From positions 1 to 45,387 of the IMG/VR virus record IMGVR_UViG_3300010389_000031: a stretch of 45,387 nucleotides of DNA, one strand, 5' to 3'. Under the pieces are notes generated by a model. That model saw only the letters and a list, made by a program, of their open reading frames with translations. It ran no database searches and was not told the origin of the DNA. Below, in pieces: positions 1-45,387 of this stretch. Made by a program: the position numbers and the translations under genes. The first letter of the stretch is position 1. Each line of letters begins with the position of its first letter. Origin of the DNA: a virus.

Positions 1-712
1 TATAGAGTGGGCAGATGGATTTGTAAGAACACCAGTTGCAGAAATCGTTCTTCTGGGGATAAAGGTCATCAGACTTACATTTACGGATAGTCCAGACATC
101 ATCTACCACAGCCTTGATATGTCCTCTAATGGTGGACTCTGTGTAGGTAGTCGCAACCAGATTGTTTGTAAGAGGGTAATAGTGTGCGAAGGTAATGTTC
201 TTAATCGGTACACCAGTAAGTTTATGGACCGCATAGACATAGGACTTACCTTGGGTATCATTGAAAAGTTCAAACTTAGTTTTCTCTCTTCTTGAGGTTT
301 TGTAATCCACGACCAAAATATCACCTGTTGGACTTTTGATAATCCGGTCAATGTACCCCTCATGCTTGATTCCATCTGCAATCTCCTCTGCGAAGTGGTG
401 CTCAACTATAGACTCCTTAGGTAACTGAGCGTTGAACCGAAGGAAGTTCTTGAAGCACTTCTCTATGTCTTTGTTATATTTCTCTGGGAAGGTATACTTA
501 TCTTTTATTTGAGTTGCCTTCTCCCAAAGTTGGTCAATTGTTGTTGCGCTAACACTATGCTCAAAGACTTCGTGGATAAAGGATCCGAAGTGTAGGGCAC
601 CAGTGTTCCCAGGGTCAGTGTCTTCGTAACGGTTCACATAGTTATATTTATACTTGAGCCGACACTGACGGAAAGTTTCTCGTTTCGAGTTGCTGATAGT
701 ATCACAAAACAT
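1..712 (-). CDS. RecB/Cas4-type PD-(D/E)XK nuclease with Fe-S cluster, 3' end outside window
   Basis: The reverse strand reads open from an ATG at 712 to the window edge (237 codons, no stop), so the C-terminus is missing. Visible motifs follow the RecB/AddB/Cas4 nuclease order: Cys17 in FRQC, the GSFIHEVFE segment with His47, Asp122 in GYIDR, Asp136 and Lys138 in VVDYKT, and Gln154/Tyr158 in QGKSY. A C-x2-C-x5-C cluster follows at Cys225, Cys228 and Cys234. In AddB and Cas4 the N-terminal Cys plus this C-terminal trio bind a 4Fe-4S cluster, so I infer a DNA exonuclease with the same cofactor. The ATG shares one base with the stop of the gene before it (TGATG), suggesting translational coupling. 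A role in phage recombination or host DNA breakdown is inference. The family call is strong; the exact substrate is unknown. Confidence 0.85.
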   Translation of the reverse strand, partial: MFCDTISNSKRETFRQCRLKYKYNYVNRYEDTDPGNTGALHFGSFIHEVFEHSVSATTIDQLWEKATQIKDKYTFPEKYNKDIEKCFKNFLRFNAQLPKESIVEHHFAEEIADGIKHEGYIDRIIKSPTGDILVVDYKTSRREKTKFELFNDTQGKSYVYAVHKLTGVPIKNITFAHYYPLTNNLVATTYTESTIRGHIKAVVDDVWTIRKCKSDDLYPQKNDFCNWCSYKSICPLY

Positions 713-984
713 CACATCACCAGCGGATAGTAGATCTCTATCTCTATATCATCAAAGAAGTTATCTATCTGTTTAGTGTTGTACTTACATTTATTACACA
801 GGTATTGATGTAAACTCTTCTTCTTAATAGGTTTCTTATCAGTAATAGACTTGAGGACCTTGTATTGAAACTTTTTAATGAAGGCAGTAGAATATTTGTA
901 TCTCCATTTCTCTACAAACTTTTCACTAAATGTATGATCTAGTAGATCTATAAACTCTACAATTTCATAACTATCTATATTCAT
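712..984 (-). CDS. Unknown 90-residue protein coupled to the nuclease
   Basis: A 90-residue, lysine- and aromatic-rich protein with one CxxC pair (CNKC) near its C-terminus. I do not recognise a family. It is the first gene of a leftward unit and its stop overlaps the nuclease start by one base, so the two are probably co-expressed. The lone CxxC could bind metal only with partner ligands, possibly as a dimer; that is speculation. No Shine-Dalgarno sequence is visible in front of the ATG, and promoter-like AT-rich sequence lies 14 bases or more upstream. Confidence 0.6.
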   Translation of the reverse strand: MNIDSYEIVEFIDLLDHTFSEKFVEKWRYKYSTAFIKKFQYKVLKSITDKKPIKKKSLHQYLCNKCKYNTKQIDNFFDDIEIEIYYPLVM

Positions 985-997
985 CTATATATTTTTG

Positions 998-1012
998 TAT
1001 TTATATATTATA
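998..1012 (-). promoter_or_regulatory. Candidate leftward promoter: TATAAT box overlapping a T4-late-like TATAAATA
   Basis: On the minus strand TATAAT (1012-1007) is followed at once by TATAAATA (1005-998), the T4 late-promoter octamer. A partial -35 (TTCAAA, 1036-1031) lies 18 bases before TATAAT. Either element would start RNA only a few to about 16 bases before the ATG at 984. The region is AT-rich, and a second exact TATAAATA occurs inside the nuclease coding region (652-645), so chance is a real alternative. Confidence 0.35.
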
Positions 1013-1039
1013 AGGGGTTGACGCCCTGCTTTTGAAAAA

Positions 1040-1489
1040 ATGCCTGAAAAATCCACTGAGAAGCAAAGAAGGCTAGATCTTCTAGAAAAGGTCATGGGTC
1101 TGACGGACCAAGAGTCTAGGTTAAGTATAGAACCTGTTGCTGGAGGAATGTCTCAACTAAGAAATCTAGATGTTGCAGCCTTTAGTTATAATGGAAAGAC
1201 TTTCATGGTGTTGTGTGTTCTAAACGAGAGGACAGGAACAGGAGATCCTTTCTTCACAAATATTAGAACAGGCAATAAACTATTATCCTGCTTTGATTTA
1301 CAGGACACCTCCCCAGAATCCTTAGCCGCTATTTTAGGTTCACTATATAATATGGACCTAAATGCTTTGAGAAAGGTGGCTACTTACAGGTATTTTAAGA
1401 ACTTATTCTCAGTGCTTCTAGGTAAACGAAACTATAAAACATTTAACAAACTGCTAATAGGCAGCCTCAGTAGATTTAGGATGAAGTAG
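1040..1489 (+). CDS. Unknown protein just upstream of the tape measure
   Basis: A 149-residue soluble protein with no family I can name. It opens the rightward structural run and ends one base before the tape-measure ATG, the place where many tailed phages carry a tail-assembly chaperone; T4 has assembly factors gp26, gp51 and gp28 near its gp29. By position a chaperone or hub-assembly factor is possible, but no motif proves it. The N-terminus is charged (MPEKSTEKQRR), the middle holds a beta-rich segment (AAFSYNGKTFMVLCVLN), and the C-terminus is basic. No slippery heptamer links it to the next gene. The start has only GAAAAA in front, so ribosome binding looks weak. Confidence 0.55.
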   Translation: MPEKSTEKQRRLDLLEKVMGLTDQESRLSIEPVAGGMSQLRNLDVAAFSYNGKTFMVLCVLNERTGTGDPFFTNIRTGNKLLSCFDLQDTSPESLAAILGSLYNMDLNALRKVATYRYFKNLFSVLLGKRNYKTFNKLLIGSLSRFRMK

Positions 1490-1490
1490 T

Positions 1491-3572
1491 ATGGAAGAGG
1501 AAGAATTCGGAACAGAAGTGAACGATGATTCTGAGGCTATTGCTGAGGAGTCTGCTGATCAAGTGACTACAACCTTTTTTGAGAGGTTCAAGAAGAACTT
1601 CAATGAAGCAGTTTATGGAATGGAAGGACCCAAGGAAGGGGAGACTACAGGAGGTAAAGTAGCCGCAGGAATTCTTAGCCCTATAGATACGGGAAAAGCC
1701 TTGGCAAAAGCGTTTGTAGACAGTCCTGGGTTTAAAACATTGATAACTAACCTATCGGTTCCTATTGGAAAACTAAAAGAGGGTCTTGGAGGATTAAAAA
1801 CTGGTTTTGATAAACTAACTGGAGCAGGAAAAGAAACAGGTATAAGAGCAAACATAAGAAATCAGTTATCGAACATACTTGGTCCTCTTGCCGGAGGTAT
1901 TAAAAATGCGGTAGCGGGAGCATTAGATTTCCTAGGAGGCGCTCGTCTGGTTGGTCTTGAGGTAGCAGTTAGGGGGTTAGCCGCCGCTGCACAGAAACTC
2001 GTACAAACACTAAACGAGATTAACGATATAGACGAGAGACTTGCTGTAATAAATAGCAACCTTGCTGCGGAAATGCAAGGGAACACCCAGGCCCTCGCGG
2101 ATAATACACTAGGGTTTGGAATGGCTATGAAGTCTCTTGCTGAGTTGAGAATAGCAGGATTCGATCAAACCAATACCAACCTAATAGATTTAGTAAGCAG
2201 ACTACAGATTAGCGGTCAAGATACAGGTGCTGCTATTAATCTTGCACAGACTCTTATAGGAACTGGAAACATGCAGGAGGCTGCTGTTGACAGGCTGGCT
2301 CAAACCATGATTGAGAGTAGTAAAGCCTTTGGGACAAGTATGGACTCTGTTGTAAAGGCTGTAGGATCTCTTAGCGAAAACATACAAAGATTATCCTTAA
2401 TGGGAGGTGCTGAGACAACCACGCAGATTACCGCTCAACTTACATCAATGCTAGGTCCTGAAAACGCTCAAATGGTAGGAAGAGTGATGAAGGAGTTAAC
2501 CTCCATCTCCGGTGATTTCCAAATGCAGGCTATTCTAGGACTAGAAGGTATTGGAGATAGTGTAGCGACTGGAAATGCAACTGTTACTGATTTTATACAA
2601 GCCATAACAACAGCGGCAGGAAATGCTGAGAGTATGGTTGGAGGTTCTGCTCAGGAAAGTAGAAGAGTTCTAGCAGCAACCTTTGGGGGATCGAGCCAAC
2701 TTGTGCTAGATATACTATCATTTACCGAAAAACTAAAAGAGGCATCTGAAAAGCAATTAAAACAACAAGACAGTTTACTAACCACCCTTACAGCATTTAA
2801 AACCATTATACTTGATCCTTTCAAAGATGTAGTATCAGGTATGCTACCAGCATTCAAAATGTTGGTAGGAGGACTTTCTTATGCTATTGCTGGTATATTA
2901 AATCTTGTAGTCAGAGTGTTTTCTCCTTTAATTAATTTGGTTATGTATGTTGGGGGTGCTGTACTTGGACTTATAGGAGCCGCAGCGGATGTGTTAGGTG
3001 GTATAGTTGAGTTTGTGTATGATATTCTGTCAAAGATTCCTCTCATAGGAGATCTTTTCAAAGATGCAGACTCCGATAAAATCGCCACTTTCAATAACAT
3101 GACAAAAATAATGGAACTTGTAACTGGCACTAGTGATACAAATGTAGAGGCGGCTTCGATTATGCAAGGAGCCGCTAAAAACTTTGCAACTATGAAATCA
3201 ATGAGTTTTGAGAACAACGCTTTAGTGGCTCAAACTCTAATCTCTTCGACTAATAGCAATGAACAAGTTCTAAATGCTCTAGCGAGTATTCAAAAAGAAA
3301 CATTGAAAATAGAACAAGAAAAAGTAAGACAGAAAGAATTAGAAAGGATTGAGAAGGTAGGGTTAGAGCGAAATTCTTCAGTTCAGACAGAAGCGGCGAT
3401 TCGGTTCTTGGATACAGCGGCTAGAAGCACTACAGAGGTTACTGATCAAGGATTAGAAAGTGCTTTAAGTAGAATTTTCGGAGAGGGAGTAACAAATATC
3501 GTAGATGAATTGAAAATAGTATCACAGACTATGAGAGACAAGAGATTGTCTGTAGAAAATAAAGATATATAG
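1491..3572 (+). CDS. Tail length tape-measure protein (T4 gp29-like role)
   Basis: A 693-residue, mostly helical, alanine- and glycine-rich protein with an acidic N-terminus (MEEEEFGTE) and a long hydrophobic block at about residues 438-523, followed by a charged coiled-coil stretch (about 600-625). This composition is typical of tape measures, which set tail length inside the tube and leave through it on infection. It is followed by a tube-junction protein, as T4 gene 29 is followed by 48 and 54. At 693 residues it is longer than T4 gp29 (590), so a somewhat longer tail is expected; at about 0.15 nm per residue this is roughly 100 nm (inference). The hydrophobic block may insert in the host membrane. 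No enzymatic domain was recognised. Confidence 0.75.
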   Translation: MEEEEFGTEVNDDSEAIAEESADQVTTTFFERFKKNFNEAVYGMEGPKEGETTGGKVAAGILSPIDTGKALAKAFVDSPGFKTLITNLSVPIGKLKEGLGGLKTGFDKLTGAGKETGIRANIRNQLSNILGPLAGGIKNAVAGALDFLGGARLVGLEVAVRGLAAAAQKLVQTLNEINDIDERLAVINSNLAAEMQGNTQALADNTLGFGMAMKSLAELRIAGFDQTNTNLIDLVSRLQISGQDTGAAINLAQTLIGTGNMQEAAVDRLAQTMIESSKAFGTSMDSVVKAVGSLSENIQRLSLMGGAETTTQITAQLTSMLGPENAQMVGRVMKELTSISGDFQMQAILGLEGIGDSVATGNATVTDFIQAITTAAGNAESMVGGSAQESRRVLAATFGGSSQLVLDILSFTEKLKEASEKQLKQQDSLLTTLTAFKTIILDPFKDVVSGMLPAFKMLVGGLSYAIAGILNLVVRVFSPLINLVMYVGGAVLGLIGAAADVLGGIVEFVYDILSKIPLIGDLFKDADSDKIATFNNMTKIMELVTGTSDTNVEAASIMQGAAKNFATMKSMSFENNALVAQTLISSTNSNEQVLNALASIQKETLKIEQEKVRQKELERIEKVGLERNSSVQTEAAIRFLDTAARSTTEVTDQGLESALSRIFGEGVTNIVDELKIVSQTMRDKRLSVENKDI

Positions 3573-3582
3573 GAAATGAAAA

Positions 3583-4464
3583 ATGGCTTTTCACATAGAT
3601 CCACACATAGAGACAGATTCTTATCTTTTGTTTGAATTTAAGAAATCAGACGGAAGTGTATTTAACAAGACATTAAACTTCTTAGAGAACATAGAAGTAA
3701 GGGAGTCTGTATCAACAAACTATAGTGAGTATACTCCCATAGGATCTAACGGATCTATGTTCGCGTATATGGGGTCCAAGTCTAGATCCTTATCGTTAAA
3801 TTTTAATTTAACTATGGATAACATTATGGAACATAGTGTATTAAAGCCTACTGCTAAACATGTAGGAGATAGCCAATCTCTACAGAAGCGATACTTTGAG
3901 GACGATAGTTTAAAAAGAGATGGGGATGTCAGTAGAAGGTGGTCAGATTTAATAAGAAGGTTTGACACTAGATGGTGGCAAAACCTAAGAGAAAGTGAAA
4001 AGAAAATATTTGCACAGTATCTCCCCGGATTCGACAAAGTATTAAGGTCGTCAGACCCAGGGAGTTTCATTGACAGTAGAGTGGAATCCGTATTTCAAGT
4101 AATGTACTGGATTAATCTTATACGGTCTTCTGTCTTAACTAATTCTCAGAAGCCTTACTTAGGACCTCCTATAGTGACTCTTACTCATGGTATGATGTAC
4201 ATGAGCATTCCTTGTATTTGTGAGTCTTATAAAATTTCTCACGACGAACTGGCGGGGTATGATCAAACGACCTTCCTCCCCAGAAGGTTAAAAATTGAAA
4301 TGAGCCTTAAAGAGGTTAGATTAAGAGGTAAAGACTTTGCCCCTGGAAGCAGCACGGCTAGAAATATTACTGGTTGGGATGCATTATTCGATGAAGGAGA
4401 AACTAAGTATCTAACAATGGATCCCTTCGACCAGCAAGATGAAATTATAAATTTAGATAAATGA
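3583..4464 (+). CDS. Baseplate / tail-tube junction protein (gp48/gp54 or CIS-tube type)
   Basis: A 293-residue protein whose C-terminal part reads GPPIVTLTHGMMYMSIPCI, then a DELAGYD turn, then LPRRLKIEMSLKEVR. This pattern (small aromatic/proline strand, an acidic turn with GYD, then a PRR-led strand) is that of tube-initiator proteins of contractile systems (CIS_tube family, T4 gp48/gp54 role), which join the baseplate hub to the first tube ring. Its place, directly after the tape measure and before a gp53-like gene, matches. The start has AGGAAA upstream, and the stop overlaps the next ATG (ATGA). The choice between gp48 and gp54 cannot be made from sequence reading alone. Confidence 0.65.
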   Translation: MAFHIDPHIETDSYLLFEFKKSDGSVFNKTLNFLENIEVRESVSTNYSEYTPIGSNGSMFAYMGSKSRSLSLNFNLTMDNIMEHSVLKPTAKHVGDSQSLQKRYFEDDSLKRDGDVSRRWSDLIRRFDTRWWQNLRESEKKIFAQYLPGFDKVLRSSDPGSFIDSRVESVFQVMYWINLIRSSVLTNSQKPYLGPPIVTLTHGMMYMSIPCICESYKISHDELAGYDQTTFLPRRLKIEMSLKEVRLRGKDFAPGSSTARNITGWDALFDEGETKYLTMDPFDQQDEIINLDK

Positions 4465-4760
4465 AGAACTACGGAAAACTAAGCAGGTACGAGAGCGGCG
4501 TTACCACCATTGTACACAGGAATAAGAATGTTACAACATCTGTTGGGACTATAATGGACGACACAGTTGCAGAACTAGACGAGGCGTTCAAGTATAGAAA
4601 AGGTAAGATTCCTGTAATGCACGCCCACAGACCAGATTTAATATCTAATACTTTCTACGACTCTCCTAGGTATTGGTGGCTCATGATGCATTTCAATAAT
4701 GTTAACGATCCTTTTGAAGGGTTTAACTCTGGAGATAATATATTAATACCTAAGTTATGA
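4461..4760 (+). CDS. 53: Baseplate wedge protein, gp53-like with LysM-type end
   Basis: A 99-residue protein. The segment from about residue 66 to 87 (NTFYDSPRYWWLMMHFNN, then DPFEGF) matches the gp53/LysM-type wedge signature, where an aromatic-rich helix and an NN-x-x-DPF turn precede a short GD-x-I-x-IP strand, here GDNILIPKL at the C-terminus. In T4, gp53 joins neighbouring wedges around the hub. It is much shorter than T4 gp53 (196 residues), keeping mainly the LysM-like core. It overlaps the genes on both sides by ATGA, so its translation is likely coupled. Confidence 0.75.
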   Translation: MKNYGKLSRYESGVTTIVHRNKNVTTSVGTIMDDTVAELDEAFKYRKGKIPVMHAHRPDLISNTFYDSPRYWWLMMHFNNVNDPFEGFNSGDNILIPKL

Positions 4761-7366
4761 AAAACACAGATCTACACATCAACAATGACCAATTTAATGT
4801 AGGGTCCCCTTTTGTAATATTAACGAATAATGCTAATGTTGTTAATGAGAATGATACTACAGAATACAAGTCGGGTGTAGATCCAACAGATCCCAATACT
4901 GTATTACTAACTCTTCAAGAGGGTAACTTAATATCTTTTACTGAAACGAACTCTAAGGAAACTAATGGTAAGCCTCAGATGATGCTTAAGTTTTTAGATC
5001 CAGAGATGACATTATTACCCAGGCTGTTCGATCACAATCTTTTATCAGTTTACAGAGGATACTTTAGTAAGTTATCGGCAGGGTCAGAGTTAAAAGAAAT
5101 AAAGGCGCTTCTACAGGACCCGTCTAAAAAGACTAAAAGCGGAAACGATACTTCAAAAGATGACTATGATGTAAATAATAATTACACACAACCATCATCA
5201 AAAGATAAAGACGGCAATGAGGTGGTGGATATTTTCGATAGGACACCAATGTATATTACCTACGGGATGGGTAATGATTACAGAAAGGTTTCACCGTGGA
5301 GAAAGGTAATAATTACATCTTTTTATATATCTCAAGATAGTTCAAATAATGCTGTAGTAGAGTTAACTATGGCTTATGGTTCTCTTGGGGACGCAGAAGG
5401 TAAGTCTAACTCATTAAGGATAATAAGTGCTTACAATTCTCTTAGACCTTCGCAAATATCAGGGCCAAGTGTGAGGGTAGCATCAGAAGCAACAGTTCAG
5501 ATCCCTATAATGAAGGTTAAAACTGCACCTTTCAATAGCAGGGTATACAAAGGATATGGGGTAGATACAAGAAGACCTGACTATCAGTTATTAAGATTTG
5601 GGGGTATAGTTGAAGTTTTAGAAGATCACACTGAGATTATACTCAGTTTGTTAGAAAATCTATACCAAAAGTATTTGCTCAGTCAGAGAAAAGGAGATAC
5701 GAAATATTTTCCTTTCGTGTTTATATCCCCTAAAGTGTCATTAAAAATGAAAAAATATGTTGACACTGTACTAAAACAACATGATGATTCTGGGCAAACA
5801 GATAAGGATGTATTCCCTGAACTATACAAACTTCACATATTGAAAAAGATACTTAATAGTTGTGGAATATCCATAGAAAGTGGATCAACCTATACCATAG
5901 GGGGAGCAAGAAAGATTAGGCAAGAAACACTATACCTAACTTTAAATCATAATCCAGGCATGGACCCAGAAGTGTTTGTAATGAAGTCTTTAAGAAAACT
6001 CTATTCCGCTTTGGACATAAATGATGGAATGTATCCCATGGGTAGAATAAGTAATGAGGATGGAGAGCCTCTTCACATAACAAATGTTCAGCATAAGAAA
6101 CTATTCATAAATCAATTTTGCGAAAGAACTAATAACGGAAACGGATATATTAATCTATATGCTACAAGAGTAGGTGATGTAAAAAAAACCAAGAAAGTAA
6201 CAGAAACAGCATATACTGGGTACGGCGGTAATGCTGTTAATTATCAAAGAGAAGTAACTAGAGAGTTTACGGTTAGAGAGATAGCAAAAGAAGAACACAA
6301 TTTATTAGTTTTTGATTCTGTATTGGAATCCGGTGATAGTGAAATTAAAGTTTTTACAGACGCTGTTATAGGAGATGGTTTAATTACGCCCTTGTCTCCT
6401 AATTTAGGTTTAGCGACATTGGAAGTGTATATTGAAACACTTCAAGACAGTTTAAGAATTTCTTCTAAAGAAGGGTTATATAGTAATACTTACAAGTTCC
6501 TGTTTGATTACAGAGAGACTAAAGAGCCTTTTTTAGACTATATTTATAACACTCATAAATTATTCAGATACGAGGACGCTCCTCTTCCTGAAGACATAGG
6601 ATTACCTTCTGATTTTGATATAGGAAAAGATGCTAAGATTAAGAGTGTTATAGATCAGATGCCTTTATTCATCTGTAATAGAGAAAATGCAAATGTTCTA
6701 GAAGTAACCTCTACAGAAAAAGGTGTTGGGTTTGCTAAGTTGGTAGATGTTTTCTCCTTAGTTGAGTCAGGATTAAATAGCAATCTTAATACTGTTTTAA
6801 ATGGATCAGAACCTGTCACATTGGATAATTTTGAAGAAAGGTTTGATGAGGTTATTCAAGAGTCCTTAGATGTAGCATACAGAAGAAACCCTACTATTTA
6901 CTCGTTGCTTCTTTCAATGAGTAGAACCTTAGGAAAATCAGATGATGAGTTAGATAAGGCTGCCCTTCCTTTGTTTGATTCAATTAAAAAAGAGACTAAA
7001 AAATTAATATCAGAATCATCTTCTTTAAAGGATAGGGGGATATCGTGGGCAGGATTCCAAGCGAGTCTGTCCTATATTCAAAAAATGTCTAACACTGTAG
7101 CAGCATGTTCCATAAAAACAATACCCTTCTTTAACTATACAGCACCCATGATGTTAGGAAAACCATGTCTATTCTTGGACCATTCTAACTTTTATGCATT
7201 TACTAGAAACAAGCCAACCAAGGGATTCCTTAGCGGAATATATTTGATAGACAGTATAGAGCATATAATATCAAAGAGCGAATGCACATCTAAGTTTACA
7301 ATATTTAGACAGCAGTTAGCGACCAGTGTACTGGATAAGTTTATACAAAATACAGAGAGTGAGTGA
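4757..7366 (+). CDS. Baseplate hub protein, enlarged gp27/gpD-like
   Basis: An 869-residue protein. Near the C-terminus (about 829-855) it has YLIDSIEHIISKSECTSKF followed by TIFRQ, the hub pattern of gp27/gpD/VgrG proteins (a V/I-x-x-x-x-H-x-I strand, then a T-x-F-x-x-x-R strand). The N-terminal LISFTETNSKE segment and the LDPEMTLLPRLFD segment fit a hub strand. T4 gp27 is 391 residues, so this protein carries several hundred extra residues, including a charged low-complexity linker (about 120-160, KKTKSGNDTSKDDYD). It lies just before the spike gene, as expected for the trimer that carries the spike. I see no lysozyme or peptidase motif in the extra part. ATGA overlaps occur at both ends. 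Confidence 0.7.
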   Translation: MKNTDLHINNDQFNVGSPFVILTNNANVVNENDTTEYKSGVDPTDPNTVLLTLQEGNLISFTETNSKETNGKPQMMLKFLDPEMTLLPRLFDHNLLSVYRGYFSKLSAGSELKEIKALLQDPSKKTKSGNDTSKDDYDVNNNYTQPSSKDKDGNEVVDIFDRTPMYITYGMGNDYRKVSPWRKVIITSFYISQDSSNNAVVELTMAYGSLGDAEGKSNSLRIISAYNSLRPSQISGPSVRVASEATVQIPIMKVKTAPFNSRVYKGYGVDTRRPDYQLLRFGGIVEVLEDHTEIILSLLENLYQKYLLSQRKGDTKYFPFVFISPKVSLKMKKYVDTVLKQHDDSGQTDKDVFPELYKLHILKKILNSCGISIESGSTYTIGGARKIRQETLYLTLNHNPGMDPEVFVMKSLRKLYSALDINDGMYPMGRISNEDGEPLHITNVQHKKLFINQFCERTNNGNGYINLYATRVGDVKKTKKVTETAYTGYGGNAVNYQREVTREFTVREIAKEEHNLLVFDSVLESGDSEIKVFTDAVIGDGLITPLSPNLGLATLEVYIETLQDSLRISSKEGLYSNTYKFLFDYRETKEPFLDYIYNTHKLFRYEDAPLPEDIGLPSDFDIGKDAKIKSVIDQMPLFICNRENANVLEVTSTEKGVGFAKLVDVFSLVESGLNSNLNTVLNGSEPVTLDNFEERFDEVIQESLDVAYRRNPTIYSLLLSMSRTLGKSDDELDKAALPLFDSIKKETKKLISESSSLKDRGISWAGFQASLSYIQKMSNTVAACSIKTIPFFNYTAPMMLGKPCLFLDHSNFYAFTRNKPTKGFLSGIYLIDSIEHIISKSECTSKFTIFRQQLATSVLDKFIQNTESE

Positions 7367-8424
7367 TGCAGGTATTTAAGGCTGAGGTGGTAAGAGGAAC
7401 GGTGGGGATTTTAGGAGATAGGACTTCCATACCTATAAGGCTAAAGAATGGGGATTTAGGCGAAGCAGTATACACTGCACCGTTTAACAGATCTACTCCT
7501 GGCAAGGGGGGATTTACAGCATACCCTACCCCAGGAGACATGATCCTCGTCACTACTTGTGATGATGATACTGATCTAACTTATTATTATTTATCGACCA
7601 TCGTAGCCGCTATACCAGACGACGAAAGAGCCATTCCTAATTACCCTAAAGGTAGTAATAATTTGGGAACTGGAAATGATCTAAGAAAGACTGTAGGTAT
7701 AAAAGACGATTTTGAAAGTGGTCTTGATATGTATTACGAGACTATTACAAAGAGCGATGAACTTCCTGAGAGCATGGAGACTGAGAGAAACAGTAAGGTC
7801 AGGCTTTATTCTGGAGCAGCACATCTAGAGTTTGAAAGGAATCTAGAAAAAGAGCATGTTCAACTTAGAACTAGATCAGGAGAATCTCAACTTACATTAA
7901 AAGGCTCTGATAACGAAAGCAATCCAGACTCTCTAGAGGCAAGGGCTCACGGTAACATTCAAGTGATATCAATGGCTGGAAGTGTTAATCTAACTTGCCA
8001 TTCTTCTGGAGGTGAGATGAGACTAACGAACTATGCCAGACCAACCCTACCAATTCCCAATTCTACAAAGGGAGATGTGTGGATCGAGAGTTGGGCGAAT
8101 CAAGTTAACTTGAATGCTTACGCCTTTCACTCAGAAGCAAACCCTGCTGTCTTTATAACATCCAATAGAGCACATCAGGGAAGTGTTGTAGGAGTTAGAA
8201 GCGGAGGTGATGTTGAGATAGTGGCTAACTACGGAGGTCTTGCGACTATACCTGCTACACAAGGAGCGCCTAGGGCAGGGAAAATCACATTGTGGGCCGA
8301 TAGTGATATAGATATTGTATCGGCTAAAGGTGATATAAATCTAAAGTCTCTAGCAGGTAATGTTAACTTACAGCCAACTAGCGTCCCTACATTTGTACCA
8401 ACCCCAGACCATAAAGGAATGTAA
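7363..8424 (+). CDS. Central spike protein (gp5/gpV-like), no lysozyme domain
   Basis: A 353-residue protein. The N-terminal ~85 residues have an OB-fold layout of spike proteins (VVRGTVGILGDR, then YPTPGDMILVTT, then a YYYLSTIV strand). The C-terminal half is made of short beta repeats (KITLWADSDIDIVSAKGDI, then NLKSLAGNVNLQP, about 306-340), the pattern of the needle-like beta-helix of gp5 and gpV. T4 gp5 carries a lysozyme between these parts; here that space is beta-rich and no lysozyme motif is visible. The protein should trimerise below the hub and pierce the outer layer, probably capped by the PAAR-like protein encoded at 32424. The stop shares a base with the next start (TAATG). Confidence 0.75.
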   Translation: MMQVFKAEVVRGTVGILGDRTSIPIRLKNGDLGEAVYTAPFNRSTPGKGGFTAYPTPGDMILVTTCDDDTDLTYYYLSTIVAAIPDDERAIPNYPKGSNNLGTGNDLRKTVGIKDDFESGLDMYYETITKSDELPESMETERNSKVRLYSGAAHLEFERNLEKEHVQLRTRSGESQLTLKGSDNESNPDSLEARAHGNIQVISMAGSVNLTCHSSGGEMRLTNYARPTLPIPNSTKGDVWIESWANQVNLNAYAFHSEANPAVFITSNRAHQGSVVGVRSGGDVEIVANYGGLATIPATQGAPRAGKITLWADSDIDIVSAKGDINLKSLAGNVNLQPTSVPTFVPTPDHKGM

Positions 8425-11114
8425 TGCCTCTTAACCCTTTAGATACATCATGGCTTCAAGGTGGAATACCCGCAGGGGGAGGATTAATACCCACATTTGG
8501 AGTCCCTCCTTGCATATTAAATCTAGGTTTTAAAATACTATCTCTATTGCCAGGAGACGCCCTAGGTGCATTATCCACAGGAATTAATAAAGGAATACGC
8601 GAGGCTAATATATTCATAGCAGAACAGCAACAGAAGTTGTTGAATATGTTTGGCCTTGATGGTGATAATCAAATTGATGATGGTTTAGGTGGATTAGGAG
8701 GTTTTCTTGATTCTGTATTAGGAGGCATAGGTCAAGCAATTGGAGCAGTCCAGGCGGCTCAGAGTTTTATCAACTCGACCATTGAAGAAATAAATGCTAT
8801 CATAGCCTGCCTAGAGTCCTTCAGATCCAGCCAGCAAGCGGCGATCAGCGTAAGCCCTGAGAGGACCAGTCAGGAGCAGTTGGCTGTTTTAGCATTCCAG
8901 TACCAAGAGCAGATTGAATTCGCTCAGGACTTCGTAGAGAAGGCCACAGAGGTACTCAGAGTCATAGGAGAGGTTCTCATTGCTAGGGCTAACGGGGAAC
9001 TAGTTGACCCTGATATAGACGAAGAGGAAGAGGAAGAGATCTTCAGACTAACCTTCGGAGCCCCAGAAAGCAAAAGCGGATCCTTTTTATTATCTGTTGA
9101 TGGACTATATTACGACTCTCAAGGAAGAGAGTACGCTGATGGATCTGAGGTCCCAACCTTGGCTGACCTTAGCGCACTCTCCTTCATTCCAGATACTTCC
9201 AAATGGAGGATGGATCATACTCCAAATCTAGGAGGAAAAGGTACTGCCGTAACCCTGGCAGATGTAGACAAGTACATGGGAACTCTTTTCGATATGAATC
9301 TAGTAGATGATTCAGAGTTTATGAAAGAGTTTTACGACGCCGACCACACCATATCAGTTATACTAGGAAATAAGTCCAAGTTAGTAACTGACATGGAGAG
9401 AGATAAGCAGAATCTTATAACATCTGGTTATGATGAAGAGTCTGCTGTGATAAGCAACATACAACAGCAGATATTCTCTACTATAGAATCGTTTGACAGA
9501 AAACTAAAGAAGAGAAAGAAACAGATAGAGATTGCTGTAAAGGCGTATGACCTGTTTGGATACACGAAAACCTTTGAGCCTGGGAAGATACCTGTAAATG
9601 ATTTCAGTTATCTGTCTAATCTTAGTATAGACATAGGGTTTGAGAAGCAGAGAAAACTGGTCATAGACCAGGGAGAAGTTAGTGGAGTTGTTCTTCCTAT
9701 CAAGCCTGTGTTTGTTAAACAAGCAACAAAGGCTAAGACCTATTCCCTAACGCCTCTGTTAATCGCTCCCATAGGGACAGGAGCATTCCAAGATACTCCT
9801 CCAGCAAGTTCAACAGTGCTGCCTGCTATAACTATCTCAGACGATGTAGAGCAGGATGGTCTGGTTGGTATATACAGTTTCTTAGATGCTAATGTAGAAA
9901 AACCATCATCCACCAAAACAAATATACCAAGTTGCAACGACGATAGAAGGCAGGACGGTCAATTAGTTGGAAGGTCTGCACAGGCCGTATTCTCAAAAGG
10001 TTTAGGTATACCATTGCTAGAAGGTATAGTTCCTTATACAAACAATGGGACTCTTATCTCGGCAAGTGGTCTTGGAAGTTACTTCAGACTACCTTCCACA
10101 AAAGAATATCAGGATCTAATGTTCAACCTAAAAGGATGCTCATTTGATTACTGGTTACACATGCCAGGAGGGTTTAGCGCCTTAAATCTCGTAGAGCAAG
10201 GGGTCGAGTCTAATCCATCAGGTAACGCCGATTATTCAGAGGATCATAAGGCAGCATGGTTCGATTATAATTACTACAAGATCTTACTCTCTAATGAAAA
10301 CATCGGAGGGTCTTATAGTACCAACCCAGACATCATGTCCTTGAACCTAAACACTGATACCGTAAGAGGGATGTTAATGGGGTTCACTAGAGATCCTCAA
10401 TTTACTCAAATAGGAACAACTGTAAGTAGAGGATACGATACAGACATAGCAGTTAACTACGCTGGCATTGATTCCGAAAACACTGTAAGTTCTTGCGCTT
10501 TCTTTATAGCACCTACTCAGTCTGTAAAAGATTCAAACGGATATCCTCAAGTAGAGTTTGTTAGGTCTGGAACTTGCGAGTCTTCGCTGGAACCTTTCCT
10601 AGGAATGACAGTTCTAGATACTATTCAAACAAAATCAGGATACACTATAAAGGATGCATCAGGATCCTATGTTCACATGAATGTATCTTTTGATGTTCAG
10701 AACGACTCCATAACGGTGTACTTGAACAATGAAGAGTTGGCTACTTCTTCAATGTCTGAAGTATTCGGTATAGAACCTAAAAAGCCTGCTAGAATACCTT
10801 CCTTCGTCAAAAAGGAAACTGATGCAAGTTTCTCCTACAATAGCACCTATGTTGATTTAGGTGTATTCTCGGATGGCCCTGATACTGATGCTTTCTTCAC
10901 TCCATGGATATTTGGAGGAGGTTGGACGGACGGTCTGAGTGTAGACGCTCCTAGCGAATCAGGAGGCTTCATGGGTAACAGTCATGGATTCTACAGTGGA
11001 CTTGGAGGTCGCATAGGAAGTCTAAAAATATACAACAAACCTCTAAATAGTAAAGGAGTTAACAAGAATTTCAACGCTCACAAGGCGTTCTTCCAAAACA
11101 TTAAGATAACATGA
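8424..11114 (+). CDS. Baseplate-linked protein with C-terminal LamG/concanavalin-like domain
   Basis: An 896-residue protein in three parts. Residues ~1-130 are glycine- and hydrophobic-rich (GVPPCILNLGFKILSLLPG, then a GLGGLGGFL run). Residues ~130-420 are helical and charged, with an acidic run near 195 and a KKRKKQIE stretch. Residues ~530-896 look like a concanavalin/LamG jelly roll: SFDYWLHMPGG, SITVYLNNEELATSS and the closing GGRIGSLKIYNKPL, the typical last strand of LamG domains. Such folds bind glycans, so a host-surface or wedge-decorating role is likely (inference). It sits between spike and gp25, inside the baseplate chain, with overlaps at both ends. Confidence 0.6.
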   Translation: MPLNPLDTSWLQGGIPAGGGLIPTFGVPPCILNLGFKILSLLPGDALGALSTGINKGIREANIFIAEQQQKLLNMFGLDGDNQIDDGLGGLGGFLDSVLGGIGQAIGAVQAAQSFINSTIEEINAIIACLESFRSSQQAAISVSPERTSQEQLAVLAFQYQEQIEFAQDFVEKATEVLRVIGEVLIARANGELVDPDIDEEEEEEIFRLTFGAPESKSGSFLLSVDGLYYDSQGREYADGSEVPTLADLSALSFIPDTSKWRMDHTPNLGGKGTAVTLADVDKYMGTLFDMNLVDDSEFMKEFYDADHTISVILGNKSKLVTDMERDKQNLITSGYDEESAVISNIQQQIFSTIESFDRKLKKRKKQIEIAVKAYDLFGYTKTFEPGKIPVNDFSYLSNLSIDIGFEKQRKLVIDQGEVSGVVLPIKPVFVKQATKAKTYSLTPLLIAPIGTGAFQDTPPASSTVLPAITISDDVEQDGLVGIYSFLDANVEKPSSTKTNIPSCNDDRRQDGQLVGRSAQAVFSKGLGIPLLEGIVPYTNNGTLISASGLGSYFRLPSTKEYQDLMFNLKGCSFDYWLHMPGGFSALNLVEQGVESNPSGNADYSEDHKAAWFDYNYYKILLSNENIGGSYSTNPDIMSLNLNTDTVRGMLMGFTRDPQFTQIGTTVSRGYDTDIAVNYAGIDSENTVSSCAFFIAPTQSVKDSNGYPQVEFVRSGTCESSLEPFLGMTVLDTIQTKSGYTIKDASGSYVHMNVSFDVQNDSITVYLNNEELATSSMSEVFGIEPKKPARIPSFVKKETDASFSYNSTYVDLGVFSDGPDTDAFFTPWIFGGGWTDGLSVDAPSESGGFMGNSHGFYSGLGGRIGSLKIYNKPLNSKGVNKNFNAHKAFFQNIKIT

Positions 11115-11563
11115 CACAGACCAGATATGGATCCATAGCACCTGCAACAACTCTCAAGAATGTTAGCACAATACGAGAGAAGTCTAACATAGGTCTAAAG
11201 TTTCCTATCGGTTCTAATGGATCTCTTCTGTCTAAGTCCACTGATAACGATGTCCTGATAGGACAGATAAAACAACTTATTCATACAGCCCCAGGAGAAA
11301 GAGTTATGCTCCCTGGATTTGGTCTAAACATAGACGCATACTTATTTGAGTTGCTGACACCGGAGTTAGTGTCTAAGATAAAAAAAGAAATATACACTCA
11401 GTTTACAAAGTACATTGAAAACGGAGAAATATTAAAATGTTCTGTATACTCTGTTGATGGGGAAGATCCTTTCGCAGTGGCGTCCACACCTTCTGTAGTA
11501 ATAAGGTTGTCGGTAAGGAACAAGTTAACCAATCAAATACTTCCTCTGGAGTTTACTAAATGA
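11111..11563 (+). CDS. 25: Baseplate wedge protein gp25-like (GPW/gp25 family)
   Basis: A 150-residue protein with the gp25/GPW core: GLKFPIGSNGSL early, then a helix ending in LIHTAPGERVMLPGFG (~55-73), then LNIDAYLFEL and a C-terminal strand pair. In T4, gp25 belongs to the inner wedge and starts the sheath through a handshake fold like the sheath C-terminus. Length is close to the family's usual 120-150. It is followed directly by the gp6-like gene, as in many contractile systems. ATGA overlaps occur at both ends. Confidence 0.9.
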   Translation: MTQTRYGSIAPATTLKNVSTIREKSNIGLKFPIGSNGSLLSKSTDNDVLIGQIKQLIHTAPGERVMLPGFGLNIDAYLFELLTPELVSKIKKEIYTQFTKYIENGEILKCSVYSVDGEDPFAVASTPSVVIRLSVRNKLTNQILPLEFTK

Positions 11564-13155
11564 CAAGTAGCATACCTTACACAACTGCTCAATCTGATTT
11601 CCTTAAACTTGTCCAGTTTAAGGAAGATGATAAGTCTAACCTTATAGACTATGCGGCAACAGATTTCTTATCTCTAAGAGATTCCTTGATAAACTATATC
11701 AAGGCTGTATACCCTCTTGATTATAACTTATTCTCTGAGTCGGATTTGGGAATGATGTTTATAGAACTGGTCGCTTACATGGGTTCAGTCCTATCTATGA
11801 AGGCAGACATGCTTGCTCACGAAGGGTTCCTCAAAACAGCAAAGAACCCTGTTAACATAAGAAAACTGCTTCAACTTATTGGAGTTAAGTTTAGAGGGCC
11901 TAGTTCAGCAGCGGCGAGAACTTTGGTAACACTAGAAGGAAACCCTCTCACATCAGGACAATCCATAACAATACCTGTAGGCAAAAGAGTATTCACTACG
12001 ACCTCTCCTGTAGATGGTAACTCTATTAACTATGTTCTATACAAAGTCGTTAATAGTAAGATTGAGGACATTGATGGAAGTAACGATCTGATTCTAACTT
12101 ACGAGGAATCGGATGACGATAACGGAACTACTTGGTCTAACCTAATACTTATCGAAGGTGCTTTAGTTGTAGACACTAATGTCTTCGCTGATGTTGATGT
12201 TATAAAAAATGTTTCCCTTGCTAATGCACCTGTAGTAGATGGAAGCGTTCAAGTGTTCATAGACACAGGCGACCCAGAAACTTCAGAAGTTTACAAAGAA
12301 GTACAGTCTTTACTGTCAACATCCTCTTCTAATCAAACGGCTTTCGAGATCAGTTACAATCCAGATTACTCAGCAAAGGTTCTGTTTGGAGACGGCATTA
12401 CTGGAAAACTTCCACCAGTAGGTTCAACCTATACTATAAACTATAGAATAGGAGGAGGCATTAGAGGAAACGCTGCGACTGGGTTTATAAATGAAAATAC
12501 TACCTCTGATACTCTTAGGGTTTTAAATGTAACAAACACCAGCCCCTTCACAGGAGGACAGGATGCCGAGACTTTAGACCATGTTAAGAAGTATGCTCAA
12601 TTAACTTTCAGGCAGCAGGATAGGTTAGTATCGTTAGATGATTATATTACTTTCGCAAATACCTTCAAGTCTGCTACAGGCTCATCTGGGAAGGCTGTGG
12701 CTGTAACAAGGGACGCTTATAGTTCTGCTAACATGATAGATATTTATGTAGTAGAAAAAGCCTCTGATGTACAACTACAGAAGGCTTCCATAGCATTTAA
12801 GTCTAATCTTCTGGAAGAGATGGAGCCTAAGAAGATGATGACTGATGAACTAGTAGTCGTGGACGGGTTACTAAGAACCTTAGATCTTGTAATAGAACTT
12901 ACCTTAGATTCAAAGTATGAAAACAAGGAATCTTTAATAAAGGCAAAGACTTCTAGGGTCATATTAAATTACTTCAATGTTGATAATATAGAGTTCGGCC
13001 AATCCTTCTTCCCACAAGATATTGCAAGAGAGATTTTTAGTGATGTCCCAGAGGTTAGGATCGCAAAGGTTACAAACTACGAGGCACCTGTCAATTTAGA
13101 ATTCAACGAGATCCTCCAGTTGAACAACTTCGTGATAACTTTTAACTATGTCTAA
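11560..13155 (+). CDS. 6: Baseplate wedge protein gp6/gpJ-like
   Basis: A 531-residue baseplate J-like protein. The N-terminal signature is SDLGMMFIELVAYMGSVLS with the following helix to about residue 108; the middle has VLFGDGITGKLPPVGSTY and the NYRIGGGIRGNAATGF strand (~275-310), which is the J-protein hallmark. A later DHVKKYAQLTFRQQDRLVS, then the DYITFA segment, matches the gp6 helical region. In T4, gp6 dimers form the inner baseplate ring. It is shorter than T4 gp6 (660). It overlaps the next gene by eight bases. Confidence 0.88.
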   Translation: MTSSIPYTTAQSDFLKLVQFKEDDKSNLIDYAATDFLSLRDSLINYIKAVYPLDYNLFSESDLGMMFIELVAYMGSVLSMKADMLAHEGFLKTAKNPVNIRKLLQLIGVKFRGPSSAAARTLVTLEGNPLTSGQSITIPVGKRVFTTTSPVDGNSINYVLYKVVNSKIEDIDGSNDLILTYEESDDDNGTTWSNLILIEGALVVDTNVFADVDVIKNVSLANAPVVDGSVQVFIDTGDPETSEVYKEVQSLLSTSSSNQTAFEISYNPDYSAKVLFGDGITGKLPPVGSTYTINYRIGGGIRGNAATGFINENTTSDTLRVLNVTNTSPFTGGQDAETLDHVKKYAQLTFRQQDRLVSLDDYITFANTFKSATGSSGKAVAVTRDAYSSANMIDIYVVEKASDVQLQKASIAFKSNLLEEMEPKKMMTDELVVVDGLLRTLDLVIELTLDSKYENKESLIKAKTSRVILNYFNVDNIEFGQSFFPQDIAREIFSDVPEVRIAKVTNYEAPVNLEFNEILQLNNFVITFNYV

Positions 13156-16100
13156 GTATTTCAAGAGAAACTATGTCGATGTTCTTCAAATCATCACCCC
13201 TGATTACTACAAGGGTGAGGATTTCAAAAATTATGGAACAGAGGTAGACTTAGTTTCTAAGATTCTATCTTCCGAGATTGAACTTATAAAGAATAACTTC
13301 TTCATAGATGCTTTAGAATACTCTCCTATCTCTGATCTTCTAAACTACAACCCCTCTTTTGGGTATTGTAGGGACCTCCCAAACTACCTTATCAAGCAGA
13401 ACAAATTAACAAAGGTTACATTCTCAGAGTTTGATCTGGCTGTAATGAAACCTTTGGGTTACAATATTGAGGACTACGCAACCTCTTCTGAATTCTACGA
13501 TTTCTTATCAGGAACTTTATTTGATGCTATATCGGTAGGAACAGATGCCACTCCAAATAATATTTATGCTAAAACAGATGGAGCATTTGGAGATAACAAT
13601 ACTGAAAGCCATCAGTACCTTTTAGAATCTTTAGGCTTGTTTCATATTCTAAATTACTATAAAAGAGACTCAAGTAATTTAGACTACAGGACTCTTATAA
13701 CCCATCTGTTCGCAACAAAGTTGTATTCAGGACAGGATCTACTTCTAAACGATGCTATAAAAATATTAAAGGAAGGTGTTTGGAAGTCTTGGAGCACCTA
13801 CAAAGATGTAGCGTTCTTTACTGAATTTGTAGAAGGAACAACTACTTACACAAGTGGAACTCAGTCTCTAGAGAAGATGAAAACATGGGCTGATGTTATG
13901 TATAACGAAAGTTATTCTAACAAGGATGATGTTTACATTAGAGACTCTATGGAGAACTTCCTAGATAACAACGAGGTCCCAGAGGACATGATACCTGCTG
14001 GACCTTTCTATAAGTTTCAAAGAGCCGTAGGGTTCATGATGGCTGACATCAATGAGCAGATAGTTTCTCTGGACACCTTGCATTCTATTGAGGACTGTCC
14101 TGTAGAATATCTTCCCTACTTAGCAGACCTTATAGGATGGGAGTTTTATACATCTAATGATGATGCCTGGAGAAGACAACTAAGGTCTGCCGTATCCTTA
14201 TATAAGCAAAAGGGAACCAAGGCAGGGTTAGAGAATTTAATTAGAGTAATACTACCTTCGTTTGATCTAGACTTTGATTCTCAATATTCAGAATTTTACG
14301 AGTCTTACTTACCAAATCTGATATACTATCTGTTAAAAACTGAATCTTCTGTATTATCTAGTCTAGAGGTTTGGGACAACAACAAGGCAAGCCTGTACTC
14401 TAACGGAGAACGAGATCCATCAAACCTAGATAATTCAATAAGACTTCTTGTAGATAATATACTACTATCATGTGTACAAAAGTTCCCTCTCTTGTTTAGA
14501 ATGAGGGGTTACGACTTTGACCTTGATGACCCTTCATTCATGTTCAACTTCAGGGGAAGAAACTTCCCCATACCTCCTTGGGAATATGAGAAGTATTACA
14601 AAGACTGCGCTGTAACAGAAGAATTAGCAGATTTCCTAAAGGACACCTTAATCTGTCTTGGAATAGATTCAACCTATGTGGATTCTTTCTATGATTTCAT
14701 TCTAGATAACAGCACAAGAAATGTTCTAGAAACTAAGTATTACGATAACGGATTCTTATTCTTAACATCCTCTCTTAATCTTCCTCCAAACTATGATTCT
14801 ATTATGTCGAACTTTGAGAGGGAGAAGTTCGATTACATTCCTTTGTGGAGCGGTAAGTCTTCGAGATTTGATCTAACACTATCATCTACAAACATAGACA
14901 CGGATTTCTTTGCACCAGGGGCATTTGATAGAGAGGATTTCTTTGCATCCCTGGAGGCATTGCCTAAGTTCGTTCCTGCCAAGGCCATACCTAGAAACCA
15001 TGTAGACCTAACCATAGGAGAAAGGCAAATAACCTATGTCGCTCTAGCACCTAGAGTGAACGCTGCTTTTATGGACGCTCCAGAAGTCTCTGGGGCAATA
15101 GGAGGTTTCCAACTATGCTCCCTTGATATGAGAACGGATAAGGCTGCTCTCCTAGGTGTTCACTATTACCCAGGATACGACGACTCTAAATCAAGATACT
15201 CTCATCAAGCACAACCAGTTTTTAAAAGGAATAGAACACAGTTCTGGAGGAAGCCCGATACCATAAGTAGTAACTACGATCTTAGTGGAAATATATTCAC
15301 ACTTAGTGGAGACTTTGTTGCTAACTGGCAGGGAAGAAGTGCTATCCGAAGAAGAGACTTTGGTAAGATTCTATGGAAAGGTGATTGGTATAATAGAACT
15401 GGCTTCAATCAACCTTCCTATCTTAACAAAGGTGCTATGAAGGCTAATGGAGAAACTCAAGACTACGCTTGGGGTCTAAGTGGTTATATTCCTTTAGGAT
15501 TTCAAGTGAGTTCTTATTCCTTTGAACCTGTTACAGATTATTTTGATCTACCTGGGGTGTGGGAATACTGTGAGACTGTAGATTCTTCAGGAGAGTTCAA
15601 TGGTGTTAACACCTCTGCTACATTTGAAATAAGAGGGACATCAGAGATAGAACCTCATGAGGGCCATAAGTACAGATACAGAGATGATATTAATGATGTC
15701 CCTAGGCTTATCTACGAGTTGTTGAAGAAAGAAATAGATGTTAAAACTCAAAAGTTTATAGAAAGAAACCCTGAGTTCTTTAAGTTCAATAATTGGAAGA
15801 ACTTCTACGATAGAGTTTTCTCTATATTCTGGGAGGACATTGACCTTAATGAAAGGTCTTTCTACGACTTCGGATTTGGTAAGTATATCAAGAGAGCGAA
15901 AGTTCATAGCATTAAGGGTATACCTTACATATATGAAAACTACTTTGCTAAATCTGGCTATGACCAGAACACCTCCTACTCGCTACTTGAAAGTTACATC
16001 AACGGAGGAAGTAATATATTATCAAGACTTTATGGTCCATTCCTATTTAACGGACTTTTAACTATAGACGGATCTGCAATAGGAACTACCAGCACTAACG

Positions 16101-17572
16101 GAAAGAATGTAAATATATATGACAAAGTAGAAGTTTCTCTTTCAGATACTGGAACCTTCACTACGGTTAGCACTGAGCAGGATCTAGCGATAAACGGGTC
16201 TGAGCAAAGAGCGCCTTACTACTTAAGTGGGGTAGAGTTGTGCTATAGAAGACAGGATTCCCCAAACAAGATATCACTATTTTCTTTATCTGATAACGGT
16301 TCTTTACTTCCTGATGACGCAGCGGTGTTAGATAATAACATGCTAGGCGTTAGGAACATTGATAACGATTTTAGACTAAGATATAGTTTTGATTATGGAG
16401 ATGCCGATGTATTCTTCGAGCCTGAGCACGATTTCAAATTAGATATTAAATCTGTGTTCCTAAAAGACAAAGGCATGGAGACAGGAGGTAGAGGTTATGG
16501 AGTATGGATTCACACTGAGCCCGAAACATTGCCAAATGGAAAGAAGGTATTCTGGAATTACATGCCCAATGGAAAATGGGAGATGAGGTATACCACTGAA
16601 GTTACTTCAACAGGTTCATTAAAGAATTGTACTGTAAATCTATTCCATAACATAAATCATCCAAACAAAAGTTTATCAATAGAGGAGATGATTGATTGTT
16701 ATGCGACTGATGATAATTTCTCTACCATTTGGAATGTAAGGACTAAAGATCTAGTAGAAGACACTTTAAGGTTCAACACATTCAATCAGCCTATAAAGGT
16801 TCCTTTAGATTACTATAAGGTAAATCAGCAGGTTCACAGAGAGAATCAAAAGTATGTTATAGAGATACTTCCATATGGATCAATAGACCCTAAGGACATT
16901 TGGTTATATGATGGAATATCTGTAATTGATCAAACAGTAAAAGATTACTCTTACCTGATGTTAAAAGATTTCATAGATGATTACAGTCTAGAAAACATCC
17001 CTACTGTAGATCTGGTCAGGTTCTTTAAAGAAGACGGCTCTCAAATTCCACTAAGTTCTAACATATATGTAGATCAAGATGGTAACATGTCGTTTGAGGG
17101 GGATAAGGTCACTGCTGCTTTGGCTATGAGCCCACTCACCTACGCCACTCAATCCAAACCAATCTTATACTCACAAATATCAGCGTCCAGTATGAAGATT
17201 ACTTACGAGAATGGAAAGGCAAAGCCAAACGAGAAGTATGTAGGAATAATACAACAGGATGCATATGATAATAATTTCTCTGTTGACAATGTTTTAGTTA
17301 GACCTAAAACAAGAGGATCTCATATAAGATATAATTATAGCGAGTTAGTTGAATTATCTCCTATTCAATTCTTAGAAGTTATGAGTTTTATGAAGGCTCA
17401 AGGATCTTCTGAGTTCAGAAAAGGAAGAGATAATAGAAAGGTTACCGCAGGACCTGACGGATACTACGGAGGAAGCAGGATTAACTACAGAGATATAGTA
17501 ATAGGAGACAGATGGGATCAGGCTTTATACGAAGAAGCACAAAGATACGATGATATATTTACGGTGAACTGA
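13148..17572 (+). CDS. 7: Large baseplate wedge protein, gp7/gpI-like
   Basis: A 1474-residue protein. Residues ~316-368 carry the tail protein I signature (DCPVEYLPYLADLIGWEF, then Trp-Arg-Arg, then YKQKGTKAGLENLI), the part by which T4 gp7 and P2 gpI are related. Gene order gp25-gp6-gp7 supports the wedge role, where it pairs with a gp6 dimer. It is longer than T4 gp7 (1032): the ~1000 residues after the core include a proline-aromatic segment (GRNFPIPPWEYEKYY, ~475) and long beta-rich stretches that may form peripheral arms. The stop shares its A with the next ATG. Confidence 0.75.
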   Translation: MSKYFKRNYVDVLQIITPDYYKGEDFKNYGTEVDLVSKILSSEIELIKNNFFIDALEYSPISDLLNYNPSFGYCRDLPNYLIKQNKLTKVTFSEFDLAVMKPLGYNIEDYATSSEFYDFLSGTLFDAISVGTDATPNNIYAKTDGAFGDNNTESHQYLLESLGLFHILNYYKRDSSNLDYRTLITHLFATKLYSGQDLLLNDAIKILKEGVWKSWSTYKDVAFFTEFVEGTTTYTSGTQSLEKMKTWADVMYNESYSNKDDVYIRDSMENFLDNNEVPEDMIPAGPFYKFQRAVGFMMADINEQIVSLDTLHSIEDCPVEYLPYLADLIGWEFYTSNDDAWRRQLRSAVSLYKQKGTKAGLENLIRVILPSFDLDFDSQYSEFYESYLPNLIYYLLKTESSVLSSLEVWDNNKASLYSNGERDPSNLDNSIRLLVDNILLSCVQKFPLLFRMRGYDFDLDDPSFMFNFRGRNFPIPPWEYEKYYKDCAVTEELADFLKDTLICLGIDSTYVDSFYDFILDNSTRNVLETKYYDNGFLFLTSSLNLPPNYDSIMSNFEREKFDYIPLWSGKSSRFDLTLSSTNIDTDFFAPGAFDREDFFASLEALPKFVPAKAIPRNHVDLTIGERQITYVALAPRVNAAFMDAPEVSGAIGGFQLCSLDMRTDKAALLGVHYYPGYDDSKSRYSHQAQPVFKRNRTQFWRKPDTISSNYDLSGNIFTLSGDFVANWQGRSAIRRRDFGKILWKGDWYNRTGFNQPSYLNKGAMKANGETQDYAWGLSGYIPLGFQVSSYSFEPVTDYFDLPGVWEYCETVDSSGEFNGVNTSATFEIRGTSEIEPHEGHKYRYRDDINDVPRLIYELLKKEIDVKTQKFIERNPEFFKFNNWKNFYDRVFSIFWEDIDLNERSFYDFGFGKYIKRAKVHSIKGIPYIYENYFAKSGYDQNTSYSLLESYINGGSNILSRLYGPFLFNGLLTIDGSAIGTTSTNGKNVNIYDKVEVSLSDTGTFTTVSTEQDLAINGSEQRAPYYLSGVELCYRRQDSPNKISLFSLSDNGSLLPDDAAVLDNNMLGVRNIDNDFRLRYSFDYGDADVFFEPEHDFKLDIKSVFLKDKGMETGGRGYGVWIHTEPETLPNGKKVFWNYMPNGKWEMRYTTEVTSTGSLKNCTVNLFHNINHPNKSLSIEEMIDCYATDDNFSTIWNVRTKDLVEDTLRFNTFNQPIKVPLDYYKVNQQVHRENQKYVIEILPYGSIDPKDIWLYDGISVIDQTVKDYSYLMLKDFIDDYSLENIPTVDLVRFFKEDGSQIPLSSNIYVDQDGNMSFEGDKVTAALAMSPLTYATQSKPILYSQISASSMKITYENGKAKPNEKYVGIIQQDAYDNNFSVDNVLVRPKTRGSHIRYNYSELVELSPIQFLEVMSFMKAQGSSEFRKGRDNRKVTAGPDGYYGGSRINYRDIVIGDRWDQALYEEAQRYDDIFTVN

Positions 17573-19347
17573 TGAAAGGTGTAGTTGAAATTTACAAGGT
17601 AGATGACGATGGTTCTTCTGAACTATTACTTTCCGAAGAAAACCTCATAATGGATGGGGCTTCAGAGAGCATTGTAGACTTTCTTACTATGCCCTCCAGC
17701 GTGGCTATCGTAGACGGTGCTGTAAAAGAAAAGGTTTTAGATACTTCTAATTATATAATACAAGGTTTTACAACTGCTAAAGGGAAAGTTGGTTATCTAA
17801 ATAATGCTCACAAGTATAAGAAACATAACTTTATTGTTAGTGGGTCTAATTTTGATGATACTGTTTACTTTTCCAACCCTAATTGTAGAGTACAAAAAGA
17901 TAACTCTTATAGCCCTTTAGATATGTCTAGCGAGGTGTTTAGCCTTACAACTATCAACCCAAACACAGCCAGTTCATATCTCCAGTTTTCTGAATTTTCA
18001 GATCATCTAGATAATGCTATAAACACTCCATTACTTTTTACCGTAGATCTAAAATATAACTTCCAGTATCCTCCCGAGAAGGTAAGTTCAGGTCTTAACT
18101 CAGGAAGAAGTCTTACGACATTAAGAATAGATAGACATGGAACTGCCCTATCAGGCACCGTTCAGTGGATCGAAACAGCATCTAAGGTTGTTTGCACGAC
18201 GCTATTAGGTAATGTATTAGTGAAGGATTTAGGGTCTGGCTGGTACAGAGTAGGTTTGGTATCTCCTAGCGGGGTAGAGTCTGGAGGTCTTTCATCTGTG
18301 ACTCTGTTCCCTACTGGAGAAGGAAGTGAGAGGACATTTACTAACACCACACCCTCAGGGGGAATGCTTATGTCTAGGCCCTCTGTTACTATGGGTAGTA
18401 TTCCTATCAACTACTACCTTGGAAGTGAGACTTTATTCGATTCCTCCAAAGATACTCAAGAGTTCCCTGTCTTAACCTCATCACTTCCGAATATAGAAGA
18501 ACAAGGTTCATCATCTGCTAAAGCAGGTGGTGTTAGTGCAATCGTATTACCAAATGACCCAGGAACCTTAAGGTCTAGCGTTAGTGCATACGATCCCATA
18601 ATGTCTCTCCCTCAGGCACAAGATCCTAAGTATACAGGAATAGAACCAGGGGCTATTACTGATTACGCTAGTTGCATTGATGCAGATATAAAGGTAGATC
18701 ACAATCTAAACTTCGCAGGGTTTGTAGGTTATGATTTCAATGTTTATCAATACTTAAGCGATGATTGGACAGTTAATTCAGACCTAACTAGCCACCCTGC
18801 AATGACGGACTTGAGGTGGTTTGGAGGGTACGGATTCCCTCAGAAAACAGATTTCTCAATAACCTCAGGTCTTGAACTCAGTTCCTATAACGATTTAGTA
18901 CACACTCAATCTAGAGCCAAGGCTGGGGTTAATAATGCTAGAAGTTGCGACCCAGAAGGATACATTAGAGCAAGATATTATGAACTAGGAGAGTCTCTGG
19001 CTTCTCCATATTTCCTTTTATGTAAACTGTCAGACCCTTACGAAGGTTATGTAGAATATGAAATGAAGTTTACAGACTATGACATAGCCACTCTTAACTA
19101 TTTTGGAGGAACTATGATATTAGGAATGTACTCTTTAGACTATAGGGAGATGTTAAAAAACGGCTTGTCCTTAGACAGTTCTGTAGATAAAACTGTTCTA
19201 ACAGGTGATGATATGAAGTTCAGACTCTTTTGCAGAAAAGTGTTTAATGAGAATATTAATGCAACCAGCGATATACTATCAACTGGCATAGCAGGGAACT
19301 CACTCACCACTGCACTTACTATAAAATGGAGAATTAACTTCCTATGA
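17572..19347 (+). CDS. Baseplate/fibre protein 1 of 3 with shared attachment module and inserted carbohydrate-binding-like domain
   Basis: A 591-residue protein. The start MKGVVEIYKVDDDGSSELL resembles the starts of the next two genes (KG-x-V/I-x-x-x-KV-x-x-DGS-x-E). Its last residues (LTIKWRINFL) resemble their domain ends (WTLQF, IEWVIKL), suggesting one fold split by an insertion of about 370 residues. That insertion holds a jelly-roll type segment ending in GSGWYRVGLVSPSG (Gly223-Trp224-Tyr225-Arg226), a pattern seen in phage carbohydrate-binding modules. Position after gp7 is where T4 has gp8-gp12. I infer a wedge-tip or short-fibre protein; the exact counterpart is not known. Confidence 0.6.
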   Translation: MKGVVEIYKVDDDGSSELLLSEENLIMDGASESIVDFLTMPSSVAIVDGAVKEKVLDTSNYIIQGFTTAKGKVGYLNNAHKYKKHNFIVSGSNFDDTVYFSNPNCRVQKDNSYSPLDMSSEVFSLTTINPNTASSYLQFSEFSDHLDNAINTPLLFTVDLKYNFQYPPEKVSSGLNSGRSLTTLRIDRHGTALSGTVQWIETASKVVCTTLLGNVLVKDLGSGWYRVGLVSPSGVESGGLSSVTLFPTGEGSERTFTNTTPSGGMLMSRPSVTMGSIPINYYLGSETLFDSSKDTQEFPVLTSSLPNIEEQGSSSAKAGGVSAIVLPNDPGTLRSSVSAYDPIMSLPQAQDPKYTGIEPGAITDYASCIDADIKVDHNLNFAGFVGYDFNVYQYLSDDWTVNSDLTSHPAMTDLRWFGGYGFPQKTDFSITSGLELSSYNDLVHTQSRAKAGVNNARSCDPEGYIRARYYELGESLASPYFLLCKLSDPYEGYVEYEMKFTDYDIATLNYFGGTMILGMYSLDYREMLKNGLSLDSSVDKTVLTGDDMKFRLFCRKVFNENINATSDILSTGIAGNSLTTALTIKWRINFL

Positions 19348-21953
19348 AAGGTCAAGTAACTGTAACCAAAGTATACAAAGATGGTTCTAAAGAAACCATT
19401 ATGAAAGATAGTTGTAATGTCCTTACTGACGGGTTTGGCATGAACATAGCATCCATGTTAAACGCCTACCCTGATGCTCAAGCAGACAGATTTCATTTCA
19501 AATACTTTCAAGTAGGAGTATCTAGTTACTATCAAAATTTAGATTTCGTATCAGTCGGGAATGATAATACTGAGTGGGCGTATTCATTACCTCTTGCCAC
19601 ACATAACAACTTCTATGAACTATCATCTGCTCTTACTAGCGTAGATCAGTACGGGACAGACGGAGATCTTGAGGTTGTAGAAAGAGAAATACTTACGGTA
19701 AGTAATCCATTTAAACCACAAGAGAAGTTAAATTACACAAAGAAGTCTGTACTACTAGCAAAACTTTATGACCACCCTACTACAAATATAACAGACCAGT
19801 CGGTTAATACCAAGATAACAATAGACAGGGAGTCTTTAAACGGTATAGCCATTCGAGAGTTCGGACTATTCTCTGAAAACCCTGAGGGAACCTTTCTACC
19901 TACGGCTGTTCTCGCGGCCTATAAAAGTCTACCAGAGCCCATAGTAAAGAACGATGAGTTTAGTCTAGATATTGAGTGGGTAATAAAACTTAATCAAAGT
20001 CCAACCAGAACTCAAGAGTATTATGATGTTTGGGAACTAAAGCATATTGGAGATGTTATACGGTTCCATCCTGGCGTAAAGCCTTTGGCTAACCACTATT
20101 ATGTAAAAACTTTGTTACCAGGGGATAGATACACTCTTCAAATAGAATGTCCTTCTCCAACTCCTAGATCAGGTTATTTACATTATTCACTGAGCGGGGA
20201 CGCGGTATCAGGGTTGCACTACAGTATAGGCTCTGATTATGCTTCTCCTCTGTATGTACCAAAGGGAACCACTCTTATAGACATTCCAATAGAGGGGCTC
20301 AATATGACCTCGTTTACAAACCCTCAGACTGTCTTAGAGTTTGTTCTAGATGATTTCACTGGAGGATTTAGAATTCCTGAAATAATGCAGGACGGAACTC
20401 CAGACTCATTCTTAATATTCTTCAGGAATGAAAACGCCGCCCCAGTGGCTGAAGTAAGTTGGGTTCCTGCCGCAGGTTCTGTAAAGGATCTTGTTCAGGT
20501 TGATTTAGATGTTAGTTGTGCTAGTGATGTAACCATGCTAATGCACTTAGAAGGAGATGGAGGGTTTGTTGTTAGAAATCCTGCCCCTCCTACTGGTAAT
20601 GGAGCGGTCCTTTTCAACACTCAGGTTGCAAGTTCTGTAAACCTACCCATGACCATAACCGCTGGGTCTACGACTAACCACTTTCAGATTCAGGCAAATT
20701 CATTAGGAGGAACTCCAGCGACTACTGTAGACGCCTCATCTTACAATGTAAGTTCTGGTGCAACTGAATATAACAACTTTGCACATTCAAACGACTTCTC
20801 TCCTGAATGGCAACCTCCAGTACAGGTTAGTATACAGGACATAGTTGAAAGGACAGACGACCTTATAACCCCACAATCCTACTGGTGGAGAAATAACATA
20901 GGTCATAGTAAAATTTACTATCCAGGCTACCCAACCTTAAAAACACACTCTGGTAATGATACTTATTCAACTGGACCTACCCAGCACATGTATCTTCACA
21001 GTTATGTTGTACCAGATGTAAAAGCGCCAGACGGAGTACAGGCTGCTACTCTTAGTTACGCTCCATCCTCCGTATACATATGGCCTGAGATAAAACAACT
21101 GAACGCAGGTTATTACGCTAACACTGGGTTAGCAAAACCTGTAGACTCTCCTCCTAAAATAAGGAGAAGTTATACAACTTACGAATACGATCAACTTAAT
21201 AGAAGCATAGAGCGGTCCTCACAGTTACAGGAGTATAACTCTAGCATGTCATCAATAGTATTTTCTATGTATGTCAAGAAATTTGATGACACTATAACGG
21301 CAGTTCATCCAAATATAACTGAGTCTAGTGAAGTAGCCATGAACGAATATGTAGAACTTAGACTTTACTCAAGAGGCTTTAAGGAGACTGGAAACCTAGT
21401 AACTCCTGGCTCGGCGGGTAAAGGATGTCTAGCAAGATTCAAATGGAACTCGACCACTGGAGGGTTAGATTTCCAAGAAGTATTATCCGATGGTGCTTGG
21501 GATGACTCCTCTTACCTAAGTGGTGGAGTCTTCTCAGGAACATCCGATGATATACCTAAGATGGGTTATCAGGATGAATGGTGCGGAGACGGGTGGTATA
21601 GGTGCTTTATAGTCGCAGCGGTTCCAGAAGCCCTTACGGAGGCTGCAACTAATGCAGAACTTAACTGGGATGGTAGCGGATCTGTTTCACAATACTTCAT
21701 ATTCCCAACAACATCTTCAACCCCAGGGTTAACGGCACAGGGCCTTCCAGGCTATACTGGTGAACTAGACTCCGCTCCCACAACCTTGTCGGGAACTCTT
21801 CACTGTTGGGCTCAATACGAAGAAACCTTAAAGTCTGAGACACACGATAGAAAGGTTCCTAGAGAATACCAGCCCAGACCGTATGATTACTGGACCCCTA
21901 TAGGTAACGCTTTTGTAGATCCATCAAATCAGAAAGTTACAGTTACGCTCTAG
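19344..21953 (+). CDS. Fibre protein 2 of 3: attachment module, Calx-beta-like and carbohydrate-binding-like domains
   Basis: An 869-residue protein. Residues 1-~230 form the same module as the 192-residue protein that follows: KGQVTVTKVYKDGSKE at the start, IAIREFGLFSENPEG and a closing IEWVIKL strand. Residues ~248-336 look like a Calx-beta domain (GDAVSGLHYSIGSDY, then YVPKGTTLIDIPIEG). A further Ig-like part follows (~370-470). The C-terminal ~200 residues read as a jelly-roll module (IVFSMYVKKFDD near 640, GDGWYRCFIVAAVP with Gly750-Trp751-Tyr752-Arg753). The layout is that of a receptor-binding fibre on a common adaptor. The start overlaps the previous stop (ATGA). Confidence 0.65.
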   Translation: MKGQVTVTKVYKDGSKETIMKDSCNVLTDGFGMNIASMLNAYPDAQADRFHFKYFQVGVSSYYQNLDFVSVGNDNTEWAYSLPLATHNNFYELSSALTSVDQYGTDGDLEVVEREILTVSNPFKPQEKLNYTKKSVLLAKLYDHPTTNITDQSVNTKITIDRESLNGIAIREFGLFSENPEGTFLPTAVLAAYKSLPEPIVKNDEFSLDIEWVIKLNQSPTRTQEYYDVWELKHIGDVIRFHPGVKPLANHYYVKTLLPGDRYTLQIECPSPTPRSGYLHYSLSGDAVSGLHYSIGSDYASPLYVPKGTTLIDIPIEGLNMTSFTNPQTVLEFVLDDFTGGFRIPEIMQDGTPDSFLIFFRNENAAPVAEVSWVPAAGSVKDLVQVDLDVSCASDVTMLMHLEGDGGFVVRNPAPPTGNGAVLFNTQVASSVNLPMTITAGSTTNHFQIQANSLGGTPATTVDASSYNVSSGATEYNNFAHSNDFSPEWQPPVQVSIQDIVERTDDLITPQSYWWRNNIGHSKIYYPGYPTLKTHSGNDTYSTGPTQHMYLHSYVVPDVKAPDGVQAATLSYAPSSVYIWPEIKQLNAGYYANTGLAKPVDSPPKIRRSYTTYEYDQLNRSIERSSQLQEYNSSMSSIVFSMYVKKFDDTITAVHPNITESSEVAMNEYVELRLYSRGFKETGNLVTPGSAGKGCLARFKWNSTTGGLDFQEVLSDGAWDDSSYLSGGVFSGTSDDIPKMGYQDEWCGDGWYRCFIVAAVPEALTEAATNAELNWDGSGSVSQYFIFPTTSSTPGLTAQGLPGYTGELDSAPTTLSGTLHCWAQYEETLKSETHDRKVPREYQPRPYDYWTPIGNAFVDPSNQKVTVTL

Positions 21954-21979
21954 ATATAATAAATAAGAAAGAGGGTTAT

Positions 21980-22558
21980 ATGAGCCAAGACAAATTTACA
22001 CCTAAAGGTAATATAGAGATCTGGAAGGTTTACTCTGACGGGTCCAAGGAATTGCATTGGAATGACCACAATGTTATTACCTCTGGGATGGGTGTAGGTT
22101 TGGCTCATCTCTACGCAGTTTCTGGATCCACTTCAATAGTGGACTATCAAATACTTAATTATCAAGTAGGAACCTCTGGAGATCTTAATAATTATGGGGT
22201 ATCCTCCTATAAATTACAAAATCCTTTGGATGGAGTTAGGCCATACGGATTAAAAAGTTTCGTAAGAACCGAAAGCCTACAGCCTATTCAGAACGGAACC
22301 CGCGTCGTAGCAGAAGACTTTGTTAGAATCCCTTACACAAATATACATAGACTATCCAAAACAGCAGTTAAGTATACCATAGTATTGGATGAAAACACTG
22401 CAAATGTAGAGGATGAGTTAAATGAGATTGGTCTGTTTATGAGAAATCCTACAGGTCTAACACCTCACAGTCCTATGCTCGTTGCTTATAGACCCTTCAA
22501 ACCAATTAAAAAGACTAAGTTCTTCACATTAGTTTTCCTCTGGACATTACAATTCTAA
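21980..22558 (+). CDS. Baseplate/fibre attachment module alone, 3 of 3
   Basis: A 192-residue protein that is almost only the shared module: KGNIEIWKVYSDGSKEL at residues ~9-25, NVITSGMGVGLAHLY, LNEIGLFMRNPTG, and a closing FKPIKKTKFFTLVFLWTLQF. The NEIGLF and final W-x-x-x-F strand recall the N-terminal domains by which tail-collar fibres join the baseplate. It may cap a fibre position or act as a minimal adaptor. It is the first gene since 3583 with a separate leader (26 bases, GAGGG before the ATG), so it can be translated independently of its neighbours. Confidence 0.6.
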   Translation: MSQDKFTPKGNIEIWKVYSDGSKELHWNDHNVITSGMGVGLAHLYAVSGSTSIVDYQILNYQVGTSGDLNNYGVSSYKLQNPLDGVRPYGLKSFVRTESLQPIQNGTRVVAEDFVRIPYTNIHRLSKTAVKYTIVLDENTANVEDELNEIGLFMRNPTGLTPHSPMLVAYRPFKPIKKTKFFTLVFLWTLQF

Positions 22559-22559
22559 A

Positions 22560-25500
22560 ATGGCTTTCTACCAAAACGATCTCTACACGGTTAGTTCCGG
22601 TGCTAATATTTACGATTACTGGAACCCCTTCGTAACCAAGTTTGATAGTTCATCATTCTACTCTTGGGAAAACGATAACATTCCTCTATATGATTTAGAA
22701 GAGAGAACTGATTACCTTTGGGAGAAACTAGGTTGGCCCACCTCCTCAGTCCCAGGACTCGTTCTAGCAGTATCCTCCACAATACCTACTCATTTAGATG
22801 TCTCTACTAATGTTTTCACAACAATAGAGGATGCTATAGATGCTCTACCTGAAATTATTAGATTCCCTACTCTCATAGAGGTTGCTGTTGACGGAGATCT
22901 AGGTGATATAAAACTGGACAATATAAAGTGTGTTGGAGATGGTGCCTTAGAAATTATTAATAGGGCTCACGGAACTCTTTATGAGTCTGGTGATATAGGA
23001 GCAAACGCTACACCTAAAGGTACTTCTACATTTAGATCTACCTTTGCAGCAGGTAATTTTTCTACACAGGCAGCAGACACTTCATGTCTTTTATTAAGTT
23101 CTAATACTTCGTCTTTATTTTATTCTGATACAGGCATGTCAATGCTCGCCGCAGAGTTCAATTCAACTGAACTAACTCCTTATGTTAATGTTTGTATAGG
23201 AGACGGAACATATAAATTAACAAAAAACATAACTTATGCCCAGTTTACAGCACCTGATGTTTCTATAGCAACATCTCCTTTTAATGACACTACATCTGAT
23301 ACTTCTGCAATATATCCAGACGGAGCATTGGTCACCGAAGACGCTGGTAGAACTACTTTATCGGCTACGGACAACATGATAGGAATTTATACAGGTAATA
23401 GAATATCTGGAATAAAGGTTAGCAATTGTGATGGTCCTATTTACATAAGAGGTTTCCTTGTCAATGCAGCGAGCGGTACTGCGGCGACTTACGAGATATT
23501 GAACGACTATGGTATAGACATCACTTCTTGTGAAGGTCTTGTCATTGAGAACTGTGGAGTTGCTCGCGCTGGGGTGGCTGGTCTTAGAGTTAATAACTCT
23601 AACATAACTTTAAACAGAAGATTCTTCTCAGCAAGGAACTATGACATTGATAATAGGGGTGTCGCGGATGATTACGGAATCTTAGCATACAACTCTGTAA
23701 TAAACTTTGGACAGGATAGTTACGCTCAATCAACTGACAGCATGATAGCCGTAGGTATGCAAAAATACGGTATTAAACTATCTAACTCAGTTATTAAAGG
23801 AGGAGAAGCAGTAAATGCATCTCAGTCTGCTGGGTCTGTGGTTACTGTAAATCACTGTGATACGGCATATCATTTAACAAACTCAACCTTATCTGTACTA
23901 GGTTTCCTAGACTCTTATAACAACACAAGAGGTTATGATCTTTACGATTCTGTACTAGAAACTGATAGTATAATTGCACATGCTCATACGAAAGAGGGTT
24001 TAAGACTTAACGGATCTACTTTGTTGTATAATACGCAACTAGTCCTCCCAACCACATTCCCAGACGCTCCTATTAATGGTCAGGCTTACAAGTTGACAAA
24101 GAATTTTTATACAAACAATGGTCAGCATATAGTAGCCAGAAAGTCTTTAATTAAGCCTCAGTATGCAGATGCTATGCCTGATAAGCATGGAGAGTTTAGC
24201 CTTCTGTTCGCTTTTGGAAACAATAGTGTTGATGATATTCCTCTCGCAGGTGTAGAATTGATTAATAGTGACGCTGAACTTATTAGTGTATACTCCACAA
24301 GATCAGATCAAAATCTGTTACCTGCTAGAGGTAAGCACTTGCTTGTACAGAGATCCTCTTCTTGTGTCCTTAGAGGTCATGAAAACGGTGCTACAATTAT
24401 CTGTGAGTATTCTGCTGATAATGTAGGTTCTAACATACATGTTGTTGGAAATTCTAATATAAACATTTCAGGGCCTACTTCTATCACTGACATGGATTCT
24501 TCAATAGTCTGTGATGACAACTCTAATGTTTCTATTACACCCCATCTTCTTACTGGAAAGGGAACTTTAGATGTTAGTGGATACAAACTGAATCTTCCAG
24601 AGAATCATACCTCAGTGTATGTTAATGGGATAGGGGGGTGTCTAGTTGCCAATAACAACTCCACCATAGACATGAAGGACATTGGTTCTTTTGAGGCATG
24701 TTGGTCTGGAACATTGTCTAACGATCCCGTATTTTCGGCCATTGATTCCAGAGGCTATGTAGATAATCATCAATACTTCAGTGCAGGATCCTTTACATTC
24801 TTCCCTCATACAGGAGTTGGTACTTTAAACAGACAATCCTCTAGGGCTTATGTTGGAGAGAGCAGTACCTTCCTTTGGTCCACCAGTCCTCCAAGAAGAT
24901 TCTCAACAACTACTTTAGATAACGGAGTAAAATTTAGTTATCTAGAAAGGAGCCCAGTAGGAATGTCCATAGGAGACTGGAGAAGTTTCTCTAATGGAGG
25001 CATTTGTGTAAAGGCAACTAACAACAGTACCGTTAATGTTGATAATGTAAACTTTATGCCAGGACCTGTTGTTGCAGATGGTATATTCCTAGATCCTTAT
25101 CTTGAAGAGGCTGGGGGATGCAATGATCTAAGGATATGGTCAGTGGCAGGAGGATCAACAGTACACGCTTCTCACCTAAGCGTTTCTGGTCTGTACCCTT
25201 CTCAAGCAGGCCATTATGGTCCAAGAGGTATTTACTATGACGGTAGTTCCTTTGATTGCTCTGACGCGGCGTACACTGCTTTCAACGACGATCCTTATAC
25301 AAGCGGTCAAAGGTTTGTAAAGAACTTGCCACAGTGGAGAAACTTCAATCCTAATCTAGCAAGTTATCCTAATCTGGCTGGTCTTGATGTCGTAAGCGGG
25401 CTAGGTTATTATGAAGATATGCCTCTTGGTAACTTAGCCATACTAGACTTCTTTGGTCTAGGGTGCTCGTCGTGTAGTTCTCTATCCTCTGTAGAAAACA

Positions 25501-26078
25501 CTGTTGAAAATGAATACTTTAGGTCATGGTCTAGAAAAAGATTTGGTCCTGATAACAGCAAAGGTTTTGGAACTAGTGCAAACTATGAAAACTGGGGCAT
25601 CTTTAGACTCTACATGGAGATTGATCCAGTAGCAAAATCTTTGTCTTACTCAGGGGCAGACACTTCATCTTATGATAACAGACCATTCCAAACTCTCGCA
25701 CAAGGATACTTCTTATCTGGTCCTTGTTCGGCTACATCGGGGTCTATGGATACCTTCGCATTTGGGCTCCATTCAGTGACACCTTCTGCTTATGAAAGTG
25801 ACGGTTCTGGAGTTGTGGTTTCTGGGTTCATAACCTCAGGATATTACCACCCAGCAAGATTCTGTATGCCAGAGAGATATAATATATTGCTGGATGATTC
25901 AGCGTCCAATACATTTGCTAATGCTAAAAACGCATCTATACCTATACTAGGTAGACCTAAACTTGTAAACATATACAGGGCCACAACAGAAGAAGGTGGT
26001 TCGGCTAGTTTGGCGACATCAGGATTCGGAGCAGGATTCAAGATGCACAGCATATTTGATTTCAATAAGGATATTTAA
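22560..26078 (+). CDS. Beta-helix tail fibre / tailspike-like protein with DNIPL N-terminal module
   Basis: A 1172-residue protein. Residues 33-54 (YSWENDNIPLYDLEERTDY, then LW) are shared with the next protein and probably form the virion-binding end. From ~75 the sequence turns to parallel beta-helix style repeats rich in N-S-T and G-I/L-x-L/V turns (YGIDITSCEGLVIENCG, YGIKLSNSVIKGG, GLRLNGSTLLYN), as in pectate-lyase-fold tailspikes. A polysaccharide-binding or cleaving role is plausible, but no catalytic residues can be assigned. The first ~60 residues of helix begin with FTTIEDAIDALPEI, typical of tailspike heads. The C-terminal ~250 residues are not helix-like and may trimerise or bind receptor. 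Confidence 0.65.
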   Translation: MAFYQNDLYTVSSGANIYDYWNPFVTKFDSSSFYSWENDNIPLYDLEERTDYLWEKLGWPTSSVPGLVLAVSSTIPTHLDVSTNVFTTIEDAIDALPEIIRFPTLIEVAVDGDLGDIKLDNIKCVGDGALEIINRAHGTLYESGDIGANATPKGTSTFRSTFAAGNFSTQAADTSCLLLSSNTSSLFYSDTGMSMLAAEFNSTELTPYVNVCIGDGTYKLTKNITYAQFTAPDVSIATSPFNDTTSDTSAIYPDGALVTEDAGRTTLSATDNMIGIYTGNRISGIKVSNCDGPIYIRGFLVNAASGTAATYEILNDYGIDITSCEGLVIENCGVARAGVAGLRVNNSNITLNRRFFSARNYDIDNRGVADDYGILAYNSVINFGQDSYAQSTDSMIAVGMQKYGIKLSNSVIKGGEAVNASQSAGSVVTVNHCDTAYHLTNSTLSVLGFLDSYNNTRGYDLYDSVLETDSIIAHAHTKEGLRLNGSTLLYNTQLVLPTTFPDAPINGQAYKLTKNFYTNNGQHIVARKSLIKPQYADAMPDKHGEFSLLFAFGNNSVDDIPLAGVELINSDAELISVYSTRSDQNLLPARGKHLLVQRSSSCVLRGHENGATIICEYSADNVGSNIHVVGNSNINISGPTSITDMDSSIVCDDNSNVSITPHLLTGKGTLDVSGYKLNLPENHTSVYVNGIGGCLVANNNSTIDMKDIGSFEACWSGTLSNDPVFSAIDSRGYVDNHQYFSAGSFTFFPHTGVGTLNRQSSRAYVGESSTFLWSTSPPRRFSTTTLDNGVKFSYLERSPVGMSIGDWRSFSNGGICVKATNNSTVNVDNVNFMPGPVVADGIFLDPYLEEAGGCNDLRIWSVAGGSTVHASHLSVSGLYPSQAGHYGPRGIYYDGSSFDCSDAAYTAFNDDPYTSGQRFVKNLPQWRNFNPNLASYPNLAGLDVVSGLGYYEDMPLGNLAILDFFGLGCSSCSSLSSVENTVENEYFRSWSRKRFGPDNSKGFGTSANYENWGIFRLYMEIDPVAKSLSYSGADTSSYDNRPFQTLAQGYFLSGPCSATSGSMDTFAFGLHSVTPSAYESDGSGVVVSGFITSGYYHPARFCMPERYNILLDDSASNTFANAKNASIPILGRPKLVNIYRATTEEGGSASLATSGFGAGFKMHSIFDFNKDI

Positions 26079-26089
26079 TAGGAGACATC

Positions 26090-28615
26090 ATGGCCGATCT
26101 TAACGATTCACTTTTCAATTCTGCCTCTGAACAGTATGTAGAAAGTTCTCACAAGTTCACTGAACCAGTGAGAATGTTCAAAAGTAATGACCCTTACTAC
26201 TGGGAAGTGGATAACATTCCACTAAAGCAACTGGAAGAGAATATACTATTCCTTAGAGATCAGATCGCAAACAATCTTAGCGTTTCTGGTATTGGTAGAA
26301 GTGATCTTGCAGAGTTAAGACCTTTCGTAAACGGAACGGATAGAACAGTTTATGTTAACCCAGGAAGGTATACCGCTAGAATTAATGATGCTTACGAGAA
26401 AGGTATTAACAACTTTGAATACTTACTAAGGAATGATGTTAAAACTTATGTCGGTGAAAATCAGACGCAGAGTGGGTACGCTACCTTAGGAAATAGAGAA
26501 ACTAGAAAGTTTACTTTATCTGTAGAGCAGATGAAAAAACTAGCAGGTATAACTGTTACAGATGCTATTAATGATAACGGTCTTTATACTTTCTTACAGC
26601 ATCACAACACAGAACCTGAAGGAGATCTTAATAGTCTTGAATTCAGATCTGGTATAGATACTAGCATAAACCCTGGGGCGGGTGGGATATACTCTCTTCC
26701 AAAGATTAAGGGTGCTGCTTGGCGTCCACAAGGAACAAACAAAGACAGTATATCGTTTAATGATTTACAGCAAGAGTCCGTTGAATTCACTCGTTATTGG
26801 GGAGGGGTAGCAAGAACCTCAGTAGTGGATGTTCAAGAAGTTCTGTCTGTAGAGGTTCCTGCCTTCGATGAAACTGAATTTGCTTTTGCTAACAACACAG
26901 AGTTTTCTCCTGCCGTTAGAATAGACTTGGTGTTTATTTACTCTCATCCTGTTGACGCTTTAAGCACTTCTATCGTAAAACCTTCTAGCACTGCGTCACC
27001 ACAAAAAATCACAGCACCTCAACTAGGTATTCTGAAAGGTGCTGGCGTGATCGCTCTTAACCTAGGCACTGGTGCTTACGCTAATTACACCACTAGCGAC
27101 AGCGGTTTCTTTGATAGCAGCACTTACACAAACGGGTCTGCTACTCCCACCAACCACTTCATCTCAGAAGATACTTTTGATCAAGATGATCAGTCCTTCA
27201 TGATGAACTCAACGATGGGAGATCAACTACAGACACAGATAGGTCTTAACGGAGAGTTTGCAAACATTCCATCTCCAGACGATCTCATGAACTTAACTCC
27301 TCTACTTGAGGAGACTTTAGAAAGTAATAACTTAGCATTGGTAGGACAGTCTATTCTACCTGTGGCTTATGTAATTTCTAGAAGAGGTCAGCCTATCATT
27401 GTTACGAACGATCTGTTTGATATAAGACCTTTCATGAGAACTGCTGAACTTTCTTATAACGAAAGGGCAGGCATCGCAGGTGCTAACCCACCACTATCTC
27501 TTGCGAACCCTGCGGTAGGTAAGCAGGAACTAGAGAACGGGTTGTTTAAAATAAGAGATTTCGTTCAGGAACAACTCAATGAACCTATCATTGAAAGTAA
27601 ACCTATTGGTCGTGGTATGATCTATGGAGGCACTAGATACGGTGTAGAAGGTGCATGGCTCATGCTTGAAAAAGCATACGGTGATTACAAGAACGATGTA
27701 GATTGGTCTTCTGATGTAGAGGTATTACAATACTTGAAGGACCATGGTAAAGTTCTTTCCACCGCTACTCAGATTCCATACCACGCAGGATGGGATATTA
27801 ACACTGGTTACTTTGGAACTTTATCTGAGCCTGGACTATACAGAAATGATAGGTTGCACTCTTCTGCAAGGTGGGGAAATGCTAACAGTCTTAATTCCGA
27901 AATTGGTGAGATTAATATGATCAACACTAACACGGGAGAGTCTGAAGAGATAACTGCTCTTAATGTAGAGCCTGCTAGTAGATACAAAAAAAGAACTAGT
28001 TTTGCTCACAGTGGAAACGCTTCAGGCTGGAGATTAGGTTTTCAGAATGGGTGTGTTTTTGTGAAGAAAACTATTTTCCTTAATGGTCTAAATTCTGACT
28101 ACGATGACTATGATGTTCAGGCAAATCTTATAGGATGTTCTTTAGGAGGAAACCCTATGGCTGAGGAAAACGGAGGATCGCCCGAGTGGGGTCTGGGAAC
28201 CTTCTATCAAGGTTTGAATGTAGAAAAAGAAAAGGACAGGTTTACATTATTTGTAAACCTAGGTCCATTAGCCCCAAGACAGGGTTTTCAGATATTCTGT
28301 AAACCATCCTCTGCTGATGATGATATGGTATCAGTTATGAGAAGTTCTCCTTCTTGGAACTACTGCCTCATAAATTCTAGAATAATTGTTGACAAACTAG
28401 GGGCAGGGACTAACTGGATTGAAAACTGGGTTGAAGGCGGTGCTCATGTTCACAACAGTATGCGTAAAACAGGCGCTACTTACGCACCTTTCTGGGTTAA
28501 CTATCCAACAGTATCCTTTACAATAACAGGATTCAAGACAGATGCTGGTTACATAAACTCATGGTCTGCCCCTGGAACAGTAAACGGAAACAGTAACTTC
28601 ACATTACCAACCTGA
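26090..28615 (+). CDS. Structural / fibre-like protein with DNIPL N-terminal module
   Basis: An 841-residue protein. Residues 36-59 (YYWEVDNIPLKQLEEN, then a leucine-rich helix) repeat the N-terminal segment of the protein before it; I recall this segment from marine T4-like phage structural proteins. The next 400 residues are mixed alpha/beta with RRGQPIIVTNDLFDIRPF, a wedge-like phrase. Near the C-terminus is GGAHVHNSM, with an H-x-H (His786, His788) like metal-holding positions in trimeric fibres, though only one pair is present. A clear AGGAGA lies before the ATG. It is probably a baseplate-attached fibre or fibre adaptor. Confidence 0.55.
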   Translation: MADLNDSLFNSASEQYVESSHKFTEPVRMFKSNDPYYWEVDNIPLKQLEENILFLRDQIANNLSVSGIGRSDLAELRPFVNGTDRTVYVNPGRYTARINDAYEKGINNFEYLLRNDVKTYVGENQTQSGYATLGNRETRKFTLSVEQMKKLAGITVTDAINDNGLYTFLQHHNTEPEGDLNSLEFRSGIDTSINPGAGGIYSLPKIKGAAWRPQGTNKDSISFNDLQQESVEFTRYWGGVARTSVVDVQEVLSVEVPAFDETEFAFANNTEFSPAVRIDLVFIYSHPVDALSTSIVKPSSTASPQKITAPQLGILKGAGVIALNLGTGAYANYTTSDSGFFDSSTYTNGSATPTNHFISEDTFDQDDQSFMMNSTMGDQLQTQIGLNGEFANIPSPDDLMNLTPLLEETLESNNLALVGQSILPVAYVISRRGQPIIVTNDLFDIRPFMRTAELSYNERAGIAGANPPLSLANPAVGKQELENGLFKIRDFVQEQLNEPIIESKPIGRGMIYGGTRYGVEGAWLMLEKAYGDYKNDVDWSSDVEVLQYLKDHGKVLSTATQIPYHAGWDINTGYFGTLSEPGLYRNDRLHSSARWGNANSLNSEIGEINMINTNTGESEEITALNVEPASRYKKRTSFAHSGNASGWRLGFQNGCVFVKKTIFLNGLNSDYDDYDVQANLIGCSLGGNPMAEENGGSPEWGLGTFYQGLNVEKEKDRFTLFVNLGPLAPRQGFQIFCKPSSADDDMVSVMRSSPSWNYCLINSRIIVDKLGAGTNWIENWVEGGAHVHNSMRKTGATYAPFWVNYPTVSFTITGFKTDAGYINSWSAPGTVNGNSNFTLPT

Positions 28616-28616
28616 T

Positions 28617-31600
28617 ATGGGAACCCTGTATTCATGTATACTCAGAGCAACTAGCATAATCGTCGGACCTCCACCTCCTGACGGAGGTGGAGACACAGAC
28701 CCTGACGGTGGATGCATTGATGCTGACAACAATGGGTTATGTGATGATGAAGAAGAGGACGATTGTGAGGGCACTTGTGGTTATGCTTACTGTGAATATA
28801 CTGGGGCTGAATGTGCAGCAGACGATGGTGTTAGATTTACTTCATTCACTAAGGCAGAGTTAGAAACTATGTTAGGATCTCCTTGTGAGGATCCTTGCCC
28901 AACAACCTTTGAATTCAACGGCACAGTTTATGTCCCAGATACTGACGCAGGTGGACTAAATTGTTGTGTAGATATAACATACATATACTGCGACAACCCA
29001 GACTTCGTTGTATGTCCTGAAAGCGGGTGTACTGGAGAAGTTGAAAAAAGTTACAATGCCGCAGAGAAGGAAGATACTCCTAACACAGTAACCTCCCCCA
29101 CTGGATCACTAGCATACAGAAGCAAGCAGTTATGCAATCAGGCCAATAATAACTGCTGTGTAGATCCTCCTGGGTTAGAGAACTGCGACATCTACTGGTG
29201 TGTGAACGGTGAGATTCAGTATGCAAAAGTAGATTCTAGTGTATTGCCGAACGGACAATGCTTATCGCCAGGAGACGGGGGTGTTGCTTTTGGAGGACAA
29301 ACAATCTATGCAAGTAGGGATCAGGTTGCTCAGTTCTGCAAACGGTGTAAGCGGTGGGAATGTAACGAGGATATAGGTGAGTGTGTAAGCGTCACTTACA
29401 TTAGTAGTTCTCCTGGCGAAGCCAGTATTTGTGATAGCGGGTATCCTAGCAAAGGATCTTGCGAGTCAGATACAAAGAACCCTTGTTGTAGCGGATACGA
29501 TCCGCCTGGAGGGCCAGGAGGAGGAGCGCCAGGACCTCCACCTCAGATACTGGAAGATGTTCTCATAGAGGCATACGGAGGCTACAACGAGGCTTTCAAC
29601 AACAACAACCCAGGAGACTACACCTTCTGTCCTCAAGACGATTACTTGGCACTAGAGCCTGCCACACTACCTCAGGCGTTTAAAGGTGAAAATAATAACT
29701 ACTTTAAAGAGGTAGCAGGTATAACTGGAGCCAGTATAGGACAAAGTGATGGAGTTATTCAAATACCGTATGCTGGTCTTATAGAAGGTGGCACTCAGAA
29801 AGAACTACAAGTAACCTATACAAAAACATGTGGTGTAGCAACTCCTGTAACAGCATCTGTTAGCATCTTCTTTGCACCTGAGGATATAGTTACTTGCAGT
29901 AATTATAATGAGTGTGTATCTCTTGGCATACCTGATGGGTGTGGGTTTGATCAAAATAACATTGAGCCCATTGCTACCATAAAGGTATATCAAAGACAGC
30001 CTATAAATGAAACTCAGCCAAACACAGTTTTACTATGGGAAGGTGATTCCACAGACTTACTTATTCCAGAATTAACATGGATTAATGGTCTTAGATATAT
30101 GGATGTGTGCTATCCTGATCTAAAGTCTAATCTTGAGATTAGGGCTTTCGATTCAAATGGATCTCCTACCGAGATGGCAACCGTAACTGTTTCTCCTGCG
30201 GCACAATCCCCTGCACAATTTGTTCAATCAGCAGCAAACTCTATTGCATTTAACAACGCAGAATGGTTAATAGAATTAGACGGTATAACAGCAAACAGTT
30301 ACAATTCATCAAGCCCTCAAGGCGTAAGACCTTATGCAGATGTTGTAGTGCAAAATTCTAACACTCCACCTAAAACATTTACACTCTATGTAAATGTTTT
30401 AGGTTCAGCAGAGCCTCCAGTCGCAGCGTTCCCAGAGGAAATTGATTGTGGTGGAGGCACTGAACCTCTCCCTGGTTTAGGGGGTGGGTCTGGAGTATTC
30501 CAAACACTTAGGAACTTCCTCAAGAGGAGAAATAACCTTAGGAGATTTAGATTACCTTCTAGGTATACCCAAGGATATAAGGCTACGGCAAAAGAAACAT
30601 ACGATAAAAGATTAAAGTTAAGAAGAAGCAGTGAAGTTCTGTTTGATCCTGTGATGTCTAACAAAAGATACAGAGAAAAACCTAATGTTCCATTCATACC
30701 TTTCAGGACCAGTTACTTCCCTAATATCTTCTCTAACATTATTGATTACAGAATAGAACTTATCAGGCAATATTATGCAGATGAAACCGATGAGGACTAC
30801 AGCGAGGCTATATTCCAAGACCTCACCCTTGACAATATTCAAAGAAGTCTGAGCAGATCAAATAGAAATCTTATAAACAATAAGGTTGGTATAGATGGAG
30901 AAAGTTTAAGAAGACCTTTACTTCAACACATAAAAGAATTAATTATAACAGATCAACTGGACACCTTTGAGTTAGAAGAAATCTCTAACATGATTACTGA
31001 GACTGCGAATAGTAACCTACCTAGGAGAGATACTAGAAATTACTCTGATCTGAACGAGGTTTACCAGACTATACAGCAGTCTCCAAGTGTTGACCCAAGG
31101 GATTATGTCGGTGAGAATAGAGAGCGTGTCTTAAGGTGGAAGACAATCGCCAGTGACCTTCACAAAAAGTTACCTGTGCTTGAGTTGGACTTATCTGTAG
31201 AGGAACTTACAGTAAAAGATACGGACACTATTGATGTTACTTTAAGTGACGGGACTCCTTCCGCCATACCTATAAACGACTTTGATGAACTACCTTTCGT
31301 GTACAGGAACGGTCTTCAGTCAGCCCTACCTCTAGACACTCAGATTCACAGGTCAAGGGTGATGAACTTCGAGGAGACTATAGCAGCATTTGCCAAGTTG
31401 GGAGAGACTTTTGATATAAAGTTAACCGTGACCACTGCTGCTGTGGCTAAGATCGAAGAGACAGCCTCGTTAGAAGATGCAAGACCTGACAAATATGTAA
31501 TGAAGTTGAAGCCAGAAACACTACAGGATCTAGATAGGCGCAACCCTGTAATACGATTAACTTCATGTGATTACCAACTTATAACAGATCCTACAGAGAT

Positions 31601-32420
31601 CGAGGACTGGGCAAGTACGAAGACTTACCCTTTCTATAACTTCTATGTTAACCATAATGATTTGTTCTTAGATCACTTGGAAAAGAAGAAGGAGATTAAT
31701 ATAGAATACAAGGATATTAGTTTCGATAACTTCTCCGATACAGAGTCTGAAGATTTCCCTGTGGCTCCTAGAAGAATACCATGGTATATCGTAATAATTC
31801 CTACTGATAGAAACGATTACATATCATCCATAGGTTTATCAAAACTAGTGGATTACCAGACAAGACTTCTTAGATTTAAGATAACTCCTAGAACATCTTC
31901 TTATAAACAAAACTTTGATTCACTTATATTCGATGAGCGTATAGGAAACAAGATAGAAAACACTGCTACTGGAGAAAAATATATAGACTCATTTAATTAC
32001 AAGTATAATGATACTAAGGTGAGAGACAAGGTTCAACCTTACAAGAGCGGTAGTGAGGTTCTTCCTAGAAGGGAGCCTGCGACGAGGGCATTGTTCAAAG
32101 CCATACGAGAGGTTGTTGATAGTGGAGAAGAATTCGTTGAAAGGAATACGAAAACAATATCTTGGGGTTCTGTTTATAAGAAGATGAGCAAAAAAGATAA
32201 GAAGTCTCTAGCCCTTGTAGAGTCCTTGAACTTCCAAGATTTAAAATCTAAGTTGCTTCTTGGAAAGGTAAGCAGCAACGATACTGTAAACCAAGAGTTT
32301 GGAAAGGTTAAGGACGCTGTTAACACTGGGATAGGTAAGGCCACTGAGTTCTCACCAGTGTCTGCGAAGAAGTTAACTATTGAACCTCTAGTTGCAGACA
32401 CACCAGAAATATTGGAGTAA
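28617..32420 (+). CDS. Large virion protein with cysteine-rich, calcium-loop N-terminal region
   Basis: A 1267-residue protein I cannot assign to a family. After MGTLYSCILRATSIIVG and a PPPP turn, the first ~295 residues hold 28 cysteines, among them CC pairs followed by V-D or S-G and short aromatic-x-C-x5-6-C units (YAYCEYTGAEC, YIYC, RWECNEDIGEC). A DADNNGLCDDEE loop (35-46) matches an EF-hand / thrombospondin-3 calcium loop. A Gly/Pro linker (~298-312) leads to Ig-like beta domains (~320-610), then a second GGG linker, then a charged helical C-terminal half (~640-1267) starting RNFLKRRNNLRRFR. Position among fibre genes suggests a tail-surface protein. There is no good Shine-Dalgarno; coupling to the previous stop (TGATATG) is likely. 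Confidence 0.55.
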   Translation: MGTLYSCILRATSIIVGPPPPDGGGDTDPDGGCIDADNNGLCDDEEEDDCEGTCGYAYCEYTGAECAADDGVRFTSFTKAELETMLGSPCEDPCPTTFEFNGTVYVPDTDAGGLNCCVDITYIYCDNPDFVVCPESGCTGEVEKSYNAAEKEDTPNTVTSPTGSLAYRSKQLCNQANNNCCVDPPGLENCDIYWCVNGEIQYAKVDSSVLPNGQCLSPGDGGVAFGGQTIYASRDQVAQFCKRCKRWECNEDIGECVSVTYISSSPGEASICDSGYPSKGSCESDTKNPCCSGYDPPGGPGGGAPGPPPQILEDVLIEAYGGYNEAFNNNNPGDYTFCPQDDYLALEPATLPQAFKGENNNYFKEVAGITGASIGQSDGVIQIPYAGLIEGGTQKELQVTYTKTCGVATPVTASVSIFFAPEDIVTCSNYNECVSLGIPDGCGFDQNNIEPIATIKVYQRQPINETQPNTVLLWEGDSTDLLIPELTWINGLRYMDVCYPDLKSNLEIRAFDSNGSPTEMATVTVSPAAQSPAQFVQSAANSIAFNNAEWLIELDGITANSYNSSSPQGVRPYADVVVQNSNTPPKTFTLYVNVLGSAEPPVAAFPEEIDCGGGTEPLPGLGGGSGVFQTLRNFLKRRNNLRRFRLPSRYTQGYKATAKETYDKRLKLRRSSEVLFDPVMSNKRYREKPNVPFIPFRTSYFPNIFSNIIDYRIELIRQYYADETDEDYSEAIFQDLTLDNIQRSLSRSNRNLINNKVGIDGESLRRPLLQHIKELIITDQLDTFELEEISNMITETANSNLPRRDTRNYSDLNEVYQTIQQSPSVDPRDYVGENRERVLRWKTIASDLHKKLPVLELDLSVEELTVKDTDTIDVTLSDGTPSAIPINDFDELPFVYRNGLQSALPLDTQIHRSRVMNFEETIAAFAKLGETFDIKLTVTTAAVAKIEETASLEDARPDKYVMKLKPETLQDLDRRNPVIRLTSCDYQLITDPTEIEDWASTKTYPFYNFYVNHNDLFLDHLEKKKEINIEYKDISFDNFSDTESEDFPVAPRRIPWYIVIIPTDRNDYISSIGLSKLVDYQTRLLRFKITPRTSSYKQNFDSLIFDERIGNKIENTATGEKYIDSFNYKYNDTKVRDKVQPYKSGSEVLPRREPATRALFKAIREVVDSGEEFVERNTKTISWGSVYKKMSKKDKKSLALVESLNFQDLKSKLLLGKVSSNDTVNQEFGKVKDAVNTGIGKATEFSPVSAKKLTIEPLVADTPEILE

Positions 32421-32423
32421 GTT

Positions 32424-32774
32424 ATGGGAAGTTTAAATGATTACTGTATACCAGGGGATGCTATAACTAATGATGCGGAAGGTTATTTACCTAAGGGATG
32501 TGAACTTGTATCAACCCCTGGAGTGACTGTAGGAGGGCAGGAGTTATTCGCCATGGATGAAGATAATGCAAATGTTTTCCTAGGAGTTCACGGATGGCAG
32601 CACGAAAGCCCCAAACCATGCTTACCTGCACTTACAGACTTAGTGAATATAACTATACAAGGACAAAGCAAAATGGTTTCTATAGGGGCTGCGGCGTCAT
32701 GTGGACACGCATACGAAAGAGTTTTAAGTAACCAAGTATATGAACAACTTCTTTCACAAATAGGAATACACTAA
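32424..32774 (+). CDS. PAAR-like spike-tip protein (gp5.4 role)
   Basis: A 116-residue protein resembling PAAR tips: VNITIQGQSKMVSIGAAASC, then GH-AYERVL. The strand pair followed by CGH (Cys93, His95), with His56 and His60 earlier, could give the three-His/one-Cys zinc site known in PAAR proteins. T4 gp5.4 (97 residues) sharpens the gp5 spike; this one would cap the product of the spike gene at 7363, although it lies 24 kb away. GGAG lies before the ATG. The metal ligands are inferred, not proven. Confidence 0.6.
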   Translation: MGSLNDYCIPGDAITNDAEGYLPKGCELVSTPGVTVGGQELFAMDEDNANVFLGVHGWQHESPKPCLPALTDLVNITIQGQSKMVSIGAAASCGHAYERVLSNQVYEQLLSQIGIH

Positions 32775-32809
32775 AAAACAGGAAAAATCGCTAGTTAAAT
32801 TTAATTGGA

Positions 32810-32844
32810 TATACATATTTACAGACGCCAAGAAGCGTCAGGAG
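32810..32844 (+). promoter_or_regulatory. Candidate late promoter and 5' stem-loop before the head block
   Basis: TATACATA (32810-32817) differs at one base from the T4 late octamer TATAAATA. A start about six bases later would make RNA beginning just before a small hairpin, GACGC/GCGTC (32824-32828 with 32835-32839, six-base loop), directly followed by AGGAG (32840-32844), six bases before the ATG at 32851. The hairpin could protect the 5' end and keep the ribosome site open. The preceding 32775-32809 is AT-rich with no other signal. The promoter is inferred only. Confidence 0.35.
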
Positions 32845-32850
32845 TTTATT

Positions 32851-33288
32851 ATGAACAGAGATCAATTAAGAGAAGCCGTACTCGGCACCGCAGCCTGGAA
32901 CAAGGCTGGTATACTTACTGAGTCCGCTGCTCCCGTTCAGGAGCAAGAGGTCATCGAAGAAGCTAAGGCCGAGGAGACTGCTCCTGAGGCTCACACCTGC
33001 CCTCTCTGCGAGTCCACCCTTGAGGGTGAACTTTCTGATGAGGTTCTTCTTGAGCACGCCTCTGCTATGCTAGGCGTCTTTGAGGAGGCAGAGCAACTAC
33101 TTGCCGAGGCTGAAGAGGCCGAGGAAGGTGATGTCATCGAGGAAGACGAAGAGTTTGAGGAGATCGACCTCCTTGAAGGTATTGATGACGAAGACCTAGA
33201 AGAGGTTGCTGAACTTATCGAAGGATACAAGGCTAAGAAGATGAAGTCCAAGAAGAAGAAAATGGACATGGACGGCGAAGCCTGCTGA
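32851..33288 (+). CDS. Acidic head-cluster protein with CPLC motif, possible prohead core protein (gp67 position)
   Basis: A 145-residue protein. The middle is strongly acidic (EEAEEGDVIEEDEEFEEIDL), the end is a lysine block (KAKKMKSKKKKMDMDG). HTCPLCE (His48, Cys50, Cys53) with His69 could form a small zinc site. Several L-x-E tripeptides (LTE, LAE, LLE) match the cleavage preference of T4 gp21. T4 has the very acidic gp67 in the same place before 68-21-22-23, cut to an acidic internal peptide. A gp67-like role is inferred from position and charge only. The codons are richer in G/C-ending forms than in the baseplate genes. Confidence 0.5.
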   Translation: MNRDQLREAVLGTAAWNKAGILTESAAPVQEQEVIEEAKAEETAPEAHTCPLCESTLEGELSDEVLLEHASAMLGVFEEAEQLLAEAEEAEEGDVIEEDEEFEEIDLLEGIDDEDLEEVAELIEGYKAKKMKSKKKKMDMDGEAC

Positions 33289-33302
33289 CCTAAAAAATAA
33301 TT

Positions 33303-33722
33303 ATGGCTTCTCTTAACGAAACGGGTATGGGGATTGGTGATTTTGCTCTTAACTTGTTAGAGCAAGAGAAGACCAATCCTCAACCTGTTTCTCGCAAAGC
33401 CCCCGTGAGGGGTAATGTGCCAGACATAGAGAATGTACAAGTTCTTCAAGAGGATGTTGACGCAGTTCTCTCTAACTCTTTTGGAGTTGAAAAAGATTCA
33501 TCACCAAAGGTCAACCTTCAAGAAGAAAGACGGAAGCAACTTAAAGAGCAGATTCAAGTTAAGATTAATGAACTAAAAGAACTGCTTAACGAGTTAGGTG
33601 TAGGGACAACAACCGTAGGGAGTCTAGGCGCTCCTAATTTTGCAGGAGGATGTAGTCATGAGTCTGATAAAGGTCGTAAGAAATCTAAGAGACGAGCAAA
33701 GGTTAGAAGAAAAAAAGTCTAG
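33303..33722 (+). CDS. Head-cluster protein with capsid-like GVGTTTVGS motif
   Basis: A 139-residue protein with a helical middle (~72-97, rich in K, E and L) and a basic tail (GRKKSKRRAKVRRKKV). Residues 99-109 read GVGTTTVGSLG; residues 55-65 of the major capsid protein read the same but for one Ile/Leu change. In both, an L-x-E tripeptide, the T4 gp21 cleavage pattern, stands just before (LNE at 95-97 here). I do not recognise a family. A role in prohead assembly, perhaps as a core protein cleaved by the protease, is inferred. Its 3' end overlaps the next gene by 65 bases in another frame. Confidence 0.5.
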   Translation: MASLNETGMGIGDFALNLLEQEKTNPQPVSRKAPVRGNVPDIENVQVLQEDVDAVLSNSFGVEKDSSPKVNLQEERRKQLKEQIQVKINELKELLNELGVGTTTVGSLGAPNFAGGCSHESDKGRKKSKRRAKVRRKKV

Positions 33723-34110
33723 TAGATATCCTAACGGTAGGGGTGGCTACAAGAGAAAGGACAAACTCACAGCAAGAAAAAGTCGTGTCCCTATTTACAA
33801 GACTATAAAAGACGGTCTAAAGAAGACAAGCCCTGGTTCTATATTTTCTACAAAGGGATCCTATAGAATGTATGTCACCACCGCTGGTGGTTGGGGCAAG
33901 AGCAAGCAGCAGAGAGTGTCTGGTAGAACCGCTAAGGGATTTACTCCAGGGAGTGCTACTCCTAGTGCTGATTGGAAAAGCATCCGTAGCCACGCTGCAA
34001 GGACCCGTGTTAAGCATGGGGGATCGACTGAAGGTAAACTGAAGGCTGCTGCTCGAAGAGAGAAAGATCAGCCTAAAAAATATAAGGCAAAAGCCAAAAG
34101 GAGAAAATGA
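33658..34110 (+). CDS. Strongly basic small head-cluster protein (gp68 position)
   Basis: The ATG at 33658 is chosen because AGGAGGA (33644-33650) lies at the right distance; a TTG at 33640 in the same frame would contain that site inside the gene. The 150-residue product has about 44 Lys/Arg against about 10 Asp/Glu, ending in KKYKAKAKRRK, with a small central region (GSIFSTKGSYRMYVTTAGGWG) that could fold. T4 gp68, a basic prohead core protein, has the same place before gp21. DNA packing or scaffold binding is plausible (inference). It overlaps the previous gene by 65 bases and the protease start by ATGA. Confidence 0.6.
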   Translation: MSLIKVVRNLRDEQRLEEKKSSRYPNGRGGYKRKDKLTARKSRVPIYKTIKDGLKKTSPGSIFSTKGSYRMYVTTAGGWGKSKQQRVSGRTAKGFTPGSATPSADWKSIRSHAARTRVKHGGSTEGKLKAAARREKDQPKKYKAKAKRRK

Positions 34111-35465
34111 TGTTACTAGAAGATGTATTTATTATTGAAAACTTACAGGTTCTAAACGAGGACACAGACAAGGGAAAGATCATGAAAGTTCGTGGTGTTT
34201 TCCAGCGTGCAGACGAGGAGAACAACAATGGTCGTATCTATCCTAAGGCTTTGCTTGAGCGTGAGATCACCAAACTATGCGAGTCCATGAAAGGTCGTCG
34301 TCTTATGGGTGAGTTAGATCACCCTCAACACGATAGCGTAAAACTTTCTAATGTCTCTCACCTTATCACTAAGTTAGATGTTAAGGGTAATGATATTATT
34401 GGTGAGGCTGAGATCCTAGACACTCCCATGGGTAAAGTTGCCAAGGCACTTATCGAGGGCGGTGTTCAGGTAGGCATCTCTTCACGCGGGATGGGTACTC
34501 TATCCGAAGGTCAAGACGGTAAGCGTTATGTCAACGAAGACTTCCGCCTTATCACCTGGGACCTCGTTGCTGACCCTTCAACCCGTGGCGCTTTCCCTGC
34601 ACTGTCTGAGTCTCGTCAAAGCAGACAGAGCCTTCTTGTAGAGGAGATCATGAACGAGGTTCTTCCTCGCGTCACCAAGGAAAAGGTTTTTGCCACTCTT
34701 CTAACTGAGAGTCTTAACGAGGCCAAGATGAAGAAGGCTAAGAAGAAGAAGGCTTCCAAAGGTCTTGATCCCGTTGGTAAGGAAGATGCAGACATCAACA
34801 ACGATGGTAAGGTAGATGGCACTGACGGTTACCTTAAGAACCGTAGAAAGGCTATCGGTGCTGCTATGGGCAAGAAAGGCAAGAAGATGAAGAAGGGCAA
34901 GAAGTCCAAGTTTGCTGCTCTTAAGGAGATGCTCAGTGCTCAAGAAACACAAACCGCAAGAACAAACAAGAGAAGGTCTAGGAATATACAAGCACCATCA
35001 CAGTTTGCAAAAGAAACTGCTAAAGCAGGTATGAGCGATTCAACTATCTTTGCTCGCGTCGGTGAAATTCTTGAAGGTAAAAAGAAACCATTTCAAACTC
35101 TTAGAAGGGATGTTGCCGCCTTTGACGCACAACATAAAAGAACTTCTGGTATGAGGCTACCTTCTAGAGAGACGCCACCTTCTAGAGAGACGCCACCTTC
35201 TAGAGGTACGCTACCAGAGAAGCCCGCATCTGGTAGAAAATATGGACCAGTAAAGCAAGGTGATTCAGGGAGAGTATCAGACTCTACTTTGTTTGCTCGC
35301 GTTGGTTCTGTTCTTTCAGAGGTAACTGCTGCTGAAAAGGCAAGCCGAGTTATGAACCTTCCTCCAAATAGACAATCCGAAATGCATAGAAGAAAAATGG
35401 AAAGGGAAGGAAAGGATATCTACGGTAGACCTCTTCCTAAGAGAACTGTTACTAAGAAAAAATAG
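34107..35465 (+). CDS. 21: Prohead core protease (gp21-like) with long C-terminal extension
   Basis: A 452-residue protein. Residues ~1-170 are a gp21-type serine protease: RADEENNNGRIYPKALLE, then GELDHPQHD with His72, then GVQVGISSRGMGTL with Ser125/Ser126 as candidate nucleophile, then DLVADPSTRGAFPAL. T4 gp21 (212 residues) cuts scaffold and capsid after L-x-E and then itself. The extra ~240 residues are lysine-rich and carry an EF-hand-like loop (DINNDGKVDGTD, 229-240), a duplicated SDSTIFARVG / SDSTLFARVG segment (310-319, 391-400) and three six-residue PSRETP-type repeats. The extension may act as scaffold, like a protease-core fusion. AAGGAG stands before the start. Confidence 0.88.
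   Translation: MMLLEDVFIIENLQVLNEDTDKGKIMKVRGVFQRADEENNNGRIYPKALLEREITKLCESMKGRRLMGELDHPQHDSVKLSNVSHLITKLDVKGNDIIGEAEILDTPMGKVAKALIEGGVQVGISSRGMGTLSEGQDGKRYVNEDFRLITWDLVADPSTRGAFPALSESRQSRQSLLVEEIMNEVLPRVTKEKVFATLLTESLNEAKMKKAKKKKASKGLDPVGKEDADINNDGKVDGTDGYLKNRRKAIGAAMGKKGKKMKKGKKSKFAALKEMLSAQETQTARTNKRRSRNIQAPSQFAKETAKAGMSDSTIFARVGEILEGKKKPFQTLRRDVAAFDAQHKRTSGMRLPSRETPPSRETPPSRGTLPEKPASGRKYGPVKQGDSGRVSDSTLFARVGSVLSEVTAAEKASRVMNLPPNRQSEMHRRKMEREGKDIYGRPLPKRTVTKKK
35160..35213 (+). repeat. Three tandem 18-base repeats inside the protease gene
   Basis: Units at 35160-35177 and 35178-35195 are identical (CCTTCTAGAGAGACGCCA); 35196-35213 differs at a few bases. They encode PSRETP, PSRETP and PSRGTL in the C-terminal extension of the protease. 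The near-identity suggests recent slippage, so unit number may vary between relatives. Confidence 0.9.
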
Positions 35466-35522
35466 TAAAAAACAACGACATCTATAATAACTGTATAGAT
35501 AACAATAGATTGGAGTACAATC

Positions 35523-36146
35523 ATGGATAAAAAGAAAATAGAAGACATCGCTCAGTTACTTCCTGAGGGCATTACCGAAGAGACTATCGTTGAAATCGCT
35601 GGTGTTATGGAAGAACTAATCGAGCAAAGAGTACAGGAGGAAGTAGGTGGACTTACCGATAAGGTCTTCGCCTATCTATCCATGAAGCGTCAACAGATTC
35701 AAGAGTCTGCCTTAGAGGAACTTCATGAGTCTAACGATGTTTATCGTGATGCACAACGATTCCGTGAACTTATGGGCTTCATGGCCGTCGAGTTCCGTCC
35801 TGAGCATATTGATGCTGAGAGTGAGCGCAGACTAGCAGAGGCTGGTGATCTTGTTAATGATAACGAGGTCCTTGCCCGTGAACTATCTGAGTCACTGAGA
35901 GAGCAAGAGCGTCTTGCCAAAACAGTTCAACTGTTAGAATCTAAAGTCTCGAAGCGTGAAAGAGAAATCGAATCACTCAACGAGAGCGTACATTTTCTAT
36001 CAGAAGAAAAGGAGGCTACACTGTTTAAGTCTACAGAGCAGGCCGTAGTCATTACTGAAAATGTAGACGAAGAGGTTGAGGATGAACCACTGGAAAGTAT
36101 GGGCAACCAATTCTTAACCGAAGAAATGCTCAAGTTAATGAAGTGA
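35523..36146 (+). CDS. 22: Prohead scaffold core protein (gp22-like)
   Basis: A 207-residue acidic protein, nearly all helical with coiled-coil heptads (~110-165, SLREQERLAKTVQLLESKVS), lying between the protease and the capsid gene exactly as T4 gene 22. It contains many L-x-E sites (LPE, LAE, LSE, LNE, LTE) suited to removal by the protease after assembly. It is shorter than T4 gp22 (269). The end, FLTEEMLKLMK, may bind the capsid. TGGAG lies before the start, and the 57-base leader (35466-35522) holds CTATAATAACTG, a possible -10 element, without a clear -35. Confidence 0.8.
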   Translation: MDKKKIEDIAQLLPEGITEETIVEIAGVMEELIEQRVQEEVGGLTDKVFAYLSMKRQQIQESALEELHESNDVYRDAQRFRELMGFMAVEFRPEHIDAESERRLAEAGDLVNDNEVLARELSESLREQERLAKTVQLLESKVSKREREIESLNESVHFLSEEKEATLFKSTEQAVVITENVDEEVEDEPLESMGNQFLTEEMLKLMK

Positions 36147-36171
36147 GCATAAACTTTAAGGAGTTGTAGTT

Positions 36172-37704
36172 ATGGATATTATGGAAATGGGTGCCAGCGA
36201 TGACCTTGTAAACAAGTGGGGTCCCGCACTAGACGGCATCGAGAATGATTATACCAAGAGAGTTACTGCACAACTACTGGAGAACCAACTTAAGTCAGCC
36301 CAGCAGGATGATCGTCTAGACGAAGCCGCTGTCGGTGTTGGCACCACTACCGTTGGTAGCATTGGTACTTTCCAGAAGTTTGCATTCCCTCTCGTTCGTC
36401 GGGTCTTCCCCGAACTTATCGCTAACAGCCTTGTTAGCGTTCAGCCTATGAGCGGTCCCGTCTCACAGGTCTTCTATCTTGGTGCTGCTAGAGTATATGG
36501 CGGAAATCGTCAGAACCTCTACAGTAAGTATCAACTCACCTACCGTGGTCTAACCACGGGTGAGCCTAACTTCCAAGATCGTGGTGTCTCTAGCGCCGAT
36601 GAACTTCTTGCCGCTGGTCGTACTTCACAAGACTTCGGTAGTTCCGCTCTTTCCGCTGATTTCGCTACTGGCACCAACATGGCTGATGCTATTGCTTCTT
36701 GGCCCAACAGCAATTTCGCTCAAGGCTGGTCAGTATCTGCTGGTGAAAACCTTGCTGGTACTGCTATCCCTGAGGTCACCATGAGCATCGAGCAACAGCC
36801 CGTGATTGCACGCACCAAGAAGATGCGTGCTCTCTGGACTCTCGAAGCCTCTCAGGACCTTAAGGCTTACCACAACCTTGATCTTGAGCGTGAACTTACC
36901 GATATTCTTGGTAAGGAGATCCGTCTGGAGGTTGACCGTGAACTCATTGAGAACCTTCGCGGTCTTGCTTACGACCTTACTGGCGCAGCAGGCGATCTTT
37001 ACAGCAAGGATATGCTTGATCAAGCCAACAACACTTCTGGCCTAGGTAACTTCGCTGGTGTTAACAATGATTCCAACTTCGGTGACTTCATCTTTGAAGG
37101 CTCCACTGGCTCAGGTATCACTGGTATCCCTGGCACCTACTCAGTCGGTAAGAACACTGTTCTTTTCGACTTTGCCGCAGATGCTTTTAGCACTTTCGCT
37201 CCTCGCCACATTGGCGACAAGTACGCTAACCTGCTTGCCACGATTAACTTTGCTTCACAGGACATTTACAAGACCACTCTTCGTGGTGCTGGTAACTGGA
37301 TTATCTGTGCTCCAATCATGGCAACTATCCTAGAGAGTGCTTCTCGCCTCACTGGCGGTATCGAGTCCTCTGACGCCCCAACTAACTTCGGTCCTGGCAC
37401 TATCCAGTTCCGTGGTAAGTTCATGGGTCGCTACGACCTCTTTGTCGATCCCCTCTACCCAGAGGGTGAACTTCTCATGGGTTACAAAGGTGCTGGTCCT
37501 ATGGACGGTGGTTTCGTGTATGCTCCATACATCCCCTTCCAGGCCCTACCCACCATCACTGACCCCGAGAGTTTCCAGCCCAGAAAGGGCATCCTTACCC
37601 GTTACGGTAAGGTTGCGATCAACCCCGCATCCCGCTACTACAGAGTTATCCGTGTAGTTGGTGCCGAGGGTCTTACCGCTGGTGCTTTCGATAATGTAGT
37701 CTGA
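36172..37704 (+). CDS. 23: Major capsid protein (gp23-like)
   Basis: A 510-residue HK97-fold capsid protein of the T4 gp23 type: FPLVRRVFPELIANSLVSVQ, then PMSGPVSQVFYL, typical of the N-terminal region after processing, and RKGILTRYGKVAINPASRYY near the end. T4 gp23 has 521 residues and is cut after Glu65. Here the LDE at 49-51 followed by AAVGVG gives a likely cut after Glu51, leaving a mature protein starting AAVGVGTTTVGSIG. Codons are strongly biased (CGT/CGC for Arg, few AGA), unlike the AGA-rich baseplate genes, which fits high expression. AAGGAG precedes the start and a strong terminator follows. Glu51 as the site is inferred. Confidence 0.92.
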   Translation: MDIMEMGASDDLVNKWGPALDGIENDYTKRVTAQLLENQLKSAQQDDRLDEAAVGVGTTTVGSIGTFQKFAFPLVRRVFPELIANSLVSVQPMSGPVSQVFYLGAARVYGGNRQNLYSKYQLTYRGLTTGEPNFQDRGVSSADELLAAGRTSQDFGSSALSADFATGTNMADAIASWPNSNFAQGWSVSAGENLAGTAIPEVTMSIEQQPVIARTKKMRALWTLEASQDLKAYHNLDLERELTDILGKEIRLEVDRELIENLRGLAYDLTGAAGDLYSKDMLDQANNTSGLGNFAGVNNDSNFGDFIFEGSTGSGITGIPGTYSVGKNTVLFDFAADAFSTFAPRHIGDKYANLLATINFASQDIYKTTLRGAGNWIICAPIMATILESASRLTGGIESSDAPTNFGPGTIQFRGKFMGRYDLFVDPLYPEGELLMGYKGAGPMDGGFVYAPYIPFQALPTITDPESFQPRKGILTRYGKVAINPASRYYRVIRVVGAEGLTAGAFDNVV

Positions 37705-37723
37705 TAAGATAGGCTAATCTAAG

Positions 37724-37763
37724 CCACTCACTCCCCAAATTCTGGGGAGTGAGTGGTTTTTTT
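37724..37763 (+). terminator. Rho-independent terminator after the major capsid gene
   Basis: A perfect 14-base-pair stem (37724-37737 with 37743-37756), five-base loop AATTC and a run of seven T (37757-37763). It ends 20 bases after the capsid stop, isolating abundant capsid mRNA from the neck genes. Confidence 0.95.
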
Positions 37764-37785
37764 ATTATAAGAACTATATATAAGT

Positions 37786-37992
37786 ATGAAGTACAAGTAC
37801 AGATGCACTTCTAGGTTCCCACTCCTTCTTGAGATAGAAGGTTCATTGATGACAATACGACCAAATCAAGTTATAGAGACTAACCAAGTTTTAAAATACG
37901 ATTTATTGAAAGAAATCAAAGAACCAAAGCCTAGAATGGGAAGACCTAGAAAAAAGACTGAGGTGAAGAATGGCAAGAATAATAATTCCTAA
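37786..37992 (+). CDS. Small unknown protein before the neck genes
   Basis: A 68-residue protein: a beta-like N-terminal part (FPLLLEIEGSLMTIRPNQVI) and a basic, flexible tail (PRMGRPRKKTEVKNGKNNNS). It resembles in layout the 58-residue protein before the sheath gene (G-x-x-x-x-hydrophobic-x-P-x-Q-x-I). It may be a minor head or neck component, but I cannot name it. No Shine-Dalgarno is visible; TATATATA ends only three bases before the ATG. It overlaps the next gene by 23 bases, and its end encodes that gene's ribosome site (GAGGTGA). Confidence 0.55.
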   Translation: MKYKYRCTSRFPLLLEIEGSLMTIRPNQVIETNQVLKYDLLKEIKEPKPRMGRPRKKTEVKNGKNNNS

Positions 37993-38842
37993 TGTGACCT
38001 CTTACGGTAATAGTTTTAGTAATAACACTAGCCAATCATTAGGGGACCACACCTCACCTGATGTTCAAGAGATTGATTTAGATAACTTGAATACAACTAC
38101 ACAGTCAGATGTCGTAGAGTTTACAAACTTTGAGCAACAGATAAGAGATTATGTCCTAGCAAGCCTAGGGTTCCCTGTTGTTCGTGTAGAACTTACTGAT
38201 CATCAATTAAAATTGTGTATAGATGAGGCAGTCACGGAGTTAGATTACCACTCTCCTCAACTCACTCGACAAATGGCAGCGTTCCACACAACGGGTGGTT
38301 ATAATCTTTATCAGATTCCTAAATACATTATAAGGAATCTCCAATATGTAACATTTAAAAAGACCTTACTGAGTATTCAATCCCAGGCAGGTACACTTGA
38401 ATTTGATTTCTTTATCAAGTATTTTCAGGACAACTATCTATTTGATAATTTCACCATAGGTGATTACTATTTATTACAGTCCACTCTAGAAACTACTAGA
38501 CGAGTCTTGAGTCAGGATGGCGGATGGGACATTTTAGACGGACAGTTTTTACAACTGTACCCCACCCCTGCTGTAAGTGATGTTGCCATTCTAGAATACA
38601 GGGGTCTTAATTCAGTAACTATGTCCCCTAAGATGAGGAACTGGATTCAAAGATACGCGACTGCCTGTGCTACCTCACTTCTAGGTCAGGTTAGAGGTAA
38701 GTTCAAGGTTGTTCCTGGCCCAGGAGGAGGCACCTCACTTAACGGAGATGTTCTTATGAAACAGGGTGAGGAAATGAAAAAACTTCTTAAGGAAGAACTT
38801 ATGAATGAGGTTGAAGAACCTCCCATGTTTACTACAGGCTGA
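37970..38842 (+). CDS. 13: Neck protein, gp13-like
   Basis: A 290-residue protein, near the length of T4 gp13 (309). It shows an N-terminal helix with IRDYVLASLGFPVVRVELTD, where an adaptor helix layout is expected, and a C-terminal WIQRYATACATSLLGQVRG, then KFKVVPGPGGGTSLNGD, then a glutamate/lysine-rich helix. This end is typical of T4-type neck proteins that close the filled head and join the tail. The downstream gp14- and gp15-like genes support the call. The final stop overlaps the next start (TGATGG). Confidence 0.75.
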   Translation: MARIIIPNVTSYGNSFSNNTSQSLGDHTSPDVQEIDLDNLNTTTQSDVVEFTNFEQQIRDYVLASLGFPVVRVELTDHQLKLCIDEAVTELDYHSPQLTRQMAAFHTTGGYNLYQIPKYIIRNLQYVTFKKTLLSIQSQAGTLEFDFFIKYFQDNYLFDNFTIGDYYLLQSTLETTRRVLSQDGGWDILDGQFLQLYPTPAVSDVAILEYRGLNSVTMSPKMRNWIQRYATACATSLLGQVRGKFKVVPGPGGGTSLNGDVLMKQGEEMKKLLKEELMNEVEEPPMFTTG

Positions 38843-39405
38843 TGGCAAAGAGATTTAAAGTAAATAGACAGATGGATAACCTTCCAAAAGTGGAAGGTTC
38901 TACCCCCTTATCTTTTTACGATCCGTCGAACCCTGATGTTAACCTTTTTAATCTAGTAGACGATGAGATCATAAGAATATCAGGATCACCGTTGCACTTC
39001 TTTAAGCAATTAGTGAATGAGCAGTACGACGATGTTTATCTAGAGGCTTCCACTAGAACCGTTGCGTCTGAACCCATAACTGTTCATGGATACTATGAGC
39101 CTTCAATAGTAGAAGAAGTTCTTTCTAATTTTGGAATAGAACTAACGAACGACCAGTCATTTGTGTTTAATAAGTCGTACATAGAAAGTGTTTTAGGAAG
39201 GTCCCCAGAAGTGGGTGACCAATTAAAGCCACACTTTCAGAATCAAAAGTATGAGATCACTGAGGTTCAGGAAGATAGTTTTGAGATGTATGGTGTGTAT
39301 CATGTAGTATGCACTGCAAAACTCCTCCGCGATGATGAGGAGGTACTAAATCAAGAGGTTACTGATGTCGCTGATGATGTAGGGGGGTACTTAGATCTTG
39401 AGTAG
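38842..39405 (+). CDS. 14: Neck protein, gp14-like
   Basis: A 187-residue protein. The core reads FFKQLVNEQYDDVYLEASTR, HGYYEPSIVEEVLSNFGIEL, NKSYIESVLGR-SPEVGDQL and KYEIT, a typical gp14 sequence of conserved strands. T4 gp14 (256 residues) makes the neck ring with gp13. It sits between gp13- and gp15-like genes. The start shares one base with the previous stop and the end overlaps the next start by eight bases, so all three are coupled. Confidence 0.78.
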   Translation: MAKRFKVNRQMDNLPKVEGSTPLSFYDPSNPDVNLFNLVDDEIIRISGSPLHFFKQLVNEQYDDVYLEASTRTVASEPITVHGYYEPSIVEEVLSNFGIELTNDQSFVFNKSYIESVLGRSPEVGDQLKPHFQNQKYEITEVQEDSFEMYGVYHVVCTAKLLRDDEEVLNQEVTDVADDVGGYLDLE

Positions 39406-40057
39406 TTACGAAAGAAGTTACTTTACTGATAGGATACATCAGATGACTCAGGACTTAAAGATGTCTCCTACTTACTATAAGGAGGTTCTTAGGAGCCTAC
39501 TGTCCTCTATGAGGTTATCTTACATAGATGATCAACAAAATCACATTGATGTAAAACTACATCATGGAAGGCAAGAGAGACTTGTAGCCAAGAAGTTTCA
39601 GGAAAATAATCTAATCCTACCCTACTCTACGATATATCAATCTTCTGTTCAGGAGGATAGTAAGAGAAGAAGATCATGGAGTGTTCTTTCTTTTGATAAA
39701 AGATGGGACGACGAAACTCAAAGGGCTCAGAGGATAGTATCTTATCCTGATGTCCCAGTCGATATAGAATACACACTAAGCATATGGTCTAAGTACATCT
39801 CTCACATAGATCAGTTATCAGCACAACTTAGGTCCACCTTTAATCCTCATAAGAACCTTACCATATTTGATACAAACATCTTAAAAGGGTTCCTGTCTTC
39901 TGAAGAGGATATTTCAAAGACTGATGTAGGCGATAAAGAGGAAAGGCTGATTAGAAAAAACTTTACTATTACAATACAAGGATACATTCCAAGTCCTAAA
40001 TTCTTGCTAACAAATACAGGTAAGATAATCCAAACCAATACCGAGTTTTGGGTATAA
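39398..40057 (+). CDS. 15: Tail completion / sheath stabiliser, gp15-like
   Basis: A 219-residue protein. RIVSYPDVPVDIEYTLSIWS, then KYISHIDQLSAQLRSTFNP matches gp15, where a proline-marked strand is followed by a helix with D-Q and an F-N-P turn. In T4, gp15 (272 residues) forms the hexamer ending the tail and binding the neck. Its location between gp14-like and the sheath gene fits. The start codon is TTG at 39398 (TTGAGTAGTTACG), with AGATC in front; a later start is possible, because no ATG occurs at the N-terminus. Confidence 0.8.
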   Translation: MSSYERSYFTDRIHQMTQDLKMSPTYYKEVLRSLLSSMRLSYIDDQQNHIDVKLHHGRQERLVAKKFQENNLILPYSTIYQSSVQEDSKRRRSWSVLSFDKRWDDETQRAQRIVSYPDVPVDIEYTLSIWSKYISHIDQLSAQLRSTFNPHKNLTIFDTNILKGFLSSEEDISKTDVGDKEERLIRKNFTITIQGYIPSPKFLLTNTGKIIQTNTEFWV

Positions 40058-40106
40058 AATTAATAAAAATACCTTCCGAACAACCTATCTAACTTAGGAG
40101 AACAAA

Positions 40107-40283
40107 ATGAAATCAATTACAAATACTTCTCTACAAACCTTTCAAGTGTTTCTAGACTACCCCACTGGGGTCAAGAGTGTCTTTTTGAAACCTCACCAAA
40201 CAATTGTCGTGCCTGAAAAGGCTGTTTCAAGACAATGTTCAATAATGAACAAAAGAAAGATTCTTAGAATCAAATCAGTATAA
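40107..40283 (+). CDS. Small unknown protein before the tail sheath
   Basis: A 58-residue reading frame with a good ribosome site (TAGGAG, 40095-40100) and tight spacing to the sheath gene: its TAA is part of the sheath's TAAGGAG site. The protein (TFQVFLDYPTGVKSVFLKPH, then Q-T-I-V-V-P) looks like one small beta sheet, with a basic end (MNKRKILRIKSV). Its layout resembles the 68-residue protein at 37786. A minor neck/tail or head component is possible. No family is recognised. The 49 bases before it are AT-rich. Confidence 0.7.
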   Translation: MKSITNTSLQTFQVFLDYPTGVKSVFLKPHQTIVVPEKAVSRQCSIMNKRKILRIKSV

Positions 40284-40294
40284 GGAGAACAGAT

Positions 40295-42310
40295 ATGGCA
40301 AGTTATGTAAGCCCCGGCGTATATGTTTTAGAAAAGGATTCAAGTGATTATCCCGCAGCAATCAACCCTAGTGTTGTAGGTATTGTGGGTTTTGCTACTA
40401 AGGGTCCAGTAGACAAGGCAACCTTAGTAACCAACGGTGAAAGACTAGTATCTCTCTTTGGAGAGCCCAGTGAAGACATTATTGGTCAAGGTCTTGAAGG
40501 TGCTCTAGAAATTCTAGAGGCTACCAACTCACTTTACTATGTTAGAGCCGCTGCTGCTAGTGCTCTTGACGCATCAGCCCGAGTTCAACTTGGAGCATGT
40601 CCTGCTGTTGTTGTCAGTTCCACTGTTGGAACGACTTCATCAGTAGATATTAAAATCACTGTAAAGGACAATGCAGGAACCACTCAACTTGATAAAGTAT
40701 TTACCATCGCTTCTGGTTATGACGATGCTGTCACTGCTTTAAAAGCAAAGTTAGGTGGTGATATGCAAGCCGCTTCTAAAGTATCAGTTCATGATATAGG
40801 AGGATCTGCTGTAATAGTTGGTGGATACGCTGGATCTGGAGCCAGCATTACGGTAAGTTCTGTGTCGGCTCTCTTCGCTCCATTAGATCCCTCTGGAACT
40901 CACGATACAATGAGTGCTACTCCAACTGTCGCTGGTATTTCCTTGTCTGCTCAAAGTGTGTGCTACTTTGTAGAGAGTCAGTTCCCTGGAACTGGATACA
41001 ACTACTCAATAACCAACGCAGGTGTGGAGAGTGGTAACTCTATCTCAGTAACTACAGCAGGTGGAGGACAGGTCACTATTAACATTCTTCAAGATGGTGT
41101 TGCCGCAGAGAGTTTCTCAGTTGATCTTCTTGAAGGTGAGCAGTTTGTTGAAACTGTTATCAACACTGGAGTCGAGGGAGTAACTTCTCAAATTATCAAA
41201 GGTAACCTTGTGGTTGCTGATACTGATGTTGCTGTGACTGGACTAACATCCTTCGCTTCTCAACTAGAATCCCTTGTAGGAACAGGAACCTTTAAAGGTA
41301 AATGGGGATCAGCAGATGTTGCAGATGGTAACCCATACTTCGTAAAGTTTGTTTCTCAAACTGGTGTTAAACTAGCGGGCGGTACTGACGGTATCCCAGA
41401 GAGCACTAACGAGACTGCAATTAATGATCTTCTTATTGGTGAGGTCACTGATGCAGGTAAGACTGGTATGCAGGTCCTAGATAACGACCTTCTAAACCTT
41501 AGCATGGCTGCTGTTCCTGGCTGGTCTAACGATGCAGTACAGAACGCACTCATAACTCTAGCAGAGAGCACTAAGGAGTTCTTAGCAGTTCTTTCACCTC
41601 CCTACGCTATCGGAAGTGTACAGAACGCTATAGACTGGAGTAACGGTCTTTCTACCGAGAGAACCTCCGCTATCAATACTTCTTACGCTGCTATCTACTG
41701 GCCTTGGGTAAAGGTGTTCAGCGCATACGACGGTGTTGATCGCTGGTACGACCCTGCTATCTACGCTATCAGACAGATGTGTGTAACCGATGATGTTTCT
41801 GAGTCTTGGTTTGCTCCTGCTGGTTTTGTTAGAGGTAGACTCACCAAGCCTACTGATGTCGAAATCGGACTAAGCCAAGGTGATCGTGATGCCATGTACT
41901 CTGATGGTAATGTTATCAACCCAATCGTTAACTTCCCACAGCAAGGAATCACTATCTTCGGTCAAAGAACTGCTCAAAGAGCACCTTCTGCTCTTGATAG
42001 AGTTAATGTTAGAAGAATGATGCTCATCATTCGCAAGATTATCCTCAGGTCCACAAGACAGTTTGCTTTCGAGCCAAACGATCCAATCACTTGGAAGGAT
42101 ATTGAAAATGTTACTGTGGGACTTATTGATCCTATAGCAAGAAGAAGAGGTATCACCGACTACAGTGTTACCTGCGACTCCACCACTAACACTCCTGATA
42201 GGATTGAGAAGGGTGAACTATGGTGTAAAGTAGTAATCAGACCAACTAAGACAGCAGAGATTATAGTCTTTGAACTTAACTTGGTTAATCAATCAGAATC
42301 AATTTCATAA
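40295..42310 (+). CDS. 18: Tail sheath protein (gp18-like)
   Basis: A 671-residue protein, close to T4 gp18 (659). The start YVSPGVYVLEKD is the sheath N-terminal arm (S-P-G-V-Y); the C-terminal region (RRMMLIIRKIILRSTRQFAF, WKDIENVTVGLIDPIARRRG, then a DYSVTCD strand) is the conserved sheath domain which forms the handshake between subunits and with gp25. The middle (~120-330) is variable beta domains. It contracts to drive the tube into the host. It precedes the tube gene as in T4 and has a strong AAGGAG site. Confidence 0.95.
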   Translation: MASYVSPGVYVLEKDSSDYPAAINPSVVGIVGFATKGPVDKATLVTNGERLVSLFGEPSEDIIGQGLEGALEILEATNSLYYVRAAAASALDASARVQLGACPAVVVSSTVGTTSSVDIKITVKDNAGTTQLDKVFTIASGYDDAVTALKAKLGGDMQAASKVSVHDIGGSAVIVGGYAGSGASITVSSVSALFAPLDPSGTHDTMSATPTVAGISLSAQSVCYFVESQFPGTGYNYSITNAGVESGNSISVTTAGGGQVTINILQDGVAAESFSVDLLEGEQFVETVINTGVEGVTSQIIKGNLVVADTDVAVTGLTSFASQLESLVGTGTFKGKWGSADVADGNPYFVKFVSQTGVKLAGGTDGIPESTNETAINDLLIGEVTDAGKTGMQVLDNDLLNLSMAAVPGWSNDAVQNALITLAESTKEFLAVLSPPYAIGSVQNAIDWSNGLSTERTSAINTSYAAIYWPWVKVFSAYDGVDRWYDPAIYAIRQMCVTDDVSESWFAPAGFVRGRLTKPTDVEIGLSQGDRDAMYSDGNVINPIVNFPQQGITIFGQRTAQRAPSALDRVNVRRMMLIIRKIILRSTRQFAFEPNDPITWKDIENVTVGLIDPIARRRGITDYSVTCDSTTNTPDRIEKGELWCKVVIRPTKTAEIIVFELNLVNQSESIS

Positions 42311-42325
42311 TAAAGGAGAATAAAA

Positions 42326-42952
42326 ATGGCTGACATTTCAAAATATACTGGCGGAGTCGATGGTGGACCAGACGCGAACATGCGTAGACTCCTTGATGGC
42401 TCCCAAGATGGATCCCTTCCTGTAATATCAACAGAACTCGATGCTGTCAGAAGTTATCAATGGGAAATCGAGTTTGATATATCAAAGGTAGTACCTTTAG
42501 GACTTGTAATAAAAGATACTAGGGCTTTAACTTTGGCTGCAAAACAGGTTACTGGACTATCTTATGCTTTTAAAGACATTGAAGTTCATAGAATGAATGA
42601 TCTTGTTTACTACCCTGGTAAGATTACTCATGAAGAGGTTACTGTAACTTTTGATAACCTTCTTCAAAGTAGTCCTGGGGCTCAGTTCTACGAGTATCTT
42701 GCAACTGTTTTTGATATGAGAACTGGTTTCTATCGGGCTGGGGGTGCCGATGGAACAGAGTTCAAAACCACTATGAAAATTTATGAGTTTGATGGAGCAG
42801 GTAGAATGCAAAATGTCATTGAACTTAAAGGTGCATATCCAAAATCTTTCACAAAAGGTGAAAAGAACTACGCTCAATCTGAGTTTGATACCTTTGAGGT
42901 TAAGTTCCGCTACGACTTCATGAACCTTAGAGCACCTTCTAAAATATCCTGA
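42326..42952 (+). CDS. 19: Tail tube protein (gp19-like)
   Basis: A 208-residue protein with the gp19 fold signature: RSYQWEIEFD, LTLAAKQVTGLSYAFKDIEV, YYPGKITHEEVTVTFDN, and MKIYEFDGAGRMQNVIELKG followed by AYPKSF. T4 gp19 has 163 residues; the extra part is an N-terminal stretch of ~45 residues (GGVDGGPDANMRRLLDGSQD). Hexamers of it stack into the inner tube and conduct DNA. AAGGAG stands before the start, and a terminator follows after 18 bases. Confidence 0.93.
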   Translation: MADISKYTGGVDGGPDANMRRLLDGSQDGSLPVISTELDAVRSYQWEIEFDISKVVPLGLVIKDTRALTLAAKQVTGLSYAFKDIEVHRMNDLVYYPGKITHEEVTVTFDNLLQSSPGAQFYEYLATVFDMRTGFYRAGGADGTEFKTTMKIYEFDGAGRMQNVIELKGAYPKSFTKGEKNYAQSEFDTFEVKFRYDFMNLRAPSKIS

Positions 42953-42970
42953 TATTTACTTAAGGTAATT

Positions 42971-43008
42971 AAACACCCAACCCAGCAAAAAGTTGGGTTG
43001 GGTGTTTT
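42971..43008 (+). terminator. Rho-independent terminator after the tube gene
   Basis: A 14-base-pair perfect stem (42971-42984 with 42994-43007), extendable by a G-T and a C-G pair (42985 with 42993, 42986 with 42992) to leave a five-A loop. The stem ends in TTT and one further T follows (43005-43008), so the T-run is short. The A-run at the other arm could allow activity in both directions, but no gene faces it. Confidence 0.85.
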
Positions 43009-43010
43009 CA

Positions 43011-43019
43011 TATAATACT
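43011..43019 (+). promoter_or_regulatory. Candidate promoter box directly before the last gene
   Basis: TATAATACT lies between the tube terminator and the ATG at 43020. It resembles a -10 or late-type TATA box, and the gene needs its own promoter after the terminator. The start of RNA would fall at or inside the coding start, so the message would be leaderless; otherwise the gene depends on read-through. Confidence 0.3.
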
Positions 43020-45344
43020 ATGATGAAGTTCGCAAAATTACTGCTTGAGAGTTACACTCATTTGACAGAGGGTGTTAATGATGGTTTGTTCTGGCTGACG
43101 GGTCAGCAAATACCTGCTCCTGGGCAGCAGGTTACTTTAAACCATCCTACGGGTGGAGAAGGTGTAACCAATCCCACAATAATACTTCAAACTGATAACA
43201 ATAATATTACCACAGCAACAGGTGGTCCTTTTGGAGATCGAGCAAGGAATATAAATAACCTATCTGCTCAAGATAGGACCATGATAAACAACTGGTACTC
43301 TGGAAAAGGTGACGGTGAAGGTGGGGCGGACGCTTTGGGAGTAGACCAGACACAAGAGCCTCAACAACCAACAGACCCTTTTGAACTAGACCCTACGCTG
43401 TCTTCGTTGGGTCAAGAGGATAAGGATAGACTTCTTAAGATAGAAGAGGCTATCCCAGGAAGTATAGAGAACCTTAAAACTATGTATAGCAATTCTCTAA
43501 AGTTACTTGTTGGATATAAAAAACCTACCAAGATAGGACAACAGGCTTTGAGTGAAAAGGTTTTGTTTCAAAAGATGTTTGGAGGAAAGAGTAAGGGTTC
43601 AGTAGCATATGCATTAGAACGAGAGATTGATGCAGGGGCTGTTCGTATTGATAGAACTAATAGCATTGCGTTTGCATTGGATGGCATACCTGTTGCTGAA
43701 CTTAGTGGATCACTAGAGTCCATGGCATCCTTCTCAGAGGCATACTCTAAGTCCTTAGAATGTGACAAGTCTAATGTCGATGCTTTCTCTAAAGTGTCTG
43801 ATACTGTCAGGCAAGACACTAGTTCCGGTTCCTTCTTCTTTGCCAGCCCCCTCGACGGCAATAGATTTGGTATTTCTTTGTCAGTGGCTGAACAGAACCC
43901 TTTAAACCTTATGGCTAAGGCTTACAACGATAATCTTGAGAAGTGTGCTGAGACAGTAGAAGACATTGACAATTATAAAATACCTGAAAAAAGAGTCGAA
44001 GCAGGATACACAGGTGACACTGGTAATATTGGAAACATTGTAAAGGAAGGTAGTGAGACAGTTAAAGAGGCTGCATTCTTAGCACACTCAGGTAGAAAAG
44101 AAGAAGCGGCTGAAAAACTCCGTGAACTGATGTCTAAGTTTGGAAAGTCTGTCTTCAACGCTTTGGCTATGAAAAGAGATGTCGAAGGAGGAACTCACGC
44201 AGTAGATGAAATGTATGCAGAGGTTATAGATACTTTAGCGGACATGGATATTGTTGACGAAAAGAGTGTTAGAGAATTTGTACAAGGTCCTTTGAAGAAC
44301 TACTTCCTTGAGTCTCTTGATTTCTTGAATCAAATAAAACCTGACTATGCTGCGAGAGTAGGAGGCACAGCAGGCAAGGGAGACAAGTCTGATGTAGACT
44401 ATGTGTTCAAAGAGGAACGCTCTTTGGAGGGAGAGACTGGTGGAGTAGGTATGCAGGAAGTCAAATTTGAGGACTTAGCACCAGAAGTACAGACGGCTAT
44501 AAAAAAATCAGGTGATGAGATACAAGAAACTTACTGGGTGATACCTGACTCACTTAAGTCCTATGTCAGAGAAGGAGATGTTAAAGTAGGTGAGGCTACT
44601 AGTTTGAGAACAGAAAGCCAAAGACTCCTAGATGATGATAACGAACACGGCAATTTTGTATGGGACAAACTTCTTGAAGGACTTCCTGAAGAAGAAAGAG
44701 AGGCAGTGAAGGCTGAAGGTAGAGAAGTTCTAAGACAAATGAATGAGGCGTCTGAAAAAGTAACAGCCTTGATGGAACCTTTCACGACCACATCATACCC
44801 TACACCCGCTGCTGCTAGAAGGTTTGTTGCGGATCAACTTAAAAAAGTAATTCCTGGCACAAAAGGCATCAACAAACTAGCCGATGAAATAATTACAGAG
44901 TGGGAAAAAACTGGGTCCAAGAAAGCAATTGGACTTATGGACCGAGAGATACAGAACATAGTATTGAATAAAAACATAGTAATAAATGCTAGAAAGAATG
45001 AGGTAGACAAGAACAAGAGTAGAGGAGGTCTTGCTGCTATTGCTGCCCTTCAAGCATCCGTAGGCGTAGACTCTACTGGGAGAAATCCTATGTCTGAGAT
45101 ACATATCTTCAGCACGGGAAATACTTACAGAGCATCCCAGAACGACGAGATTATAAATCCCCTGAGGGAACTACTCGACCCTAAGTCTATGAGAAACTTA
45201 CAACTTACCAGAGGACAACTAGGTAAGCAGACAATCAGGGTTCAAAATGATGGTTCTCTAAACTTTATCCCAGGAAAAGGAAAGGCTAGTGCAACATCTA
45301 CCATCAGCACTAGGAATATGAAACCTCAAAAGAAGAAGAACTGA
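43020..45344 (+). CDS. Large unknown protein, possible nucleotidyltransferase-like segment
   Basis: ATG at 43020 (or 43023) is chosen because the frame upstream runs into the terminator from a TTG at 42993. The product has about 774 residues, is hydrophilic and mainly helical, with a Gln/Pro/Thr-rich N-terminal region (~20-125), a long helical middle, and a basic end (RNMKPQKKKN). Around residues 441-460 it reads RVGGTAGKGDKSDVDYVF, similar to the G-G/S ... S-D-x-D motif of polymerase-beta-fold nucleotidyltransferases; a third acidic residue cannot be assigned. It lies after tube and terminator, where T4 has the portal gene, but nothing in it looks like a portal. An internal virion protein or enzyme is possible. 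No Shine-Dalgarno is seen. Confidence 0.55.
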   Translation: MMKFAKLLLESYTHLTEGVNDGLFWLTGQQIPAPGQQVTLNHPTGGEGVTNPTIILQTDNNNITTATGGPFGDRARNINNLSAQDRTMINNWYSGKGDGEGGADALGVDQTQEPQQPTDPFELDPTLSSLGQEDKDRLLKIEEAIPGSIENLKTMYSNSLKLLVGYKKPTKIGQQALSEKVLFQKMFGGKSKGSVAYALEREIDAGAVRIDRTNSIAFALDGIPVAELSGSLESMASFSEAYSKSLECDKSNVDAFSKVSDTVRQDTSSGSFFFASPLDGNRFGISLSVAEQNPLNLMAKAYNDNLEKCAETVEDIDNYKIPEKRVEAGYTGDTGNIGNIVKEGSETVKEAAFLAHSGRKEEAAEKLRELMSKFGKSVFNALAMKRDVEGGTHAVDEMYAEVIDTLADMDIVDEKSVREFVQGPLKNYFLESLDFLNQIKPDYAARVGGTAGKGDKSDVDYVFKEERSLEGETGGVGMQEVKFEDLAPEVQTAIKKSGDEIQETYWVIPDSLKSYVREGDVKVGEATSLRTESQRLLDDDNEHGNFVWDKLLEGLPEEEREAVKAEGREVLRQMNEASEKVTALMEPFTTTSYPTPAAARRFVADQLKKVIPGTKGINKLADEIITEWEKTGSKKAIGLMDREIQNIVLNKNIVINARKNEVDKNKSRGGLAAIAALQASVGVDSTGRNPMSEIHIFSTGNTYRASQNDEIINPLRELLDPKSMRNLQLTRGQLGKQTIRVQNDGSLNFIPGKGKASATSTISTRNMKPQKKKN

Positions 45345-45387
45345 TTATGTATCTTTAGAAGGTCATCCATATAGAGCATAATATACT

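Follow-up and report, generated by a model that had tools for sequence, protein, structure and literature searches.

The locus raises the question of why a small protein encoded among the head genes of an uncultured T4-like virus carries, just after a predicted maturation site, an almost exact copy of a segment of the major capsid protein. The window analysed here is the whole stretch of 45,387 nucleotides of the IMG/VR record IMGVR_UViG_3300010389_000031, and the genes of its head cluster, with the features inside them, lie on the plus strand. As a sequence-only reading of this DNA had claimed, GVGTTTVGSLG at residues 99−109 of a 139-amino-acid (a.a.) protein (ORF 33303−33722; motif 33597−33629) and GVGTTTVGSIG at residues 55−65 of the gp23 major capsid protein (ORF 36172−37704; motif 36334−36366) are identical in 10 of 11 positions. 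A six-frame scan of the window found the motif nowhere outside these two peptides. This was the highest 11-mer identity over 406 protein pairs of the window, the runner-up pairs reaching 8/11; shuffling the small protein 400 times never gave more than 7/11.

The two copies use the same codon at only 2 of the 10 amino-acid-identical positions, versus 4.0 expected from usage, and across 16 genomes 37 codons were shared at 121 identical positions, where 49 were expected. This agreement below expectation indicates that the match is kept at the protein level, as had been proposed, and recent DNA copying, by gene conversion or by recent duplication, was rejected on these counts. We also rejected gp24 as the source of the motif: T4 gp24 starts with STTTNSNSIGRPN after its cut, but the gp24 proteins of Aeh1 and Acinetobacter 133 lack TTT..SIG.

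The head cluster runs in the order acidic 145-a.a. protein, 139-a.a. protein, basic 149-a.a. protein, gp21 protease, gp22-like protein and gp23. The acidic core-protein gene (32851−33288), assigned to the gp67 position by its place and acidity, has homologues preceding the small gene in most loci and encodes a conserved CPLCES[TV]L segment. This segment gave a weak match to the Rad50 zinc hook, below the cut-off, and the protein could dimerise via a metal. The basic protein gene (33658−34110; 149−150 a.a.) was placed in the gp68 position by its location; its first 65 bases (33658−33722) are shared with the basic-tail coding sequence that closes the small gene, an overlap also present in close relatives, and similarity of its product to T4 gp68 was not measurable. 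The gp21 prohead protease gene (34107−35465) was identified by Peptidase_S77 (E 1.6e-25) and phrog_207 (E 1e-52). The protease has 452 a.a., versus 212 in T4, including a long, Lys-rich C-terminal extension, and it holds a dockerin/EF-hand-like DxNxDGxxDG stretch, with a weak Dockerin_1 match below the cut-off, whose sequence suggests calcium binding. The gp22-like scaffold gene (35523−36146) lies between gp21 and gp23, with 82−92% identity in close relatives. A 116-a.a. gene (32424−32774) directly precedes the cluster, and in four related loci (L044, L045, L049 and L050) the gene in this place looks, by eye, like a PAAR-type spike tip. The region 28617−32420 encodes a 1267-a.a. protein with a Cys-rich N-terminal half that contains an acidic DADNNGLCDDEEED stretch; a Pfam search with this protein gave no match.

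The 139-a.a. protein had no relative in the named phage collection or in the PDB, and only chance-level matches in Pfam and PHROGs. Scans of IMG/VR in which the small protein, gp23 and the basic protein served as queries revealed many uncultured T4-like contigs with the same gene order, the small gene preceding those for the basic protein, gp21, gp22 and gp23. We listed 88 distinct small genes, defined mainly by their position directly upstream of the basic gene; among them, L042, L122, L141 and L203 are other inserted genes and L047 is in the wrong frame. The analysis covered the 78 distinct homologues that were supported by the profile and whose locus also encodes a capsid protein. In the L122/L141 branch, an extra gene with a product ending in EHLxVDQSGxxDxWQ lies between the small and basic genes, and it is present in L042 too.

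The family has a common anatomy: an N-terminal GDFA, a DIS/DIE segment, a charged helix-like stretch, phi-x-E, the core T-T-[V/T]-G-x-[I/L]-G and a basic tail. The 33303 protein has an acidic front part with several gp21-type sites. Its N-terminal segment MGIGDFALNLL (33327−33359) contains the GDFA that is near-invariant across 22 diverse homologues; a core-targeting role for this segment, with the T4 CTS as the analogue, is our guess. The DIENVQV segment (33423−33443; family consensus DISxVEV) has a D that is invariant in the same 22. Its longer form, DIENVQVLQE (33423−33452), resembles IIENLQVLNE near the gp21 N-terminus (34107). IENVQVLQE/IENLQVLNE was dropped as a second copied segment between the small protein and gp21, being strong in the near clade only. 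The charged stretch (33510−33593) ends in the predicted gp21 site LNE|LGVG (33585−33593; LNE at residues 95−97), and the motif is followed by the basic tail (33630−33719).

Cleavage by gp21 at this site is predicted from an invariant Glu and from the known rule for T4 gp21, which cleaves after L/I-x-E and requires little else (PMC9026906). Across 22 diverse members (23−66% identity to the first), the only invariant columns were A9, D42 and E110, the last of these being P1 of the predicted cut; in the larger alignment, the P1 column held E in 71 of 78. A phi-x-E stood at most 13 residues upstream of the core in all 78 homologues, so that the association with a gp21-type site, originally noticed as an L-x-E before each of the two motifs (LNE in the small protein; LDE, residues 49−51, in gp23), holds family-wide. 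In a set of 43 homologues, 41 had their last phi-x-E no more than 7 residues before the core, where shuffles would give 7.4. The motif and the basic tail together would form a 42-a.a. fragment with a net charge of +10; among the 78 homologues, the predicted fragment had a median length of 43 a.a. and a median net charge of +8, the charge was positive in every case, and 72 fragments had no further phi-x-E site. The proposal that both mature proteins would begin with nearly the same peptide applies to the motif, common to both, but not to the very ends, as the predicted starts LGVGTTTVGSLG and AAVGVGTTTVGSIG differ in the first 1−3 residues.

The core kept the order T-T-[V/T]-G-x-[I/L]-G in most of the 78 homologues, and a motif-less homologue beside a motif-bearing capsid was not clearly found among them; what did occur were degenerate copies, for instance TTTTGMGG. 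In 39 of 42 homologues, the best match to the capsid core fell in the zone just after phi-x-E. A capsid 8-mer score of at least 20 was reached by 80% of the small proteins, versus 0−10% for the acidic 145-a.a. protein, the basic protein, gp21 and gp22 of the same phages; because these four have no such core, a general protease recognition motif was rejected. An unanchored profile−profile comparison of the small family with gp23 found the same place (E 0.003), with an hhalign probability of only 10%. The alignment spans only 27 columns around the cut; homology beyond the cut-site region, as expected of a truncated gp23 paralogue, was not found. When each small protein was compared with the whole capsid protein, the best shared 9-mer fell in the motif in only 27 of 40, indicating that weak copies are not findable without an anchor.

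The small protein and the capsid protein track each other at the clade level. Core identity was 4.53/7 within a genome versus 4.07/7 between genomes, an excess with p 1e-4 under free permutation and p 6e-4 when permutation was confined to capsid clusters (distance 0.3). The co-variation across relatives thus stands for clades but not for close relatives, where it was not significant (p 0.11−0.25 below capsid distance 0.25). The signal came mostly from core positions 3 (V/T) and 5 (S/Q/K and others). A nearest-neighbour sign test gave 27/33 (p 1.6e-4), a result that is not fully independent because most deep pairs share one clade split; much of the tracking reflects this one deep split, TTVGK versus TTTGQ, and a small number of events could account for much of it. 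Individual lineages carry their own versions: YGPGTTTVGSIG in both proteins of L010, TTTGQLG in both of L182, the pair NSVGRNG/NTVGRMG in L198, and a core Gly missing from both in L208. In L122, which shares its contig with L140, and in its 51% relative L141, the likeness extends into the capsid arm, the small protein reading GT[S/N]QKF and the capsid GTFQKF. Most small proteins have no counterpart of the arm proper, FQKFAFP.

The ORF at 36172−37704 encodes a T4-type gp23 (Pfam Gp23 E 3.9e-77; T4 gp23 in the PDB E 1.7e-45 by sequence), and a model built from 66 sequences (pLDDT 64) had T4 gp23 as its top Foldseek matches, with E down to 2e-13 and a TM of ~0.4; an earlier 12-sequence model (pLDDT 34) was of no use. 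By alignment to T4 gp23, the motif lies at about T4 residues 82−92, in the N-fist region (residues 66−91; PMC7136217) and at the start of the N-arm. The predicted gp21 site LDE|AAVG (36316−36324), after which the sequence suggests that gp23 is cut, retains phi-x-E before the motif in aligned homologues. Residues 47−79 of the 66-sequence model were of low confidence and the capsid motif was disordered, as expected for a segment that is ordered only by its neighbours. In T4, the gp23 N-terminal regions are disordered within the prohead; as it expands, they shift to the outer surface, where they clasp neighbouring subunits, whereas the portal-facing N-fists stay disordered for want of a partner (PMC9958956, PMC7136217).

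This behaviour of the T4 arm makes docking at arm sites the most likely role for the copied segment. We tentatively propose, as a reading that may well be right although we stop short of calling it probable, that the 33303 product belongs to the prohead core, in the gp67/gp68 neighbourhood, and that the basic peptide left by its processing bears a copy of the gp23 N-terminal arm and docks where such arms dock. gp21 would cut it after the last phi-x-E, together with gp23, releasing a peptide of ~42 a.a. with a capsid-arm-like head and a DNA-attracting tail. The peptide would dock at sites able to take the arm, such as those that lack a capsid arm or have yet to receive one, and there may tie the shell to the packaged DNA or tune expansion. 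More speculatively, such maturation-released basic peptides might fill arm sites from inside or during expansion, link the shell to DNA or time expansion, and co-evolve with the arm. In T4, most peptides of the core proteins exit the head, and the 33303 peptide might do so too.

The main rival to arm-site docking is that the shared segment docks a third partner, such as a gp21 exosite or a scaffold protein, before or during cleavage, so that both substrates are brought to the protease, and that the peptide has no later role. The position of the motif just downstream of the cut in both proteins and the invariance of the cut Glu in the small family agree with this idea, which we nevertheless regard as unlikely, since cut and core stand ~1 to 13 residues apart in the small protein and 2 to 11 apart in gp23, a variation ill-suited to subsite recognition. 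Against it, too, other core proteins of the same phages do without the core, T4-type proteases need little past L/I-x-E (PMC9026906), and the L122/L141 similarity extends to QKF, beyond the usual reach of protease reading.

The likeness might instead come by descent, with the small protein as a remnant of a duplicated capsid gene that inherited the prodomain end, cut site and arm from gp23 and is under general constraints only. The profile comparison does align the end of the preceding helix-like stretch together with the motif, and T4 gp24 is itself a gp23 relative; but the first ~80 residues have no similarity, the small protein changes in parallel with the capsid, and the core is kept though the flanks of both families have fully diverged, which requires selection. 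We consider this explanation decidedly improbable as a full account, although a capsid-gene duplication could be the origin of the segment and is compatible with the arm-docking reading. Convergence on a simple flexible linker after the cut, with no common binding partner, would suit a Gly/Thr-rich segment that is disordered in the gp23 model and co-varies weakly in close relatives. It would not lead one to expect the specific core order in most of the 78 homologues, the 10/11 identity in the window or lineage-specific copies such as YGP, GQLG and NxVGR, and it appears the least probable of these explanations.

Like T4 gp67 and gp68, the 33303 protein is small, has multiple L/I-x-E sites and occupies the same place in the head cluster before gp21−gp22−gp23, and its C-terminal region is basic as in gp68; unlike them, it carries a copy of the gp23 N-terminal segment. 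Its gene precedes gp21 and has gp21-type sites, no portal gene was identified adjoining it, and comparison with T4 gp68 gave no support for homology (hhalign probability 0.2%). The T4 internal proteins IPII and IPIII also share a short common peptide, the CTS, beside a gp21 site (PMC9026906, PMC9958956); the CTS sits on the side of the cut that is removed (PMC9026906), ahead of the site, whereas the peptide copied in the 33303 protein follows the cut and is shared with the capsid protein. With the gp23 N-fist/N-arm the peptide shares the sequence core and the position after the maturation cut, but its copy is carried by a separate, small protein that lacks the HK97 fold. The Far-T4 uncultivated phages are likewise uncultured T4-like viruses with a conserved structural module around gp23, and a term search of that report found no mention of prohead, scaffold or gp67 (PMC4360716). 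In the open-licence literature searched, we found no account of a core protein that bears a copy of the capsid arm. The means by which core proteins of T4-like phages recognise the shell have been described as unresolved (PMC9958956). If the arm-docking reading is true, a core protein that copies the moving arm of the capsid protein, conserved over a wide clade, would provide a defined peptide and a defined site for probing core−shell contact and the control of expansion.
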